Shown here: piece by piece, positions 1 to 64,000 of the stretch
How the letters are laid out: every line of letters begins with the position of its first letter
Position numbering within the stretch: the stretch's first letter is position 1
Source: Parvicella tangerina
Lineage (GTDB): Bacteria > Bacteroidota > Bacteroidia > Flavobacteriales_D > Parvicellaceae
NCBI RefSeq assembly: GCF_907165195.1
Contig: NZ_OU015584.1
Location: forward strand, 3,048,978 to 3,112,977
Direction: 5' to 3'
DNA: 64,000 nt
Notes under the pieces: generated by a model
Seen by the model: only the letters and a program-made list of their open reading frames with translations
The model's database searches: none
Told to the model about the DNA's origin: nothing
Position numbers and translations under genes: made by a program

Positions 1-334
1 CCTTATCGAATTTTCCTCCAGCACCAATTTTGGTCATTACCACTTCAAGTGCAGATACTCCTTCTTTTTTGTGGATGGCAACTGGTATACCTCTACCATT
101 ATCCTTTACACGAATACCATCGTTTGGTAACATCGTTACTTCGATATGATCACAATAGCCTGCAAGGGCTTCATCAATCGAGTTATCCACAACCTCATAT
201 ACTAAATGGTGTAATCCTCTAACACCTACATCTCCAATATACATTGACGGACGCATCCTTACGTGCTCCATTCCCTCCAGCGCCTGGATACTATCCGCTG
301 AATAATCCTTTTTTACCTCTTTTTCTTCACTCAT
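1..334 (-). CDS. gyrB: DNA gyrase subunit B, N-terminal part (runs off left edge)
   Basis: This is the ATP-binding end of the type II topoisomerase B subunit, which powers negative supercoiling. The 111 visible codons hold the GHKL ATPase signatures: the RMRPSMYIG segment, [12 protein letters not shown] with the Mg/ATP-binding Asn, and DNGRGIP. The text [18 protein letters not shown] fits GyrB better than ParE. The ATG at 334 is chosen because the protein then starts MSEEKEVKK just before the conserved core; the upstream ATG at 344 is out of frame. The C-terminal part, including the TOPRIM domain, lies outside the window. The gene has its own putative promoter (359-390) and is probably transcribed separately from the genes to its right. 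Confidence 0.95.
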
Positions 335-358
335 TTTTATCCATTTTTCTAAGACAAA

Positions 359-390
359 CAAAGATAACATTTAGCATGGTGAATTACTAA
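359..390 (-). promoter_or_regulatory. Putative gyrB promoter, Bacteroidota type
   Basis: On the minus strand TATCTTTG (359-366) matches the Bacteroidota -7 consensus TAnnTTTG exactly. A TTA at 388-390, 21 bp upstream, is a near match to the -33 TTG box. This would leave a leader of roughly 17 nt before the gyrB ATG at 334. The assignment rests on motif match only. Confidence 0.4.
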
Positions 391-499
391 CGTCCATAGG
401 CGTTTCAAGCACTATTTATTAACATTGAGCTAACATAATTAACACAATGTATCAACTTGCGAAATGAAGGACGAGAATTGAATGGATAAGCAGCAAAAA

Positions 500-766
500 C
501 TAATCCGTTGAAACCTCTTTTTTTGATGTTCGGGTAAGGTAGTATACGTTAACTCCAATGATGGCTGCATTGGTGATGATAATTGGCAATCCAACACGCA
601 GTGAAGGCATCAATAAACCGTATGCCACAAATAGCGCACACCCAACAATGTTGACGATACGTAACTTGAAAATGTCTTTCATGACAAATGACATTGCCAC
701 CATTAAGCTAGCAGCGTAGCCCACCCACTCTGTGAGGTAAACGCCTAAAAACGACACTTCTTCCAT
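500..766 (-). CDS. Small membrane protein, YgjV-like
   Basis: An 88-residue hydrophobic protein with about three transmembrane segments (roughly residues 12-30, 35-55 and 58-78) and a charged C-terminus. The pattern of a short amphipathic start, then GYAASLMVAMSFVMKD and a second half-repeat, resembles the YgjV/PQ-loop-like inner-membrane family; the specific function is unknown. It starts only 2 bp after the stop of the upstream barrel gene, so it is probably the last gene of a unit with the TPR protein and the barrel. No catalytic residues are recognised. Confidence 0.65.
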   Translation of the reverse strand: MEEVSFLGVYLTEWVGYAASLMVAMSFVMKDIFKLRIVNIVGCALFVAYGLLMPSLRVGLPIIITNAAIIGVNVYYLTRTSKKEVSTD

Positions 767-768
767 TC

Positions 769-2505
769 TTAGAATTTAAAGGTAAACCCGCCAAGCACAT
801 TAAAGCGATGAACAGGGAATTTATTCAACTGTTGATATTTAGATGCCGTAAGGTTATTAAAATCAACATATATGGACAGTTTCTTGTTATATCGATACTC
901 AACTCCCAAATTAGCGTCAACATAGGGTTTAAGATCTAAAACGTACTGTCCCTGATCATTTGGAGTTACGTCATCAATTGCATGGTATGAAAAAGACTTT
1001 CTATTCCCCACCAAAAAGACATTCATTCTTCCAAGTATCTTATCGGCAAGATCTACGTTTCCACTGAGCGTAACTTTAAAGTCTGGTTGCAACCAGGCAA
1101 ACTCTTGATTTTGTGTATTGTAGATGAAGTACTCTGCTTTTCCGAACACCTTAACTTTTTCTCCATTTTGAAAAGCCAGTTGTCCTGACAAGGTTGTCTT
1201 ACCAATCGTATCATAAATGATTCCAAAAGCATTTTCATAAGCAAATGTGGTATCATTATAATAAAGAGCAGCATTCGACAACTTCTGATAGCGGGCCAAA
1301 ACATTGAACGACCATTTTGAGCTCATTGAACCTCTAATCCCACCATAAAGGTTTATCTTTTCATTGGTATTCAATACATTCGAATTAGAAAGTAAGAATG
1401 GATTGTCATTTCTTAGGTAATTCCATGAATTTCTATGTACTCCGCCTGTTGCTCCTGCATAAGGAATAAAGACATCATTAAATAAACTGTAGCTCAGTTC
1501 CAATTCTGGATAAAAGTAGAAGTAGTTATTTGCAGATGCAATGTCTACATTGATCCCAAACCCACCTTTAAAATGAAGTTTATTGAGAATTTTATTATTG
1601 ATCACATAAGGCACTAGTCTGATGATCGCTGAATTATTCTGCGTTCCGATTTGGTTATTCACCACGCCCAATGTATCAACAGACTCCAGAGCAGGTTGCG
1701 ACAGTGCGTTAAAATCAACTTCGAAGTCTCCATTTATCTCAATATTTTCACCTTCAAGGTATTTACTCAAAGATGTATTGAGCACAACGTTATGCTCTTG
1801 TAGCTTCTCAATGTTATTCAGATAATGATACTTCAGCCCTACCTGGTGCTGTATCTTAGAACTATCTCTCAACTTGCTGCTGGACAAAAGCCCCTGAAAA
1901 CCAATCAAATTGTAAACCATCCTTGTGGAGTCTTCATTTTCACGGTATGCCTGAGGTATTAACGAATCGTCTAAGCTAAAACCATAGTAGTGTACCACAT
2001 CACGATGATATAAGGTATTGAATTTCAAGGTATGTTTTCTTAGAAAATGCTTATAGAAAAAGTCTAGATAATTCTTAGAAAACTTTGCGGTTCCTACATC
2101 ATTGATATCACCCAATGCACTATGATGCTTTAAGTTGATTCCCCAACTGTTTGTTCTGCTTCTCATAGAACCGTAGTAAGCATCAACGAAAGGCATGGTG
2201 TAATTTCCTACGCCAAACTTCACATATCCAGGGTATAATTTTTGCAAAGGTTCCTTGATCTTCAGTTTGGCCGCCTCGATCGGTTCAACATCAAACGACA
2301 CCTCATGAAAGGTGGGTTCTACGTAGTACCGAACTTCCGGGATATCAATAGCAGTGTCTCTAGTAATAGGGAGCTGTTGTGCTTTTTCTGATCTCGTGAT
2401 TACACGATTTTGTTTTCCCGGAGCATTGATTCCATCAGGTTCTGTCTGCGCAAAAGAAAGAACAGATAGCGTCAAAAGGAAAAATATTATAATTAGTTCT
2501 TTCAT
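769..2505 (-). CDS. Outer-membrane beta-barrel protein (TonB-receptor-like, no plug)
   Basis: A 578-residue protein with a signal peptide (cleaved after the Ala-Gln near residue 20), a short Pro-rich linker, and then about 480 residues of alternating polar and aromatic strands ending in FNVLGGFTFKF, a typical outer-membrane C-terminal strand. No TonB box, carboxypeptidase-like domain or recognisable plug is seen, so a receptor-derived or porin-like barrel is more likely than a classical TonB receptor. It begins 3 bp after the stop of the giant TPR gene, so the two are probably translated together and may form a cell-envelope complex. The substrate is unknown. Confidence 0.7.
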   Translation of the reverse strand: MKELIIIFFLLTLSVLSFAQTEPDGINAPGKQNRVITRSEKAQQLPITRDTAIDIPEVRYYVEPTFHEVSFDVEPIEAAKLKIKEPLQKLYPGYVKFGVGNYTMPFVDAYYGSMRSRTNSWGINLKHHSALGDINDVGTAKFSKNYLDFFYKHFLRKHTLKFNTLYHRDVVHYYGFSLDDSLIPQAYRENEDSTRMVYNLIGFQGLLSSSKLRDSSKIQHQVGLKYHYLNNIEKLQEHNVVLNTSLSKYLEGENIEINGDFEVDFNALSQPALESVDTLGVVNNQIGTQNNSAIIRLVPYVINNKILNKLHFKGGFGINVDIASANNYFYFYPELELSYSLFNDVFIPYAGATGGVHRNSWNYLRNDNPFLLSNSNVLNTNEKINLYGGIRGSMSSKWSFNVLARYQKLSNAALYYNDTTFAYENAFGIIYDTIGKTTLSGQLAFQNGEKVKVFGKAEYFIYNTQNQEFAWLQPDFKVTLSGNVDLADKILGRMNVFLVGNRKSFSYHAIDDVTPNDQGQYVLDLKPYVDANLGVEYRYNKKLSIYVDFNNLTASKYQQLNKFPVHRFNVLGGFTFKF

Positions 2506-2508
2506 ATC

Positions 2509-5500
2509 TTAATCGTTATCAAATAATGATTTCTCTTTTTCGTTCAGGTTATTCTGGAAATTGATATCCTCTTCCTCTTCATTCATCGATTTCTTTTCTC
2601 CCTGATTACTTTCTATTTCGATAATTTCATCAATCAACTGTTGAGCGGTATTAACGATCTCAGCCTGATCTTTTCCTTCATAGTGATCTACAACACTCTG
2701 AAGCGAATGTTTCGCATTGAAATAATCTTCCAAAGCCATGTAGTTTCTTCCTAACAAGATTATTCCTTTCGCTACCCAATAATCATAAGATGGTTTCTGC
2801 TGAACGAGCTCCATGATATTCGTTTCACAGTTCTCATGATCTTCTTCCAGGAACAAAATCTCACAATAATTATATTTCGCTTCCGCTCCCATGATCGTCT
2901 TGGTTTGTGATGCACAATCTTTCAATGTTTGCTTCGCTTCCGTGTAGTAAGTCAATTCCTTTTGAGCTAGTCCTTTGTTTAGCATTGCTTCAATCTCCAA
3001 ATTCTCTTCCAATCCCGTAAGGTTGAGAACTTTGTTGGCATACTCAATGGTTTTACTAAGATCCTTTTCATGCTTGTATGCATGCATTAAGGCAATTTTT
3101 GATGTTCTGATATTTTCTTCATTGATTGCTGCAGCCTCTAATTTGGTATAGTACGAAATGGCAAGTGGGTAGTCTTTTTTATCAAAAGCTATGTAACCTG
3201 CATACTGTAGGGCTTCTTCATAATGTGAAGTAATTCCCTGATTAATCACTTCTCCATAGTGGAATAGCGCCTTATCTCTATCACTCTCGTAATAGCAAGA
3301 TGCTAAATAGTAGTGTGCATTAATAACCTCTTTACCATTAGGCACTTGTTGAATATAGATTTGCCCTTGTTTAATCAACTCACTACAGTCACCGTTATCG
3401 TATGCGTATTGAACAGGTTCCCAAAGGGTGGAGTCTTTCTCTGATGGCTGCACCTGATAACCTCTGGAAGCTAACCAATCATAGTATCCTGGTAGGTCAT
3501 TTCGTCCTTCGTAAACACCTTTCATCGTTTCCAAAGATTTTTCAACTTCCAGCTTATTATGCGGGTAATTGTCCAACACTTTAAGGGCGTAAGTTTCAGC
3601 ATTGTTATAGTCTTGGATTCTGAGATAAAGAAAACCGATATCAGACAGCGCTCTAGCTACATTAGCATTCTTCGGATATTTACTCACAAAACTTTTATAA
3701 GCCGTGATTGCTTTCTGATTTTGATTCAAGATCTTATAGGCATCTGCTAATTCTAACATGCCCATCAACACGTAGGGCGAGTTTGGATACTTACTGAGCA
3801 TTGTTTCAAGCGTTGCTGCTCTACCGCTGTTGTTTTGGAGGTTTCCTTGAGACTCCGCCTTCTGAAAGTAAGCATAAGAAAGATCCCCAGAACCATTATT
3901 GATTGCTGTGTTGTAATAAGTTATAGCCTGCTCATCGTTTCTTAATAGATAGTAGCAATCCGCCAATCTCATATAGGCATCCTGCAGTTTTGATGGCTCC
4001 ACACGATCCTTAAGAATTATAAAATTCCTAAAAGCCGTTACTGCCTGATTGATCAGCTCATTGTGTTCACTCTGCACTGCATCATTATTCTCCCAATTAT
4101 CAATCACCTCAAAAGGAGAGGACTTCATAAAGTAGGCATAAGCTATACCATAATCGGCATTGTGAAACTCTGGAGACAATGCAGCTCCAGGCTCTAGTTT
4201 AAACTCTACATAATTAGAAGCTGCCAGGTCGTACTTTTTCAGGTTGTAATATGCTTCGGCAATCCAATAAAAACTTTCTGATGTCAATTCTTTGTTTACC
4301 GGATACTTCTGTGCTTTCTTGAAGTTAGTAATGGCGGCTGAGTATTTTTTATTGTGGAATTCCTCTACGGCCAAGTTATATGAAATGGATTGGTAGGCCA
4401 TCTTCATTCGGTCATCCATTTTCTTGATCTTCTCAAGCGATTTCAATGCTTGCTCATAATTTTTAGTCGTCATATAAACCTTCAGTAGGAATTCATACGC
4501 CTCGTTGACCTCTTCATCATCGGGGTAGTCTTCAATGAATTGCTGAAAAGCATCTATCGCTTCATTGTATGGATTATTAGACAGTTCATAGGCCAACTTT
4601 GCATAATTGTACAACGCATTTTTTCGAATCTCTGGATCGAAATCTAACTCACTTGCGGCTTTAAAGGCATTTCTCGCTTTTGGTTTTTGTTCCATTCTTA
4701 AGTAAGCGTCTCCCATGTGGTGATAAGCTACCTGAGACAATGCATCTTTTTTAGAAACTGCTTTAGCCAGAAACTTGGTTGCATTTTCGTATTGCTGCGA
4801 GGCATAATAAGCATATCCTAGTTGATAATAATCTTCACGTACAGGACTGCTACCTTTCCTAAACTCCAATAAATAAGGAATGGCCTCTTCATATTGTTTG
4901 AGATAATAGTGTGCATCACCAATAAGCTTCATGAATTCAGCTTTCCTCTTGTTCGAAATCTCCTCTATATACTTCGGTGCGTACGCAAGCAATTCTTCAT
5001 ACTTTTCTTGTTTGTAATAAATCTGAGTAACGTAATAAGGGACCACACTCGCAAACATCGGATCATCGGCAATCTTTAAGAAACCTTCCAGTGCCGTTTG
5101 ATAATTTTCATCCATGTATGCAAGGTGACTGTAATAGTACTGGGCTGGGACATAATATTCATTTTCTGTTTGAATAACTTGATGAAATAAAGGCTTAGCT
5201 TCTTCATATTTCTTTTTGTAGAAATAGCTATACCCCAATTTGAATTGTAACTCAATTCGCTCATCTTCAGAAAGGTCAAATTGATCCACTTTCTCGAAAT
5301 AATCAATGGCATCATTTAGTTTTTTAGTTCGGTAATAATATCGACCTAACTGGAAATTGATCTTTTTCCCTTTTGGATGATCAGGATGATTGAATAAAAA
5401 CTGGTTTAGGAGATGCTCAGCGTCTTTATGAAACAGCTCCAGGGCACAAATAGCAGCATAATATTCGCTGTTAATCCGAATTTCATCCTGCAGATTATCA

Positions 5501-5694
5501 ATTTCTTCAATAACCATGAAGAACTTTTCCTGAGCAGCACTGAAATGCTCTTTATCAAACAGGTCTTGAGCCGTCCTGTAATCGGTATACTCCTCTGTAT
5601 AGATTGTAGATTGCTGAGCCATGCTCACTGAAGAAATGGTCATCAACAAAACAACTAACTGAATAAAAATATACTTCCTTTCTATATACAACAT
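2509..5694 (-). CDS. Giant periplasmic tetratricopeptide-repeat protein
   Basis: A 1061-residue protein with a signal peptide (hydrophobic residues 9-26, ending SMAQ) followed by some twenty TPR-like helical hairpins that fill the chain from about residue 30 to 1010. Repeated W/Y-A/G-F/Y spacing is obvious, for example AYYASQQYENATKFLAKAV. The C-terminal 40 residues are acidic and probably disordered. TPR arrays are protein-protein scaffolds; this one is presumably periplasmic and paired with the outer-membrane barrel encoded 3 bp downstream. Family members beside barrels occur in many Bacteroidota, but I know no established function. The 5' region (5695-5918) is the divergent intergenic space shared with ftsE. 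Confidence 0.8.
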   Translation of the reverse strand: MLYIERKYIFIQLVVLLMTISSVSMAQQSTIYTEEYTDYRTAQDLFDKEHFSAAQEKFFMVIEEIDNLQDEIRINSEYYAAICALELFHKDAEHLLNQFLFNHPDHPKGKKINFQLGRYYYRTKKLNDAIDYFEKVDQFDLSEDERIELQFKLGYSYFYKKKYEEAKPLFHQVIQTENEYYVPAQYYYSHLAYMDENYQTALEGFLKIADDPMFASVVPYYVTQIYYKQEKYEELLAYAPKYIEEISNKRKAEFMKLIGDAHYYLKQYEEAIPYLLEFRKGSSPVREDYYQLGYAYYASQQYENATKFLAKAVSKKDALSQVAYHHMGDAYLRMEQKPKARNAFKAASELDFDPEIRKNALYNYAKLAYELSNNPYNEAIDAFQQFIEDYPDDEEVNEAYEFLLKVYMTTKNYEQALKSLEKIKKMDDRMKMAYQSISYNLAVEEFHNKKYSAAITNFKKAQKYPVNKELTSESFYWIAEAYYNLKKYDLAASNYVEFKLEPGAALSPEFHNADYGIAYAYFMKSSPFEVIDNWENNDAVQSEHNELINQAVTAFRNFIILKDRVEPSKLQDAYMRLADCYYLLRNDEQAITYYNTAINNGSGDLSYAYFQKAESQGNLQNNSGRAATLETMLSKYPNSPYVLMGMLELADAYKILNQNQKAITAYKSFVSKYPKNANVARALSDIGFLYLRIQDYNNAETYALKVLDNYPHNKLEVEKSLETMKGVYEGRNDLPGYYDWLASRGYQVQPSEKDSTLWEPVQYAYDNGDCSELIKQGQIYIQQVPNGKEVINAHYYLASCYYESDRDKALFHYGEVINQGITSHYEEALQYAGYIAFDKKDYPLAISYYTKLEAAAINEENIRTSKIALMHAYKHEKDLSKTIEYANKVLNLTGLEENLEIEAMLNKGLAQKELTYYTEAKQTLKDCASQTKTIMGAEAKYNYCEILFLEEDHENCETNIMELVQQKPSYDYWVAKGIILLGRNYMALEDYFNAKHSLQSVVDHYEGKDQAEIVNTAQQLIDEIIEIESNQGEKKSMNEEEEDINFQNNLNEKEKSLFDND

Positions 5695-5918
5695 ACCTAA
5701 CTTAAATAACAGGTTAAATTTATCGGATAAATAAGGAAGAGGATGTGTTGTGTAGTTTTATTATCAACGGAAATCTGTTAATTGGGTTACATTACTTTTT
5801 TACGATTAACCTCTTTTAACACATTGTTTGATATCTTAACTTTTGTTTGTTAGATTCTTTTCTGTTTGCTACAAATCCAACATGAGCTTTTAGCTAACTT
5901 GCAAGTGATTTAGTCATT

Positions 5919-6608
5919 ATGTCAGTAGTAGCCTTTCATAACGTAACAATTTCTCAGGGAGGAAATGAAGTATTAAGAATGTTTGACTTCTCGGTTGAAC
6001 CGGGGGAGTTTGTCTATCTCATCGGAAAAACGGGTAGTGGAAAGAGTAGTCTCTTAAAAACGTTATATGGAGAGCTCAAGCCTTCAGGAGGAGATGCTAA
6101 CTTTCTGGAATATAATCTTACCAAATTGAGAAAGAGAAAAATTCTCCAGTTGCGAAGAAAAATTGGCATCGTTTTTCAGGATTTTCAATTGCTAACTGAT
6201 CGAAACGTTTATTCCAACCTTGAATTTGTCTTAAAAGCTACCGGGTGGAAAAAGAAATCAGACATTAAGCATCGAATTAACGAGGTCTTACTTCAAGTGG
6301 ACCTACCTGATGCTTCTAACAAAATGCCTCACCAGTTATCTGGTGGTGAACAGCAGCGAGTTGCCATAGCAAGAGCTTTGCTTAATGATCCTGAAGTAAT
6401 TGTAGCTGATGAACCGACAGGAAACCTTGACCCACAAACTACTGATGCCATTATGGCTTTACTATTTGAGATTGGCCAACGAGGTAAAACAGTAATCATG
6501 GCAACACATGATTATGAAATGATCAAGAAGTTTCCGAGCAGAACTTTAAAATGTATTGGAGGGAAACTTGAGGAGGTGAATTTGACTGCTGAAGATGCTT
6601 TTAGCTAA
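5919..6608 (+). CDS. ftsE: Cell-division ABC-transporter ATPase FtsE
   Basis: A 229-residue ABC ATPase. Walker A GKTGSGKS is at residues 36-43, the Q-loop FQD near 87, the signature LSGGEQQR at 140-147, Walker B VIVADE at 160-165 and the switch His near 197. The short length, the NVxxNLxF pattern after the Q-loop and [11 protein letters not shown] are typical of FtsE, which with FtsX controls peptidoglycan hydrolases at the division septum. No ftsX lies beside it, so the partner must be elsewhere; that is common in Bacteroidota. A LolD/MacB-type ATPase is the main alternative, but it would be expected next to a permease gene. Confidence 0.85.
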
Positions 6609-6705
6609 CATCCATAGTGTTAATTAATTATTACTTTGGGTGGTATATTTTTCATTCTCGAAAAAAATATCTATCTATGTTATATTATTAATCCAAATTA
6701 ATGTT

Positions 6706-6933
6706 ATGAAAAAGTTTATTTTGCCACTGGTAGCTGTAGGTTTCATTTTTGCAGGCACTTCGTGTAAGAAAGACTACACGTGTAGTTGTACGACAAATGG
6801 AGTAAGTTACGATGTTGTTTACAAAGAATCTACAAAAGCTGCAGCAGCTGCAGTTTGTGAAGGAAAAGGTATCGGAAGTGTTGAAGTTTCAGGTCAATCA
6901 GTAGATAATGACACTGGTTGTACACTTCAATAA
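6706..6933 (+). CDS. Small Cys-rich lipoprotein
   Basis: A 75-residue protein with a type II signal peptide: basic start MKK, hydrophobic core and lipobox AGTSC with Cys20 as the lipidation site. Four further cysteines (26, 28, 51, 72) could make two disulfides in the periplasm or at the outer membrane. I start at the ATG at 6706 because translation then begins at the signal peptide; an in-frame upstream start would add 22 residues that do not suit an exported protein. It lies about 100 bp after ftsE and is followed at once by a strong terminator, so it is short and probably highly expressed. Function unknown. Confidence 0.75.
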   Translation: MKKFILPLVAVGFIFAGTSCKKDYTCSCTTNGVSYDVVYKESTKAAAAAVCEGKGIGSVEVSGQSVDNDTGCTLQ

Positions 6934-6952
6934 TCTATTATTTTTTTATTTG

Positions 6953-6981
6953 AAAGGGAAAACTTCGTTTTCCCTTTTTTT
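6953..6981 (+). terminator. Rho-independent terminator after the small lipoprotein
   Basis: A perfect 11-bp stem (6953-6963 with 6967-6977) closes a three-base loop TTC, and the 3' arm runs into a T tract up to 6981. It ends transcription of the lipoprotein gene just before the next gene on the same strand. Confidence 0.85.
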
Positions 6982-6992
6982 ATGGGCACAAA

Positions 6993-7667
6993 ATGATGAA
7001 TAATTACACGAAAGTTGTTACCATACTAATTTTAAGTCTGCTACTTTTCTCTTTTAGTGAACAACTATTCCTCCTTGCTATTGAATGGATTCCATTAATT
7101 AATGTCTCGATGGCATTCTGGATTCCTTTTGCACTCAGTTTAGTAGTAGCAATGCTGATGTTAATCTTCTTTAAAAGACAAATAAAAACAAGAAATCATG
7201 TTCTTATGGTTACTGTCTCCTTTATTTTGATCAGCCTTACAACGTTCTTTTTCAATGCTTATTACCCTGAGGACTTTGAGAACCGTCAAACCACTATAAT
7301 CGTAGATAAAGAAATTGAGGAAGCTCTATTGAGTCAGACAGAAGCGCAGATCACATGCTACTTATTAGTTACTTGCCCATATTGCGAAATAGCCAGTAAA
7401 AAGCTCAATGCACTTTATAATTCGGAAAAAGTAAGTAGCATTGAACTTGTCTATTTCGCTCATCAGCAAACAGCAGATAGCCTTGTAACAGCAAATAACA
7501 TCAACATTCCTTATCGTATTATTGAGAATGACTCTATCTTCTTTACAAGAGCCGGAAAAATCTTCCCTTCAATTCAACTTCAAAAGGATAAAGAATTAAT
7601 TCATTGGTCAGGTAACAACGTCAATTTTGCCTGTTTTGATGAGCTGATGAAATATGACAAAAAGTAA
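6993..7667 (+). CDS. Membrane-anchored thioredoxin-like protein with CPYC motif
   Basis: A 224-residue protein with three predicted transmembrane segments (about 7-28, 42-60 and 70-88) and then a roughly 130-residue soluble domain. The soluble domain contains CPYC at residues 128-131 after a beta-strand (ITCYLLVT) and an IFPSIQL segment that could be the cis-Pro loop, which suggests a thioredoxin or glutaredoxin fold. It may exchange or sense disulfides at the membrane; which side the domain faces cannot be decided from sequence alone. Start is ambiguous between adjacent ATGs at 6993 and 6996. The Cys-rich lipoprotein just upstream could be a client, but a terminator separates them. Confidence 0.7.
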   Translation: MMNNYTKVVTILILSLLLFSFSEQLFLLAIEWIPLINVSMAFWIPFALSLVVAMLMLIFFKRQIKTRNHVLMVTVSFILISLTTFFFNAYYPEDFENRQTTIIVDKEIEEALLSQTEAQITCYLLVTCPYCEIASKKLNALYNSEKVSSIELVYFAHQQTADSLVTANNINIPYRIIENDSIFFTRAGKIFPSIQLQKDKELIHWSGNNVNFACFDELMKYDKK

Positions 7668-7671
7668 TCGG

Positions 7672-8067
7672 TTAGTCTATTCTTTTTCTTATCTCTTCTG
7701 CTATCGTTTCAAATTGCTCTGCAGAAAAACACCTTTTGCTGTTTGCAAAATTCATATCATTCATTCCATTGATAGGAATTAAATGGACATGAGCATGAGG
7801 AACTTCTAAACCGATTACTGAAACGCCAACTCTATTACAATTTGTATAGTTCTTGATGGCCTGAGCGATAGGCTTCGAAAAGACCATGATCTCAGACAAT
7901 ACATCATCAGATAGATCAAAGAAAACATCCACCTCTTGCTTCGGAATCACAAGGGTATGTCCAGCTTGAAGAGGATTAATGTCTAAGAATGCCAGAAACT
8001 TCTCATTCTCGGCTATTTTGTAGCAGGGTATTTCCCCATTAACTATTTTAGTAAAGATACTTGCCAT
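7672..8067 (-). CDS. HIT-family nucleotide hydrolase/transferase
   Basis: A 131-residue histidine-triad protein. The triad HAHVHL is at residues 91-96 and the N-terminal SIFTKIVNGEIPCYKI and FLDINPLQAGHTLVIPK segments are typical of the Hint branch, which hydrolyses AMP-linked phosphoramidates. The length matches bacterial members. Its start codon overlaps the greA stop by 1 bp, so the two genes form one transcription unit. It converges on the thioredoxin-like gene with a 4-bp gap. Confidence 0.9.
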   Translation of the reverse strand: MASIFTKIVNGEIPCYKIAENEKFLAFLDINPLQAGHTLVIPKQEVDVFFDLSDDVLSEIMVFSKPIAQAIKNYTNCNRVGVSVIGLEVPHAHVHLIPINGMNDMNFANSKRCFSAEQFETIAEEIRKRID

Positions 8068-8540
8068 TATCTTGTAATCTCTAAGACCTCAAACTCCATA
8101 ACACCAGCTGGTGTTTGAATTGGAGCAACATCACCAACTGATTTACCCAGTAATCCCTTACCAATTGGTGAATCAACAGAAATTTTCTTCAGCTTAAGAT
8201 CGGCTTCACTTTCGGCCACCAGGGTATACTCCATTACTGCACCATTTTTAACGTTCTTGATCTTAACTGTACTTAAGATCAACGCCTTTGATGTATCCAT
8301 ATTCGAATCATCAATTATCCTGGCATTTGCTAACTGCTCTTTAAGCTTTGCAATTTTAGCTTCCAGCATTCCCTGAGCCTCCTTAGCGGCATCATATTCG
8401 GCATTTTCCGACAAATCCCCTTTATCTCTTGCTTCAGCAATTTGCTGTGAAATTTTCGGACGTTCAACCGACTCCAGGTGCTTAACTTCATCTTTTAGTT
8501 TCTTTAGCCCTTCCTCTGTAAAGTAGTTAACTTTTGACAT
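8067..8540 (-). CDS. greA: Transcription elongation factor GreA
   Basis: A 157-residue protein of normal GreA length. The N-terminal antiparallel coiled coil (to about residue 75) includes the acidic tip segment ARDKGDLSENAEYDAAKEAQG, and the C-terminal FKBP-like domain ends SPIGKGLLGKSVGD and a short beta tail. GreA stimulates RNA cleavage in backtracked RNA polymerase. Co-transcribed with the HIT gene (1-bp overlap). A terminator hairpin lies between this start and the upstream PorV-like gene, so greA should have its own promoter. Confidence 0.95.
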   Translation of the reverse strand: MSKVNYFTEEGLKKLKDEVKHLESVERPKISQQIAEARDKGDLSENAEYDAAKEAQGMLEAKIAKLKEQLANARIIDDSNMDTSKALILSTVKIKNVKNGAVMEYTLVAESEADLKLKKISVDSPIGKGLLGKSVGDVAPIQTPAGVMEFEVLEITR

Positions 8541-8564
8541 AACGTATAAAATTTTGTAACTAGT

Positions 8565-8602
8565 TTAAAACACAAAGAGAATTCCGTTAATCGGAACTCT
8601 CT
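8565..8602 (-). terminator. Terminator after the PorV-like gene
   Basis: On the minus strand an 11-bp stem (8592-8602 with 8576-8586, one G-U pair) closes a 5-nt loop and is followed by a T-rich stretch (TTTGTGTTTT). It lies just after the stop of the PorV-like gene and ends the three-gene operon that begins at 17690. Confidence 0.65.
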
Positions 8603-8629
8603 TCACTTAATAGATATCTGCAACAGTTA

Positions 8630-9703
8630 TTATTCTCCTCCTCCGATGTTAATCTTAGCTCCAACTGTATGAATAAATCCTAGAGCACTTGTTCTTACTG
8701 CGTAATCTAAACCGATAGCCGTTCCATTTTCGCCAACAGGGAAATCAACCGACAGACCACCAGCAGGACCAGTTAATGCGGTTGCTCGATTGTCAGCAGA
8801 AAAAATATCGCTTTCGTAAACGTATCCTCCTCGAAGAATAAAGTGAACTTTTTCACTCTTTAGTTTATACTCAACACCCAATCTCCATTGATCTCTTGTA
8901 AAAGAGTTGGAAGTATAAGTTAAAGCAGCAACCAATGTTGATTTTTCACTAAAGATGAAATCATAGGAAGCTCCGATATTCAATTGAGAAGGCAACTCAT
9001 AACTCGCTGCACGCTGCTCTGTTGTCAACAGAAGTTCCGTATCAAGGTTCTGCATCTCGATAGCTAAACCATCACCTTTAAAGCTCATTGGAGGCCCTAC
9101 ATTTCTAAGTGAGATTCCAAATTTAATCTGCTCATTCTCACCAGTCACATATCGAATTCCTGCATCTAATGCCACTCCTTGTGTTCTCACATTAGTCATC
9201 TGAGTAGAAATCACTTTTACAGAAAGTCCACCAGAAATAGTAGGTGAGAATTTCTTGGCATAGCCCAAAGCAATGTTCATTGAAGAAGGACTATAAGTTC
9301 CCAAACCACCTTCTGGAAGTTCGGTTGTAGTAATTTGAATATCACCATAGTTAAAACTTGACAATGAAATTCCCAACGCTCCAGTTTCTCCTAATTTCTG
9401 AGCAAAACCAAAGGCATTTAGTCCAATTCCTGAGGCTTGTCCTAACCAATTGCTTCTACAAAAGGCAATTTCAGTACCCTTCGTATAAGCAAGACCCGCC
9501 ATATTAGAGAACATTGACTCCAGTCCATTCATTGAAGACATTCCAGCCATTCCCCAACCAGCACTTCTTGCCCAAGGGTTAATGTTTAATTCCGTAGAAC
9601 CAGCTGAACCAGCTCTATCTTCATTACCTGCCTGTCCGCTAAGGCTGCAAAGCATTGAACCGCTAAGCAATAATCCTACAAGTATATTTTTATTTAAAAC
9701 CAT
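8630..9703 (-). CDS. PorV/PorQ-family outer-membrane protein
   Basis: A 357-residue protein with a signal peptide and a FadL-superfamily-type barrel. The N-terminal SARSxGxGxAGMSSMxGLESMFSNMAGLA-like stretch (here starting NPWARSAGW, then GLESMFSNMAG) is the hallmark of PorV/PorQ and relatives. PorV shuttles T9SS substrates at the outer membrane; other members have unknown roles. It is the third gene of an operon with the giant secreted protein (49 bp upstream) and the TonB receptor, which suggests a dedicated surface complex rather than the general PorV. Followed by a terminator. Confidence 0.8.
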   Translation of the reverse strand: MVLNKNILVGLLLSGSMLCSLSGQAGNEDRAGSAGSTELNINPWARSAGWGMAGMSSMNGLESMFSNMAGLAYTKGTEIAFCRSNWLGQASGIGLNAFGFAQKLGETGALGISLSSFNYGDIQITTTELPEGGLGTYSPSSMNIALGYAKKFSPTISGGLSVKVISTQMTNVRTQGVALDAGIRYVTGENEQIKFGISLRNVGPPMSFKGDGLAIEMQNLDTELLLTTEQRAASYELPSQLNIGASYDFIFSEKSTLVAALTYTSNSFTRDQWRLGVEYKLKSEKVHFILRGGYVYESDIFSADNRATALTGPAGGLSVDFPVGENGTAIGLDYAVRTSALGFIHTVGAKINIGGGE

Positions 9704-9752
9704 AGTTTAAATTCGTTTCGTTTACAATAATTAGTTTTCCCAGCCAGATGAA

Positions 9753-12700
9753 TTAGAAGTTCTCTAAATCTGGAGGTCGAACAATTCCAAGCCATTTGAT
9801 TACGCGTTCACAACCTCCTGGCACCTCTACATGAATCAAGTACATACCACTTGCTATTGGAATACCAACGTGGTTTTTAAGATCCCATTCAATGTGCGTA
9901 ATTGGACTATCCTTTGAGAACGTTCTTACCAAAGTTCCGCTGGTATTATAAATCCTCACGGTACATTGATCTGGTAGGTTAACGATCTTCACCAAGTTCT
10001 CCAATCTATCAAACTCATAGTTAGAGTAAGCATAATAAGGATTCGGAACAATGTTGATCAGCTGACATGCACTATCCAGAGCAGTCTCATTATCCAATTG
10101 CGTAGCAATGTCATCCATACTAAACTTGTAAAGTGGCCACCACTCATTCTGGCTAGCACCAATTGAATTTGGATCCGTTACTCTCTCTGGTTCATTAGCA
10201 TGTCTATCATAGCTATGAGACATTCTAATAGACATCTTCACATCGGTTGTGATGAAAGAATAAGGATCAGATGGATCAGTATACTCTGCGTTCTCACTCA
10301 AAGCTGGATAACCTACCCATGCACAAGATCTCCACATCTCTCTAAGGTTAGTGTTTGAAGGATCATCAATCAACTTCTCGTAAATGTTGTAACCTCCGTT
10401 ATAGGCACCAACTCTATTCCCGAAGCTTGTGCTTGAAGTAGCATCTTTTCTTGTGTTTTTAAACACATAGATGTAATGCTTACCTCCAAACAACACATTA
10501 CCAGCATCGGAGTATAAGTTAGCGGTTGGGTTCCAGATCATATCCTTACCATTCTCGTTACCTAACCAAGAATCTTCAGCAAAAGCCATGTTCATTCTCT
10601 CACCAGTCGTCACATCAATTGCATATCCTGGGAACCAACTCATACCAAGAGGTTGTGTTCCGTTGAAATCTCCTTCAGCAGAATTATAACCAGCATCACC
10701 TGCTTGAAGACCATTTTTGTCTCTCGAAGGAAGCAACTTAGGTTCACACTTGTTTGTACCGTTAGATTGCGTGGTACTCTGATCCCAAGACAGTTGAATA
10801 TTATCCTGACTCTCTAGAACTGGAACTCTAGTCCATTTAGATTTATCTGCAGTAATAACAACGTCAATACTTGGCGAGTGCTTCAAATCTTGCCAGTTTT
10901 GGTATTGTGTAAAATTCGATGGGAATGGCATGTGCTCACAGTCTCCATTTCGAACAAGTACAGAAGGAGCCCACATTCCGCCAATCACCGATTCAAAAAC
11001 TTCCTCATCGTCATAACCTACCAAGTCATTCCAGAAGGTAGAAGACTCTGAACAAACGGCATCCGCAGGATCACTTGAACCATCTTCATCTGCTGTTCCA
11101 GACCTGATCCAGTTCAGCGGTCCTTGCTCATCTTCATGACCAATGGTAGTAAGCCAAAGCTTAGATGAATCAGCAAAAACCATTTCATGATAAAGAAGCT
11201 CTGACAATTCGTTTGCCCCAACAATTTCATGCGTATACTGCTCAATATCTACTGAAATTCCCCACTCAGGAATAATCTGTTCATTTCCAACAGCAATTGT
11301 TTTCTCAGAGCTAATCGACTCTGTTGACCCTTCATAGGTTCTTTCAATGATCCATTCTGCATCCCCAACTTCTGTGCTAGTTAACGAAGCAACATCAGGC
11401 TTGATGAACTTCAGAGTATACGAACCAGGAGCTACATTCAATGGATCAACAACTTTAACATTAATAGGTCCTGCCGCATAATCATAAGTTACTTCATCAG
11501 GCGTGAAAGTCGAAACAATTTCCGCTTCCGACTCGGGAGTAAGGAAGACGATATTCTCAGCATGTCCTCTACCTTCAACCTGGGTAATTCGTGGTCCATA
11601 ACCATACTCCACCAACTGTTGAGTTCCACCAGCTTCAGGAATTGGAATATGAGGTATCACCGTTAGATATTGAATAGAACCTGTCGCAGCCTTACGACCC
11701 GCCAAATACGGGTATTGCTGGCCATCACCTCCTAACACATAAGGCTTGTAGTAGTTATGGGCATAAGCAATAGCCATATAGTAATACTTCTTATGATTGA
11801 TCAACTTTTTGTTTGTTCCCTGAGCAAAAGCATCTTCCGATATTCTAAAGGAGTGTTTAATACCGTCATCAGCACCATCAACCATTTCCGTTGCAACTGG
11901 GTAACCCAAATCTTCATCAACAGGGAAGTTAATCATTTGACCAATTCCATCTTTTACGTCACACTGCGCAACCAGTCTTGCTTTTTCAGTATTATCCAAC
12001 TCATCAGGTCCAACATCTGTATTCTTGATCTGGAAGATTTGGTATCCCTGGAATTTGTACTTTGAAGAATCTTCTGAGTATCCCAACGAAAGGATTACTG
12101 GGTCTAACTCTTCATAATCTTCAGGAATAGAATCGTAGTTATTACTAATACCCTCTCTATTTGATATATACAGAATTACCTCCTGATCCAGTTCTTGAGC
12201 TGTCAGGTCAGGAGCATCTGGTCCATTCAAAATTCTAAAACAGTTATCGAACAGTGCCTGAGCTTTATCATCTGCTTTCAACATCAACTCCACAGAGTTA
12301 TAAGCATCACCTGCATTCGTTTTGCCATAAACAACACCTACTGTAATATTATTAAGTGCTCCTGGCTCAAGTGTAAACGGACCAGCAGCCTGCACCCATC
12401 TTCTATCTCCAATTGGGTTAGGAGCTGTTCTCTCTGACCAATCAACTGGTGTAGCCGCCACACCTTCAGTAGACCAGAAAAACGGATCTGAATCTCCAGG
12501 GTAGCAGTAGTTAGTTGGGATATTCGTTGCACCTGAGCTACTGTTGTGACCAGTTCCACCCCATACAAACTGTGTATTATCTCTCCACAATCCCAACATG
12601 TAGTTGTAATATTCGTTGTATACGCTAGGGTCACCATAGATGTTCTGAGGAAGCGTTCTATCAAAATAAGTAAATCGCTTCATCCCTAAACGCTCATTGT

Positions 12701-13940
12701 CAACAACATTATCTCCATACCCGATACCAAGTCCTTCATAAGGGATTCCATCCTGGGCAAGAGCCGTAGGAATATCAGTTGTTAGTGGGTTATCAATTCC
12801 GTCATTATCCTGATATGGTCCTTCGAAGAAGTCGATTCCAATAGCAGGAGGGTTAGAACCAATAGGGAATGTACAAGGGTCATTGTTTTGGTTATCCACA
12901 TTAGTAGCGTTATAAGCATAACCAACACCTCTGGAAACATCACACCCAATATAATCGTTATCTGAACATCCAATATCTGGATCCGCCCATACAGCGAAAT
13001 AGGTATCCTTCAATCTCTGAGTTGATCTATTCACTAACTCGTAGTTAAAGAACGTCATATTATTCACTTCATCATTCGTAGCGAAAGCAAATGCCTGAGC
13101 TCTGATCTCCATACCAATAGGATCACCCTGAGTCTCTGTATGCACGTTTCCTTTATCATTAAAGATCCACCACATGGTGTAATCCCCATAAAGCGTTACT
13201 TGTCTTGAGGCTCTACAATCCACTTCGTTATTCAAATCATACCAAGGATAATCACCCGCACTTGGTTCATAAACACCATTTCCATCAACATCCTTAAAAG
13301 GAGCAAGATAGAAATCCTGGAACCTACTTACGTCACCATGAGCTGGCCAATTAGAAATACTACTAGGCACGGCATAATTTGGAAAGTCCTCTGCAGCATT
13401 ACAAGTTGGATCCTGTGAACAAGTCCACCAAGAAACAAACTCTTCAACTTCTGATCTCGTTATTACGTAAAACTTATCATATTCAGCACACACATCTGGC
13501 TCGATCTCGGCAGGTCCAAAATCCTTTGTACCTTGAGAAATATCACCTGTACCAGCAATTACAGTCAGTGGTCCAGTCCAGAAATCATTCCCTTGTCTAA
13601 AGGTCAATGCCGCAACCTTTAACTGGTTGTTAACATCTTTTCCTCCCATCCAAAGGGCTCCTGCATACATTACGTACTCATCTGACTCCTGAGGAACCTG
13701 ATAAGCCGCTCTGTTATTCGATCTATCTTGCCACATTGATCCACCCGTTTCAATAAGAGCACTTACGTTGTTGTACTCGAGAAAACGTGTTGCAATTGCA
13801 GGACTACAGTTTGCAGCCTTTTCTTGAAGGGAATTGTTGTTTCCTCCATTTGAGAGACCGGCTTTGCCATAATCATACCACGCAAACGCAGACTGCGCTA
13901 ATAATACCGTTACCGTTAATGTTGCTATAACTCTATTCAT
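9753..13940 (-). CDS. Giant secreted protein with T9SS-like C-terminal domain
   Basis: A 1395-residue protein with an N-terminal Sec signal (ending SAFAW). The long body is rich in aromatic, Asn, Asp and Gly residues and has many Cys, as expected for a surface protein; no enzyme domain is recognised. The last 95 residues have the layout of a T9SS type A sorting domain: VPNPYYAYSNYE, then VRIYNTSGTLVRTF, then IASGMYLIHVEVPG. After it come about 17 extra residues ending DLENF rather than the usual basic end, so processing may differ. It lies 21 bp after the TonB receptor and 49 bp before the PorV-like gene, all in one operon. Function unknown. Confidence 0.75.
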   Translation of the reverse strand: MNRVIATLTVTVLLAQSAFAWYDYGKAGLSNGGNNNSLQEKAANCSPAIATRFLEYNNVSALIETGGSMWQDRSNNRAAYQVPQESDEYVMYAGALWMGGKDVNNQLKVAALTFRQGNDFWTGPLTVIAGTGDISQGTKDFGPAEIEPDVCAEYDKFYVITRSEVEEFVSWWTCSQDPTCNAAEDFPNYAVPSSISNWPAHGDVSRFQDFYLAPFKDVDGNGVYEPSAGDYPWYDLNNEVDCRASRQVTLYGDYTMWWIFNDKGNVHTETQGDPIGMEIRAQAFAFATNDEVNNMTFFNYELVNRSTQRLKDTYFAVWADPDIGCSDNDYIGCDVSRGVGYAYNATNVDNQNNDPCTFPIGSNPPAIGIDFFEGPYQDNDGIDNPLTTDIPTALAQDGIPYEGLGIGYGDNVVDNERLGMKRFTYFDRTLPQNIYGDPSVYNEYYNYMLGLWRDNTQFVWGGTGHNSSSGATNIPTNYCYPGDSDPFFWSTEGVAATPVDWSERTAPNPIGDRRWVQAAGPFTLEPGALNNITVGVVYGKTNAGDAYNSVELMLKADDKAQALFDNCFRILNGPDAPDLTAQELDQEVILYISNREGISNNYDSIPEDYEELDPVILSLGYSEDSSKYKFQGYQIFQIKNTDVGPDELDNTEKARLVAQCDVKDGIGQMINFPVDEDLGYPVATEMVDGADDGIKHSFRISEDAFAQGTNKKLINHKKYYYMAIAYAHNYYKPYVLGGDGQQYPYLAGRKAATGSIQYLTVIPHIPIPEAGGTQQLVEYGYGPRITQVEGRGHAENIVFLTPESEAEIVSTFTPDEVTYDYAAGPINVKVVDPLNVAPGSYTLKFIKPDVASLTSTEVGDAEWIIERTYEGSTESISSEKTIAVGNEQIIPEWGISVDIEQYTHEIVGANELSELLYHEMVFADSSKLWLTTIGHEDEQGPLNWIRSGTADEDGSSDPADAVCSESSTFWNDLVGYDDEEVFESVIGGMWAPSVLVRNGDCEHMPFPSNFTQYQNWQDLKHSPSIDVVITADKSKWTRVPVLESQDNIQLSWDQSTTQSNGTNKCEPKLLPSRDKNGLQAGDAGYNSAEGDFNGTQPLGMSWFPGYAIDVTTGERMNMAFAEDSWLGNENGKDMIWNPTANLYSDAGNVLFGGKHYIYVFKNTRKDATSSTSFGNRVGAYNGGYNIYEKLIDDPSNTNLREMWRSCAWVGYPALSENAEYTDPSDPYSFITTDVKMSIRMSHSYDRHANEPERVTDPNSIGASQNEWWPLYKFSMDDIATQLDNETALDSACQLINIVPNPYYAYSNYEFDRLENLVKIVNLPDQCTVRIYNTSGTLVRTFSKDSPITHIEWDLKNHVGIPIASGMYLIHVEVPGGCERVIKWLGIVRPPDLENF

Positions 13941-13961
13941 AATATTGTGTATGGTAATATT

Positions 13962-16900
13962 TTAAAAATCTAATTTAACACCCAATCTAATTGTTCTCGG
14001 AAGTCCGAAGTTGAATGGGTCGTTCATCTTCATCAAGTAGTAATTGATGAATGCTTCACTATCTCGTCTACTTTCAATTTGATTCTGATACTGAGCAGCA
14101 TTCAGGTAACCGTCATCTTCAGCATTACCTGTTGCTCTATAAACGTTCAATACATTGTTAAAGTTGAATACGTTTCTGATTAATAAGTACACATTCAGGT
14201 TAGCCGTCTTAGCTTTATCTTCATCACCAAACTTCAGCAAGAAGTTTCTATCAATCTGAAGATCAGACCTGAACGTACCTGGTTTTCTCGATCCGTTAAC
14301 GGTTCCTTTAATACCTCCTGAGTTACCATTAATAAAAGCTGTTGGAATAACTCCTTCTTGTGCAGAATATGGAGTTCCCGATGCAAAATAAGACACTAAG
14401 TTAGCCCCAGTATTTTTCAAGATTTGCTTTCCTCCGATAGTCGGTCCGTTATAGTCTTCACCTTCACCGTATCTATAATCCATTGTCAACGTCAACTGAT
14501 GTCTTTGATCGTAATTGTATGGGAAGATTGTTCTTAGGTTGGGTTGCCCTGAGTTAATCAAAGCTGACTGCGACTGAGGATCCGAACCTGTTCCTTCAGC
14601 AAACTGTAAGGTATAAGAAGCTCTCATCGTAATGTTACCACTTCTTCTTAAGTCATAAGAAACTGTCAACCCTTTTACTGTACCAAAATCTCTGTTACCA
14701 TAAGTTCTGTAGGAGTTAGGATAAGCACCTGCAACGTTCACAAGCGTCACCTGATTTCTCATCTCACGATAGAACCCAGAAATCTTTAAGGAAGATTTTT
14801 TTGTAAGCACTTGCTGGAAACCAAGTTCGTAGTCAATTGTTTTCTCTGGCTTAAGGTTTGGATTGTTCAACGTTCTGTTCAAACCTTGGTCTAAGAAGTA
14901 ATAATCTGTGATATCCAACCTGTTACCTGTTGTAGGTCTCTTTGACAACACATCATAGTGAGCAAAGAAAAGGGCTTCATCAGAGATCGGGAATGAGAAC
15001 GCAACACGAGGCATAACCGTAATCTGAGGCGTGTAATCCTCAAATGCGCTACTTTGAATCTCATCAGCATGCGTTACGTTATTCAAGTAAGGATCTGGGT
15101 CGTTATTTCTTGCTCCCTTAATATCCTGCGGATTAGAAATTTCTGTACCTGTAGAGTTGTACCATGTATTACCTACTCTATATCCTGAAATTGATGTTGG
15201 ATCATTAATGTCATTGACATAAACTACTGCAGAAGATGGTAAGTTCTCTGGATGAGTAACTGAATTACCATCAATTTCAGAAACATCTGCAATTGTTTTC
15301 GCTTCTTTGGTCAGGTATCTATCCTTAAGAACCATTTGGTTTGCATCGAATCTATCCACACGCAAACCTACGTTAAAGATCAAATCATCAAAAGCAAACT
15401 TATCCATGATGTAACCAGCGATATAAATTGGCTCATAAGCTCCAATTGACCTTAGCGGATTACCAAATTCGTCTGTTGCATTGAAAAAGTCATCAAAAGA
15501 TGCTTTTGAACTTAATTTTTTCCCTGTATGATCATAGCCATAGTAGCTCACAAAAGAGTTACCGTTGTTCAACAGTTCATCTGCACTGAACATATCCAAC
15601 GTCATTAAGTTAGGATCAACTGCGTCAAGGTCAATATAATCAACACCATCTGTGTTTAACTCTAACGCTTCTCTTAAATTATAATCAAAGAAAGACTGAG
15701 CATCAGAAGCACTATACTCACCTGGTGCAGCATTCAATCGATCATAATCGTAGTTTGTATAAGAACCAAAGTTTGTAATATATGGGTTCTCTACATCCAA
15801 CTCTTGAATATGACTATTTGCTAAAAGTCTCATGTTACCCCACAAACCAACTGGAAAAACGGCAAATCTTCTATCCACCCGCTGCTCATACTCAAAACCA
15901 AGTGTAATTGCATGATCTCCGATATCCGCAGACCCCATTGCAGTTACCCTGAACTGAGAATTATCTGTTTTACTTGAACTGTTATAAGTATAACCAATAT
16001 TTCTCCAAAGGTCGTAAACATCTTCTGGACGCTCTCCGTTAACCAACGCTCCACCATTTCTAATTTGAGAGAAGTCCTCGTAATGATCAGTGACATCATC
16101 ATACAAAGAGAAATACTGATTCGTCAAACCTGCTAAGTCTGCATTTTGTTCTGAAGGAGTGAACACCACCTCAACATCGTTGTAACCGTTATGAACACGA
16201 GTATCTGGAATCAAGTCACCATCTGTATCCTGAAATTCATAGGTTTTCTCCTGAATCGTTTCGAATTTACCCACATAACCATAGTTAAAATAACGGTCTT
16301 CATGCGTATCATCTTCAACACGCTGAGTAGATTTAGAGTAATCAACCATAATGGTATAGTAGGCATTTGAAATCCCTGAAGACTTACCATCCTCATCTAA
16401 CTGTGATTGGAAACGCTGCGTAAACTTACCATAAGCTCTCCAGTCAAAGTCAGTAACTAGAGGGTTATTCTCATAATTCATCAACATGTTGTTATTTGAA
16501 GAACTTCCAAGTCCTGCTCCATCATCTGAAACGTGTCTTCTATTGAAGTTACCTGAACCACCAAAGGTCAAATTAATATTTGGACCAGCATTCACATCAA
16601 TCTTACCAGCTAAAGAAAACGCTGTAGACGCAACATTCTGTCTGAAATTCACTTTCTCAAAAGCCGTGTCCTGCAGGAAGTCCGTGTTGTAATAGGTTCC
16701 TATTCCATTAGCAGCTGGTCTAAGAAAACCAAGCGCACCTTCACCTGTGTCAGACAACATATCTCTAACCTCTGGCTTTAATCTGTATTGATCAATTGCA
16801 AATGGTCTTGGGTCTAACTGATGCGTAAAGTTTCCTGAGACAAAGAATCCAAGAATCGGTTCCGTTTTCTTACCCGTTGAGTCTTTTTTCATCAATAGAG

Positions 16901-17690
16901 GACCAGACAAAATACCTTCAACCAAACTATAGCCATACTTATCTAAACCAACAGACTTATTATCTCCAACTTTAAATCCTGAAGTTACCGCCTCGATTCC
17001 TCCGAAGAAAAAGCTTGAAGCACCTCTTGTTGTAATCGAGATAATACCACCTGTTGCATCACCGTAGTTAGCAGGCAGACCTCCTGTCATAACTGCAACC
17101 TCTTCAATCGCAGCCTTAGGCAAAGAAGAAGACCCTCTTACCTTAATACCATCAATATAGTAGTAACTTGCATCCCCTCTCGAACCACGTACGGACTGAA
17201 TAGCACCAGTACCATCAGTAGATACACCACCCACAGTAGAAGCGATACTCGCAGCAGAACGTCCAGGCATCTTAGCAATATCCTCTCTCGTTACAGTTCC
17301 TCCTGAGGCTCCACCATCTTTATCAATAAGCGGGACTTTATAGGTTACAACCTTAACCTCTGCCAACTGATTGTCACCCAACACAATTTCGTCCAAAGGA
17401 AGAATCTGGTTTGATTTAATTACCAACCCATCCATTTGATAAGGCTGAAATTCAACCGAGCTTACCTTAAGGGTATAAGTACCGGCCTCAACGTTGGAAA
17501 TCTTATACTTTCCATCAAAATCTGTTGTAACCCCTGTTTTCAGGTTACCATTTTGATACAACGCCACGTTAGCGAAAGGAACGGGCTCACCATTTGGATC
17601 TAACACTTTTCCTTTAATTGAACCACCTTGTGCATTCGCAAATGCAACAGCCAACATCATCAATAGTGAAACTGTAAATCTTCTTATCAT
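13962..17690 (-). CDS. TonB-dependent receptor with carboxypeptidase-like N-terminal domain
   Basis: A 1242-residue outer-membrane receptor. After a signal peptide (cleaved near ANAQ) comes a carboxypeptidase-regulatory-like beta-sandwich (about 23-105), then a plug domain with DGIKVRGSSSLP and the GLPANYGDATGGIISITTRG segment (about 130-225), then a very long barrel ending in RTIRLGVKLDF. It is at the upper end of the family in length because of large extracellular loops. First gene of a three-gene operon with the giant secreted protein and a PorV-like protein; this set recurs in Bacteroidota and is probably a joint surface machine. The substrate is unknown. No SusD-like partner is present. 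Confidence 0.9.
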   Translation of the reverse strand: MIRRFTVSLLMMLAVAFANAQGGSIKGKVLDPNGEPVPFANVALYQNGNLKTGVTTDFDGKYKISNVEAGTYTLKVSSVEFQPYQMDGLVIKSNQILPLDEIVLGDNQLAEVKVVTYKVPLIDKDGGASGGTVTREDIAKMPGRSAASIASTVGGVSTDGTGAIQSVRGSRGDASYYYIDGIKVRGSSSLPKAAIEEVAVMTGGLPANYGDATGGIISITTRGASSFFFGGIEAVTSGFKVGDNKSVGLDKYGYSLVEGILSGPLLMKKDSTGKKTEPILGFFVSGNFTHQLDPRPFAIDQYRLKPEVRDMLSDTGEGALGFLRPAANGIGTYYNTDFLQDTAFEKVNFRQNVASTAFSLAGKIDVNAGPNINLTFGGSGNFNRRHVSDDGAGLGSSSNNNMLMNYENNPLVTDFDWRAYGKFTQRFQSQLDEDGKSSGISNAYYTIMVDYSKSTQRVEDDTHEDRYFNYGYVGKFETIQEKTYEFQDTDGDLIPDTRVHNGYNDVEVVFTPSEQNADLAGLTNQYFSLYDDVTDHYEDFSQIRNGGALVNGERPEDVYDLWRNIGYTYNSSSKTDNSQFRVTAMGSADIGDHAITLGFEYEQRVDRRFAVFPVGLWGNMRLLANSHIQELDVENPYITNFGSYTNYDYDRLNAAPGEYSASDAQSFFDYNLREALELNTDGVDYIDLDAVDPNLMTLDMFSADELLNNGNSFVSYYGYDHTGKKLSSKASFDDFFNATDEFGNPLRSIGAYEPIYIAGYIMDKFAFDDLIFNVGLRVDRFDANQMVLKDRYLTKEAKTIADVSEIDGNSVTHPENLPSSAVVYVNDINDPTSISGYRVGNTWYNSTGTEISNPQDIKGARNNDPDPYLNNVTHADEIQSSAFEDYTPQITVMPRVAFSFPISDEALFFAHYDVLSKRPTTGNRLDITDYYFLDQGLNRTLNNPNLKPEKTIDYELGFQQVLTKKSSLKISGFYREMRNQVTLVNVAGAYPNSYRTYGNRDFGTVKGLTVSYDLRRSGNITMRASYTLQFAEGTGSDPQSQSALINSGQPNLRTIFPYNYDQRHQLTLTMDYRYGEGEDYNGPTIGGKQILKNTGANLVSYFASGTPYSAQEGVIPTAFINGNSGGIKGTVNGSRKPGTFRSDLQIDRNFLLKFGDEDKAKTANLNVYLLIRNVFNFNNVLNVYRATGNAEDDGYLNAAQYQNQIESRRDSEAFINYYLMKMNDPFNFGLPRTIRLGVKLDF

Positions 17691-17896
17691 AGTTCGTCTT
17701 GTTTACATATCTCACACAACAAGCTTCTATCCAGCTAGTTATGCTTAAAATAAAGGTTTTTACTCTTTTCCGAGAGCATACAAAGAAAACGATTCTCTTG
17801 GAATTTTTAACATTTTTTTAAAAAAAATTTAGTCCAAAAAAGACAGAATTCCCAAACTCTCTAGAGTGATGTGAAATTAGAAATTTAAGATTTCTT

Positions 17897-17947
17897 AACA
17901 AAAACCTATTTAGGGAACGGTATCTTCCAGTGAAGTAAAGTAGGTTT
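17897..17947 (-). terminator. Possible terminator after the PhoH-like gene
   Basis: On the minus strand AAACCTA (17941-17947) can pair with TAGGTTT (17902-17908), with a smaller inner hairpin between the arms, and the 3' arm is followed by a short T run. The long loop makes it a weak call. The remaining sequence up to 17690 is AT-rich (poly-A/T near 17815-17830) and should contain the promoter of the TonB-receptor operon, but I found no full promoter match there. Confidence 0.3.
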
Positions 17948-17959
17948 CGACCGACTCAA

Positions 17960-18892
17960 TCAATCAAATGCGTCAATAATTCTCTTTACAAGTTGGTGCC
18001 TAATAACATCCTGTTCATCCAGAAAGACAAAATCAATTCCTTGAATTCCTTTTAGCCGATCAATAGATTTGGTTAATCCAGAGCGCTGATGCTTGGGCAG
18101 GTCAATTTGTGAAACATCACCAGTTATGATAAATTTAGCCGACTTTCCCATTCGGGTTAAGAACATTTTCATTTGATTCTCTGTGGTATTTTGCGCCTCA
18201 TCCAAAATCACAAAAGCCTTATCCAGGGTTCTCCCCCTCATAAAAGCAAGAGGTGCAATCTGAATCACACCGTCTTCTAAATACTCTTCCAGCTTTTCTC
18301 TAGGGATCATATCACGCAGACCATCATATAAGGGTTGCAAATACGGGTCTAACTTGTCTTTGAGGTCTCCAGGTAAAAAACCAAGATTCTCTCCTGCCTC
18401 TACTGCGGGACGCGTCAGCACAATTCTTCTTACTTCTTTGTTTTTTAACGCCCGAACAGCTAAAGCCACAGCCGTGTAAGTCTTTCCTGTTCCCGCAGGT
18501 CCGATTGCAAAAAGCATATCATTCCCGAGAATTGAATCAACCATTTTACGCTGATTTACTGTTCTTGCCTTGACAAGATGCCCTTTATTCCCATAAACAA
18601 TCACATCATCAGTTCCTCCATTCGAAAACATCTCTTCCTCGGTTTTATTCAGTATGTTAGTCACATTTCCTTCGTTCAACGAATTATACTTATCCAAGTA
18701 TTTAATGAGGCTCTTCAGTTTTTTCTCTACGTCAATCAGCTGAGAAGTCTCTCCAACGATAGATAGTTTAGTTCCTCGATGAACAAACTTAACCTTTGAA
18801 AAGTGAGCCTGTATTATTTTTAGAAACTTCCCTCTAGGGCCAAATAGGGCTAACATGTCTACTCCCGATAAATCAATTGTCTTTTCTTGCAA
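17960..18892 (-). CDS. PhoH-like P-loop ATPase
   Basis: A 310-residue protein of the PhoH/YbeZ family. Walker A GPAGTGKT is at residues 131-138 and Walker B VILDEAQN near 228-235, followed by the TRMGKSAKFIITGDVSQIDLP segment typical of the family. The first 100 residues are the usual N-terminal domain. Family members are linked to RNA metabolism and ribosome maturation, often with the endonuclease YbeY. The start is a TTG at 18892, which gives the usual family N-terminus. Divergent from the SAM hydrolase gene; TAAATTTG on the minus strand (18921-18928) could be its -7 box. Confidence 0.9.
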   Translation of the reverse strand: MQEKTIDLSGVDMLALFGPRGKFLKIIQAHFSKVKFVHRGTKLSIVGETSQLIDVEKKLKSLIKYLDKYNSLNEGNVTNILNKTEEEMFSNGGTDDVIVYGNKGHLVKARTVNQRKMVDSILGNDMLFAIGPAGTGKTYTAVALAVRALKNKEVRRIVLTRPAVEAGENLGFLPGDLKDKLDPYLQPLYDGLRDMIPREKLEEYLEDGVIQIAPLAFMRGRTLDKAFVILDEAQNTTENQMKMFLTRMGKSAKFIITGDVSQIDLPKHQRSGLTKSIDRLKGIQGIDFVFLDEQDVIRHQLVKRIIDAFD

Positions 18893-18988
18893 TTCTTTGT
18901 AATTAAATATGAGTTGTTTGCAAATTTATGACAATCTCTTTTTTAGCATAGAAATATTCATTCATTTTGAATGTTAATCAGTGATTCA

Positions 18989-19798
18989 ATGAAAATAGTA
19001 ACGTTAATAACCGATATGGGGCATAGGGATTTTTATGTTGCCTCGGTAAAGGGTGCAATCTACTCTAAAATTGATGACGTCACTATTGTAGATATCAGTC
19101 ATGAGATCAAACCTTTTGATATCGCGCATGCAAGCTATGTGCTCAAGAACTGCTACCGTGACTTTCCCGTGGGAACAATTCACATCATTGGTATTAATCC
19201 TGAGGAAACTGAAGATGGCAAACATCTTGTCATCCAACACGAAGGACATTTCTTTATCGGAGCCGACAATGGTATGTTCTCCTTGATATTTAACGAAACC
19301 CCTGAACACATTTATGAAATAGACAAAGGGGAAGCGCTGCAGCAAAACCACTCCTTCCCTACCAAAACGGTATTTGTTGAAGCTGCTCAAAAAATCGCCA
19401 ACAATGCACCTATCTCCTCTATCGGGACAAAAATTGAACAAATCAAGCGCAGACAATTGTTTAGGCCTACAGTTGAGGCTGACGTTCTAAAAGGAACTGT
19501 AACCTATATTGACACGTACGGGAATATCATTACCAATATTGATAAAAGCCTATTTGAAGAAGTTCAAGCAGGAAGGCCATTTAAAATCTACCTTACCCGC
19601 GCTGGGTACACCATTTCTAAAATTCACAAAAAATACAACGAAGTACCAGAAGGTGAAAAAATCGCCATTTTCGGAAGTTCCAACTTTTTAGAAATAGCAA
19701 TCAATAAGGGTGTAGACGGTTCTGGAGGCGGAGCCTCTAGGTTATTTGGTATCAAACTAAATGACACCATTACGATCGAATTCAGTGATTCACATTAA
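18989..19798 (+). CDS. SAM hydrolase / SAM-dependent halogenase family protein
   Basis: A 269-residue protein of the DUF62 family. N-terminal domain features include VTLITDMGHRDFYVASVKGAI, where Asp and Asn/His residues bind adenosine, and FIGADNGMFS; the C-terminal beta-barrel begins near residue 165 (GTVTYIDTYGNIITNI). Most family members hydrolyse S-adenosylmethionine to adenosine and methionine; fluorinases and chlorinases are rare branches and nothing here points to them. ATG at 18989 gives the family start MKIVTLI; another in-frame ATG lies at 18971. The 3' end overlaps the convergent sufD stop by 9 bp. Confidence 0.85.
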   Translation: MKIVTLITDMGHRDFYVASVKGAIYSKIDDVTIVDISHEIKPFDIAHASYVLKNCYRDFPVGTIHIIGINPEETEDGKHLVIQHEGHFFIGADNGMFSLIFNETPEHIYEIDKGEALQQNHSFPTKTVFVEAAQKIANNAPISSIGTKIEQIKRRQLFRPTVEADVLKGTVTYIDTYGNIITNIDKSLFEEVQAGRPFKIYLTRAGYTISKIHKKYNEVPEGEKIAIFGSSNFLEIAINKGVDGSGGGASRLFGIKLNDTITIEFSDSH

Positions 19799-21007
19799 AG
19801 ATCGTACGAACTCAACCACTGACTCATTCTCCACTTTTTCGAACACCTCTTCAGCAAAAGCAGCGACAAGCATTTCCTTTGCCGCAGACTTACTCACACC
19901 TCTCGCTTGCAGATAGAAAATGGCTTGCTCATCAAACTGACCTGTGGTTGTTCCGTGTGAGCACTTCACATCATCTGCATAGATCTCTAACTCAGGCTTC
20001 GTATTCATTACAGCATTATCACTCAGGATAACATTATTGTTCTGCTGATAAGCCTCAATCACTTGAGCATCTTGATGGACAATTACTTTTCCGTTAAAAA
20101 CACCTGTTGAAGAGTCTCTCAAGATGCCTTTGTACAGCTCACTGGAGATACAGTTGCTCTTTAAATGATCTACTCTGGTGTGATTGTCTAAATACTGCTT
20201 CCCTTTTCCATTAAAGAAACCGTTCATTTCGGTATGACAGTTTGTTCCGTCTACCTTAATATTCACACCGTTTCTAATAAATTCTCCTCCCAATTGAAAA
20301 GTATTGATCATGAATGTAGAATCGTTTTCTTGATAAACCTCCTCTGAACTGATCTGACGATCCTCTTGTCCTAGGTTTTGAATTTTATCAATACTTACTT
20401 TAGCATTTGCATGAACGTAAACCTCCGTCAATGAGTTATTGAAAAACTCTTTCGAGTGTATCCCATAAAAGCCTTGGATTATATCAACCTCAGCTCCAGT
20501 TTGCGCCACGATCAAGTTTCTTGTATTCGCTATCGCTTGTGTACCTGAGAACAAATTGATCACGTAAATTGGTTTGGATAACTTTCTATTCTTTTCAACT
20601 TCCAAATACAACCCTTCTTGAACATAAGCTGTATTTATAGCTGTGAAAATCTCTTTACTATCCTTGGCCAACTCGTTATACTTATCTCCTGAAACTTCGT
20701 TTAGTGGTTTAGCCACAACACCTTCTTCAGAAGGAAAGTTAGAAAGCTCCTTATTTAATCTTCCATTCACGAATACGACCTGAAAAGCATCTAACCCTTC
20801 AATTAAGACCTCTGTCAAATCCACCTCTGACTCTCCAGCTATCGACAATTCTTTATTCAGAATCTTACCCAACTTTGCATACCTCCAATCCTCAACTTTT
20901 CTAGTAGGGAATTCCAAGGACTCTAAAGCAGCTAACGCAGCTTCAACAGCTGATTTAGAAATCTCTGACTTTGGCAGGTCAATATTTTTCTCTTTCAGTA
21001 ATGTCAT
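19790..21007 (-). CDS. sufD: Fe-S cluster assembly protein SufD
   Basis: A 405-residue SufB/SufD-family protein. The C-terminal half has the right-handed beta-helix pattern and ends with the conserved block DDVKCSHGTTTGQFDEQAIFYLQARG. SufD is the partner of SufB in the SufBC2D scaffold that builds Fe-S clusters and recruits iron. Gene order is sufA-like, sufB, sufC, sufD on one strand with gaps of about 8, 9 and 1 bp. No sufS or sufE follows, because the next gene is convergent. Confidence 0.93.
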   Translation of the reverse strand: MTLLKEKNIDLPKSEISKSAVEAALAALESLEFPTRKVEDWRYAKLGKILNKELSIAGESEVDLTEVLIEGLDAFQVVFVNGRLNKELSNFPSEEGVVAKPLNEVSGDKYNELAKDSKEIFTAINTAYVQEGLYLEVEKNRKLSKPIYVINLFSGTQAIANTRNLIVAQTGAEVDIIQGFYGIHSKEFFNNSLTEVYVHANAKVSIDKIQNLGQEDRQISSEEVYQENDSTFMINTFQLGGEFIRNGVNIKVDGTNCHTEMNGFFNGKGKQYLDNHTRVDHLKSNCISSELYKGILRDSSTGVFNGKVIVHQDAQVIEAYQQNNNVILSDNAVMNTKPELEIYADDVKCSHGTTTGQFDEQAIFYLQARGVSKSAAKEMLVAAFAEEVFEKVENESVVEFVRSLM

Positions 21008-21008
21008 T

Positions 21009-21767
21009 TTATGCGTGTTCCTTGATTAACCAATCGTATCCTTTCTCCTCTAGCTCCAATGCGAGGTTCTTATCACCTGTCTTAATGATCCTTCCATCGT
21101 AAAGTACGTGAACGAAATCCGGAACGATGTAATCTAATAACCTCTGATAATGTGTAATCACAACAGTTGCATTATCATCCTTTTTCAGGGTATTCACACC
21201 ATTTGCTACAATTCGTAATGCGTCTATATCGAGCCCAGAATCTGTTTCATCCAAAATGGATAATTTTGGCTCAAGCATTGCCATTTGGAAGATTTCGTTT
21301 CGTTTCTTTTCTCCTCCAGAGAACCCCTCATTTACCGAACGATTCTTCAGCTTATCATTCAATTCAACCAGCGCAGACTTCTCCTTAACTAACTTCAAGA
21401 AATCTTTTGCGGCCATCGTTTCCTTACCTTGGTACTTTGCTTTTTCAGCCAAAGCAGTTTTCAGGAAGTTGATATTTGACACACCAGGAATCTCAACAGG
21501 ATATTGGAATGCCATAAATAACCCTTCCCAAGCTCTTTCTTCAGGATCAAGGTCTAAAAGATCCTTCCCTAAATAATCTACCGTTCCTGCAGTCACTTCA
21601 TACTCCTCTCTACCTGCTAACACCGATGAAAGTGTACTCTTTCCGGAACCATTAGGTCCCATAATTGCGTGAATCTCCCCCGCATTCACTGTCAAGTCAA
21701 TACCTTTGAGAATTTCTTTACCTTCTATCTCGGCTTTTAGCCCTTCTATTTTAATGATCTGTCCCAT
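21009..21767 (-). CDS. sufC: Fe-S cluster assembly ATPase SufC
   Basis: A 252-residue ABC-type ATPase. Walker A GPNGSGKST starts at residue 37, the signature is FSGGEKKR, and the Walker B region LSILDETDSGLD has the DETDSGLD form that is diagnostic of SufC. It supplies ATP-driven motion to the SufBC2D scaffold. One base pair separates it from sufD and about 9 bp from sufB. Confidence 0.96.
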   Translation of the reverse strand: MGQIIKIEGLKAEIEGKEILKGIDLTVNAGEIHAIMGPNGSGKSTLSSVLAGREEYEVTAGTVDYLGKDLLDLDPEERAWEGLFMAFQYPVEIPGVSNINFLKTALAEKAKYQGKETMAAKDFLKLVKEKSALVELNDKLKNRSVNEGFSGGEKKRNEIFQMAMLEPKLSILDETDSGLDIDALRIVANGVNTLKKDDNATVVITHYQRLLDYIVPDFVHVLYDGRIIKTGDKNLALELEEKGYDWLIKEHA

Positions 21768-21776
21768 TTTTGTGTA

Positions 21777-23231
21777 TTATCCTACTGAGTTCTCTAAACT
21801 AATTTCTAATAACTTTTGTGCTTCAACTGCAAATTCCATTGGCAGCTTATTCAATACTTCTTTTGCATATCCATTCACGATCAAGCTGATTGCCTTTTCC
21901 TCACTAATCCCTCTCTGCAGGCAATAGAAGATCTGATCCTCTCCAATCTTACTGGTTGTAGCTTCGTGTTCCAATTGAGCTGAACTGTTTTCACATTCGA
22001 TGTAAGGAAAAGTATGCGCCCCACATCGATCTGTCATCAATAAAGAATCACATTGTGAGAAGTTTCTCGCATTGGTAGCGCCTTTTCCAATCTTCACCAA
22101 CCCTCGATACGAATTTTGGCTAAACCCTGCGCTGATTCCTTTTGAGATCACCGTACTTTTCGTGTTCTTTCCAATATGAATCATTTTCGTACCCGTATCC
22201 GCCTGTTGATGGTTATTAGTTACAGCAACAGAGTAGAACTCTCCTATTGAATTATCACCTTTCAATACACATGATGGATACTTCCAAGTCACAGCCGAAC
22301 CTGTTTCTACCTGTGTCCAAGAGATTTTTGCATTTGTTTCGCACAAACCTCTTTTGGTTACAAAATTGAACACACCACCTTTACCATCTTTATCTCCAGG
22401 ATACCAATTTTGTACAGTAGAATACTTTATTTCAGCATCGTCTAATGCTACCAGCTCCACTACTGCTGCGTGCAATTGGTTTTCATCTCGTTGAGGAGCC
22501 GTACACCCTTCCAAGTAACTCACATAACTTCCTTCGTCTGCAACAACCAATGTTCGCTCAAACTGCCCTGTTCCAGCTTCATTAATTCTGAAATAAGTAC
22601 TTAACTCCATCGGACATCTCACTCCTTTAGGTATATAACAAAATGATCCATCAGAGAAAACAGCTGAATTTAAAGCTGCATAAAAGTTATCTGAAGTAGG
22701 AACAACCGTCCCTAAATATTTTTTGACCAACTCAGGATGTTCTTTCACAGCTTCTGAGAAAGACATGAAAATAATCCCAAGCTCTCCAAGTTTTTCCTTA
22801 AACGAGGTTGCAACAGAAACGGAATCCATCACAAAGTCGACCGCTACACCGGTAAGTTTCTTTTGCTCTTCAATGGATATCCCCAAACGATCCATCGTCT
22901 TTCTGATTTCAGGATCGACCTCATCCAAACTTTTCAGTTCTTCTTTTTTCTTTGGAGCAGCATAATAAGAAATCGCTTGAAAGTCCGGTTTCTCATACTT
23001 TACATGAGCCCACTCCGGTTCGGTCATCTTCTCCCAAACTCTGAATGCATTCAATCGATATTCTAACAGCCATTCCGGCTCATTCTTTTTTGCAGAGATA
23101 AATCGAATGATCTCTTCATTAAGACCATTCGGAGCTTTATCTGACTCTACATTGGTAGTAAAACCAAACTCATACTCTTTATCCTTTAACTCCTCTTTTA
23201 AATCCTCCTCTGTGTATTTCATGCTTTTCAT
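21777..23231 (-). CDS. sufB: Fe-S cluster assembly protein SufB
   Basis: A 484-residue SufB of normal length. Conserved blocks seen are [70 protein letters not shown] and the [10 protein letters not shown] segment with the Cys that accepts sulfur in this family. It forms the scaffold core where Fe-S clusters assemble. The start may be 23231 or the second Met at 23222. Preceded by a sufA-like gene with an 8-bp gap. Confidence 0.96.
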
Positions 23232-23239
23232 TTTTTGGA

Positions 23240-23563
23240 TTATAATGAGAAACTCTCACCGCATCCACATGTTCTGTTTGCATTCGGATTTACAAAAACA
23301 AATCCTTTACCATTCAATCCTCCGGAGTAGTCAAGGGTGGTTCCAACGAGGTAGAGGTAACTTTTCTTATCCACAACTACCTTGATTCCGTTGCTTTCTA
23401 ACTCTTTATCCTCATCAGAAATTTTATTATCGAATGTAAGGTCGTACATCAAACCTGAACATCCACCTCCTTTAACACCCACACGAATAAAATGTTCGGG
23501 CTTACCATCTTCTGCCATTAATTGGATGGCTTTATTCTTTGCGTTATCCGTAACTTCGATCAT
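23240..23563 (-). CDS. A-type Fe-S carrier protein (SufA/IscA family)
   Basis: A 107-residue HesB/IscA-type protein. The three ligand cysteines are present in the family spacing: Cys35 in GGGCSGLMY, and Cys99 and Cys101 in TCGCGESF near the C-terminus. Such carriers move assembled clusters from the Suf scaffold to client enzymes. It is the first gene of the suf operon. SufA, IscA and ErpA cannot be told apart from sequence alone; the operon favours SufA. The promoter should lie in the 102 bp shared with the divergent NadR-like gene. Confidence 0.92.
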
Positions 23564-23665
23564 AATTCTTATTTAAAATAAATCTAAATAGACCGCAAAA
23601 ATACCATAAAAAGGGTATTGTGCAAACCAAAGATTGATTAATTTTAAACCTGCAAGAATTTATCA

Positions 23666-24169
23666 TTGAAAACAAGACGCATAGCTATACTGGGCCCTGA
23701 AAGTTCAGGTAAAACGACCTTAGCCAACTCACTCTCCAGTCATTTTGGAGCTACGCTATCAGAGGAGTTTGCCCGTAGCTACCTCAGCATCAACGGAAAA
23801 AATTATGAATTCAATGACCTTGAATACATTGCGATTAGGCAATTTGAATCAAACAGTCAACCAACGGATCACGCTTATTTAATAGCAGACACAGAAATAC
23901 TCACGGTAAAAATATGGTCTGAAGTCAAATATGATAAAGTATCTCCAAAAGTCTTAAGCTTACTTGATCAACAAAAGTTTGATTTCTACCTACTGTGCAA
24001 ACCAGATATCCCATGGGAGAAGGATCCTCTGCGGGAACACCCCAAATTTAGGCATGAATTGTTTCAAATGTATGAAAGTGCATTACAAAAGTTAAAGTGG
24101 CCCTATTGCATCATCGAAGGTGAAAACCGAGCCGAGAAAGCATTAAAATTTATTGGAAGAATTTCCTAA
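23666..24169 (+). CDS. Small P-loop ATPase, NadR ribosylnicotinamide-kinase-like
   Basis: A 167-residue AAA_28-type protein. Walker A GPESSGKT is at residues 10-17; the following SEEFARSYL and DTEILTVKIWSE segments resemble the kinase half of NadR. Related genes in Bacteroidota often sit beside vitamin transporters of the Pnu type and probably phosphorylate the imported nucleoside or vitamin. Here a TPP riboswitch and TonB receptor follow within 30 bp of the stop, which makes a thiamine or NAD-precursor salvage role possible. Its start is a TTG at 23666. The riboswitch lies downstream, so it does not control this gene in cis. Confidence 0.65.
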   Translation: MKTRRIAILGPESSGKTTLANSLSSHFGATLSEEFARSYLSINGKNYEFNDLEYIAIRQFESNSQPTDHAYLIADTEILTVKIWSEVKYDKVSPKVLSLLDQQKFDFYLLCKPDIPWEKDPLREHPKFRHELFQMYESALQKLKWPYCIIEGENRAEKALKFIGRIS

Positions 24170-24197
24170 TTCCAATTTTCCAATTACATTTGCGGCA

Positions 24198-24280
24198 TCT
24201 CAAAGGGGTGCTCCGAAATTTGGGAGCTGAGATTATACCCATTGACCTGATCAGGTTAGTACCTGCGTAGGAATATGAGA
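24198..24280 (+). ncRNA. TPP riboswitch (THI element)
   Basis: The aptamer core matches the thiamine-pyrophosphate consensus: GGGGTGCT (24205-24212), GCTGAGAT (24226-24233), the CCTGATCAGG helix (24246-24255) and TACCTGCGTAGGAA (24260-24273). P1 closes between TCTCA (24198-24202) and TGAGA (24276-24280). The TonB receptor start is 73 nt downstream. A small CAAGAA/TTCTTG hairpin (24313-24335) lies between and could belong to the expression platform; there is no clear T-tract terminator, so control may be translational. When TPP binds, receptor expression is expected to fall. Confidence 0.95.
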
Positions 24281-24352
24281 AAGCGTGTTAATTCAAAATT
24301 GTTCAACCAATCCAAGAATTAGCCCCTTGTTCTTGTTAAATGTTTATTAGAC

Positions 24353-26800
24353 ATGAAGACAAGATTTTTATTCATTGTTTTAGGAATACTTTCGTATTCC
24401 AATTTTATTTCCCAATTCAACATCAGCGGAAAAGTCACTAGCGAAAATGGCGAGCCTTTAGTGGGTGCTACCATTCAATTCAAAGATGCCTACACCGGCA
24501 GCATTACAGATGACCAGGGCAACTACATCATCAAAAATGTATCTAACGGAGCGTACACCTTAATTGTTCGGTACATTGGTTTCTACAGCATTGAAAAAAC
24601 GATTGAAGTAGCTGGAAACGATCAAGAGTTGTCTTTTGAGTTAAAGGAAGCTGAAGTGATTCTTGATCAATTCAGTGCTATTGCTATTAAAGCTCAGGAA
24701 ACTACTCCAACAACCTATTCGAATATTACGAAGGCAGATATTCGAAAAGCAAACTTTGCCCAGGATCTACCTTACCTGCTAGACCAAACACCAAGTACTG
24801 TGGTGACCAGTGATGCAGGTGCTGGCGTGGGTTACACAGGCGTAAGGATTCGTGGAGTAGATCCAACCCGAACCAATGTTACGGTGAATGGTATTCCATT
24901 AAACGATCCAGAGTCACATGGGGTCTGGTGGGTAAATATGCCTGATTTTGCATCTTCTGTGGACGGAATGCAAGTGCAGAGAGGCGTTGGAACATCAACG
25001 AATGGTGCTGCTGCCTTCGGAGCCAGCATTAATATTCAAACGAATGAAATCAACGAAGAGCCTTATGCCATTCTTGATAATGCTTTTGGTTCGTTTAACA
25101 CCATGAGAAACACTGTTAAAGTTGGAACTGGATTGATTGATGGTAAATTTTCGTTTGATGGAAGGTTATCCAGAATAACCTCAGACGGATATGTAGACAG
25201 GGCCTCTTCCAACCTAAAATCCTTCTACCTTTCTGGAGCCTGGCTGGGAAAAAAATCATCGTTAAGAGCTAATGTTTTTAGCGGTAAAGAAAGAACCTAT
25301 CAAGCCTGGTGGGGAACGCACGAAAGTATCATTGAAGGTGACGAAGATGCAATTAACGCTTTTGCCGATCGTAACTGGCTATCAGATGAAGAGCGTGAAA
25401 GAATGTTGACCTCAGGCAGAACTTACAACTACTACACTTATGAAAACGAGGTAGATAATTATCAGCAAGATCATTACCAACTGCATTTCACACATAAATT
25501 CAACAAAAAGTTAAACATTAACCTCTCAGGGCACTACACTTATGGCGCTGGTTATTATGAGCAATACTTGAAAAATGAAGATTTGGCTACTTACGGTCTG
25601 GATTATATTGAACTGTCTAGTGATACGATCACTAACTCAAATATCATTCGTCAGCTCTGGTTAGAAAACCAATTTTATGGAGGTGTTTACTCCATCAACT
25701 TTAATCACAAAGGGCTAAAACTCACTCTTGGAGGAGCGGGCAACTTTTATGACGGGGATCATTTTGGTAAGGTCATTTGGGCTGAGTATGCCTCTAATGG
25801 CGAATTGGGAGATCACTATTATGACAATAACGCGACCAAGCTAGATATCAACTCCTACCTGAAAGGAACATGGACAAAAGGTAAATTAACCCTCTTTGGA
25901 GACCTACAGGTTAGGAATATTCAATACGAGTTCCTCGGATTAAATGATCTCGGCACCAATGAAGTTGAAGGAAAGCAGCAAGTTGACTATACTTTTTTTA
26001 ATCCCAAAGCCGGAATAAGCTACGAAGCGGGGAAAGGAATTGCCTATGCCTCCTTTGCTGTGGCCAATAGAGAACCCGTGAGAAATGATTTCGTTCAGGC
26101 AACACCATCATCCTATCCTCAACCAGAAACCTTAATGGATCTGGAAGCGGGTTATCGCTATCGATCTAAGCGTCTATCAGCGAACGTAAATGTTTACCAC
26201 ATGAATTACAAAAATCAGCTCATCCTAACGGGTGAGATTAACAATGTTGGGGCATACAACAGGACAAATGTCGACAAAAGCTACCGAGCCGGAGTGGAAA
26301 TGGAAATTGGCTATCAGCTATTGAAAAACTTGAATATTGGATTCAATGGCACATTCTCTCAAAACAAGATCCCAACCTTTATTGAATACATTGATGATTA
26401 CGACAATGGCGGGCAGATAGAAATCGTTCACGAAAATGTTGATTTAGGCTTCTCTCCTAATGTGATCGTTGGTGGAAGCATCAATTATCAACCGCTAAAA
26501 GGATTAACCTTAAGCCTTCTTCCTAAATATGTTGGTAAGCAGTACCTGGACAACACCCAAAACGAAAACCGAGTTATGGATGCCTACTTTGTTACTCACT
26601 TTAGGGCGAGTTACAGTTTGAAGAATATTATTGGGAAAGAATTATCTATTGCTTTCCAGTTGAATAATATAACCAATACGCTATATGAAAACAATGGATA
26701 CACTTACAGTTATTATGCTGGAGGCGAAACCATTACTGAGAACTTCTACTACCCTCAAGCTGGAAGAAATTTCCTAACGAGCTTATACTTGAAATTTTAG
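24353..26800 (+). CDS. TonB-dependent receptor, probable thiamine or thiamine-precursor uptake
   Basis: An 815-residue outer-membrane receptor with a signal peptide, a carboxypeptidase-like domain (about 23-105, containing GKVTSENGEPLVGATIQF), a plug domain (about 115-225, with VRIRGVDPTRTNVTVNGIPL) and a C-terminal barrel ending in FLTSLYLKF. It lies directly behind a TPP riboswitch, and riboswitch-controlled receptors of this kind in Bacteroidota take up thiamine or its pyrimidine precursor. No PnuT-like inner-membrane transporter or thiamine kinase follows, so those functions must be encoded elsewhere. A terminator follows the gene. Confidence 0.9.
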   Translation: MKTRFLFIVLGILSYSNFISQFNISGKVTSENGEPLVGATIQFKDAYTGSITDDQGNYIIKNVSNGAYTLIVRYIGFYSIEKTIEVAGNDQELSFELKEAEVILDQFSAIAIKAQETTPTTYSNITKADIRKANFAQDLPYLLDQTPSTVVTSDAGAGVGYTGVRIRGVDPTRTNVTVNGIPLNDPESHGVWWVNMPDFASSVDGMQVQRGVGTSTNGAAAFGASINIQTNEINEEPYAILDNAFGSFNTMRNTVKVGTGLIDGKFSFDGRLSRITSDGYVDRASSNLKSFYLSGAWLGKKSSLRANVFSGKERTYQAWWGTHESIIEGDEDAINAFADRNWLSDEERERMLTSGRTYNYYTYENEVDNYQQDHYQLHFTHKFNKKLNINLSGHYTYGAGYYEQYLKNEDLATYGLDYIELSSDTITNSNIIRQLWLENQFYGGVYSINFNHKGLKLTLGGAGNFYDGDHFGKVIWAEYASNGELGDHYYDNNATKLDINSYLKGTWTKGKLTLFGDLQVRNIQYEFLGLNDLGTNEVEGKQQVDYTFFNPKAGISYEAGKGIAYASFAVANREPVRNDFVQATPSSYPQPETLMDLEAGYRYRSKRLSANVNVYHMNYKNQLILTGEINNVGAYNRTNVDKSYRAGVEMEIGYQLLKNLNIGFNGTFSQNKIPTFIEYIDDYDNGGQIEIVHENVDLGFSPNVIVGGSINYQPLKGLTLSLLPKYVGKQYLDNTQNENRVMDAYFVTHFRASYSLKNIIGKELSIAFQLNNITNTLYENNGYTYSYYAGGETITENFYYPQAGRNFLTSLYLKF

Positions 26801-26821
26801 GGTAACCAATTTTTGTAAATT

Positions 26822-26859
26822 GAAGCCATTCCGAACATTGGAGTGGCTTCTTTGTTTTT
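26822..26859 (+). terminator. Rho-independent terminator after the TonB receptor
   Basis: An 11-bp stem (26822-26832 with 26840-26850, one G-T pair) closes a 7-nt loop and is followed by a T-rich run, TTTGTTTTT. It separates the TPP-controlled receptor from the yceI-like gene. Confidence 0.75.
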
Positions 26860-26881
26860 ACTGTATCAATCGAACTACTAA

Positions 26882-27415
26882 ATGAAACGAATTCTTCTTC
26901 TCTACTTGGCTATTCAATCCCTTCATGTGTATGCACAACAGTTAGCTATTGACAAGGAAAAAGTTAGAATTGAATTCCTGACTTCAGCAAAAAGCACTGC
27001 GGGCACAATCGGAGGTTTTGAAGGGCAAATTGTATTCAATCCAAACGCTTTGGAGGATAGTCGTATTTCTGGTAGCGTAGACGTTAACACTTTAGATACT
27101 GGTAATAAACTTAGAGACAAACACTTGAAATCCGATGACTTTTTTGATTTGAAGAATTTTCCAAGAATCTACTTTGAAAGTACTTCTATACGAAAAGCCA
27201 GTAATAGCCAGAAGTCCAACTATCGATATCGCATGGAAGGCGTCTTGACCATTGAAGACTCATCACACAACGAGGTGATCATCTTCACGTTTACCGACAA
27301 TATCTTTGCTGGCGAAATGACTGTATCTATGACTAATTATGACCTGGGGCTTTTCTCTAAAAAGAAGGGAGATAAAAGTGAAGTCACCATCAAGTTTACC
27401 CTTCCATTGAAGTGA
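26882..27415 (+). CDS. YceI-family periplasmic lipid-binding protein
   Basis: A 177-residue protein with a signal peptide (ending VYAQQ) and a lipocalin-like YceI fold. Typical features are GTIGGFEGQIVFNP, the SGSVDVNTLDTGNKLRDKHLKSDDFFDLKNFPRIYFES segment and an antiparallel C-terminal sheet. Family members bind polyisoprenoid lipids or small amphiphiles in the periplasm; the ligand here is unknown. The stop overlaps an alternative start of the next reading frame, but the real next gene probably begins at 27469. Confidence 0.85.
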   Translation: MKRILLLYLAIQSLHVYAQQLAIDKEKVRIEFLTSAKSTAGTIGGFEGQIVFNPNALEDSRISGSVDVNTLDTGNKLRDKHLKSDDFFDLKNFPRIYFESTSIRKASNSQKSNYRYRMEGVLTIEDSSHNEVIIFTFTDNIFAGEMTVSMTNYDLGLFSKKKGDKSEVTIKFTLPLK

Positions 27416-27468
27416 GAATAACATATTCTCCAATATTTGAACTGTATTTCTTTATATTTGGCTTACCA

Positions 27469-27822
27469 ATGTCATTCGAAAAGAAAATAGCATCCAAAAC
27501 AGATTTCGAACTCGCTGAAATCCTTGAAAACAGAGAGAATTACGTCCCTCAATTTGTGGAATTTGCAGAATTTGAACTCTCCAATCGATCAATTTCTGTT
27601 GAAGAATTCAAAGAAATTGCCAAGCAGCTAGTAATTCAAAAAGTAAAAGAAGCGCTCAAGTCTTACTCTCCTCTAAAAGGAAAATTTAACATTCCTTCGA
27701 GCCATTTTTTGACGGAAGAGGAAGTTTTAGCCATTACTAAGGTGGAATTCGAAGCTTGGTTAGAGCGAAAAGAAGACTTTGGATTTGACGTATGGAAATA
27801 TGCTGTCGGTGCAATTGCTTAG
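27469..27822 (+). CDS. Hypothetical protein with a Bacteroidota short-helical motif
   Basis: A 117-residue protein starting MSFEKKIASKTDFELAEIL. The segment ELAEILENRENYVPQFVEFAEFELSNR resembles a short helical motif seen at the ends of many Bacteroidota membrane proteins; the rest is acidic and helical. No enzyme motif is seen. I start at the ATG at 27469; the longer in-frame start at 27412 adds 19 hydrophobic residues and overlaps yceI. A TATATTTG box at 27453-27460 is a perfect -7 match but sits only 8 bp before the ATG. Its stop overlaps the convergent paralogue gene by 4 bp. Confidence 0.55.
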   Translation: MSFEKKIASKTDFELAEILENRENYVPQFVEFAEFELSNRSISVEEFKEIAKQLVIQKVKEALKSYSPLKGKFNIPSSHFLTEEEVLAITKVEFEAWLERKEDFGFDVWKYAVGAIA

Positions 27823-28430
27823 AATCCAGCCGTGATGTGACGATAATGTTTGTACCTTTTCTTTTTGAAGACAAAATCTACGTTTGTTCCTTCTGGCATT
27901 TTCATAATAACCTCCTGTGACTTCTTCTTACCAAAATAAACTGCATAAACCTGAATTTCTTTCCCATTACAATAGTGTGGAACATCCACAAAATATTCAC
28001 CGACCTTGTTTTCCAGAAGCTCCAACTCTTTACCATTTGGTAGGACAACCCAAACACTTCCTGAGATTGGGTTCCCTTTTTTGTTAAACAATCGAACGCT
28101 TAACATTTTACATTCCGAATTCTCTTGAATGACATTGTCTTTCAAACGTAGAATCGTTTCTTGTGTTTGTGCAGAGATATTATTAAAAAAAGTACCTCCT
28201 CCAATTAGGAGTAGTACTAACGCAAACTTCGCAAGCGAAAAAGAAGCCAGGTCCTTTTCACTTTCCACAACTGCCACACACTTGTCTGGATGCTGTCTCC
28301 TCCAAGCATGGTAATCATTCGTTGATATCGAACCTAAATCATAAACCTTCTTTTCACAATAGTCACAGTAAAAACCGCTTGGCAATTGCTTCATAGAACT
28401 CGTAGATTTCGGACATGGAAACTGTATCAT
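27819..28430 (-). CDS. Paralogue 1 of a tandem array: four-Cys motif plus TM plus beta domain
   Basis: A 203-residue protein. Residues 1-55 carry a CP, CxxC and C pattern (Cys6, Cys22, Cys25, Cys51), the layout of a small zinc-ribbon-like domain common in Bacteroidota. A transmembrane segment follows (about 63-85, containing SLAKFALVLLLIGGG). The C-terminal 110 residues are a predicted beta-domain containing VVLPNGKELELLE and FGKKKSQEV, and end in a basic-aromatic tail RYKHYRHITAGF. The topology suggests a cytoplasmic metal-binding head and a periplasmic domain. It is the last of three paralogues (27819-29690) with gaps of 6 and 10 bp. Function unknown. Confidence 0.7.
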   Translation of the reverse strand: MIQFPCPKSTSSMKQLPSGFYCDYCEKKVYDLGSISTNDYHAWRRQHPDKCVAVVESEKDLASFSLAKFALVLLLIGGGTFFNNISAQTQETILRLKDNVIQENSECKMLSVRLFNKKGNPISGSVWVVLPNGKELELLENKVGEYFVDVPHYCNGKEIQVYAVYFGKKKSQEVIMKMPEGTNVDFVFKKKRYKHYRHITAGF

Positions 28431-28436
28431 ATTGGT

Positions 28437-28772
28437 TTAAAATTTACCTCTTATTTTCCTATAGAAACTCTTGTTAGAATACGAGAAATTCAACAGATAC
28501 TCTTCGTCTGGGTCAAACTCTTTTATCACCTCCTTTTTCACCTTACCGTTACTTGGGTGTACCTCAACAACAATCCTCTCCCCTCGAAATTTTTCCTCTA
28601 AACGAATTGAGAAAAAATGTTGTGCATTCATGCTTAGGTTGAACGTAGTATCCTCTCCACAAGTAACTCTTACCCAAGCATATTCTAATCTCCCATCCTT
28701 TCTGGTTACAGATATGGATAAATTATCGTGTTTTACAGAATCTTCAAGGTACATCGCTCTTATCTCCATCAT
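28437..28772 (-). CDS. Paralogue 2, C-terminal half (frameshifted or separately translated)
   Basis: A 111-residue frame that corresponds to the periplasmic beta-domain of the two neighbouring paralogues and ends in the similar tail SFYRKIRGKF. It has no signal or membrane segment, so it cannot be a stand-alone homologue of the full protein. Read upstream without a start, its frame stays open to about 28810 and gives FAFGNQFLEAN, which continues the membrane segment of paralogue 2. Its ATG overlaps the upstream TGA (ATGA), and GGAGG lies five bases before the ATG, so coupled translation is possible. Alternatively it is the back half of a frameshifted gene. Confidence 0.6.
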   Translation of the reverse strand: MMEIRAMYLEDSVKHDNLSISVTRKDGRLEYAWVRVTCGEDTTFNLSMNAQHFFSIRLEEKFRGERIVVEVHPSNGKVKKEVIKEFDPDEEYLLNFSYSNKSFYRKIRGKF

Positions 28773-29047
28773 ATTAGCCTCCAGGAATTGGTTTCCAAAA
28801 GCAAACCCGCCCTACCCATAACGATGATCAGAGCCAGTGCAAATCTTTTTAAGCCATAGGTTTCTACCTCAGCCATAGACTCTTCAAGAACAACGCAAGC
28901 TCCTGGGTTATTTTTTCTACTTTCTTCAATTTCGTGAAGAGTACTTTTTGACAAATCCAACAGGGTAGTATTACAATCTGAACAGTAAACTCCTTGGTTC
29001 GACTCTATGAAATCTTCTTTTTTCTTAGGACATGGGAATTGGATCAT
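28769..29047 (-). CDS. Paralogue 2, N-terminal half (four-Cys motif and TM segment)
   Basis: A 92-residue frame with the same Cys6, Cys22, Cys25 and Cys51 pattern as its neighbours and the start of the transmembrane helix (YGLKRFALALIIVMG). After GRAG the frame departs from the paralogues and stops at 28769, 4 bp into the downstream frame. A one-base backward shift at about 28802-28808 would join it to the C-terminal half to give a protein of about 200 residues like the neighbours. Mutation, sequencing error and programmed shift all remain possible. Confidence 0.6.
   Translation of the reverse strand: MIQFPCPKKKEDFIESNQGVYCSDCNTTLLDLSKSTLHEIEESRKNNPGACVVLEESMAEVETYGLKRFALALIIVMGRAGLLLETNSWRLI
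28802..28808 (-). other. Heptamer GGGTTTG at the frame junction of paralogue 2
   Basis: Read on the minus strand, the heptamer is G GGT TTG in the upstream frame, the X XXY YYZ layout of a -1 slip site. A slip here would move into the open downstream frame and give a chain that aligns with both neighbouring paralogues. The heptamer is not among the strongest known bacterial slippery sequences and no strong downstream hairpin was found. Confidence 0.35.
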
Positions 29048-29057
29048 AATATAAACT

Positions 29058-29690
29058 TTAAAAGGAAGGACAACCTATAGTACGATATTGATACTTTGAC
29101 CGATTTGTTTTAACGTTAAATTTAATTTCTTCAACTACCCGCACGCTATTCTCTAAAAATTCAACCTTTCTTGTCTTCTTCTTTCCAAACCGATCTGCGT
29201 GAATAACAATTGATTTACCTACTACAAAAGCAGGGACTTCAAACAAATAGGTATTATCCTCTTCAAGCAAAGGTTTCAATTCCTTTCCATTAGGCATTTC
29301 AAGAACTACCTCTACGCTAGAGGAAATGGTATCAACATTCTGGTCTACACATATAATTTCCAGCATTCTCTTTTTGCAAACGGCTGAATCGCTCATTTTT
29401 ACTGAATTTATTCTATCCAACAGCTGAGCATCGGCAAATCGGAACAAAGACGCTCCAAAAACGATCAATAAACTCAACGCAAATTTTCTTAAGGACGGCC
29501 CTGAATGAATTACATTGCGCTTGACAGTTGAAATACAAACCTCATCATTTTCCGCTATCAACTTCTTTACTTTGTCTGGTTCTATCCCATCAATGCTCAA
29601 CACTTCTTTGGAACAAAATGAGCAAAAAAGCCCGTTGGATGATGGGCTTAGTTCTTGTCGTGTTACAGGGCATGGAAACTCAATCTTCAT
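29058..29690 (-). CDS. Paralogue 3 of the tandem array: four-Cys motif plus TM plus beta domain
   Basis: A 210-residue protein starting MKIEFPCPVTRQ. Cys7, Cys23, Cys26 and Cys52 repeat the spacing of its two paralogues, followed by a transmembrane segment (about 63-85, SLRKFALSLLIVFGASLF) and a C-terminal beta-domain with VVLEMPNGKELKPLLEED and FGKKKTRKVEF. The tail KYQYRTIGCPSF parallels the other two. I start at 29690, where translation begins at the conserved motif; a longer in-frame start would run into tamL. It lies 46 bp after the tamL stop with no terminator in between, so the array may be transcribed with tamL. Confidence 0.7.
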   Translation of the reverse strand: MKIEFPCPVTRQELSPSSNGLFCSFCSKEVLSIDGIEPDKVKKLIAENDEVCISTVKRNVIHSGPSLRKFALSLLIVFGASLFRFADAQLLDRINSVKMSDSAVCKKRMLEIICVDQNVDTISSSVEVVLEMPNGKELKPLLEEDNTYLFEVPAFVVGKSIVIHADRFGKKKTRKVEFLENSVRVVEEIKFNVKTNRSKYQYRTIGCPSF

Positions 29691-29736
29691 AAGCGTATTT
29701 TGAAGATAGGTCGACTTATTCCAAGAATTCCATAAA

Positions 29737-32313
29737 TTAGAATGGATATCCGATCCCGAGATTGAATTGAGGTTTGTAAAAATTCTTTCTTTCCTCTGAA
29801 AGTCCACCTTCCCAAATCCATCTAGATCCACCAGGAAGAGATGGATTTTTAATAGGAGCGGCAACATCCAATCTGATCACGAAGAAATCCAGATCAAAAC
29901 GAAGTCCCAAGCCGCCTCCAAATGCAATCTCAGAAATAAATTTAGACTTATCAAATAATCCACCCACTCTCAGCGAATCTTCATTCAGGAGCCAAATATT
30001 ACCTGCATCTACGAATAGCGCACCCTCTACCCAACTAATTAAAGGAAAACGAGCTTCCACATTTCCTTCCAGGTGAATATCTCCGATCTTGTCGTAGCGC
30101 AATTCATCATCCTGATAGCTACCCGGACCAAGTGTTCTTGCTTTCCATGCTCTAATCCCGTTAGATCCTCCTGCAAAAAAACTTTTTTCAAACGGTAAAG
30201 CTTCCTTCAGGTTAGCCATAGGTTTCCCTACTCCACCCGCCAAGCGATAGACTATCTTACTTTCTTTTCCAACAGGGAAGTAATAACGCAGATCAACAGA
30301 CATTTTGACAAACTGTGCAAAACGAATATTGAGCAGATTATAGCTCTGTAAACTATCATTAGCATAAGAAGCCCCTGCAAGATCGTAACCAGCTCTCAAT
30401 ATATTACCTGCTGTTTCAATGGTTGACCTCACATAGAACGTATTCTTCACCTTTTTGTCAGTCTGTCCATTGTATACAAACGAGAGCTTTCCCCCTGCAA
30501 TGATATGATCTTGATAGCTTGCTGCCAGAAAGCGATCATTAAGTTCATCAATGATGTTTTGGAACGCATCCGACTTATCAATAGATACAGCAGAAATGAT
30601 CAATGGGCTCACCCGCCAGGTAAAAGGAGGCGACTCATGATACACCCATCCAAAACTAAATTCCTCAATGCTTCGCCTGAAATCAGGTCTTCTTTGAAAA
30701 TTTAGTGATGCTGAAAACTCCGTATTTGGGTTGGACAGTTTTTTGTGAAGTAACTTTTCAAGCGGAGTTTGAACGAATAATAAACGGTGAATTTGGAGCG
30801 ATACTTTTGGTCCAAATTCGAGGGTGTTAAATGTATTTGCAATCTCCTCTACACTCGACACTTCCGAACCAACGTTTGCAGAAACTGAGTCGGTCAATAA
30901 TCGTTGCATTTCAACTCCGCCAGCAACTGAAACCTGCAACTTCTCGGCTCCACCGAAAACATTACTATGCGTGTAGGTCATACTTCCTTCTACTCCAAAA
31001 AGACCGTTAGTGTGCGTACCATCTGTAGCAGCTGTAAATGTTTGTGCTTTGCTGGGTTCCAATCTTATGAGAACGATCAGTGTACCTTCATCTTCATTTT
31101 CGATGAACTTCATATTTACCGCCCGGAAGTTTCCTAATCCGATAAACTTCTTGTAGGTTGCATCAATCAGTGATTTCCTGTAAAGATCTCCTTCTTTAAA
31201 CAAGATTGTACTAGCCAGCAGCTGAGGGCGGATCTTCATTTTGTACTTATGATAAAAATCGATGCTATCTACGGTTAGTTTTGCATACTTGGTGGTCTCA
31301 TCATCTTTAGGGTGAAAATCTGGAAAGACTCGTATTTCCTTGATTACAAAACGTTGATGTGGCTTATCTTTCATGGTATCGTTGACCATGTCTTTATACT
31401 TGAAGTTCTGAATTCCCATGGTAATGTTCACCTTCTTCTCACCGATAGTACTATCCACCTTGAAGTAAATGAACTCTTTGTTAAAGAAGTAGAACCCTTG
31501 TTCCAATAAAAACTTTGTAATTCGAGTTCGCTCCTTTTCCAACCGGTCAGTATTAAAGTTTTGTCCGGCTGCAATTATACTGTCCACTTTCAGAGGTTTC
31601 AATACCTTGACAATATTCTGATCAGCAATAACTCTTTCGTATTTGTTAATCGTATAAGGTTCATTAGGAATTACCGTGTAAACCACTTTTGCTTTTTGTC
31701 TGTCTTTTTTTGAAACTTTAACTGGGTTACCTTTTTTATCAACTTTTCTATCGAACAACACAACAGAGTCCTTCACCACGTTATCAAAATACCCTTTCTT
31801 AATTAAGTAGAGATGCATTTGCTTGGTTGTCTTATCAATTTTAGCAGAATCCAGAATTACAGGTGCTTCACCTGCCTTTCTTAACTTTTCTCCAAAAGTC
31901 AATTTCCTTTCCACAAGTTGTTTGGGTTCGTAGTATGGATTTTTAGCCGATTTCCTTTCGTTCTTAGCTTTAATCTTCTCGTTCTTTTTGTCCGCTTTTT
32001 GTTGCTTCTTCTCAATCTTACGCTCCATCCTTTCCTCATTAGAACGGTTATAAAGCCACAAGTGAAACTTACCGATCAGTATCTTTCGATTCGGTTGTTG
32101 CTTAATGACCCCGTTGAGTTCATCAGTAGTTACACCTGTTTTATTCAATAATGAAAATGCAACGGTACTGTCGTTCTTGATAATGATTTCATTCTCTGAC
32201 AGGAGATAACTATCCGCTGGAACGTATTTAGTTTGCGAACAAGAAGACAACACGCCTAGTGCGAGTAAGGAAAGAAAAAGGTAAAGGCAGCTATATTTTC
32301 TGAACAATCTCAA
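29737..32313 (-). CDS. TamL-type BamA/TamA-superfamily outer-membrane lipoprotein
   Basis: An 858-residue Omp85-family protein. The N-terminus is a lipoprotein signal with lipobox LSSC (Cys25), a feature of the Bacteroidota TamA-like protein TamL. POTRA domains follow (to about residue 430), one interrupted by a Lys/Glu-rich insert near 115-130, and then a 16-strand barrel ending FNLGIGYPF. It would work with TamB in moving lipids or inserting proteins at the outer membrane. No tamB gene is next to it; the neighbour upstream is a divergent rRNA/tRNA methyltransferase. General BamA is less likely because of the lipid anchor. Confidence 0.82.
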   Translation of the reverse strand: MRLFRKYSCLYLFLSLLALGVLSSCSQTKYVPADSYLLSENEIIIKNDSTVAFSLLNKTGVTTDELNGVIKQQPNRKILIGKFHLWLYNRSNEERMERKIEKKQQKADKKNEKIKAKNERKSAKNPYYEPKQLVERKLTFGEKLRKAGEAPVILDSAKIDKTTKQMHLYLIKKGYFDNVVKDSVVLFDRKVDKKGNPVKVSKKDRQKAKVVYTVIPNEPYTINKYERVIADQNIVKVLKPLKVDSIIAAGQNFNTDRLEKERTRITKFLLEQGFYFFNKEFIYFKVDSTIGEKKVNITMGIQNFKYKDMVNDTMKDKPHQRFVIKEIRVFPDFHPKDDETTKYAKLTVDSIDFYHKYKMKIRPQLLASTILFKEGDLYRKSLIDATYKKFIGLGNFRAVNMKFIENEDEGTLIVLIRLEPSKAQTFTAATDGTHTNGLFGVEGSMTYTHSNVFGGAEKLQVSVAGGVEMQRLLTDSVSANVGSEVSSVEEIANTFNTLEFGPKVSLQIHRLLFVQTPLEKLLHKKLSNPNTEFSASLNFQRRPDFRRSIEEFSFGWVYHESPPFTWRVSPLIISAVSIDKSDAFQNIIDELNDRFLAASYQDHIIAGGKLSFVYNGQTDKKVKNTFYVRSTIETAGNILRAGYDLAGASYANDSLQSYNLLNIRFAQFVKMSVDLRYYFPVGKESKIVYRLAGGVGKPMANLKEALPFEKSFFAGGSNGIRAWKARTLGPGSYQDDELRYDKIGDIHLEGNVEARFPLISWVEGALFVDAGNIWLLNEDSLRVGGLFDKSKFISEIAFGGGLGLRFDLDFFVIRLDVAAPIKNPSLPGGSRWIWEGGLSEERKNFYKPQFNLGIGYPF

Positions 32314-32350
32314 GTAAGTCGACTGGATTCCTTAATTTTGAGCAAATCTA

Positions 32351-33088
32351 ATGAAGATTTATAAAGGATTGCTTACCAACAACGAAATAAAGCGAATAAA
32401 TTCTCTATCCCGAAAAAAGGAAAGAACCGCTCAAGGAATCTTTATTGTTGAGGGAAACAAGAATGTGCAAGAGGTTTTAAATTCCCGATATCAAGTTAAA
32501 CAAATTTATGGTATCGATGACTCGTTCCATTCATCGCCAAACTTCACCCGAATCAACCAAAAGCAACTGGAAAGGATCTCGCAATACAAAACGGCAAGCG
32601 AAGCATTAGCGATTGTTGAACTTCCTGATTCTGTGACTATAGATTACAAGACCCCCTCTATCGTTTTAGAAGACATCAGCGACCCTGGAAATCTTGGCAC
32701 CATTATCCGGACCGCAGATTGGTTTGGGATAAAGCAAGTCATTTGTTCCTTGCATTCTGTAGATTGTTACAACCCCAAGGTTGTTTCATCTACTAAGGGA
32801 TCTTTATTTCGTACGAACGTAGTTTATACAGACCTTATTGATTTTATCTCAGCATCTTCGTTACCAGCGGTAGCAACTTCTTTAGCGGGAGAAGATCTCA
32901 ACTCAACGATTAACCTTGCCAATCATAACTATGTTTTCGGAAGTGAAAGTCATGGAATTTCTAAGGACTTGGAAGAAGCATGCTCTAAAAGCATTCGGAT
33001 TCCCTCTTTCAATAGTCAGGCCGAATCCTTGAATTTGGCCATTTCCGTAGGTATCCTTTGTGGTTTTATTCATTTAAACTGTAAATAG
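32351..33088 (+). CDS. TrmH/SpoU-family RNA 2'-O-methyltransferase
   Basis: A 245-residue protein. An N-terminal L30e-like substrate-binding domain (about 1-95, with KKERTAQGIFIVEGNKNV) is followed by a SPOUT knot domain with the three family motifs: EDISDPGNLGTIIRTADWFG, FGSESHGIS and IPSFNSQAESLNLAISVGIL. It methylates a ribose in rRNA or tRNA with SAM; the exact target cannot be decided, and RlmB-like is possible. Divergent from tamL with a 37-bp gap. Confidence 0.9.
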   Translation: MKIYKGLLTNNEIKRINSLSRKKERTAQGIFIVEGNKNVQEVLNSRYQVKQIYGIDDSFHSSPNFTRINQKQLERISQYKTASEALAIVELPDSVTIDYKTPSIVLEDISDPGNLGTIIRTADWFGIKQVICSLHSVDCYNPKVVSSTKGSLFRTNVVYTDLIDFISASSLPAVATSLAGEDLNSTINLANHNYVFGSESHGISKDLEEACSKSIRIPSFNSQAESLNLAISVGILCGFIHLNCK

Positions 33089-33188
33089 TTCATTTTATTT
33101 TCATAAATTTGAATTACTACAAAAGTATTACACACGCTTATTTCTTATCACATTTTGGCTACGATTCATTAACTAAACTGAATTTATC

Positions 33189-33938
33189 ATGAAAAAAGTA
33201 GCATCAATTTATTTTTCACATCCTTCTGTCTGGACCTATATTGGCATTGGTGCCGTAGTTGGGTATTTTGCCTTCACAGAAGGTTATTTCACTGATCATT
33301 GGTACGTATTATTTGCCCCCATCATCATTGCCCCCTTTTTCGAGTGGTTTGCTCATAAGTATATTTTGCACATGCAAATTGGCAACGTAATTGAGATCGA
33401 CAAAACAGAGGGTGTTCAAGTAGGAGACAAAATTAAAGCTGAACTTTTTGGTGAGGAGAGAGAAATGGAAGTCTTGAAAATCAAAGATAACAAAATGGAA
33501 GTAGGCTATGGCTGGGCTAAACATCTAAAGCCATTTCGAAAATTTATGCATGTTTTACACTACGGTCACCACGAAGATCCCAATCATATCCCTCTAGTTT
33601 TCGCCCCCATTTTATCGGTCATTATTCTTTTTGTGAGCATGTTCGGTTTAGCATTATTACTAACGTTCAGCTTAAGTATAGCTACGGTGTTTTTATTCAG
33701 TGTCGTAATTTACTACCTCCACTACGAATGGATGCACTTAGCGCACCACATTCCTGGTTACAAACACATTTTCCCTTGGAGTAACAAACTTAAGACTGCT
33801 CATCAACTGCATCATTATCGCAATGAGAACTACTGGTGGGGAATAACCAATAGCCTTGGAGATAAGATTCTTGGCACCTACAAAACCCATAAAGATGTTC
33901 CGATGAGCAAAACGATTAAACATATCAACTACAAATAA
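33189..33938 (+). CDS. Fatty acid hydroxylase superfamily enzyme with inserted soluble domain
   Basis: A 249-residue membrane di-iron enzyme. Histidine motifs are HKYILH (56-61), HVLHYGHH (121-128), HYEWMHLAHH (178-187) and HQLHH (205-209), set among about four transmembrane helices. Family members hydroxylate or desaturate fatty acids, sterols or carotenoids. Unusually, about 55 residues (62-115) lie between the first two His motifs; this part has a beta-rich pattern (GVQVGDKIKAELFGEE) like a small SH3/KOW-type barrel. The substrate is unknown; a membrane-lipid or carotenoid hydroxylase is likely. Followed by a perfect palindromic terminator. Confidence 0.8.
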   Translation: MKKVASIYFSHPSVWTYIGIGAVVGYFAFTEGYFTDHWYVLFAPIIIAPFFEWFAHKYILHMQIGNVIEIDKTEGVQVGDKIKAELFGEEREMEVLKIKDNKMEVGYGWAKHLKPFRKFMHVLHYGHHEDPNHIPLVFAPILSVIILFVSMFGLALLLTFSLSIATVFLFSVVIYYLHYEWMHLAHHIPGYKHIFPWSNKLKTAHQLHHYRNENYWWGITNSLGDKILGTYKTHKDVPMSKTIKHINYK

Positions 33939-33971
33939 CAAAAAAGGCTGCCAAATTTGGCAGCCTTTTTT
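33939..33971. terminator. Bidirectional terminator
   Basis: A perfect inverted repeat (33941-33955 with 33956-33970) centred on GGCTGCC/GGCAGCC, with an A run on the left and a T run on the right. It lies between the convergent hydroxylase and DUF4389 genes and can serve both strands. Confidence 0.9.
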
Positions 33972-33989
33972 ATAACTCATGATTCACGT

Positions 33990-34640
33990 TTAAATCGTAT
34001 CGTCCAATAGATTAGGATCTGAATCCTTCATGGATCCTTCTTGTCCAGATTCTTCAGGTAGTTCTTTACCCGTAAACGGAGGATAATCATCTGTATAAAA
34101 CATTAGATAACAACCTACTCGAGTAGCCCATCGAATGGTGCCTACAACAAAATTAAACATCCCTTTTGGGTATTTACCTGTAAACAGAATCGCAAAAAAT
34201 GCTAAGAAATTCACGATAAACATTCCGATAAACCTGAAGTAAAGGATAAAAATATGTGGAATGATCAGAAATGCTCCAAACAATGTTCTCACAATAAGTC
34301 TACCTCTACTCACTTCTTCTGGATATGCAATATTGAAGTCCGTATTTGTATCCGTACCGTTCAATCCGAAAGCAGGGTATCCGTCTGCGAGGTTAAGTAG
34401 CCGAGCATTAACTCTAAGCTGGTATCGCTGAAACTTCACCTGATAATCAAACATTCCTTTAGGCCATTTTCCAGTAAACAAAATTGCCCAAAACGTGATG
34501 AAACGAACCACCATCAATCCGATAGCTAAAAAGTACATTAAGAACATGTGCGGAATAGCGATATAAATCCATCCAAACAGTGTTCTGAGAATCAATTCTC
34601 CTTGAGAATACTTCTCCTGATGAGAAATCTTAAAATGCAT
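33990..34640 (-). CDS. DUF4389-type membrane protein with internal duplication
   Basis: A 216-residue membrane protein made of two similar halves. Each begins with a short polar lead and LRTLFGWIYIAIPHMF or VRTLFGAFLIIPHIF, then a second hydrophobic helix ending in FWAILFTGKWPKGMFD or FFAILFTGKYPKGMFN, then a polar loop with DGYPAFG or DDYPPF. This matches the DUF4389 pattern. The acidic C-terminal tail is probably cytosolic. Function is unknown. It converges on the hydroxylase gene, with a shared terminator. Confidence 0.75.
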   Translation of the reverse strand: MHFKISHQEKYSQGELILRTLFGWIYIAIPHMFLMYFLAIGLMVVRFITFWAILFTGKWPKGMFDYQVKFQRYQLRVNARLLNLADGYPAFGLNGTDTNTDFNIAYPEEVSRGRLIVRTLFGAFLIIPHIFILYFRFIGMFIVNFLAFFAILFTGKYPKGMFNFVVGTIRWATRVGCYLMFYTDDYPPFTGKELPEESGQEGSMKDSDPNLLDDTI

Positions 34641-34725
34641 AGTCTATAATTTAGTTGTTAGTGATGCTAATGTAACAAAAAAATAATCTATCTTGGACAT
34701 AGCTATTAACAATCAAAAAAAACAA

Positions 34726-35190
34726 ATGAGTGAATTCGAAGACACATTAGACACTGGTTCCGTTGGATCAGATAGAGTTATTACGGAACAAGCCAAAAAC
34801 TTCTTGGTGAGTACTACAAAGTGGGCAAACTTCTTATCTATATTAGGATACATAGGGTTAGGGTTTATGCTTTTAGGCGCTCTTGGAATGTTTTTAGGAG
34901 GAGCTTTTATGCAATCGAGTGCTCGAACTCCAATGCCTTTTAACCCGGCTTTTTTTGGGATCATCTATCTAGCAATGGTTGTCCTCTATTTTTTCCCTGT
35001 TTACTATCTAAATCAGTTTGCGAGTAAAATGAAAGCAGGTCTTCATTCAAATAATACGGAAAGTATAACAAAAGGATTTGAATTTTTAAAGTCTCACTAC
35101 AAGTTTTTAGGGATAATGACCATAATAATGATCGGGTTTTATATCGTTAGCATGATCATTACAATTAGTGCAGGTGTTTTAATGTATTAA
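34726..35190 (+). CDS. DUF5362-like membrane protein
   Basis: A 154-residue protein with three or four transmembrane segments (about 30-55, 70-92 and 125-152) and an acidic N-terminus. The layout, with FLVSTTKWANFLSILGYIGLGF and an FxFLKSHYKFLGIM stretch before the last helix, fits the Bacteroidota DUF5362 family. I start at the ATG at 34726; a TTG at 34693 would add 11 residues. Function unknown. Its stop lies 3 bp from the stop of the convergent monooxygenase-like gene. Confidence 0.65.
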   Translation: MSEFEDTLDTGSVGSDRVITEQAKNFLVSTTKWANFLSILGYIGLGFMLLGALGMFLGGAFMQSSARTPMPFNPAFFGIIYLAMVVLYFFPVYYLNQFASKMKAGLHSNNTESITKGFEFLKSHYKFLGIMTIIMIGFYIVSMIITISAGVLMY

Positions 35191-35193
35191 GAC

Positions 35194-35475
35194 CTAATCA
35201 ACCAAGCTCCATGCTTCTGGTTTATCACAAAAGGTCTTTTTTGCATTGGGCCAAATACTTCCAAAAAGTTCAGACTTTCTGTAATTATTGATTGCCTCCT
35301 CACTTTCCCAGATGCTATAGGTAAAAAATATATTTGGTGTATTCACATCTCTCAACACCTTAACGCTTACACATCCAGGGAATTGGGCTATTTGTTCTTT
35401 ATTTGCTACAAATATGCTTTCAAAATCAGGTATTTTGTCTTTCGCAATGGTCAACTTCACTAATCTCGTAATCAT
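35194..35475 (-). CDS. Antibiotic-biosynthesis-monooxygenase (ABM) domain protein
   Basis: A 93-residue protein with a ferredoxin-like fold of the ABM/quinol monooxygenase superfamily: starts MITRLVKLTIAKDKIPDFESIF, has the FPGCVSVKVLRD turn and a central YSIWESEEAINNYRKSELF helix. Such proteins work as dimers in quinone or haem oxidation or are of unknown role. Here nothing in the neighbourhood identifies the substrate. Single-gene unit, convergent with the DUF5362-like gene. Confidence 0.8.
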   Translation of the reverse strand: MITRLVKLTIAKDKIPDFESIFVANKEQIAQFPGCVSVKVLRDVNTPNIFFTYSIWESEEAINNYRKSELFGSIWPNAKKTFCDKPEAWSLVD

Positions 35476-35544
35476 CTTGTTATATTTTGGTTAAAGATTA
35501 ACGTCAAAAATAAACATTTCCTTTCTTTAACTTGTTAGAAGTTT

Positions 35545-36453
35545 ATGAAGGATATGAAAGTACTTATCACTGGTGGTTCTGGGCTAATAGGTATGGCTTT
35601 AACCAAATCATTACTCAAAAAAGGAATTGATGTCGTTCATGTTAGTCGGCAAAAAAATTCCAAAGCAGGAGTCAAAACATTTGTTTGGGACTATAAAAAG
35701 AATTACCTCGAGGAAGGTGCTCTAAATGAAGTCACACACATCGTGCATCTTGCTGGTGCTGGTATTGCAGACAAACCATGGACGATGGCACGGAAGCGAG
35801 AAATTGTAAAAAGTCGAGTACTCACAGCCAGACTGCTCCTTAACAAAGTAGAAGAACTTGGACTTCCTTTAGAAAAATTCATTAGTGCCTCTGGTATCGG
35901 TTATTATGGAGCAATTTCGACTTCCAAGCTTTTTGACGAACAATCTGAAAGAGGGGATGATTTTGTAGCTGAGTGCTGTGTTCAATGGGAAGGACAAGCC
36001 CAAAAATTTGAGACCATTTGTGATGTTGCCATCATCAGGACAGGCATAGTACTTGCCCAACAAGAGGGGGCACTTGAAAAACTAGAAAGTACGGTAAGAA
36101 GGGGATTCGGAGCTCCAATTGGTTCGGGAGAACAGTACATGCCTTGGATTCATTTGAGGGACATGATTGGAATCTACGAAAAAGCAATCACAGACAGCAG
36201 TTTCAAAGGCATTTATAACGCTGTAGCATCAGAGCATGTAACGAACAAAGCATTCATGCAATCCTTGGCAAAAGCATTAAACAAAAAGATCTTTTTACCC
36301 AAAATTCCAGCTTTTATCATGAAAATGGTGTTTGGAGAAATGGCAGAAATACTACTTTATGGAAGTAGAGTTAGTAATGAGAAGTTGAGAAGTAGCAATT
36401 ACAACTTCCACTTTGAAGAACTCGACAGTGCCTTGAAAGATCTTTATCAATGA
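35545..36453 (+). CDS. TIGR01777-family NAD(P)-binding epimerase-like protein
   Basis: A 302-residue short-chain dehydrogenase of the extended class. Rossmann glycine motif TGGSGLIG is near residues 9-16, ISASGIGYYG holds the active-site Ser/Tyr region, and the C-terminal 50 residues match the DUF1731-type end of TIGR01777 proteins (LPKIPAFIMKMVFGEMAEILLYGSRV). The family includes the cell-division inhibitor SulA-like YfcH group; its reaction is not established. Starts at ATG 35545 or 35554. Its stop overlaps the convergent polyprenyl synthase stop by 7 bp. Confidence 0.88.
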   Translation: MKDMKVLITGGSGLIGMALTKSLLKKGIDVVHVSRQKNSKAGVKTFVWDYKKNYLEEGALNEVTHIVHLAGAGIADKPWTMARKREIVKSRVLTARLLLNKVEELGLPLEKFISASGIGYYGAISTSKLFDEQSERGDDFVAECCVQWEGQAQKFETICDVAIIRTGIVLAQQEGALEKLESTVRRGFGAPIGSGEQYMPWIHLRDMIGIYEKAITDSSFKGIYNAVASEHVTNKAFMQSLAKALNKKIFLPKIPAFIMKMVFGEMAEILLYGSRVSNEKLRSSNYNFHFEELDSALKDLYQ

Positions 36454-37421
36454 TTACGTTTCATTAATTGTTCAGCAAACCCTTTAAAGTAAGCTTTTTT
36501 CTCAGGGGCCACATTGATTCTTCCTAACGCATCTAACGCTTTCTTGTAGTACTGTTCCATTAATTGGTTGGCAGCTTCTTTAACCTGTAAATCTTCAAAA
36601 ATTGCCGTAACAGCCTGCACCTTTTTTTCTGGATTCTGAACACTATTGCTCATCCACTTTCTCAGCTCGACCTCCTGAGACTCATTTGCTTCTTCAAGTG
36701 CCTTAAGCAATAGATAAGTCTTTTTGTTTGTAATGATATCTCCTCCAACCTGCTTCCCAAATACTTGGGCATCTCCAAATACGTCTAACAGGTCATCCAT
36801 AATTTGAAACGCCATGCCTAAATTCAAGCCAAACTCATAAAGATTTCTTGAATCCTCTTTGGGTGCATCTGCTAAAACAGCGCCTAGCTCAAGCGCACAC
36901 CCCACTAGCACACTCGTCTTCAGTTTAATCATCTCCAGGTATTCTTGCAAGGTCACATCTTCCCTAGTCTCAAACTCCATGTCTAACTGCTGCCCCTCAC
37001 AAACTTCTATGGCCGTTACATTAAAGATATCTATTACTGCTCTTAAGTATTCTGTCCTGCATGAAGTTACCAATGTAAAAGCTTGTACAAACATCACATC
37101 ACCAGATAGGATTGCTGCATTCACGTCCCACTTTTCGTGCACAGTCTTGCTCCCTCTTCTTAAAGGGGCATCATCCATAATGTCATCGTGCAGCAGTGTG
37201 AAGTTGTGAAACACTTCAATACCCAGTGCAGATTTATAGCTATCTGGTAGTTTACCGTCAAACATGTCGGTCCCCATCAATGTCAATACAGGACGCATCC
37301 GTTTACCACCAAGTCCGAGGACATACTTCACTGGTGCATATAATTCCGTGCCTTTTACTTCTTCTAAGAACTTATCCAGTTCAACAGATATAATTTCTTG
37401 ATATTCTTGAATTGATCGCAT
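36447..37421 (-). CDS. Polyprenyl diphosphate synthase (short-chain, GGPP-like)
   Basis: A 324-residue trans-isoprenyl diphosphate synthase. The first Asp-rich motif is DDIMD (79-83), the RMRP motif is at about 41-44, and the second Asp-rich motif is in FQIMDDLLDVFGD. Phe74, five residues before the first motif, is bulky and would limit product chain length; with DDxxD spacing this points to a C15-C20 product such as geranylgeranyl diphosphate, which could feed carotenoids or quinones. Chain length from sequence is an inference. It follows rfbA by 3 bp and is last in its unit. Confidence 0.85.
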   Translation of the reverse strand: MRSIQEYQEIISVELDKFLEEVKGTELYAPVKYVLGLGGKRMRPVLTLMGTDMFDGKLPDSYKSALGIEVFHNFTLLHDDIMDDAPLRRGSKTVHEKWDVNAAILSGDVMFVQAFTLVTSCRTEYLRAVIDIFNVTAIEVCEGQQLDMEFETREDVTLQEYLEMIKLKTSVLVGCALELGAVLADAPKEDSRNLYEFGLNLGMAFQIMDDLLDVFGDAQVFGKQVGGDIITNKKTYLLLKALEEANESQEVELRKWMSNSVQNPEKKVQAVTAIFEDLQVKEAANQLMEQYYKKALDALGRINVAPEKKAYFKGFAEQLMKRNH

Positions 37422-37424
37422 ATC

Positions 37425-38297
37425 TTACTTGCTTCTTCCTTTTAAAATACTCATCAAGTAGTTTCCATAACCACTTTTAAGTAGTGGTTTTGCCAACTTT
37501 TCAAGTTGTTCTGCATTGATAAACCCACGAGAATAAGCAACCGCTTCAACACAGCCAACTCCCATTCCTTGTCGTTGCTCTATCGTTTCCACATAGCTTC
37601 CCGCCTGCATCAAGCTCTGAAAAGTTCCTGTATCTAACCATGCCGTACCCCTTTCCAAGATTTGAACCTTAAGCTTCCCTCTTTCTAAGTAGGTCTTATT
37701 TACATCAGTGATCTCATACTCTCCTCTAGCACTAGGTTTAAGGTTCTTTGCTATCTCGATCACATCGTTATCGTAAAAGTACAGTCCAGGAACCGCATAA
37801 TTTGATTTTGGATCGCTTGGCTTTTCTTCAATCGATAAAACATTCATTTGCTTATCAAAATCAACCACACCATAGCGCTCTGGATCTGACACGTGGTAAG
37901 CAAAAACCAATCCTCCATCAGGGTTTAAGCTACCTCTCAACATTCTTCCCATCCCTGTTCCAAAGAAGATGTTATCCCCGAGGATCAAGGCAACTTTTTC
38001 ATCTCCAATAAACTCTTCTCCCAGAACGAAAGCTTGAGCAAGTCCATTTGGCTCATGCTGAACAATGTATTCAAACCGAACTCCCCACTGAGAGCCATCT
38101 CCTAATAATTTCTTGAATGCATCTTGATCATGTGGAGTAGTGATGATCAAGATTTCTTTTATACCAGCTATCATAAGGGTAGACAACGGATAATAGATCA
38201 TAGGCTTGTTATAAACAGGCATCAACTGCTTACTCACCGCCAATGTAAGTGGGTGCAATCGCGTACCTGAACCTCCAGCTAAAATAATTCCTTTCAT
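37425..38297 (-). CDS. rfbA: Glucose-1-phosphate thymidylyltransferase
   Basis: A 290-residue nucleotidyltransferase. The N-terminal [18 protein letters not shown] signature, [17 protein letters not shown] and the GDNIFFG and [11 protein letters not shown] segments are typical of RmlA/RfbA, which makes dTDP-glucose for rhamnose and other deoxysugars. rfbB, rfbC and rfbD are not in the window. It lies between the MMPL exporter gene and a polyprenyl synthase gene, an unusual place, but the gene products are consistent with surface glycan synthesis encoded at 42-50 kb. Confidence 0.95.
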
Positions 38298-38338
38298 AGT
38301 TGTTGTATTACGAACAAAATTAGAAGAACTTCTTCCAA

Positions 38339-41011
38339 TTACTCCTCGAGAATTTCTAATTTCTCTAATTCAATGTCTTCTTCTTCATCTACCACCGCTA
38401 ACAAGGGGTCTCTAAAAGCCTTTGTTGTTGCCCACTTTTCTAAAGTTAACAACAATGTGGGCAATAAAATCAAGTTTGATAACATTGCTACAAACAAGGT
38501 AACGGAGACTAAAATTCCCAGCGCTTGAATTCCTCCGAAGTTAGAAGCAATAAAAATAGAGAATCCAAAAAACAGGATGATAGAGGTATAAACCATGCTC
38601 ACCCCAGTCTCTTTTATAGCATTTAAGACAGATCCTTTAATATTCCAGCTTTGTAACTTCAACTCTTGTCTGTATTTGGCTAAAAAGTGGATCGTATCAT
38701 CCACAGAAATTCCGAAAGCAATACTGAAAACCAAAATAGTGGAAGGTTTTATTGGCACTCCTAAATACCCCATCAAACCACTTGTAAAAACTAAAGGCAG
38801 GATATTGGGCACCAGCGAGATCAGCACCATTCTCCATGACCTAAACAAAAGCGACATCAGTATACCGATTACGATTACCGCAGCAATTAAACTCGTAAAT
38901 AAATTCCCCACTAAATAAGTTGTTCCTTTGGTGTAAATCACTCCAGACCCTGTAACTGTATAGTCAAGTTGTTCCTTTTGGACTACCGCTTTCAAGAGCG
39001 TCTGAAATTCCTTCTTTTTATAGAAGGTCTTGATTAACTCTTCATCCATCAAAAAATCAAACTCCTCGGCTTTGCCTTGTGCAATCAAAGAATCTTCAAC
39101 AGCAGACAATGCCCAAGCATGCTCGTCAAAAAAAGCATCCAACTTTTTTGAAAGACTATCACTCGCCAACGCAGTTTTTAATTGGTTCGCCTCTGCATGA
39201 ACCACCGACTCAATTTTGTTTTTCACTCTAGCGAGTAAAGCATCCATGGAATCAATGCCAACATCCTTGATCTGCACAGTAATTCTTGTTTCCGTATGTG
39301 TGCTATCCATGAAGCCTGAGAGAAATTCTGAAGACTTCTCTTTATCCTCAACATTAAACGTGTTCTCAAAATAACTTGAGCTCATCATATTCACTAATCC
39401 GTCACAAGATCTCAGCTTATAATCCTCTGCCCCACCTTCAGCGTAAGCCTGAGAGACATATTTAATCGCATCTACCAAAGAGATGGACTTCGAGAGTTTA
39501 TCTTCCTCTCTTAGGAGCGACTGAATACTATCAATCTTCGCTAAGTTCTTGCAGTTCGGCAGACTTCCGTTTTTATAAAGCGTATCTTTACTTCTCACTA
39601 ACACTTCAAAAGGCATCACCCCATTAAAATGCTCCTCAAAATACTTCAGATCTTGCACAACAGCATCTCCCTTAGGCAAATCATCCACAATGTTTCCAGA
39701 AGTTTTCATTAAACTCATTCCGAACAAGCCGAGTCCCACAACAGCTAGACTCGAGATATAAACGGCTGGTCGATGATGCTGTGAAATGGTTAACAGACCT
39801 TCGATCACCTTATCCAACCATTTCTTTTCAAGATGCTTCGTATGCTTTTCTTTTGGCGGTTTAAGGTAGCTATACACAATCGGAACCACAAGAATAGAGA
39901 TAAAGAATAACGCAATGATATTGATAGAAGCTACCGCTCCGAACTCTCTCATCATATCACTTTTTGTTAACAGAAAAGTTGCAAACCCCATCGCTGTTGT
40001 CGCATTCGTCAAGAAGGTAGCATTCCCTACTTTTCGGATGACCCTTAAAAGCGCTTTTGCTTTGTTTCCGTGCCCTATAATTTCCTGCTGATACTTGGTA
40101 ATCAAATAGACACAATTGGGAATCCCGATTACGATCATCAGTGGAGGTATTAACCCCATTAAAATACTGATCTTATACCCAAATAAACTAATTGTACCTA
40201 AACTCCATATTACTCCAATAAGCACGACCAACAAAGAGGTAAGAACAACCTTTACTGAACGATAGAAGAAAAACAACACCAAGGCTGTTACTAGTACAGC
40301 CAGTCCAACGAACAGTCCTAACTCAGACTTCACCTTATTCATTGTCACAGACCGAACGAATGGCAGTCCGCTGTAGCGAAGCTCACCAAAGTCATCCGTA
40401 TAGGTTTCACATAATTCGTGCAATTCTGCAACCATATTTGCCCTACTCTTCGAATTAAAGATCTGCTCATTAACAAATATCATCATCATGTGAATATTTG
40501 AGCTGTCTTTATAGATCATATCCTCATAAAAAGGCAGGTTGTGAATTACCTTTTGCAAAGAGTCTAGTTCCGATTGATTTGTCGGCACTTCCTGCACAAT
40601 TGGGGCAAGTTCAAACTTTTTGGTTTCGTTGTTTTTCCGAATATTATACAAATGCGCCTCAGAAAAAACAGAATCTATAGGATATAGTAAGCTTCCATCA
40701 CTTTTGCTATTATCTGCTATCGCAAACTCTTTGACTGCATTTCCAAACTCATACCATTTCGAAAACTTCTCAACTGTGTAGAAATCATCTACTTCTGCCG
40801 CAACAACAATAACCAAACCATCTTGTCCATAGTTATCTCTAAATCGAACGTACTCCAAATAAGTAGAATCATTTGCTGGTAATAACTTACCAAACTCATA
40901 TTGCAGCTCCACTTTACGCGCTTCAAACCCCATGAAGACCGTGATCAGCCCTAAGCCAATAAGAATAAATAGACGATATCTCAATATACCGTTAGCTACC
41001 TGTTGCCACAT
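38339..41011 (-). CDS. MMPL/RND-family exporter
   Basis: An 890-residue protein with two copies of a unit of one helix, a large periplasmic loop and five helices, about 12 transmembrane segments in total. Each copy has the sterol-sensing-like segment, for example [21 protein letters not shown] and [19 protein letters not shown]. This fits the hydrophobe/amphiphile-type exporters (MMPL, HpnN-like) that move lipids or hydrophobic compounds using proton flow. The C-terminal tail is acidic. The substrate is unknown. It is the first gene of a unit with rfbA and the polyprenyl synthase (41-bp gap), so a lipid or isoprenoid cargo is possible. Confidence 0.85.
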
Positions 41012-41168
41012 TTATACCAGAAATATTTTGGTCAATAGGCTGCGAAATTACAAAAACTTATGTCGACACCCAATGTATCGCCTCTGAAAAACTCATTCCA
41101 GGAAAATATTATCTGTTAATACTCAATAGTTCCAGCTAAACTCTACTTTTGTAAAAAACAATCAGAAA

Positions 41169-41921
41169 ATGGAAGAACTGCTGGAAATAGCTAAAGAAGC
41201 CGCTTTGGCTGGAGGAAAAGAAATCCTGGAAGTTTACAATGGAGAGATCAAAGTTGACATGAAAGAAGACAAATCTCCCTTAACAGAAGCGGACAAAAAT
41301 GCGCATAATGCTATCGTAAAGTTTCTGGATAAGACAGGAATTCCTGTGCTGAGTGAGGAGGGAAAATCGATCCTACATGATATACGAAAAAACTGGAAAA
41401 GGTTATGGATTGTTGATCCATTAGATGGAACTAAGGAGTTTATCAAGAGAAATGGCGAGTTTACGGTAAACATAGCGCTTATTGAGAATGGTCTTCCAGT
41501 TATGGGTGTTATTTATGTCCCAGTTAAGGAAGTTCTTTATTTTGGCATGGAAGGATTAGGTTCATTCAAATCAGAAAAAGGACAAACAGTTAAACTACCT
41601 CAACCTAAACAAGGCGAGCGTTTTGTCGCTGTGGGAAGTCGTTCACACATGAGTGAAGAAACCGAAAATTACTTTAATGAGTTGAAAGAGCAACACGGTG
41701 AGATTGACGTGGTGTCAATGGGAAGTTCGCTGAAGATCTGTCTGGTAGCTGAAGGTGTTGCAGATGTTTATCCAAGATTTGCTCCTACCATGGAATGGGA
41801 CACCGCTGCAGGTCATGCAATAGCCAAGTTTGCAGGAAAAACATTAATCGATTACAAAACAAAAGAAGAAATGCGTTACAACCGATATGAACTTTTAAAT
41901 AACTGGTTCATTGTAGAGTAG
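41169..41921 (+). CDS. cysQ: 3'(2'),5'-bisphosphate nucleotidase CysQ
   Basis: A 250-residue inositol-monophosphatase-superfamily enzyme. Metal-binding residues are visible in LSEEG (61-65) and DPLDGT (83-88), and the C-terminal WDTAAGHAI carries the third metal ligand. CysQ removes the phosphate of PAP formed in sulfate assimilation or sulfation. Length is normal. Upstream (41012-41168) is a gene-free stretch that must hold divergent promoters; I recognise no clear box in it. Its 3' end overlaps the convergent membrane-protein gene by 14 bp. Confidence 0.93.
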   Translation: MEELLEIAKEAALAGGKEILEVYNGEIKVDMKEDKSPLTEADKNAHNAIVKFLDKTGIPVLSEEGKSILHDIRKNWKRLWIVDPLDGTKEFIKRNGEFTVNIALIENGLPVMGVIYVPVKEVLYFGMEGLGSFKSEKGQTVKLPQPKQGERFVAVGSRSHMSEETENYFNELKEQHGEIDVVSMGSSLKICLVAEGVADVYPRFAPTMEWDTAAGHAIAKFAGKTLIDYKTKEEMRYNRYELLNNWFIVE

Positions 41922-42252
41922 CTTTTGAGATCGTATTCTTATCACGCACCACATAATATTTAACTAGCCACATTACGGTAAAAGTGGGCGCAACATCTCC
42001 GCCTGGAAGAATCTCTTCAAAAAAACTGAAAAGCCCACCGATTGCACCGTAGGGCTTCCTATACATTACCCATACCAGAGCTGCGCTTATTGGCGCCCAA
42101 ATGAGATCAAAAACTTCCCCAAATAAAGGAATAGAATATGTCAACATCCCCACAAAATCAAGAAAAAGACTGATAATAAGCAGTCCATATTTTTGCGAAT
42201 TCCTTTTAAGCTTTATTCCAATTAATCTATACACGATTTCTAAGTATGTCAA
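41908..42252 (-). CDS. Small hypothetical membrane protein
   Basis: A 114-residue protein with about three hydrophobic segments (roughly 22-40, 43-62 and 90-103). The stretch IWAPISAALVWVMYRKPYGAIGGLFSFFEEILPGGD is a recognisable pattern of a small Bacteroidota family without known function; the Pro-Gly-Gly-Asp loop is a likely conserved site. Single gene, overlapping cysQ by 14 bp at the 3' end and divergent from gmd. Confidence 0.65.
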   Translation of the reverse strand: MTYLEIVYRLIGIKLKRNSQKYGLLIISLFLDFVGMLTYSIPLFGEVFDLIWAPISAALVWVMYRKPYGAIGGLFSFFEEILPGGDVAPTFTVMWLVKYYVVRDKNTISKATLQ

Positions 42253-42386
42253 ATTTCGAGCCAGACTATTTATGCTAAAAATTAAGACATTAACCGTTCG
42301 CTGTCAATGAAACATCACATTTATCTTTGTTTAGACACTGGTGAATATTACCTTTACCCGTTCAATTGATGAAATTAAACCAGCGA

Positions 42387-43487
42387 ATGAAAGTTGCATT
42401 AATCACAGGTGTTACAGGACAAGACGGAGCTTATTTAGCCGAATTTCTGCTCAACAAAGGTTACATTGTTCACGGAGTTAAGAGAAGGAGTTCTTTGTTC
42501 AACACGGATAGAATAGATCATTTATATCAGGATCAACATGAAAATGATGTGCGTTTTTTTCTTCATTACGGAGATTTGACAGACAGCACTAACCTGATTA
42601 GGATAATCCAGGAGGTTCAGCCAGACGAGATTTACAATCTTGCTGCTCAGTCTCATGTAAAAGTTTCTTTTGAGACCCCGGAATACACAGCAAACTCTGA
42701 TGCATTAGGAACCTTGCGAATTTTAGAAGCAATTCGCATCCTTGGATTAACGGAGAAAACTAAATTCTACCAGGCTTCTACCAGTGAGTTGTACGGAGGA
42801 CTGGAAAGCAACAAAAATGAAAAAGGACTTTATGACGAGAACTCTGAGTTCTACCCCAGAAGTCCTTATGGCGTTGCAAAACTCTACGGTTTTTGGATTG
42901 TAAAAAATTACCGAGAAGCTTACAACATTTTTGCGTGTAATGGAATCCTCTTCAATCACGAGAGTCCAATTCGAGGTGAAACATTTGTGACCCGAAAGAT
43001 AACACGCGCAGCTGCCAAAATCTCTCTTGGACTTCAGAGCATCCTTTATCTTGGAAACCTGGATGCAAAAAGAGATTGGGGACATGCAAAGGATTATATC
43101 AAAGGAATGTGGCTGATGCTGCAACAAGATGAGCCTCAAGATTTTGTTTTAGCTACCGGAAAGACTTACACAGTTAGACATTTTGTTGACCTTGCTTTTA
43201 AAAAAGTGGGTATTGAGCTAACATGGAAAGGTGAAGGAGTGAATGAAGTGGGGATCGATAAAAGCAGCGGTAAGGAAATCGTGAAGGTAGATCCGAAGTA
43301 TTTCAGGCCTACTGAGGTGGACTTGCTTATTGGTGATCCATCAAAAGCCGAAAAAGAGCTGGGATGGAAACCAGCTTACGATCTTGAGGGATTAGTGAAT
43401 GATATGGTTGAAAGCGACTTAAAACTTTTTAAGAAAGATCAGTACCTGAAAGAAGGAGGTCATGAAACATTGAATTATTTTGAATAA
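42387..43487 (+). CDS. gmd: GDP-mannose 4,6-dehydratase
   Basis: A 366-residue extended short-chain dehydrogenase that makes GDP-4-keto-6-deoxymannose, the first step to GDP-fucose. Seen are the NADP-binding [16 protein letters not shown], the catalytic STSELYGG with Tyr-x3-Lys in [10 protein letters not shown], and the substrate loop [17 protein letters not shown] start at the ATG at 42387, which gives the family start [14 protein letters not shown]; in-frame starts at 42369 (ATG) and 42366 (TTG) would add 6 or 7 residues. First gene of the surface-polysaccharide operon; the stop overlaps fcl by 1 bp. Confidence 0.96.
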
Positions 43488-44419
43488 TGAATAGTACGGA
43501 TAAGATTTACATTGCAGGACATCGAGGGATGGTTGGCTCAGCAATTGTCAGAGCACTTAAGGAGGAAGGCTACAGTAATTTAATCTTCCGTAGCTCTTCA
43601 GAACTTGACTTGAGAAACCAAAAAGAGGTGAATGAGTTCTTTACTCAGGAAAAGCCTGACTATGTAATATTGGCTGCGGCAAAAGTGGGTGGCATTCATG
43701 CTAATAACACCTATAAAGCAGACTTCATATATGACAATCTCATGATGGAAGCGAATGTGATTAAGGCATCTCACGATCATGACGTTACTAAGCTATTATT
43801 TTTGGGATCTTCGTGTATATATCCAAAAATGGCTCCACAACCTTTGAAAGAAGAATATCTTCTTACAGGAGAGCTCGAGCCAACCAATGAGCCGTATGCG
43901 ATTGCCAAAATTGCAGGAATCAAGATGTGTGAAGCATACCGAGACCAGCATGGTTCGAACTTTATTTCTGCCATGCCTACTAACTTATATGGTCCGAATG
44001 ATAACTATGACCTCAACAACTCACATGTTCTGCCAGCATTGATCAGGAAATTCCATACGGCAAAAGTCGAGAACCAGCCATCCGTTGAAATCTGGGGAAC
44101 TGGGTCACCAAAGCGTGAATTTTTGCATGTTGACGACCTTGCCCAAGCTTGCTTGTTCCTTCTTAAGAATTATAATGAAAAAGAGTTAGTCAACATCGGT
44201 TGTGGGGAAGATATATCTATCAAAGAGCTTGCTTTGCTGATTAAGGACATTGTTGGGTTCGAAGGTGCACTTACGTTTAATACCGATAAACTTGACGGCA
44301 CACCCAGAAAGTTATTAGACATGTCCAAATTGCACGGTTTAGGGTGGAAACATCAAATTGACCTGCGTGATGGAATCACGAATGTTTACAACGAGGTTAT
44401 TCAACAAGGGATTTTTTAG
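43487..44419 (+). CDS. fcl: GDP-L-fucose synthase
   Basis: A 310-residue epimerase/reductase. Motifs are [14 protein letters not shown] for NADPH binding, [15 protein letters not shown] with the catalytic Ser/Cys region, and [10 protein letters not shown] with the Tyr-x3-Lys pair. Together with gmd it converts GDP-mannose to GDP-fucose, an activated sugar for surface glycans. It overlaps gmd by 1 bp, and the Wzi-like gene begins 4 bp after its stop. Confidence 0.96.
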
Positions 44420-44423
44420 ATTA

Positions 44424-45995
44424 TTGAAAACATATCTTAGTCTCATATTGCTGTGGTTTTGTGTGCTTTTCTCACAAGCACAGAAGTATGACATTCCTAT
44501 CGGTTTTACTGTCACTCAAGACGCATTAACTCTAAAAAGTTCGAAAGACTCACTATTTCATACTGGCGTGAGACCATTTAATCAGTGGTTCCTATCCAAC
44601 GAATCATTTAATCGGACTTTCAAAGACACGGGGGACTACTACTATGATGTATCTGTGCTATTATTTCAAAAACACCTATTGGAGATACACAAAAAGGATG
44701 TTCATATCGGGATGGATTTACTTCTTAATCTTCAATATGGTCGGAACTATTCCGAAAACATAGTAGAGTCACCCAGCAGAATTAGCACCAATACAAGAGG
44801 CTTCCGAATTGTTGGGAATATTGGTAAAAATGTTTCCTTTGAGACTCGGTTTTATGAAAATCAATTCTTTTATGCAAACTACTATGATAGTTTAGTGGAT
44901 CGAAGAGACGTAGCACCTGGATATGGCAGAGTTAAAGCGTTTAAAACTGATGGGTGGGATGTTGGCGCTTCCGCTGGAACGGTTAGCTTTAAAGCCTCTG
45001 ATTTGATCAACGTAAAATTTGGGCATGACCACCTATTCATAGGACATGGATATCGAAGTTTACTGCTTTCTGATTATGCCAGCAATTATCCTTTTCTGCA
45101 GTTCAACATCAGGTCCAAGAATCAAAAATGGCAGTACATGAGCACCTATGCTTGGATGCAATCGTTAACACGATCTGAAACGGTCGTATCAACCGAGGCC
45201 CTATTTAAAAGGAAAAATGCCAACTTTCATTACCTCTCCTATAAGCCAACCCCTTCCATCGAATTAGGTCTTTTTGAAGGAACCATTTACAAACGTTTTG
45301 ATGATTCTCTGGGGTTTGTAGCTCCTAACGCTTCTTTCTACAATCCAATTATAGGAGTTAATACATTACTTAATGGATTGCAAGGAACAAATAATGCGCT
45401 AGTTGGACTTTCTTTCTCTTACCTTCATCGTGCTTTTGAAGTCTACTCACAACTCGCTTTGGATGACATTGATCGAGTTAGTTTTCAAGTCGGAGGAAAG
45501 TGGTTCAACCCTCTAGGTTTGGATAGAAACTGGATCTTAATGGAAGTTAATAGTGTTCCTGAGTATATGTACTCACACAACTCTGATAATCTACTTCAAA
45601 GTTATTCCCACATGAATCAAGAACTTGCTCACCCTATAGGCGCTTCATTCACAGAGTTAACAGTTCTCTATCACTTCTACAAAAATCGCTGGTTCGCCAA
45701 TGCTCAATTTAACTTTTCAAAACGGAAAAGAGGTTCAATCAGACAACTCGGAGAAAATATCCTCAGAGCATCTGATGACATTTTAATCGGCACATCAATC
45801 GTTCAAGATGTTCTTACCTACTATTGGAAACTTGAAGGTGGGTACAATTTTAATATCAAGACCAGATTGCAGTTGTTTGGTCAGGTGTCCCAAAGAACCT
45901 TAATCAACTTACAGAATTCGGCTCGTAACCAGAATGACTTCTTCTTTACTTTTGGGATAAGGTGCAACTTAAACAATACTTATTTCGACCTATAG
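44424..45995 (+). CDS. Wzi-family capsule assembly outer-membrane protein (copy 1)
   Basis: A 523-residue outer-membrane barrel of the capsule-assembly Wzi type. A TTG at 44424, 4 bp after the fcl stop, gives a clean signal peptide MKTYLSLILLWFCVLFSQAQ; ATG starts upstream would overlap fcl by up to 62 bp. Diagnostic stretches are HTGVRPFNQWFL, FGHDHLFIGHGYRSLLLSDYASNYPFL and AHPIGASFTELTVLYHF. Wzi family members retain or export polysaccharide at the surface. A second copy lies at 47073-48599, with a WecA-like gene between. Confidence 0.8.
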   Translation: MKTYLSLILLWFCVLFSQAQKYDIPIGFTVTQDALTLKSSKDSLFHTGVRPFNQWFLSNESFNRTFKDTGDYYYDVSVLLFQKHLLEIHKKDVHIGMDLLLNLQYGRNYSENIVESPSRISTNTRGFRIVGNIGKNVSFETRFYENQFFYANYYDSLVDRRDVAPGYGRVKAFKTDGWDVGASAGTVSFKASDLINVKFGHDHLFIGHGYRSLLLSDYASNYPFLQFNIRSKNQKWQYMSTYAWMQSLTRSETVVSTEALFKRKNANFHYLSYKPTPSIELGLFEGTIYKRFDDSLGFVAPNASFYNPIIGVNTLLNGLQGTNNALVGLSFSYLHRAFEVYSQLALDDIDRVSFQVGGKWFNPLGLDRNWILMEVNSVPEYMYSHNSDNLLQSYSHMNQELAHPIGASFTELTVLYHFYKNRWFANAQFNFSKRKRGSIRQLGENILRASDDILIGTSIVQDVLTYYWKLEGGYNFNIKTRLQLFGQVSQRTLINLQNSARNQNDFFFTFGIRCNLNNTYFDL

Positions 45996-45997
45996 TT

Positions 45998-47080
45998 ATG
46001 AAATCAGAACTACTCATCATCATACTCGGCTTTTTGACTGCATTTTTTGTGGTCCTACTTGCTATACCCTCATTAATTAAAGTGGCAAAACTTAAACATT
46101 TAGTAGATGAACCTAGTGAAGAAAGAAAGCTCCATAGTCGGAGTATTCCAACCATTGGTGGAATTGTCATTTTTGGGGCAATTGTTTTCTCCTACTCGCT
46201 CTGGTTCCCAGAAGAATATGACCATCTTCCCCACATGCTAACTAACTTCAAACACCTCATCGCCATTCTTATCCTTTTGTTCTTCGTGGGTGTTAAGGAT
46301 GACATTATAGGTACTGCCCCAATGAAAAAATTAGTAGCGCATATGATCGTAGGTTTTATTCTTGTCATCATGGCGGATATTAGAATCACCTCTATGCATG
46401 GCTTATTTGGTGTTACCGGTGAACTGGAACAGTGGCTTAGCTATATGCTTTCTCTGTTTGTTTATATCGTTATTGTGAACGCCATAAACTTAATTGATGG
46501 CTTAGATGGACTTGCAGGAGGCATTGGTTTCATCATTGCTAGTTCATTTGGAGTCTGTTTTCTAATTAATGGGAACGTTCCATTGGCTTTACTTGGCTTT
46601 GTACTAGGAGGCGCTTTGCTCGGATTCTTAGTCTTTAACTTTTCCCCAGCAAGAATATTCATGGGAGATTCAGGTTCGCTGACAATTGGCGCGATCATCA
46701 GCGTGCTTGCAATTAATGCGGTAGACTTGGACCCTTCAAAAATGAAAGAATACTTCGAACCCAATATGCCTATTCTTGTAATGGCGATACTCGTTTATCC
46801 TTTAATGGACACGCTTCGAGTATTTAGTATAAGAGCGTTTAAAGGCGTTTCTCCTTTTACAGCAGATAAAAACCATATTCATCACCGGTTCATTGCTCTT
46901 GGAATGAACCACAGACAAACTGTCTTATGGTTATATCTCTATAACCTTGTGGTCATCGTAAGCGCCTTTTTAATCCAAATGTATATTGAGGTAAATTCAA
47001 CCATTCAATTTGGACTAACATTTGTCATTGCTGCATTCTTGGCCACCATACCCTTTATTATTAAACCTAAAAGTGCGTAA
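45998..47080 (+). CDS. WecA/MraY-type undecaprenyl-phosphate glycosylphosphotransferase
   Basis: A 360-residue polytopic membrane enzyme with about 11 helices. Metal- and substrate-binding motifs are VKDDIIG (99-105), NLIDGLDGLAGG (164-175), FMGDSGSL and the HIHHRF-type His motif in DKNHIHHRF. It transfers a sugar-1-phosphate to undecaprenyl phosphate to start a lipid-linked glycan. The start at 45998 just follows the Wzi copy 1 stop. The position inside the glycan operon fits the initiating enzyme; MraY is less likely because no mur genes are nearby. Confidence 0.88.
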   Translation: MKSELLIIILGFLTAFFVVLLAIPSLIKVAKLKHLVDEPSEERKLHSRSIPTIGGIVIFGAIVFSYSLWFPEEYDHLPHMLTNFKHLIAILILLFFVGVKDDIIGTAPMKKLVAHMIVGFILVIMADIRITSMHGLFGVTGELEQWLSYMLSLFVYIVIVNAINLIDGLDGLAGGIGFIIASSFGVCFLINGNVPLALLGFVLGGALLGFLVFNFSPARIFMGDSGSLTIGAIISVLAINAVDLDPSKMKEYFEPNMPILVMAILVYPLMDTLRVFSIRAFKGVSPFTADKNHIHHRFIALGMNHRQTVLWLYLYNLVVIVSAFLIQMYIEVNSTIQFGLTFVIAAFLATIPFIIKPKSA

Positions 47081-48599
47081 AATACTCCTTGCACATATCA
47101 TTTTCTGTATTTCGTTCTTGGGAATCGCACAAAATGATGTTGTGCCACTGAATAATGAGTTCATTTACCCTTTTGAACATCAACTCTACGAAAAACACAA
47201 AGAGAATTTTCATAGCGGTGTAAAACCTTTTTTAAGAAAGGACATCAGTAGTTTTGTTGGTGATAGTTTGTTAACTCCATTGAAATGCTGGGCTTCTGAA
47301 CCAATTGCTTCTTCAAAGGATTGCAATCTCTCCATGAATATTTCTCCTCTCATTCATGGAGTGAGTTTATACCAAGCTGGAGAAAACATTCGGTTTAATT
47401 ACTCGGCAGGGTTATACACCAGCATCAGCGGAAAAAAGCTGGGTCTTTCAGGCTGGTATAGATACGGTCAGTTTCCGAGGTTTCCATTTCAAGACACATC
47501 CCTATTTATGCGCGAAGCTGTTAACGGGATAGGGATGAATCAAGGGGCTGATCATGCTCATCATTATGAATTCTATCTTAACTATTCTCCTAATCAATAC
47601 TTTGACATCACCGCAGGTAATGGCAAACATTTTTGGGGTGATGGTTACCGAAGCTTTTTGCTGTCAGACAACCCAAGTCCTTATCCGTTCTTACGAATCA
47701 TGAGTTCATTTTGGAATGTTAGGTATACCAACCTCTATGCCATGCACGTAGACAATAATTACAACGGTTTTCAGCGAAAATTTGTCTCTAGTCACCAATT
47801 GAGTTGGAACATAGTCAAAAACCTCAACTTCACATTATATGAAACCGTAATCTTTGCCCATAAAGACACACTTGGCAACAGGAATTTTGATGTAAACTAC
47901 TTGAACCCTATTATATTCTTCAGACCAGTAGAATATTCCATAGGATCAAACGACAATGTTTTGTTTGGAGGGTCTTTAAAATATACGCTTGCCGACAAAT
48001 ACACCTTCTACACGCAATTGGTTTTTGATGAATTCCTATTGAGTGCCTTTCGAGAGAATAACGGGTGGTGGGCTAACAAGTATGGTGTTCAATTTGGGTT
48101 TAAGACCTACAACATTGCGAATATAGACGGACTCTCTTACCAACTCGAATACAACTTTGCACGTCCATTTACATTTGCTCATAAATATTCTGTGCTGAAT
48201 TATGGTCATTTAGGTCAATCACTTGCCCATCCTTTAGGAGCAAATTTCTATGAGTTGACACAGATCATTCGCTACCAAAAAGACCGTTGGTATTTCCGGT
48301 TGCAAACTCAATATCAAGATCGTGGGGATAATACTACTAGCGCAAACTATGGAGGTGACATCTTTCGCTCCTACCTGGATCGAGCTGGTAATTTTGGACA
48401 TACAATCGGTCAAGGTGAGCAGCACTTCGTTTGGTGGAATCAGCTGAGTGTCTCTTATGTTATTCTTAATAAATTCAACCTAAGGGGCTTTATTGACTAT
48501 ACCTTCAGAACAGATCGAACGGGAGGAAAAACAAAGATCAACAACTTGCTTCAGGTGGGAATTAGAACTTCATTCTGGAATACGTACAATGATTACTAA
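47073..48599 (+). CDS. Wzi-family capsule assembly outer-membrane protein (copy 2)
   Basis: A 508-residue barrel similar to copy 1, with HSGVKPFLRKD, AGNGKHFWGDGYRSFLLSDN and AHPLGANFYELTQIIRY. The best start is a GTG at 47073, which overlaps the WecA-like stop by 8 bp and gives a signal peptide ending GIAQND. Such tight overlap suggests coupled translation. The similarity of the two copies is clear but not high, so they are old paralogues. Confidence 0.8.
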   Translation: MRKILLAHIIFCISFLGIAQNDVVPLNNEFIYPFEHQLYEKHKENFHSGVKPFLRKDISSFVGDSLLTPLKCWASEPIASSKDCNLSMNISPLIHGVSLYQAGENIRFNYSAGLYTSISGKKLGLSGWYRYGQFPRFPFQDTSLFMREAVNGIGMNQGADHAHHYEFYLNYSPNQYFDITAGNGKHFWGDGYRSFLLSDNPSPYPFLRIMSSFWNVRYTNLYAMHVDNNYNGFQRKFVSSHQLSWNIVKNLNFTLYETVIFAHKDTLGNRNFDVNYLNPIIFFRPVEYSIGSNDNVLFGGSLKYTLADKYTFYTQLVFDEFLLSAFRENNGWWANKYGVQFGFKTYNIANIDGLSYQLEYNFARPFTFAHKYSVLNYGHLGQSLAHPLGANFYELTQIIRYQKDRWYFRLQTQYQDRGDNTTSANYGGDIFRSYLDRAGNFGHTIGQGEQHFVWWNQLSVSYVILNKFNLRGFIDYTFRTDRTGGKTKINNLLQVGIRTSFWNTYNDY

Positions 48600-50127
48600 G
48601 TATTTTGATAAAGATACCACCTGGTCAAGAGCTCAACTTCTCCTTTTTGTCCTGGGCTTCATCATTGTCTGCATACCATTATTTTCAATGGATTACCTCA
48701 TTACCCTTGACGGACCAAATCACTTGTACAGCTCGGGTATTTTCTACAAGTTATTGCAAGAACAAACCGTCTATAATAACTACATTGGGTTCAATAGTGA
48801 ATTTACTCCGAATTATTTCACCGTAATTATTCTGGGGGCTCTACAAAAGGTGTTCTCTGGTTCGATTGCACTGAAGATATTTCATTTCCTACACATCATT
48901 CTCCTACTCAGCGGAGCCTATTTTTGGAGTAATGCTCATGCTTCAGGGAAAAGAGTTTATCCTTTTCTCGTACTTCCTTTTGTTTACTCCTACCTGTTTT
49001 TTAGTGGCTTCTATAACTTTATTTTCTCTGTCTCGTTTTTGCTTTGGGTACTGGGATTTTACGAGCGTATGAAAAATAAAGCCTGGCGAGCACATCATTT
49101 TTTTATCCTTGGGGCTCTACTTTTTATAACCTATAGCACACATATTATTTCATTCTTTTTTGTTGGGCTTTACCTAGCTATTGACCAGTTAATTGTCCTG
49201 AAAAACCATCACTGGAATAAAGATCGAATTCGTCATTCATTCTATCTGCTATTCGCTTCTTCTCCCGGACTAATACTTACCTTCCTGTTCATGGGGTCTA
49301 GGCAAGCTGAATACAACTGGATTGAACTGAGTGAATTGATTCAACGGCTTACATCTGGGTTCTCTATCGTAATTAAGAATGAAACCAGCGAAGAGCTAAC
49401 CGCTATCAACTGGTCAAAACTAATCACGCTTGCCCTTGCTCTTATGCTTTTCATCTATCAGTTCTTCGCTGGAAAGAAATCCTGGTCATTGGTCATTACA
49501 ACAATTAGCATTTTAGTCCTTTACTTTCTATTGCCAGACTCAGTAGGGTATGCCTCCGTATTTTCTGTACGCATAGAGTATATCTTTTGGCTATTCATTA
49601 TTATTGGAGCTACCCGTGCAGCATTGCTCAACAATTATACTTTATCTATTTCAGCCATTGCTGGATTGGGATTGTTGATCTTTCAAGTCAATGCTAACCT
49701 CCCCTACTGGAAGATGCTAAACGGCCATGCAAAATCAATCTTTACAGCAACTCAACACGTTGAGAACAACACCGTTGTATACCCCGTGTTTAACTCCTTG
49801 ATTTGGGACGATTATCACATTTCGAATATCATGGGCACAACTGGTAAGGATATTATGATTCTTGAAAACACTTCAGCTAGGCAAGATTATTTTCCGATAA
49901 CTTATTTAGCCCCTTTTGAAAAATGCCTTCAAACAACTATGACTAGTAACTACGAATGCAATGGATATTCAGTTAAAATTGACTACTTGTTAATTGTGGG
50001 AAAATACCAGCTCGACCCAAGCAACAAACTTGCCGTAAGCCTATACAGTTTAGCTCGCAATGAAGGAGAAGTAGTTTTTGAAGATGACTTTGTGCAGCTT
50101 TTAAAGCTCCCTACTCACCAAAACTAG
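48589..50127 (+). CDS. Polytopic membrane protein, possible GT-C glycosyltransferase
   Basis: A 512-residue protein with about 10-12 transmembrane helices and a C-terminal soluble part of about 110 residues. The first outer loop contains MDYLITLDGPNHLYSSG with Asp41, at the place where GT-C glycosyltransferases carry their catalytic acidic residue, but no second acidic residue is clear. It begins 11 bp before the Wzi copy 2 stop and is the last gene of the operon. A glycan-modifying or transport role is an inference from context. Its 3' end overlaps the convergent DUF5723 gene by 17 bp. Confidence 0.6.
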   Translation: MITKYFDKDTTWSRAQLLLFVLGFIIVCIPLFSMDYLITLDGPNHLYSSGIFYKLLQEQTVYNNYIGFNSEFTPNYFTVIILGALQKVFSGSIALKIFHFLHIILLLSGAYFWSNAHASGKRVYPFLVLPFVYSYLFFSGFYNFIFSVSFLLWVLGFYERMKNKAWRAHHFFILGALLFITYSTHIISFFFVGLYLAIDQLIVLKNHHWNKDRIRHSFYLLFASSPGLILTFLFMGSRQAEYNWIELSELIQRLTSGFSIVIKNETSEELTAINWSKLITLALALMLFIYQFFAGKKSWSLVITTISILVLYFLLPDSVGYASVFSVRIEYIFWLFIIIGATRAALLNNYTLSISAIAGLGLLIFQVNANLPYWKMLNGHAKSIFTATQHVENNTVVYPVFNSLIWDDYHISNIMGTTGKDIMILENTSARQDYFPITYLAPFEKCLQTTMTSNYECNGYSVKIDYLLIVGKYQLDPSNKLAVSLYSLARNEGEVVFEDDFVQLLKLPTHQN

Positions 50128-51478
50128 CCTGCTGCTCTTTCTCCCTCCACCCCATCAAGAAATTAATTCCAAATCGCGCGTGAAAATTCTTGTTGGCTTG
50201 AGGGATAAACATTCCCAGAAGATTATCAGAAATTGCGTAAAACTGAACTGGACCACCATTTATTGCAAACCCAAGTCCAATGTTGAAGTAGTCTCTTGAA
50301 TAATACGAATAATTCAGTCCTACTCTAAACCAATTCGTAACCTGCGCATTACCTGATAAGGTTAGAGCTCCTCGGTATCTTCTGTGAATAAACTCACTAT
50401 ACCAATTGACACCAACACCTATTTTCTCTGTGATCTGGTAATTTCCTCCAATATAGATTCTGGTGAACAAGGGTGTAGTAAAAGACTCCTCATTTGAAGA
50501 GTATCCAAATTCACCAGCCAGACTATCTTGAATAGACTGAAGAACATCAGAACTATCCGATAGGAACTCATTGATATCTACTCCTTTAAATGTAAAGCTA
50601 ACACTATCAGAAGCATAATTTCTCACATTTGAATTCCATTTGATCACTCCCAAATCCAAAACACTTGAAGAAAGCGATATTTTCTCATTCAATTGATAAC
50701 TCCCTCCTAAGTCAATGCCTATTCCATGATTTGGGAAGGAAGTAAAGTCACCTACCTCCAAACCATTAAAATTAGTGTCCAGCATTATTCCCGTATTGGA
50801 TGTATTTAGCGTAAGTTGACCATCCAAAGTCAGGTCAAAGGTCGTTTCATCAGTATGCAGCCCCAATTCACTATGTTTAGTGTATATGGCTCCTAAACCT
50901 TGGATATACTTTAATCGAGTACCAATCCGCAGTTTTTCATTAAACGCTCTGCTATAACCTACCGCAAACTCCAGATAGGATAACATATCCACACCAAAAC
51001 CATCCATATTCGCTCGTTCTCCCAAGAGGGTACTCCCATTTCCTTCAAAAGCCAACCTAAATAAATCTTTAGGATACATCAACCTAAAACTCGCCTTATT
51101 GGTAACCGAAAAACTCAAAAAAGATTCTTTGGCGGTAAAACCAAAACCAATGATTTCATTATTAACCATTCCTTTGAGGTAATTGAGATCAGCCATTTTA
51201 TCAATCGCTATATCTGGTCTTAGCTCCAATGAATCATCCGGACGAATCTGCACCAAATTGGTCAGTTTGAATCCAGAGTGACTTGCACCTAGGTAGGTAT
51301 TCATCATTGGCATCGCCAAAAACCCTTTTGATTTAGGTTTAAAAGCAGGGTTAATGTAATGTCCCTGAGGCAGATTATCGAAACTGTATAGCAAGAAATC
51401 CTCTTGTGCAAAATTAACTGTGCTGATCAACACCAGTAGTATCGTGGGTAACGTCTTCAAACTTTTCATCCTCTTCAA
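50111..51478 (-). CDS. DUF5723-type outer-membrane barrel protein
   Basis: A 455-residue protein with a signal peptide (ending NFAQED) and a beta-barrel resembling the DUF5723 family. Typical features are SFDNLPQGHYINPAFKPKSKGF, which recurs at the N-terminus of this group, and a C-terminal barrel half with GLGFAINGGPVQFYAISDN. The function is unknown; the fold is FadL-like in pattern. It starts 2 bp after the stop of the upstream lipoprotein gene, so the two probably act together. Confidence 0.75.
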   Translation of the reverse strand: MKRMKSLKTLPTILLVLISTVNFAQEDFLLYSFDNLPQGHYINPAFKPKSKGFLAMPMMNTYLGASHSGFKLTNLVQIRPDDSLELRPDIAIDKMADLNYLKGMVNNEIIGFGFTAKESFLSFSVTNKASFRLMYPKDLFRLAFEGNGSTLLGERANMDGFGVDMLSYLEFAVGYSRAFNEKLRIGTRLKYIQGLGAIYTKHSELGLHTDETTFDLTLDGQLTLNTSNTGIMLDTNFNGLEVGDFTSFPNHGIGIDLGGSYQLNEKISLSSSVLDLGVIKWNSNVRNYASDSVSFTFKGVDINEFLSDSSDVLQSIQDSLAGEFGYSSNEESFTTPLFTRIYIGGNYQITEKIGVGVNWYSEFIHRRYRGALTLSGNAQVTNWFRVGLNYSYYSRDYFNIGLGFAINGGPVQFYAISDNLLGMFIPQANKNFHARFGINFLMGWREKEQQASFGE

Positions 51479-51480
51479 TT

Positions 51481-53094
51481 CTACAGATTAAACTTTCCTT
51501 GAACTTGCATTCCAACTCTCAGATCAATGACATAATCTTCAAACAACTTGACGATTTCACCACTCGGACCACTCAAAGATTGGGCGTCACCACCTATAAC
51601 AAGGTAGGCTGCATTACCGATTTGATTGATTTGATCTTGATCCAGATATATATCCGTTATTTTTTGAAAAGATTCCGTCACCCTTCCGTTGCCATCAACA
51701 GGAGCAGACGCGATAATGTTTTCTGGTGCATCCCATAAGGTGAACAGTACATTTTTGTTGGAATCGAGTACTGCTGCTTGACCCAATAATTCCACAGGGA
51801 ATCCGTTATCAACATTGATCCTAAACATTAAACTCTCTATATACTCTACTTCCTCACTGAAAGAAAATTCAATCGTATCAGACACGGTAAATCCGTAAGC
51901 AAATCCCTCCATTGGCATCTCTACTTCTGCATCTATACGCAGGACACTTGTATCTATCAAAAAGTTGGTTCCTACATTTCCATTAGGGTTTGATGTACCA
52001 CTTCCTTCAAAATAAAACCATTTTGGTGTTGGCGTGATCACAGTAGTAATATTAGTGGTGTTGGTTTGATCCAGCTGCAAAACAGTGGTCGTATAATCCC
52101 CCATTGCTGTAGGTGCTGCAACATCCAGCGTGGATGGATATCCACCCAATACGAAAGCAGTACCAGTAGATGCATCTATCGTCTCAAGATTTGAAAGAGA
52201 GATCTCTGCAGGAAAGCCCATCTCATTGGTCACGGTAAACCGTACTCTGGGGTCGACTAATTCAAAATAACCATCAGGGTCATTATCAAAGATCTTCAGT
52301 AGAATAGAATCGTTATCAACTGCGATTGATTGCTGCCCAAAATAACCTGTGCATTTTTCAAATTCCAAAGCTGTAAAGTCAAACTGTACATCTACTGATT
52401 CTGTTCCAGTTACCGGCTGTCCAGTCCCTGATATTGTCACGTCAGTTTGAATATCAAACTCATTAAAGGATCCACCACCGTTTGTAAAGTCCATTATTGC
52501 TCCTGATAAATCAACCAATTCACTTCCTGTTTGAGGAACCGACCCTGAGTAGGTCATGGTAATCGTTCTGGAAAATGGTGTAACGCCACCCTCGAGCAAA
52601 TCAGGTATTGATATGGTAACGTCTACATCATGCTGTAAATCTGTAGATAGACCAATACTTAAGTTTCCACTCTTAAATTGAGAGGTATATAACTCCACGC
52701 CACTATTCAAAGAAGGATTGACTACATTTGATTGATTTCCGTTTGCCGTACCAGAATATGCAGCAGAAACTCCAATTCCATAATCACCATCTCCTAGGGA
52801 AACCGTAGTTGAATAGTCAATCATATCAACCAGATCAGCAGCCTCGAAAGAAACGATTTCACCGCGATAAACCAATGCAATTGCACCAGTTGCAGGATCA
52901 ATAATGACCACATCATTACTATCCGTTTTTGCGAGAATATCATAAACAGTAAAATGCCCATGAGCAAGTGGAACTGCGAGATTTGGGTTCCATGCTGTTG
53001 AAGCAATTTTATCTGGATCGTACTTTTTACAGCTTACTATCATCGAAATTGCTACAACGAGCACTAGCGATAATCTTAAATAGTTTTTATTCAT
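51481..53094 (-). CDS. Large beta-rich lipoprotein of unknown function
   Basis: A 537-residue protein with a type II signal peptide and lipobox MIVSC (Cys22). It is made of repeated beta-sandwich-like stretches rich in Thr, Ser, Asp and Gly (for example FDIQTDVTISGTGQPVTGT) with no enzyme motif. The start KKYDPDKIASTAWNPNLAVPLAHG is conserved-looking in Bacteroidota lipoproteins next to DUF5723 barrels. It is probably surface-exposed or periplasmic and linked to the barrel whose gene starts 2 bp downstream. Confidence 0.7.
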   Translation of the reverse strand: MNKNYLRLSLVLVVAISMIVSCKKYDPDKIASTAWNPNLAVPLAHGHFTVYDILAKTDSNDVVIIDPATGAIALVYRGEIVSFEAADLVDMIDYSTTVSLGDGDYGIGVSAAYSGTANGNQSNVVNPSLNSGVELYTSQFKSGNLSIGLSTDLQHDVDVTISIPDLLEGGVTPFSRTITMTYSGSVPQTGSELVDLSGAIMDFTNGGGSFNEFDIQTDVTISGTGQPVTGTESVDVQFDFTALEFEKCTGYFGQQSIAVDNDSILLKIFDNDPDGYFELVDPRVRFTVTNEMGFPAEISLSNLETIDASTGTAFVLGGYPSTLDVAAPTAMGDYTTTVLQLDQTNTTNITTVITPTPKWFYFEGSGTSNPNGNVGTNFLIDTSVLRIDAEVEMPMEGFAYGFTVSDTIEFSFSEEVEYIESLMFRINVDNGFPVELLGQAAVLDSNKNVLFTLWDAPENIIASAPVDGNGRVTESFQKITDIYLDQDQINQIGNAAYLVIGGDAQSLSGPSGEIVKLFEDYVIDLRVGMQVQGKFNL

Positions 53095-53224
53095 TTCAAG
53101 GTCATTTAGCTAAACAAATGTAAAAAGAACAACTCTCTCAAGGATGAAAACTTTACGAAAAGTATCTGGGAACTGATGAAAATCAGTTTATTTAATAGCT
53201 CGTGCTTGAGCATTGATTCTTGAA

Positions 53225-53797
53225 CTAGTATTTTTCAACTGAAATGATCTTCAATTGTTCAATCATTTCAATAGTTCCACCGAAATCCTTTGCTTCTGAT
53301 ACGATTGTGAATTTGGCCTTTAAGTTTACGGTGTCGTTTTTGAATTTTAACGAAAGGGTATCTCCATTCTCATGTTTCAGCGACTCAAAGTCGGTAAACA
53401 AAACATCATTAAGTCCCAGATTTTCGAAGACTGTGTCTTCTTTACTATAAAGCTGTTTTAACTCTTTATCAATTTCATATTTGAAGGCTGGATCAAGCGT
53501 GGTGTCTTTAAGGATCATCAATAAATCTCCCATGGATTCAATTTGCTGTTGAGCTTTGGTATTCCACTTTTCAACTGATAGGCCAGCATCCTTCTTCGCA
53601 CTCGTCATTGTACTCTCTACGGCCACTTCAGTTGGCTCTTCTTCCACTGCAGCACCTTCTTCAGAAGTCATCTGTTGTTCCTTTGCAGAATCATCATTCG
53701 CAGAAGATCTATCTTCCATAGCTCCTCCACAGTTAGCAAAAGTCACTGCAAGCAACAAATACAACATCCATCGATATGTGAACGTAACACTTCTCAT
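53225..53797 (-). CDS. Lipoprotein with acidic linker, partner of the membrane regulator
   Basis: A 190-residue protein with a lipobox TFANC (Cys23), a long acidic and Ser-rich linker (residues 24-65) and a soluble C-terminal domain with FKYEIDKELKQLYSKED and LSLKFKNDTVNLKAKF. The linker carries EEEPTE at 52-57 and SAKKDAG at 66-72, much like the DUF4349 lipoprotein encoded divergently at 54902. Its start overlaps the upstream gene stop by 4 bp (ATGA), so it is coupled to the regulator-like gene. Function unknown. Confidence 0.65.
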   Translation of the reverse strand: MRSVTFTYRWMLYLLLAVTFANCGGAMEDRSSANDDSAKEQQMTSEEGAAVEEEPTEVAVESTMTSAKKDAGLSVEKWNTKAQQQIESMGDLLMILKDTTLDPAFKYEIDKELKQLYSKEDTVFENLGLNDVLFTDFESLKHENGDTLSLKFKNDTVNLKAKFTIVSEAKDFGGTIEMIEQLKIISVEKY

Positions 53798-54741
53798 TCT
53801 TGCGTGAATTTTATTAAAGACATTTTATCCCCATCATACTCCGTATAAACGATAGCTACTTTCTTAAGCACCTTTGTTGGAATTGTCATTCTGTTAATGA
53901 ACTCATCTTTGTTAAGGACATCAATGGTAAAACCATCCTTACTAATTTCATAGGCTTTCAAACTCTCGTGAAGCATTTCTGACAATTGATTCCTTCGTTC
54001 TTTCCAATCCTCAACCTGAGAATTCGCAAAGAGGTGAAGGATCATGGAGTAATCATCTGGCTCCAAAAAAATAGTTTCTTCATAAGCATCATTACTTATC
54101 TTTCTTTTTACGTGCAGCGGCTTGTAAAACCTACCTTTTACAATAAAATCAACTTCATCTCCCATTCCACTAAAACAGCTCGACTCCAATGGATAGAACA
54201 TCGGACTCTCATCTCCCTTGATCATCTTAATTTCCAAAAATGAATCAGCTACAGGCAAGTGGGTATGCTCATCCACGAAACAAATTTTGTAATGAGTCGG
54301 TTTCTCCGTGTCAAAGCTAAAGTACATGACCAGTGTTATCATGCCTATTACGATTAAAGAAAGGATGACATACAGTCCCAGCCCCTTTTTCTTGGGGGAG
54401 TCAATAATCTCAACTTTAGGTTGATTTGTCTTACCTTCCTTCTCGTTTTTGGTTCCATTTTCATGACAAAAGGCACTCCAACTGTTTAAGCCAATATACT
54501 GAGAGAGCAAGTTCAACGTATCAACTCTCGGCAACTTTTCTTGCTCATTTTTAATGTGCGTATAAAACCACTTTTCGCTAACAGTGCCCTGAACTGTTAT
54601 TTGGAGTTCTTCTCTAAAAAGAGCTATTTCATCTCCTTTCCATTCTTGCATGTTTATGCCTACTTCTGGATGAATTTCCTGAAGTTTTTCAGCAACTTTT
54701 GTTTGCAGCAAATTAAATAATATGCGATCTGAGCTTTTCAA
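53794..54741 (-). CDS. Membrane-tethered protein with HTH-like N-terminal domain
   Basis: A 315-residue protein with three parts. Residues 1-95 have a helical pattern common in Bacteroidota regulators: SEKWFYTHIKNE, then LPRVDTLNLLSQYIGLNSWSAFC, resembling the SExTLxR...pr.dTLdlLsxyiGy.sWxxF motif. A charged linker and one transmembrane helix (121-143) follow. The C-terminal 170 residues are presumably periplasmic. This is the layout of ToxR/CadC-like one-component regulators; DNA binding is an inference. The start is a TTG at 54741, with a -7-type TATATTTG at 54747-54754 immediately upstream. Divergent from the DUF4349 gene across a dyad-rich 160-bp region. Confidence 0.6.
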   Translation of the reverse strand: MKSSDRILFNLLQTKVAEKLQEIHPEVGINMQEWKGDEIALFREELQITVQGTVSEKWFYTHIKNEQEKLPRVDTLNLLSQYIGLNSWSAFCHENGTKNEKEGKTNQPKVEIIDSPKKKGLGLYVILSLIVIGMITLVMYFSFDTEKPTHYKICFVDEHTHLPVADSFLEIKMIKGDESPMFYPLESSCFSGMGDEVDFIVKGRFYKPLHVKRKISNDAYEETIFLEPDDYSMILHLFANSQVEDWKERRNQLSEMLHESLKAYEISKDGFTIDVLNKDEFINRMTIPTKVLKKVAIVYTEYDGDKMSLIKFTQE

Positions 54742-54794
54742 CTAAACAAATATACAACAATCACTTTCACTACCTATTTACACTAAAGCATCGT

Positions 54795-54846
54795 TTGTAA
54801 AACAATTGTAAAACACTTTACAACTTTGTTTACCAGCGTTTTACAA
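54795..54846. promoter_or_regulatory. Candidate operator: dyad with flanking half-sites
   Basis: TTGTAAA at 54806-54812 and TTTACAA at 54817-54823 form a perfect inverted repeat with a 4-bp spacer. A further TTGTAAAACA lies 11 bp upstream (54795-54804), one helical turn away and identical to 54806-54815, and GTTTTACAA follows at 54838-54846. The cluster lies between the divergent HTH-like and DUF4349 genes. The last half-site falls where the -33 box of the rightward promoter would be. Confidence 0.5.
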
Positions 54847-54867
54847 CACCCTCTTCTCTATCCGCTT

Positions 54868-54875
54868 TAGGTTTG
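54868..54875 (+). promoter_or_regulatory. Putative -7 box for the DUF4349 gene
   Basis: TAGGTTTG matches the Bacteroidota -7 consensus TAnnTTTG and lies 26 bp before the ATG at 54902. No good TTG -33 box is found at the expected distance; the GTTTTACAA half-site occupies that place. Confidence 0.4.
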
Positions 54876-54901
54876 CTTCATAATCATCAAAAACAAATAT
54901 T

Positions 54902-55897
54902 ATGAAGAATTCAATTAAAACACTGTCGTTCATTATCCTATTTGGAATTTCTTCTTGTGGCGCTGCCGAAAATGAGAGCTACTCAGAAGACTACAAAGCG
55001 GAGGAAGGCTCATCCGCTCCGTATACAGAGAGTAGTGCTGCACAACTTTCCTACGAAGAAGAGCCCACCGAATCCGCAAAAAAAGACGAAGGAACATCAG
55101 AAAATCATCGCGTTGCAATTACTTCTGTAGCTGCAAGTGGAATAAATGATAGCACGCTCCGCTTCATTAGAACTGCTCAATTAAAATATAAAACAAAGAG
55201 TGTGCGAAAAACCACTTACTTACTAGAAAACGCAATTGTTCATCTCGGAGGAATTGTTACTTACACCAACCTTTACAGCGACATTGAAAACGTGAAGAAA
55301 GTTGCTATCTCCAAAGACTCCTCACTAAAAGTTACCACCTATCAGGTCAAAAACAATATGACCATAAGAATTCCGAACACTCAGCTTGATTCGTTATTAA
55401 AAGTCATTTCTACAACAGTTACTTTTCTGGACAAAAGAATTGTCAGTGCTGATGAGATCAGTTTAACGGAATTAAAGAACCAACTTGAGCAAAACAGAAT
55501 GGCTAATTATCAGGAACAACTTAAAAACGCCATTCAAAATAAGGAAGGAAAAATCAACAATGTGGTAGATGCTTATGAAAGCATGTTGCATAAACAAAAG
55601 CTAAAGGATGATGCATTCATCAGAAATTTAGAACTGGACTACGATGTAGAATACAGTGTTGTGGAACTGAGCATCTATCAAGACACATCAACAGACAAAG
55701 AATTAGTTGAGAATGAACTAAACATTGAAGAATTTGAGCCTTCGTTTTCTTCAAAACTGGGAGAAAGTCTAAAAAATGGATGGAACATGATTTTGGCGTT
55801 TATTGTCGCTATCGCCAACCTATGGTTCTTGATCATACCATTGATTCTTGTAGGCATCTATTTCTTAAGAAAAAGAAAAGTGCAAAAAAACACATAG
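54902..55897 (+). CDS. DUF4349-domain lipoprotein
   Basis: A 331-residue protein with lipobox ISSC (Cys19), an acidic Ser-rich linker (20-65, including EEEPTE at 52-57 and SAKKDEG at 58-64), a helical and beta DUF4349-type domain (about 85-290, with a coiled-coil stretch LTELKNQLEQNRMANYQEQL) and a C-terminal transmembrane helix (about 297-320) followed by a basic tail. DUF4349 proteins are envelope proteins of unknown function. The transmembrane helix plus lipid anchor would tie both ends to membranes. Probably controlled by the divergent HTH-like gene. Ends in a bidirectional terminator. Confidence 0.8.
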   Translation: MKNSIKTLSFIILFGISSCGAAENESYSEDYKAEEGSSAPYTESSAAQLSYEEEPTESAKKDEGTSENHRVAITSVAASGINDSTLRFIRTAQLKYKTKSVRKTTYLLENAIVHLGGIVTYTNLYSDIENVKKVAISKDSSLKVTTYQVKNNMTIRIPNTQLDSLLKVISTTVTFLDKRIVSADEISLTELKNQLEQNRMANYQEQLKNAIQNKEGKINNVVDAYESMLHKQKLKDDAFIRNLELDYDVEYSVVELSIYQDTSTDKELVENELNIEEFEPSFSSKLGESLKNGWNMILAFIVAIANLWFLIIPLILVGIYFLRKRKVQKNT

Positions 55898-55906
55898 AGT
55901 GAAAGC

Positions 55907-55940
55907 AAAAAGCCCTAACTCAACGTTAGGGCTTTTTTTC
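55907..55940. terminator. Bidirectional terminator
   Basis: A 13-bp stem (55907-55919 with 55925-55937) with a 5-nt loop, an A run at the left and a T run at the right. It lies between the convergent DUF4349 and lysS genes. Confidence 0.9.
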
Positions 55941-55957
55941 TTTATAATGACCTTATT

Positions 55958-57670
55958 CTATAATATCTCTACTGTCAAAGCATCATCTGTCTTGGTAACT
56001 TTGGTTAACCCGTGTTTAGAGAGTCCCTTCATTCCTTTATCCCACTGTTTGTTTGATAATCCTGCTTTTTCTTTTAGATCATTCAAATCCATCGAACGAT
56101 TTTCAGCCAGAATATCCAGAATCAAACGTTCATTCTCTGTAAGATCTGGACCAATTTTCTCTGTATTCCATTTCTCTGGTCTCATTTGCGGGAAGAACAA
56201 CACTTCCTGAATGGCGGGATTATCTGTCAAGAACATGATCAAACGATCCATTCCAATTCCTAACCCTGATGTAGGAGGCATGCCGTATTCTAATGAACGT
56301 AAGAAGTCTTGATCTATTAATCCAGTTGCTTCGTCATCCCCCTTCTCAGCTAACCTTACTTGCTCTTCAAATCGCTCTCGCTGGTCGATTGGATCATTTA
56401 ACTCCGAATAAGCATTGGCAATCTCCTTTCCACAAACCATCAGCTCAAAACGCTCCGTTAGGTCTGGATCTTTTCTATGCGCTTTACATAATGGCGACAT
56501 TTCCTTAGGATAGTCGGTAATAAAAGTAGGCTGAATATAATTCCCTTCACATTTCTCTCCGAAAATCTCATCAATCAACTTTCCTTTGCCCATTGTATCA
56601 TCGATTTCAACCCCCAGATTCTTGCACGCTTCACGCAATTCATCTTCAGTTTTTCCTTTGATATCAAACCCAGTGAATTCAAGGATGGAATCTCTCATCG
56701 TCACCCGCTTATAAGGTGCTTTAAAATCAATGTGCTGACCATTAAACGTTGCTTTTGTCGTTCCGTTAACAGCCATCGCACAATGTTCAAGAAGTTTCTC
56801 TGTGAATTCCATCATCCAATTGTAATCCTTGTAGGAAACATAGATCTCCATTGCTGTGAACTCCGGATTGTGCGTTCTGTCCATTCCCTCATTCCGGAAG
56901 TTCTTTGAAAACTCGTACACACCATCAAATCCACCTACGATTAATCTTTTCAGGTATAATTCATTTGCAATTCGCATGTACAAAGGAATATCCAATGCAT
57001 TGTGATGAGTAGTAAATGGTCTCGCAGCTGCTCCACCAGGAATATTTTGCAAGATTGGCGTTTCAACCTCCATGTAACCAGCATCATTAAAGAATTGACG
57101 CATTGCATTAAACAACTTTGTTCTTTTAACAAAAACATCTTTCACTTGCGGGTTAACCACTAGATCAACATATCGCTGACGATATCTTAATTCTGGATCA
57201 GTAAAAGCATCGTGCACTTTCCCTTCAGCATCCGTTTTTGGCAAAGGCAAAGGTTTCAGGGATTTGCTCAATAAGGTCAATTCTGTAACATGAACGGAGA
57301 TTTCTCCAACCTGAGTCTTGAACATTTTACCTTTTACCCCGATAAAATCACCAAGATCTAAGAGTTTTTTGAAAACTTCATTATACATTGTTTTATCCTC
57401 TCCAGGACAAATCTCATCACGAGCAACATAGATTTGAATTCTTCCCTCACTATCTTGCAATTCAGCAAATGAAGCCTTCCCCATTACACGAACAGACATC
57501 ATTCGTCCCGCCAGACAAACTTCCTTTCCTTCCACATAGTTTTCTTTCAATTGTTTGGAAAGGCTATCAACTGGATAGAGATCAGCTGGATATGGATTGA
57601 TACCTAAGGCTCTTAATTTCTTTAACGACTCGCGTCTATTTACTTCTTGTTCTGAAAGTTGTATACTCAT
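55958..57670 (-). CDS. lysS: Lysyl-tRNA synthetase (class II)
   Basis: A 570-residue class II enzyme. The N-terminal OB-fold for anticodon binding includes [18 protein letters not shown]; motif 2 is in [14 protein letters not shown] and motif 3 in [13 protein letters not shown]. After motif 3 about 75 extra residues form a winged-helix-like tail ([20 protein letters not shown]), longer than E. coli LysS and usual in Bacteroidota. I start at ATG 57670 (MSIQLSEQE); an in-frame start at 57721 adds 17 residues. It follows trpS by about 54 bp on the same strand. Confidence 0.95.
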
Positions 57671-57724
57671 GTTTTTCAAAAAATTGGACAACAAATTTAC
57701 GTTTTTATAGAGGATTCCCAACTA

Positions 57725-58699
57725 CTAGTACCCCATCTTACTTCTAACTCTCAATAAAGTCTCTTTGGCTACAACTCTTGCCTTTTCGGCACCCATTGCA
57801 AGGACATCATCGAGTTCTTTCTTATTATTCATGTAATGATGATATTTTTCTCTGGCTTCACCAAACTTACTGATTAACGCTTGATGCAGATCTCCTTTCG
57901 CATGACCCCATCCATATCCACCAGCGTGTAGTTTGCTTAACAATTCTTCATATTGTTCTTCACTTGCAACCAATTTATACAAACCGACCAAAGCAGAATC
58001 ATCCGTATTCTTAGGCTCTTCCAAAGGAGTCGCATCTGTGATTATCTTTTTATTGATCGCCTTTTTTAATGCCTTGTCTGCCAAAAAAACATCTATAAAA
58101 TTATCCCTAGACTTACTCATTTTCTCACCATCAGTTCCGGGAACCAACTTCGTATGCTCCTGAACTTTTGCTTCTGGCACAATCAATAATTCTTCATTGT
58201 AATGGTGATTAATTCGTGAAGCAACATCCCTTGTCATTTCAAGGTGTTGTAACTGGTCTTTGCCGACAGGAACATAATTCGCATCATATAGCAAAATATC
58301 CGCTGCCATTAGCATGGGGTAAGTAAACAACCCCGAATTAACATCTGATAGTCGATCTGATTTATCCTTGAATGAGTGAGCTAATGTCAAACGCTGATAT
58401 GGAAAAAAACAACTTAAATACCAGGTTAACTCTGTTACCTCAGGCACATCACTCTGACGATAAAATACCGTTTTATCCGCATCCAAACCAAAAGCCAACC
58501 AAGTAGCGGCTACACTGTAAGTATTCTCTCTTAGCTCATTACCATCCTTAATCTGTGTTAATGAATGCATGTCTGCGATAAACAAGAAGGACTCATTATC
58601 ACCTTCATTACTCATTTCAATTGCAGGCATAATCGCCCCCAAAATATTTCCCAAATGTGGGGTTCCTGTACTTTGTATTCCTGTTAAAATTCTTGCCAT
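57725..58699 (-). CDS. trpS: Tryptophanyl-tRNA synthetase
   Basis: A 324-residue class I synthetase. The HIGH-like signature is HLGN at residues 15-18 and the KMSKS signature is at 193-197. TGIQSTGTPHLGNILGA and DMHSLTQ are characteristic of TrpS. Length is normal. It lies directly upstream of lysS, and the two aminoacyl-tRNA synthetase genes are probably co-transcribed. Divergent from the GT39 gene with a 104-bp gap. Confidence 0.95.
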   Translation of the reverse strand: MARILTGIQSTGTPHLGNILGAIMPAIEMSNEGDNESFLFIADMHSLTQIKDGNELRENTYSVAATWLAFGLDADKTVFYRQSDVPEVTELTWYLSCFFPYQRLTLAHSFKDKSDRLSDVNSGLFTYPMLMAADILLYDANYVPVGKDQLQHLEMTRDVASRINHHYNEELLIVPEAKVQEHTKLVPGTDGEKMSKSRDNFIDVFLADKALKKAINKKIITDATPLEEPKNTDDSALVGLYKLVASEEQYEELLSKLHAGGYGWGHAKGDLHQALISKFGEAREKYHHYMNNKKELDDVLAMGAEKARVVAKETLLRVRSKMGY

Positions 58700-58803
58700 T
58701 TATCCTAGAATTGAGGCACAAAGTTAATTTATCACATCGATTTTTTGAACTAGCATTTAGTATTTATTTCGTATCAGCTACCTTTGCCGAGAATTAAAAG
58801 AAG

Positions 58804-60393
58804 GTGCTTAATCGGAATCAAATAATAACCTTGGTACTTTTAGTGGTAATTTTGATCATCAACAATTGGTCAATGCCGCTTTGGGACCAAGATGAAGCTG
58901 CTTATGCTGGTTTTGGAAAGACCATGATTGAAACAGGTGACTTCGTCATCCCTGATTACTACTTCTCACACGATCACAGAAAAACACCACTTCACTTTTG
59001 GGACATTGCTTTATCAATGCTCATTTTTGGCTACAATGAATTTGCGGTAAGGTTCCCTTCTTTTCTTGCCGTTCTAGGCACATTATTGCTCGTTCTTTAT
59101 CAAACTAAAAAATGGTTAGGAATTGACGTTGCTTTTAAATCTACTGTTGTTCTGGGCACCTCTATACTAGTGACTTCTTTGGCAAAAGTATCGGTGACAG
59201 ACGCCACCTTGCTATTTTTCTCAACGCTCTCTGGGTTTGCCCTAATTCAAACCTTATTTGAACCAAAGCTGAAGTGGAGCATTTATTTTTATTTAGGAAT
59301 TGCTCTCGCTTTGCTTACCAAAGGGCCACCGATCATTATTTTCATCGGAGGATTTGCTGGTTTGCTGTTTCTCTTTCATCCTAATCGCTTTAATTTGCTG
59401 AAACTACATCCCTGGTTTTTTCTACCTGTCGCTTTCTTGCCAGTTGTTGGTTGGGGGTATTTAACGGTACAACAAGACGGTGGTGACTTTTTGAATTGGA
59501 TGTATGATTGGTATGTTAAACGAAGAGTATCAGGCGCAGTTTACGGACAAACAGGTCCCCCGGGAATGCATCTTGGATTAATGTTCGGGTTCTTCATATT
59601 GTCCACCATGTATTTTTTTCAAGGATTTACTGATGGGTTTAAGTCCTTTGTAAAAGACAAGCAGCAACTATTTGTTTTCGGGGCATGGATGATTGCTGGT
59701 TGGTTAATTTATGAGTTCTCTCCAAGTAAACTCCCTGCTTACGTTATTCCAGCTCATGTGGGGCTAGCTATTTTAATCGGTAATCGTATCAATGACTTCA
59801 AGCAAAAGGAGCAGCGACCTCATTTGCTACTAACCGCTTTGCACTATTTGTTAAACATTGCATTAGGTATAGCTCTGATCATTGTGTCCTACTTTCTGGA
59901 AATTAACGATCAGCTCACCATTGCATTAATAGCAATAGGAGTTCTTTACTTGTTGGCGATTACCTGGCAATTAGTTGTGTATAAAACACCCCGATTCTTT
60001 AGGGTTCAGTCCATGAGTAGTGTTCTATTGCTCATTGCTCTGTGGGCTGTTGCACCACTATTCTCAAAACACATCAATAGTTCTCAAAAAGTAAGTGAGT
60101 ACGTGCTCAGTAATTTGGATCATGAGTCTCCCATTATCATTGGTTATGCTCCTGGAATGCAACCGAGTTTGCCATTTTATCTATCAGCCAACAATAATCC
60201 GATTGAGGTAGCCTTTGAGTTTCATGATATTCGAAACATCTACGACTCAATTCCAAATGGTGCATTTATTCTAAGTGCGGATCAAGATTCCCTTTTTAGA
60301 GAACTATACCCTAATTTTACCTCTGAGCTGATCACATCCAAGATCATTGATAGAAAAGACATGGCCATTTACTACGTACACATTAAGCAATGA
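58804..60393 (+). CDS. Glycosyltransferase family 39-like membrane protein (ArnT/PMT type)
   Basis: A 529-residue protein with about 11 transmembrane helices. The first periplasmic loop contains PLWDQDEAAYAGFGKTMIETGDF (residues 25-47), the catalytic D-E loop of the ArnT/PMT group, followed by KTPLHFW. It would add a sugar from a polyprenyl-phosphate donor to lipid A, protein or another acceptor in the periplasm. The start is a GTG at 58804. The stop overlaps the DUF5522 gene by 4 bp (ATGA). Confidence 0.85.
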   Translation: MLNRNQIITLVLLVVILIINNWSMPLWDQDEAAYAGFGKTMIETGDFVIPDYYFSHDHRKTPLHFWDIALSMLIFGYNEFAVRFPSFLAVLGTLLLVLYQTKKWLGIDVAFKSTVVLGTSILVTSLAKVSVTDATLLFFSTLSGFALIQTLFEPKLKWSIYFYLGIALALLTKGPPIIIFIGGFAGLLFLFHPNRFNLLKLHPWFFLPVAFLPVVGWGYLTVQQDGGDFLNWMYDWYVKRRVSGAVYGQTGPPGMHLGLMFGFFILSTMYFFQGFTDGFKSFVKDKQQLFVFGAWMIAGWLIYEFSPSKLPAYVIPAHVGLAILIGNRINDFKQKEQRPHLLLTALHYLLNIALGIALIIVSYFLEINDQLTIALIAIGVLYLLAITWQLVVYKTPRFFRVQSMSSVLLLIALWAVAPLFSKHINSSQKVSEYVLSNLDHESPIIIGYAPGMQPSLPFYLSANNNPIEVAFEFHDIRNIYDSIPNGAFILSADQDSLFRELYPNFTSELITSKIIDRKDMAIYYVHIKQ

Positions 60394-60581
60394 GTTGGGA
60401 AGACGATATGAGCGGTTTTAACCAAAAACCAAAAATGGACCCGGAAGACTTCTATTATTCTGAGGAGGGATTTATTGTCTTTACAGAAAAGTATCATCTC
60501 AAAAGAGGGTATTGTTGCAAAAGTGGGTGCAAACACTGTCCATACGGATACGACAAAAAAACAGGGCGCTTCAAAAAGTAA
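60390..60581 (+). CDS. DUF5522 small Cys-rich protein
   Basis: A 63-residue protein with YCCKSGCKHCPYGY near the C-terminus (Cys42, Cys43, Cys47, Cys50), which could bind a metal ion, and a preceding DFYYSEEGFIVFTEKYHLKRG stretch. It matches the DUF5522 family of Bacteroidota and other bacteria; function unknown. Its start overlaps the GT39 stop by 4 bp, so translation is coupled, and its stop is 4 bp from the stop of the convergent flippase. Confidence 0.8.
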   Translation: MSWEDDMSGFNQKPKMDPEDFYYSEEGFIVFTEKYHLKRGYCCKSGCKHCPYGYDKKTGRFKK

Positions 60582-60585
60582 AAAG

Positions 60586-62049
60586 CTAATCCTCTCTGCT
60601 TCTCAAAATCTGGAGGGCTTCCTTAGGACTAAACATTCCTGTTAATACTGCTGCAATTGCTCCTACGCTAAAAAGTAATATCATTCCAACAAACCAACTA
60701 TCAACAGCGATAGGTTCAGCAATGACCAAAATCACCATACCTGTAGTAAACACAAAAAACTTTAGTGCATCATTTAATTTTATTCTGACTGTTAAGAGAC
60801 GAATAGCCAAAATCATTTGAATTAAAGCAGTAAGAACCTGAGTAATCATACTTGCCTTTGCTGCCCCCATGGCGCCATCGGACTTAATCCAGTAAAAATT
60901 AAGAACCAGGTTTAAGACAACCCCTAAACCAGCAACTATGTTCAACTCCTTAAGGCTTCCATTAGCAGTGAGTAAAGTCCCGAAAATATAAGTTGACACC
61001 ATCCCTAAGAAACAAATCATCAGCATTCTCAGAGAAGCAGCAGAATTCGCCAATTCAACACCATCCATATCATATCTTGCTTGAATAATTTCATCTGCGT
61101 AGGCATAAACACCCACAGCAAGGACTAAAGCAATAGAAAAGATCAATTTGAAAGAAAGCGTAACCATGGGTGACACATCTTCCTTTTTCGCTATCAACTT
61201 TGAGAACAAAGGCAACAAGAGACCAGCGAATAAGTACCCCACCATAGAGAACGCCTCCAAAAACCGAAACCCTTGAGCATAAATCGCTGCTTCCCGCTTT
61301 CCATTAGTGAGCATTTGTTCCAGCATTACACTATCCGTTCTATAATAAACCGTCATGAGTAAAACGAGGAGTGCATAGGGTAGTGACTTCCTTAGAAGCG
61401 GTATAACCGCTTCATGAAACATTCTTACCCTTGGTATATTCCCACTTCTAAGTACGAGAACAACAACCACTATTAAAGTAATCGCATAACTTAGCGTTTG
61501 TAGCCATACAAAAAGTTCTATGGAAAGCTCTTGCTCCATTATTCCTCCCCACAATACCATTGAACACATCATCACAAGTAGCACCCGATCTAATACACCT
61601 ACGACACTATCCTCTTTGAATCTCAGCATACCCGAAAGGTTTGAACGGAAGAAGAGAATGAATGCTACAAGTATTTGGTTTATTCCTAAAAAGGTGAGTA
61701 GATAAAATTGATGGTCCGAATACCCAAGCAATACTCCGCTACCAAACAAAAGGGATAAGTAGGCGAAAATTAGGATAAACTTAATGGATAGAATTGAGGA
61801 AAAATACTCGGAACGGTGCTCTTCACTTCTTGCCACCTCACGCGTGTTGAAGTTGGACAAGCCAAGATCTAGAAAAATATTAAAAATAAAAGTAAGTCCA
61901 ACGATAGAAAAGTACTCACCATATTCTCCAGGATTTGCTGCTTCCAAGCGCTTTAGAAACTCTGCATCTACTCCCAGAATATAGAATGGTTTAACCAATA
62001 CATTCAGGAGTAGAACCAAAATCAAATTAGAAAGAAACTTCCGTTGCAT
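60586..62049 (-). CDS. Polysaccharide flippase (Wzx/MATE-like)
   Basis: A 487-residue protein with about 14 transmembrane helices in the MVF/Wzx pattern. It starts MQRKFLSNLILVLLLNVLVKPFYILG at ATG 62049; an in-frame upstream start at 62196 would add 49 non-membrane residues and overlap the 2H gene. The FxNxxLDLGLSNFNTREVARS loop is typical of O-antigen flippases. It would move lipid-linked glycan units across the inner membrane. It is not linked to the glycan operon at 42-50 kb but could serve the same pathway. Confidence 0.85.
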   Translation of the reverse strand: MQRKFLSNLILVLLLNVLVKPFYILGVDAEFLKRLEAANPGEYGEYFSIVGLTFIFNIFLDLGLSNFNTREVARSEEHRSEYFSSILSIKFILIFAYLSLLFGSGVLLGYSDHQFYLLTFLGINQILVAFILFFRSNLSGMLRFKEDSVVGVLDRVLLVMMCSMVLWGGIMEQELSIELFVWLQTLSYAITLIVVVVLVLRSGNIPRVRMFHEAVIPLLRKSLPYALLVLLMTVYYRTDSVMLEQMLTNGKREAAIYAQGFRFLEAFSMVGYLFAGLLLPLFSKLIAKKEDVSPMVTLSFKLIFSIALVLAVGVYAYADEIIQARYDMDGVELANSAASLRMLMICFLGMVSTYIFGTLLTANGSLKELNIVAGLGVVLNLVLNFYWIKSDGAMGAAKASMITQVLTALIQMILAIRLLTVRIKLNDALKFFVFTTGMVILVIAEPIAVDSWFVGMILLFSVGAIAAVLTGMFSPKEALQILRSRED

Positions 62050-62101
62050 GACCGCAAATGTAGTAGATTTTAAAAAGTATTTTAACGGTATTAATTGTCT
62101 A

Positions 62102-62665
62102 TCATTGTATTTCACTGATACAAGTGCAATAATTCCCGATCGTGAACATTTTTGGATCTCGTAGGGTAAGCCTCCTATCAAATTCTGGTTGATCAATTAA
62201 TTCGCCAAAGCCAAGCGTGATATGAGGAGAATAATTATCTAACGACTTTGAAGCGAACGTGTTTATATAGTTAGTGGTCTGTTTATCAAGAGGCTTGTAA
62301 TCAGAGCAGATTTCTCGAAATGGTTCAAAAAACAAGTGAATTCTATTCTGAAAAAGGTACAAAGCTCTTGTTGTTTGCACTTCCCAGCTCAACACATTTC
62401 CAAATTCGCTATTATAAGTTTCTAGGGCTCCTAATTCGGTCTTAACAGAACTACTGCTAAAGATCTTCTTTAGCCCCAGATTTAAAGCACCTACTTGCGT
62501 CCTTTTTATGAACCCCATCCATAAGGTAATATGAGGAATGGATCTAGTGAAATCAATTTTGGATCGATCCAAATCTCCATTTAGTTTGGACAAGAGTTGC
62601 TCTAGGTTTTCCGGCAGGTCAAAACCAATTAAAACGGGTTCAAGATCATGTACAGCGTTCTTCAT
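62102..62665 (-). CDS. 2H phosphoesterase / 2'-5' RNA ligase-like protein
   Basis: A 187-residue protein with two HxT motifs: PHITLW at about 44-49 and SPHITLGF at about 147-153. Two such motifs in a duplicated fold define the 2H superfamily, which includes LigT-like RNA ligases and cyclic phosphodiesterases. The substrate is unknown. I use the ATG at 62665; a GTG at 62674 would add three residues. Divergent from plsC with an 11-bp gap between starts. Confidence 0.75.
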   Translation of the reverse strand: MKNAVHDLEPVLIGFDLPENLEQLLSKLNGDLDRSKIDFTRSIPHITLWMGFIKRTQVGALNLGLKKIFSSSSVKTELGALETYNSEFGNVLSWEVQTTRALYLFQNRIHLFFEPFREICSDYKPLDKQTTNYINTFASKSLDNYSPHITLGFGELIDQPEFDRRLTLRDPKMFTIGNYCTCISEIQ

Positions 62666-62676
62666 TAAACACAAAG

Positions 62677-63453
62677 TTGAGAAAAATAGTTCAAGTTTTA
62701 GTAACTTCCTTACATTTGCTTTCTATGCGTTGGATTGGAGCACCATTCAGGTTTTTATACAAACTCTATTTTGGCATGGTCTACCTAACCACAGGTCTGC
62801 TGTTATACCCATACTTTCTAATCGCACTTCGTGGTTCAAATAAATTTGAGAAGGCGGTTAAAGTTAAAAAAGTTTGGTCAGTAGCGATTTGCTTTCTGTG
62901 TGGAATTCGTGTTCGCGTGATTGGTGCGGAAAACTTTCCAAACGAGGGTTCGTTCATTGTCTGTGCTAATCATGCTTCTTATCTTGACATTATCCTCATG
63001 TATAGAATAATACCGAGCGACTTTGCTTTCTTAGGTAAGGCAGAAGTCTTAAAGTGGCCAATTATCAACATTTTTTTTAAGAAGGGAATTGACATTCCTG
63101 TAGATCGGACGAACAGAAAGGCGGCATCTGAAAGTCTGCTAAAAGCTAAAGAAGCTTTGAGACAAGAACGGAGTTTAGCCATTTTCCCTGAGGGAACTAT
63201 GGGACCTCAACCTCCAAAAATGCTACGCTTCAAAAATGGCGCTTTTAGCCTAGCGATGGAATTTAGCACAAACATTATCCCCATTACTTTCTCTAACAAT
63301 TACAAACTATTTTATGATCACACGGATTTCTTTGGACCGGGAAGACCAGGGGTTGCAAAAATTATCGTCCATCCTGCAATAGAGGTAACGAGTAAATCAG
63401 ATTTAGTATCTTTGCGCAACGAAACTTACCAAATTATTAAGTCAGGCCTTTAA
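62677..63453 (+). CDS. plsC: 1-acyl-sn-glycerol-3-phosphate acyltransferase
   Basis: A 258-residue acyltransferase. The catalytic motif NHASYLD (98-104) and the substrate-binding motif FPEGT (about 170) are present, after an N-terminal membrane segment (about 25-52). It makes phosphatidic acid from lysophosphatidic acid. A TTG at 62677 gives the longest frame; the ATG at 62728 would remove 17 residues before the membrane segment. gatC follows 11 bp downstream. Confidence 0.9.
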   Translation: MRKIVQVLVTSLHLLSMRWIGAPFRFLYKLYFGMVYLTTGLLLYPYFLIALRGSNKFEKAVKVKKVWSVAICFLCGIRVRVIGAENFPNEGSFIVCANHASYLDIILMYRIIPSDFAFLGKAEVLKWPIINIFFKKGIDIPVDRTNRKAASESLLKAKEALRQERSLAIFPEGTMGPQPPKMLRFKNGAFSLAMEFSTNIIPITFSNNYKLFYDHTDFFGPGRPGVAKIIVHPAIEVTSKSDLVSLRNETYQIIKSGL

Positions 63454-63464
63454 ATAAGCTCAAT

Positions 63465-63752
63465 ATGAAATTAGACGACAAGACCGTAACAAAAATTGCT
63501 TCGCTGGCAAAACTTGAATTTAATGGCAAAGAAAAAGAGGCTATTCTGGAAGACATGAATAAAATGCTGGATTTCGTAGGAAAATTAGAGGAAGTAGATA
63601 CGGATGGTGTTGCTCCTCTCATTCACATGACGGATGAGAAGAACGTTCTAAGAGAAGATATTTCAAGAACTGATATTACACAAAAAGAGGCGTTAAAAAA
63701 CGCCCCTAAAAAAGATAGTACTTACTTTAAAATACCGAAAGTAATCAAGTAA
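63465..63752 (+). CDS. gatC: Asp-tRNA(Asn)/Glu-tRNA(Gln) amidotransferase subunit C
   Basis: A 95-residue GatC. LDDKTVTKIASLAKLEF at the N-terminus and the MNKMLDFVGKLEEVDTDGVAPL stretch are diagnostic, ending in YFKIPKVIK. GatC holds GatA and GatB together in the GatCAB complex. gatA and gatB are not adjacent. It lies 11 bp after plsC and converges on the bacilliredoxin-like gene with a 3-bp gap. Confidence 0.93.
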   Translation: MKLDDKTVTKIASLAKLEFNGKEKEAILEDMNKMLDFVGKLEEVDTDGVAPLIHMTDEKNVLREDISRTDITQKEALKNAPKKDSTYFKIPKVIK

Positions 63753-63755
63753 GGT

Positions 63756-64000
63756 TTAACAATACTCGTTAAAAGCAGCTATAATATTCTCAGCAATCAT
63801 TTCGGCTGGTCTCCCTTCTATATGATGCCTTTCAATAAAGTGAACCAAGGTTCCATCTTTAAAAAGCGCCATTGATGGTGATGATGGTGGGTAAGGTAAA
63901 CAATACTTTCTTACCTGATCGACTGCTTCTTTGTCCACCCCTGCGAAAACAGTTACTAAATTATCAGGAAGCTTATCATTAGCTGTGGCTTCTATAGCCG
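63756..64000 (-). CDS. Bacilliredoxin BrxA/BrxB-family protein, C-terminal part (runs off right edge)
   Basis: The open frame reads from the right edge to a stop at 63756, about 80 residues, and the start is outside the window. [35 protein letters not shown] and [30 protein letters not shown] match the C-terminal half of the YphP/YqiW (BrxA/BrxB) family. These thioredoxin-fold proteins reverse bacillithiol-type mixed disulfides; the catalytic CGC motif is expected in the missing N-terminal half. Confidence 0.8.

Follow-up and report, generated by a model that had tools for sequence, protein, structure and literature searches.

A tandem array of four-cysteine head proteins with a signal-peptide-like helix downstream of tamL in Parvicella tangerina

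In the 64,000-nucleotide stretch of the Parvicella tangerina genome analysed here (the window), three head-to-tail genes on the minus strand follow tamL. We consider it probable (roughly 0.6) that this array encodes envelope proteins that are exported via Sec with an extended signal peptide, from which a folded, probably metal-binding head is left behind. The head, about 55–65 residues with four invariant cysteines, would stay in the cytoplasm, would probably bind a metal via its four thiols and would be present while the precursor engages Sec. The helix that follows would form the hydrophobic core of the signal peptide and would be cut by signal peptidase I here and by signal peptidase II in relatives. 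The transthyretin-like beta domain would then be released to the envelope, with the head remaining behind. Tentatively, the head may gate, dock or steer the export of its own passenger. The three genes would be local tandem copies of an array-forming family found across the class Bacteroidia, the middle copy being interrupted in the assembly. This reading draws on computed homology, the invariant cysteines, the pattern at the cleavage site, the recurrence of tandem genes and the absence of a consistent linkage to tamL; cleavage itself, metal binding and gating or steering of export are what we infer.

The tamL gene (29737–32313, minus strand) passes the NCBIfam TamL model. The open reading frame coordinates confirmed the tandem arrangement given in the preliminary description, with gaps of 46 bp between tamL and the first gene (P1), 10 bp between P1 and P2 and 6 bp between P2 and P3. 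The three heads share the spacing C-x15-CxxC-x25-C with a proline right after the first cysteine, and all three proteins have the R/K-F-A-L helix and end in a phenylalanine after Tyr/Arg residues, as had been described. Two further claims held for P1 and P3 only. The motifs PNGKEL and FGKKK, attributed to all three proteins, are absent from P2, and P2 is not one intact open reading frame but is split over two frames. The frame change lies at about 28806–28819. The genome around the window is a single contig of 3.98 Mb, so that the frame change may be genuine or may be an assembly error left in the sequence. A convergent gene on the plus strand (27412–27822), which has no Pfam or NCBIfam match, overlaps the stop of P3 by a few bases. 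No RNA element was found between 26 and 34 kb of the window, and a promoter and terminator scan gave counts little above those of shuffled sequences and no clear operon boundary.

Table 1. Features of the array, in positions of the window.
Feature	Position	Strand	Remarks
P1	29058..29690	-	Full gene, 210 aa; head, signal-peptide-like helix, transthyretin-like beta domain and basic tail; ends IGCPSF
P1 four-Cys head	29523..29690	-	Residues 1-56; Cys 7, 23, 26, 52; Cys invariant in 75 relatives
P1 hydrophobic helix	29442..29486	-	Residues 69-83; KFALSLLIVFGASLF
P1 predicted signal-peptidase I site, A-D-A/Q	29424..29435	-	Residues 86-89; supported by family statistics; like ordinary signal peptides of the window
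P1 predicted mature exported part	29061..29426	-	Residues 89-210; beta-sandwich at about 105-195
P1 C-terminal GCPSF	29061..29075	-	Common to divergent relatives in other families
P2, first frame	28769..29047	-	Head (Cys 6, 22, 25, 51) and half of the helix; 92 aa, then stop (TAA)
P2, second frame	28437..28772	-	Extracytoplasmic part; 111 aa from ATG; upstream open to TAG near 28813
P3	27819..28430	-	Full gene, 203 aa; plan as P1; tail HITAGF
P3 four-Cys head	28266..28430	-	Residues 1-55; Cys 6, 22, 25, 51
P3 predicted signal-peptidase I site, I-S-A/Q	28167..28178	-	Residues 85-88

The four cysteines are invariant in a head alignment of 75 diverse rows, in which P1, P2 and P3 are included, showing that the cysteine pattern is not due to chance. 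The head consensus reads IPxPCxExWxxMxPxxxGRFCxxCxKxVxDFT...CGRFxxxQ. Matches to the head family were found in 201 of 296 genomes of the class Bacteroidia, about two thirds of those sampled. A scan of named genomes yielded 80 loci, all of them labelled as Bacteroidota or as members of this phylum, with one exception, a head gene (L158) on a contig labelled as a Limnohabitans (Pseudomonadota) MAG. This is probably a Flavobacterium contig that was placed in the wrong bin. When the window proteins and their relatives were scanned, no Pfam or NCBIfam model covered the head; weak, scattered matches to zinc-finger, RING and GATA models were below cut-off and mutually discordant, and we rejected them as a family name. 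The HxxxCxxC motif of zinc-binding anti-sigma factors (ZAS, RsrA/ChrR type) was also looked for, and neither P1, P2 or P3 nor a conserved column of the alignment has a histidine four positions before CxxC. Carriage by phages or plasmids was likewise discarded, with no head gene in the phage search and head genes on three non-mobilizable replicons in the plasmid search.

Next to the heads, the ends of the helices point to cleavage. Among 194 members, 117 helix ends (60%) contain a lipobox, compared to 2% of downstream control stretches, and in 59 more a glutamine follows a small residue (A/S/G), V or Y, leaving 18 members without either motif. In a non-redundant set (n = 67), for which one member was kept from each group at 55% identity, 55 members end in a lipobox or A/S/G/V/Y-Q and 12 do not, while the best of 500 shuffles permuting the same residues reached 38. 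Composition alone makes A/S/G/V/Y-Q frequent, with a mean of 27 of 67 in the shuffles, and the evidence is therefore the excess and not any single case. On a poorly resolved tree with many unresolved forks, lipobox and A-Q ends are interspersed, with at least eight changes between them. The residues ahead of the helix carry on average 2.5 K/R against 0.5 acidic residues, a bias expected for an N-in orientation. P1 and P3 have ADA-Q and ISA-Q at the helix end and P2 is interrupted at the corresponding place; ordinary exported proteins of the window end their signal peptides in FAQ, MAQ, NAQ or YAQ, and the lipoproteins of the window in a lipobox.

Furthermore, a T9SS sorting tail (PF18962) scores above cut-off in several members of the head family, and such tails make sense only for exported proteins that are freed from the inner membrane. 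On plasmid pAT1 of Aureibacter tunicatorum (L196, 1381–3693), three tandem genes carry the annotation energy transducer TonB. One of them has a plain signal peptide (LLAQD), whereas the other two have a four-Cys head and an EAQ-type end. The plain-signal gene, which is TonB_C-type, has a mature domain homologous (45% identity) to the one encoded by a head gene. The motif excess, the comparison within the window, the T9SS tails and the Aureibacter genes together favour a cleaved signal peptide, and the helix resembles a signal peptide more than a lasting membrane anchor.

An AlphaFold model of P1 built on 50 alignment rows (mean pLDDT 85.8) shows a small head rich in beta structure, followed by a long helix and a beta domain of seven strands, with block pLDDT values of about 89–96 for residues 111–190. 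Residues 105–195 matched transthyretin-like (prealbumin-like) sandwiches with Z-scores of about 8–10, values near 8 being common for beta-sandwiches, and an rmsd of mostly 2.3–3.2 over about 76–90 residues. The modelled domain thus appears to belong to the transthyretin-like fold class, with middling Z-scores and a fold that does not tell the function. P1 resembles the transthyretin-like and CarboxypepD_reg-like domains in fold here, whereas the sequences of P1 and P3 gave no significant match to the corresponding models (PF13715, PF13620 and PF00576). An unbroken helix (residues 67–102) spans the predicted cut site in the model; AlphaFold does not model cleavage. The head alone, modelled as 64 residues, reached a moderate pLDDT of 79. 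The fold search with this model gave no significant match to a zinc ribbon or any other solved structure (best Foldseek E-value 3.0, Z-scores of at most 2.3), at a model size so small that a missing match says little. A sequence search of the head against solved structures returned mostly short HMG-box stretches with E-values of 0.02 or worse, which we judged to be chance matches. The preliminary description had proposed a cytoplasmic four-Cys head coupled to an extracytoplasmic domain. The charge bias and the predicted beta-sandwich agree with this topology, but a stable coupling is not favoured by the signal-peptidase I and II motifs found throughout the family.

The position of the array after tamL had also been taken as a possible link to TamL, in which case the proteins could be TamL-associated accessory proteins in outer-membrane assembly. 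Here and in one congener (G002), a head gene indeed adjoins tamL in the same orientation. Of 60 relatives, 56 have a tamL homologue, but no head gene was seen in any of the other tamL neighbourhoods retrieved, and two other congeners lack the link, so that it occurs in 2 of 4 genomes of the genus. In many of these neighbourhoods no head gene is present, and the genes after tamL are ones that we take to be fba, accD, rpsO and pnp. Elsewhere head genes lie away from tamL, and the P. tangerina genome itself harbours three more family members away from tamL, two of them with CarbopepD_reg-type outer parts (one, L006, above the PF13715 cut-off). Moreover, tamL has been described as monocistronic in Bacteroidota (PMC12045153), which also counts against such a role. 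On these neighbourhoods we dismissed a partnership with TamL, which we regard as highly improbable. The array itself is conserved at the family level, independently of tamL: a sibling on the same strand lies within 2 kb for 46 of 145 head-gene matches from the taxonomic order, none has one on the opposite strand, and 25 of the 80 named loci contain between two and four heads in a stretch of about 6 kb. Arrays in head-to-tail orientation are thus typical of the family as a whole, and the tamL link, confined to two congeners, is local and incidental. The head gene of the G002 congener (L034, contig C42, 11–517) contains a TAG in frame and is situated at a contig end, which may truncate its array.

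Two other explanations concern the proteins themselves. The array could be a by-product of gene birth and death, consisting of local duplicates that are under weak selection, are decaying and have no conserved role. The interruption of P2, the in-frame stop in the congener, a variable copy number and the absence of head genes from the majority of genomes in the taxonomic family would fit this, but P1 and P3 retain the four cysteines, a cleavage-type site, the beta domain and the tail, and the GCPSF tail recurs across families. This makes decay quite improbable. Alternatively, as the preliminary description suggested, the proteins could be uncut single-pass sensors, in which a metal- or redox-binding cytoplasmic head is permanently joined via the helix to a periplasmic sensing domain, similar to anti-sigma factors. 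The topology, the invariant cysteines and the beta domain outside are compatible with sensors, and some relatives have a TonB_C domain and are annotated as energy transducer TonB. Against this stand the signal-peptidase motifs at the helix end, the T9SS tails and the neighbouring genes. No sigma factor or receptor was found among the repeated neighbours within a set of 86 same-strand genes, and the 25 commonest Pfam families of this set, beyond which there are 33 rarer ones, include no sigma family. The commonest family is that of the dxs product (27), the recurrence of which probably reflects descent within one family. We therefore regard uncut sensors as unlikely, though less so than decay. 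A conserved leader combined with a hypervariable passenger was considered as well and set aside, as the divergence between P1 and P3 does not clearly increase past the helix.

Export with an extended signal peptide recalls the ESPR of type V autotransporters, an N-terminal extension before the Sec signal peptide that is thought to add a cytoplasmic-side function (PMC2805444). The head family likewise extends N-terminally ahead of a Sec-type signal peptide. However, the long autotransporter signals comprise about 50–60 residues in all, with no mention of cysteines (PMC2805444), whereas in the head family the extension alone has 55–65 residues, carries four cysteines and is predicted to fold. 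The head family also differs in its taxonomic range, the class Bacteroidia, and in the proteins that carry it, which are lipoproteins, T9SS cargo and small beta proteins. Its cargo comprises small beta domains, T9SS-tailed proteins and TonB_C proteins and not autotransporter or two-partner cargo, and the ESPR model of Pfam had no match in the window proteins (E 10) or in the relatives scanned (E 0.1). The head would act like an extended signal peptide but falls outside the ESPR definition. The literature covered on long signal peptides in Bacteroidetes contained nothing on a four-Cys head, most subscription papers being outside this coverage. In annotated plasmid records, members are named 'carboxypeptidase-like regulatory domain-containing protein' or 'energy transducer TonB', names that cover the variable C-terminal part and pass over the head; P1 and P3 score on neither model.

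About two thirds of the sampled Bacteroidia genomes contain a conserved domain that no family model describes, in proteins whose names derive from their unrelated C-terminal parts. Recognising the head would correct the signal-peptide and TonB annotation of many genes. If the helix is cut, the head would represent a type of export leader for which the literature searched has no description, and whether a metal-binding N-terminal domain controls which envelope proteins exit the cytoplasm becomes a testable question. The strong conservation of the head suggests that a partner exists; the neighbouring genes of the family point to none. A broader and more speculative possibility, which we hold to be less likely than not, is that folded metal-binding domains of this kind occur throughout the class in front of Sec signal peptides that are cut from lipoproteins, T9SS cargo and small proteins of the envelope. 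Such a domain would gate or steer the export of these proteins in response to metal or redox state and afterwards remain in the cytoplasm.

Within the family, the copies in the window fall into a supported subclade (98/91). Most of its members have PCP or PCS instead of PCHE, their passengers are short and several share the C-terminal GCPSF. This C-terminus is found in P1 and in L010, L014, L017, L019, L203, L205 and L207, with GCPAF in L114; these proteins are otherwise divergent and their families include f1 and f9 (f17 for L114). P1, L010, L014, L017 and L019 have another cysteine earlier in the mature part, which makes a disulfide possible. In L017, L019 and L114, the predicted mature part comprises only about 55–65 residues and is strongly basic, with one or two cysteines.
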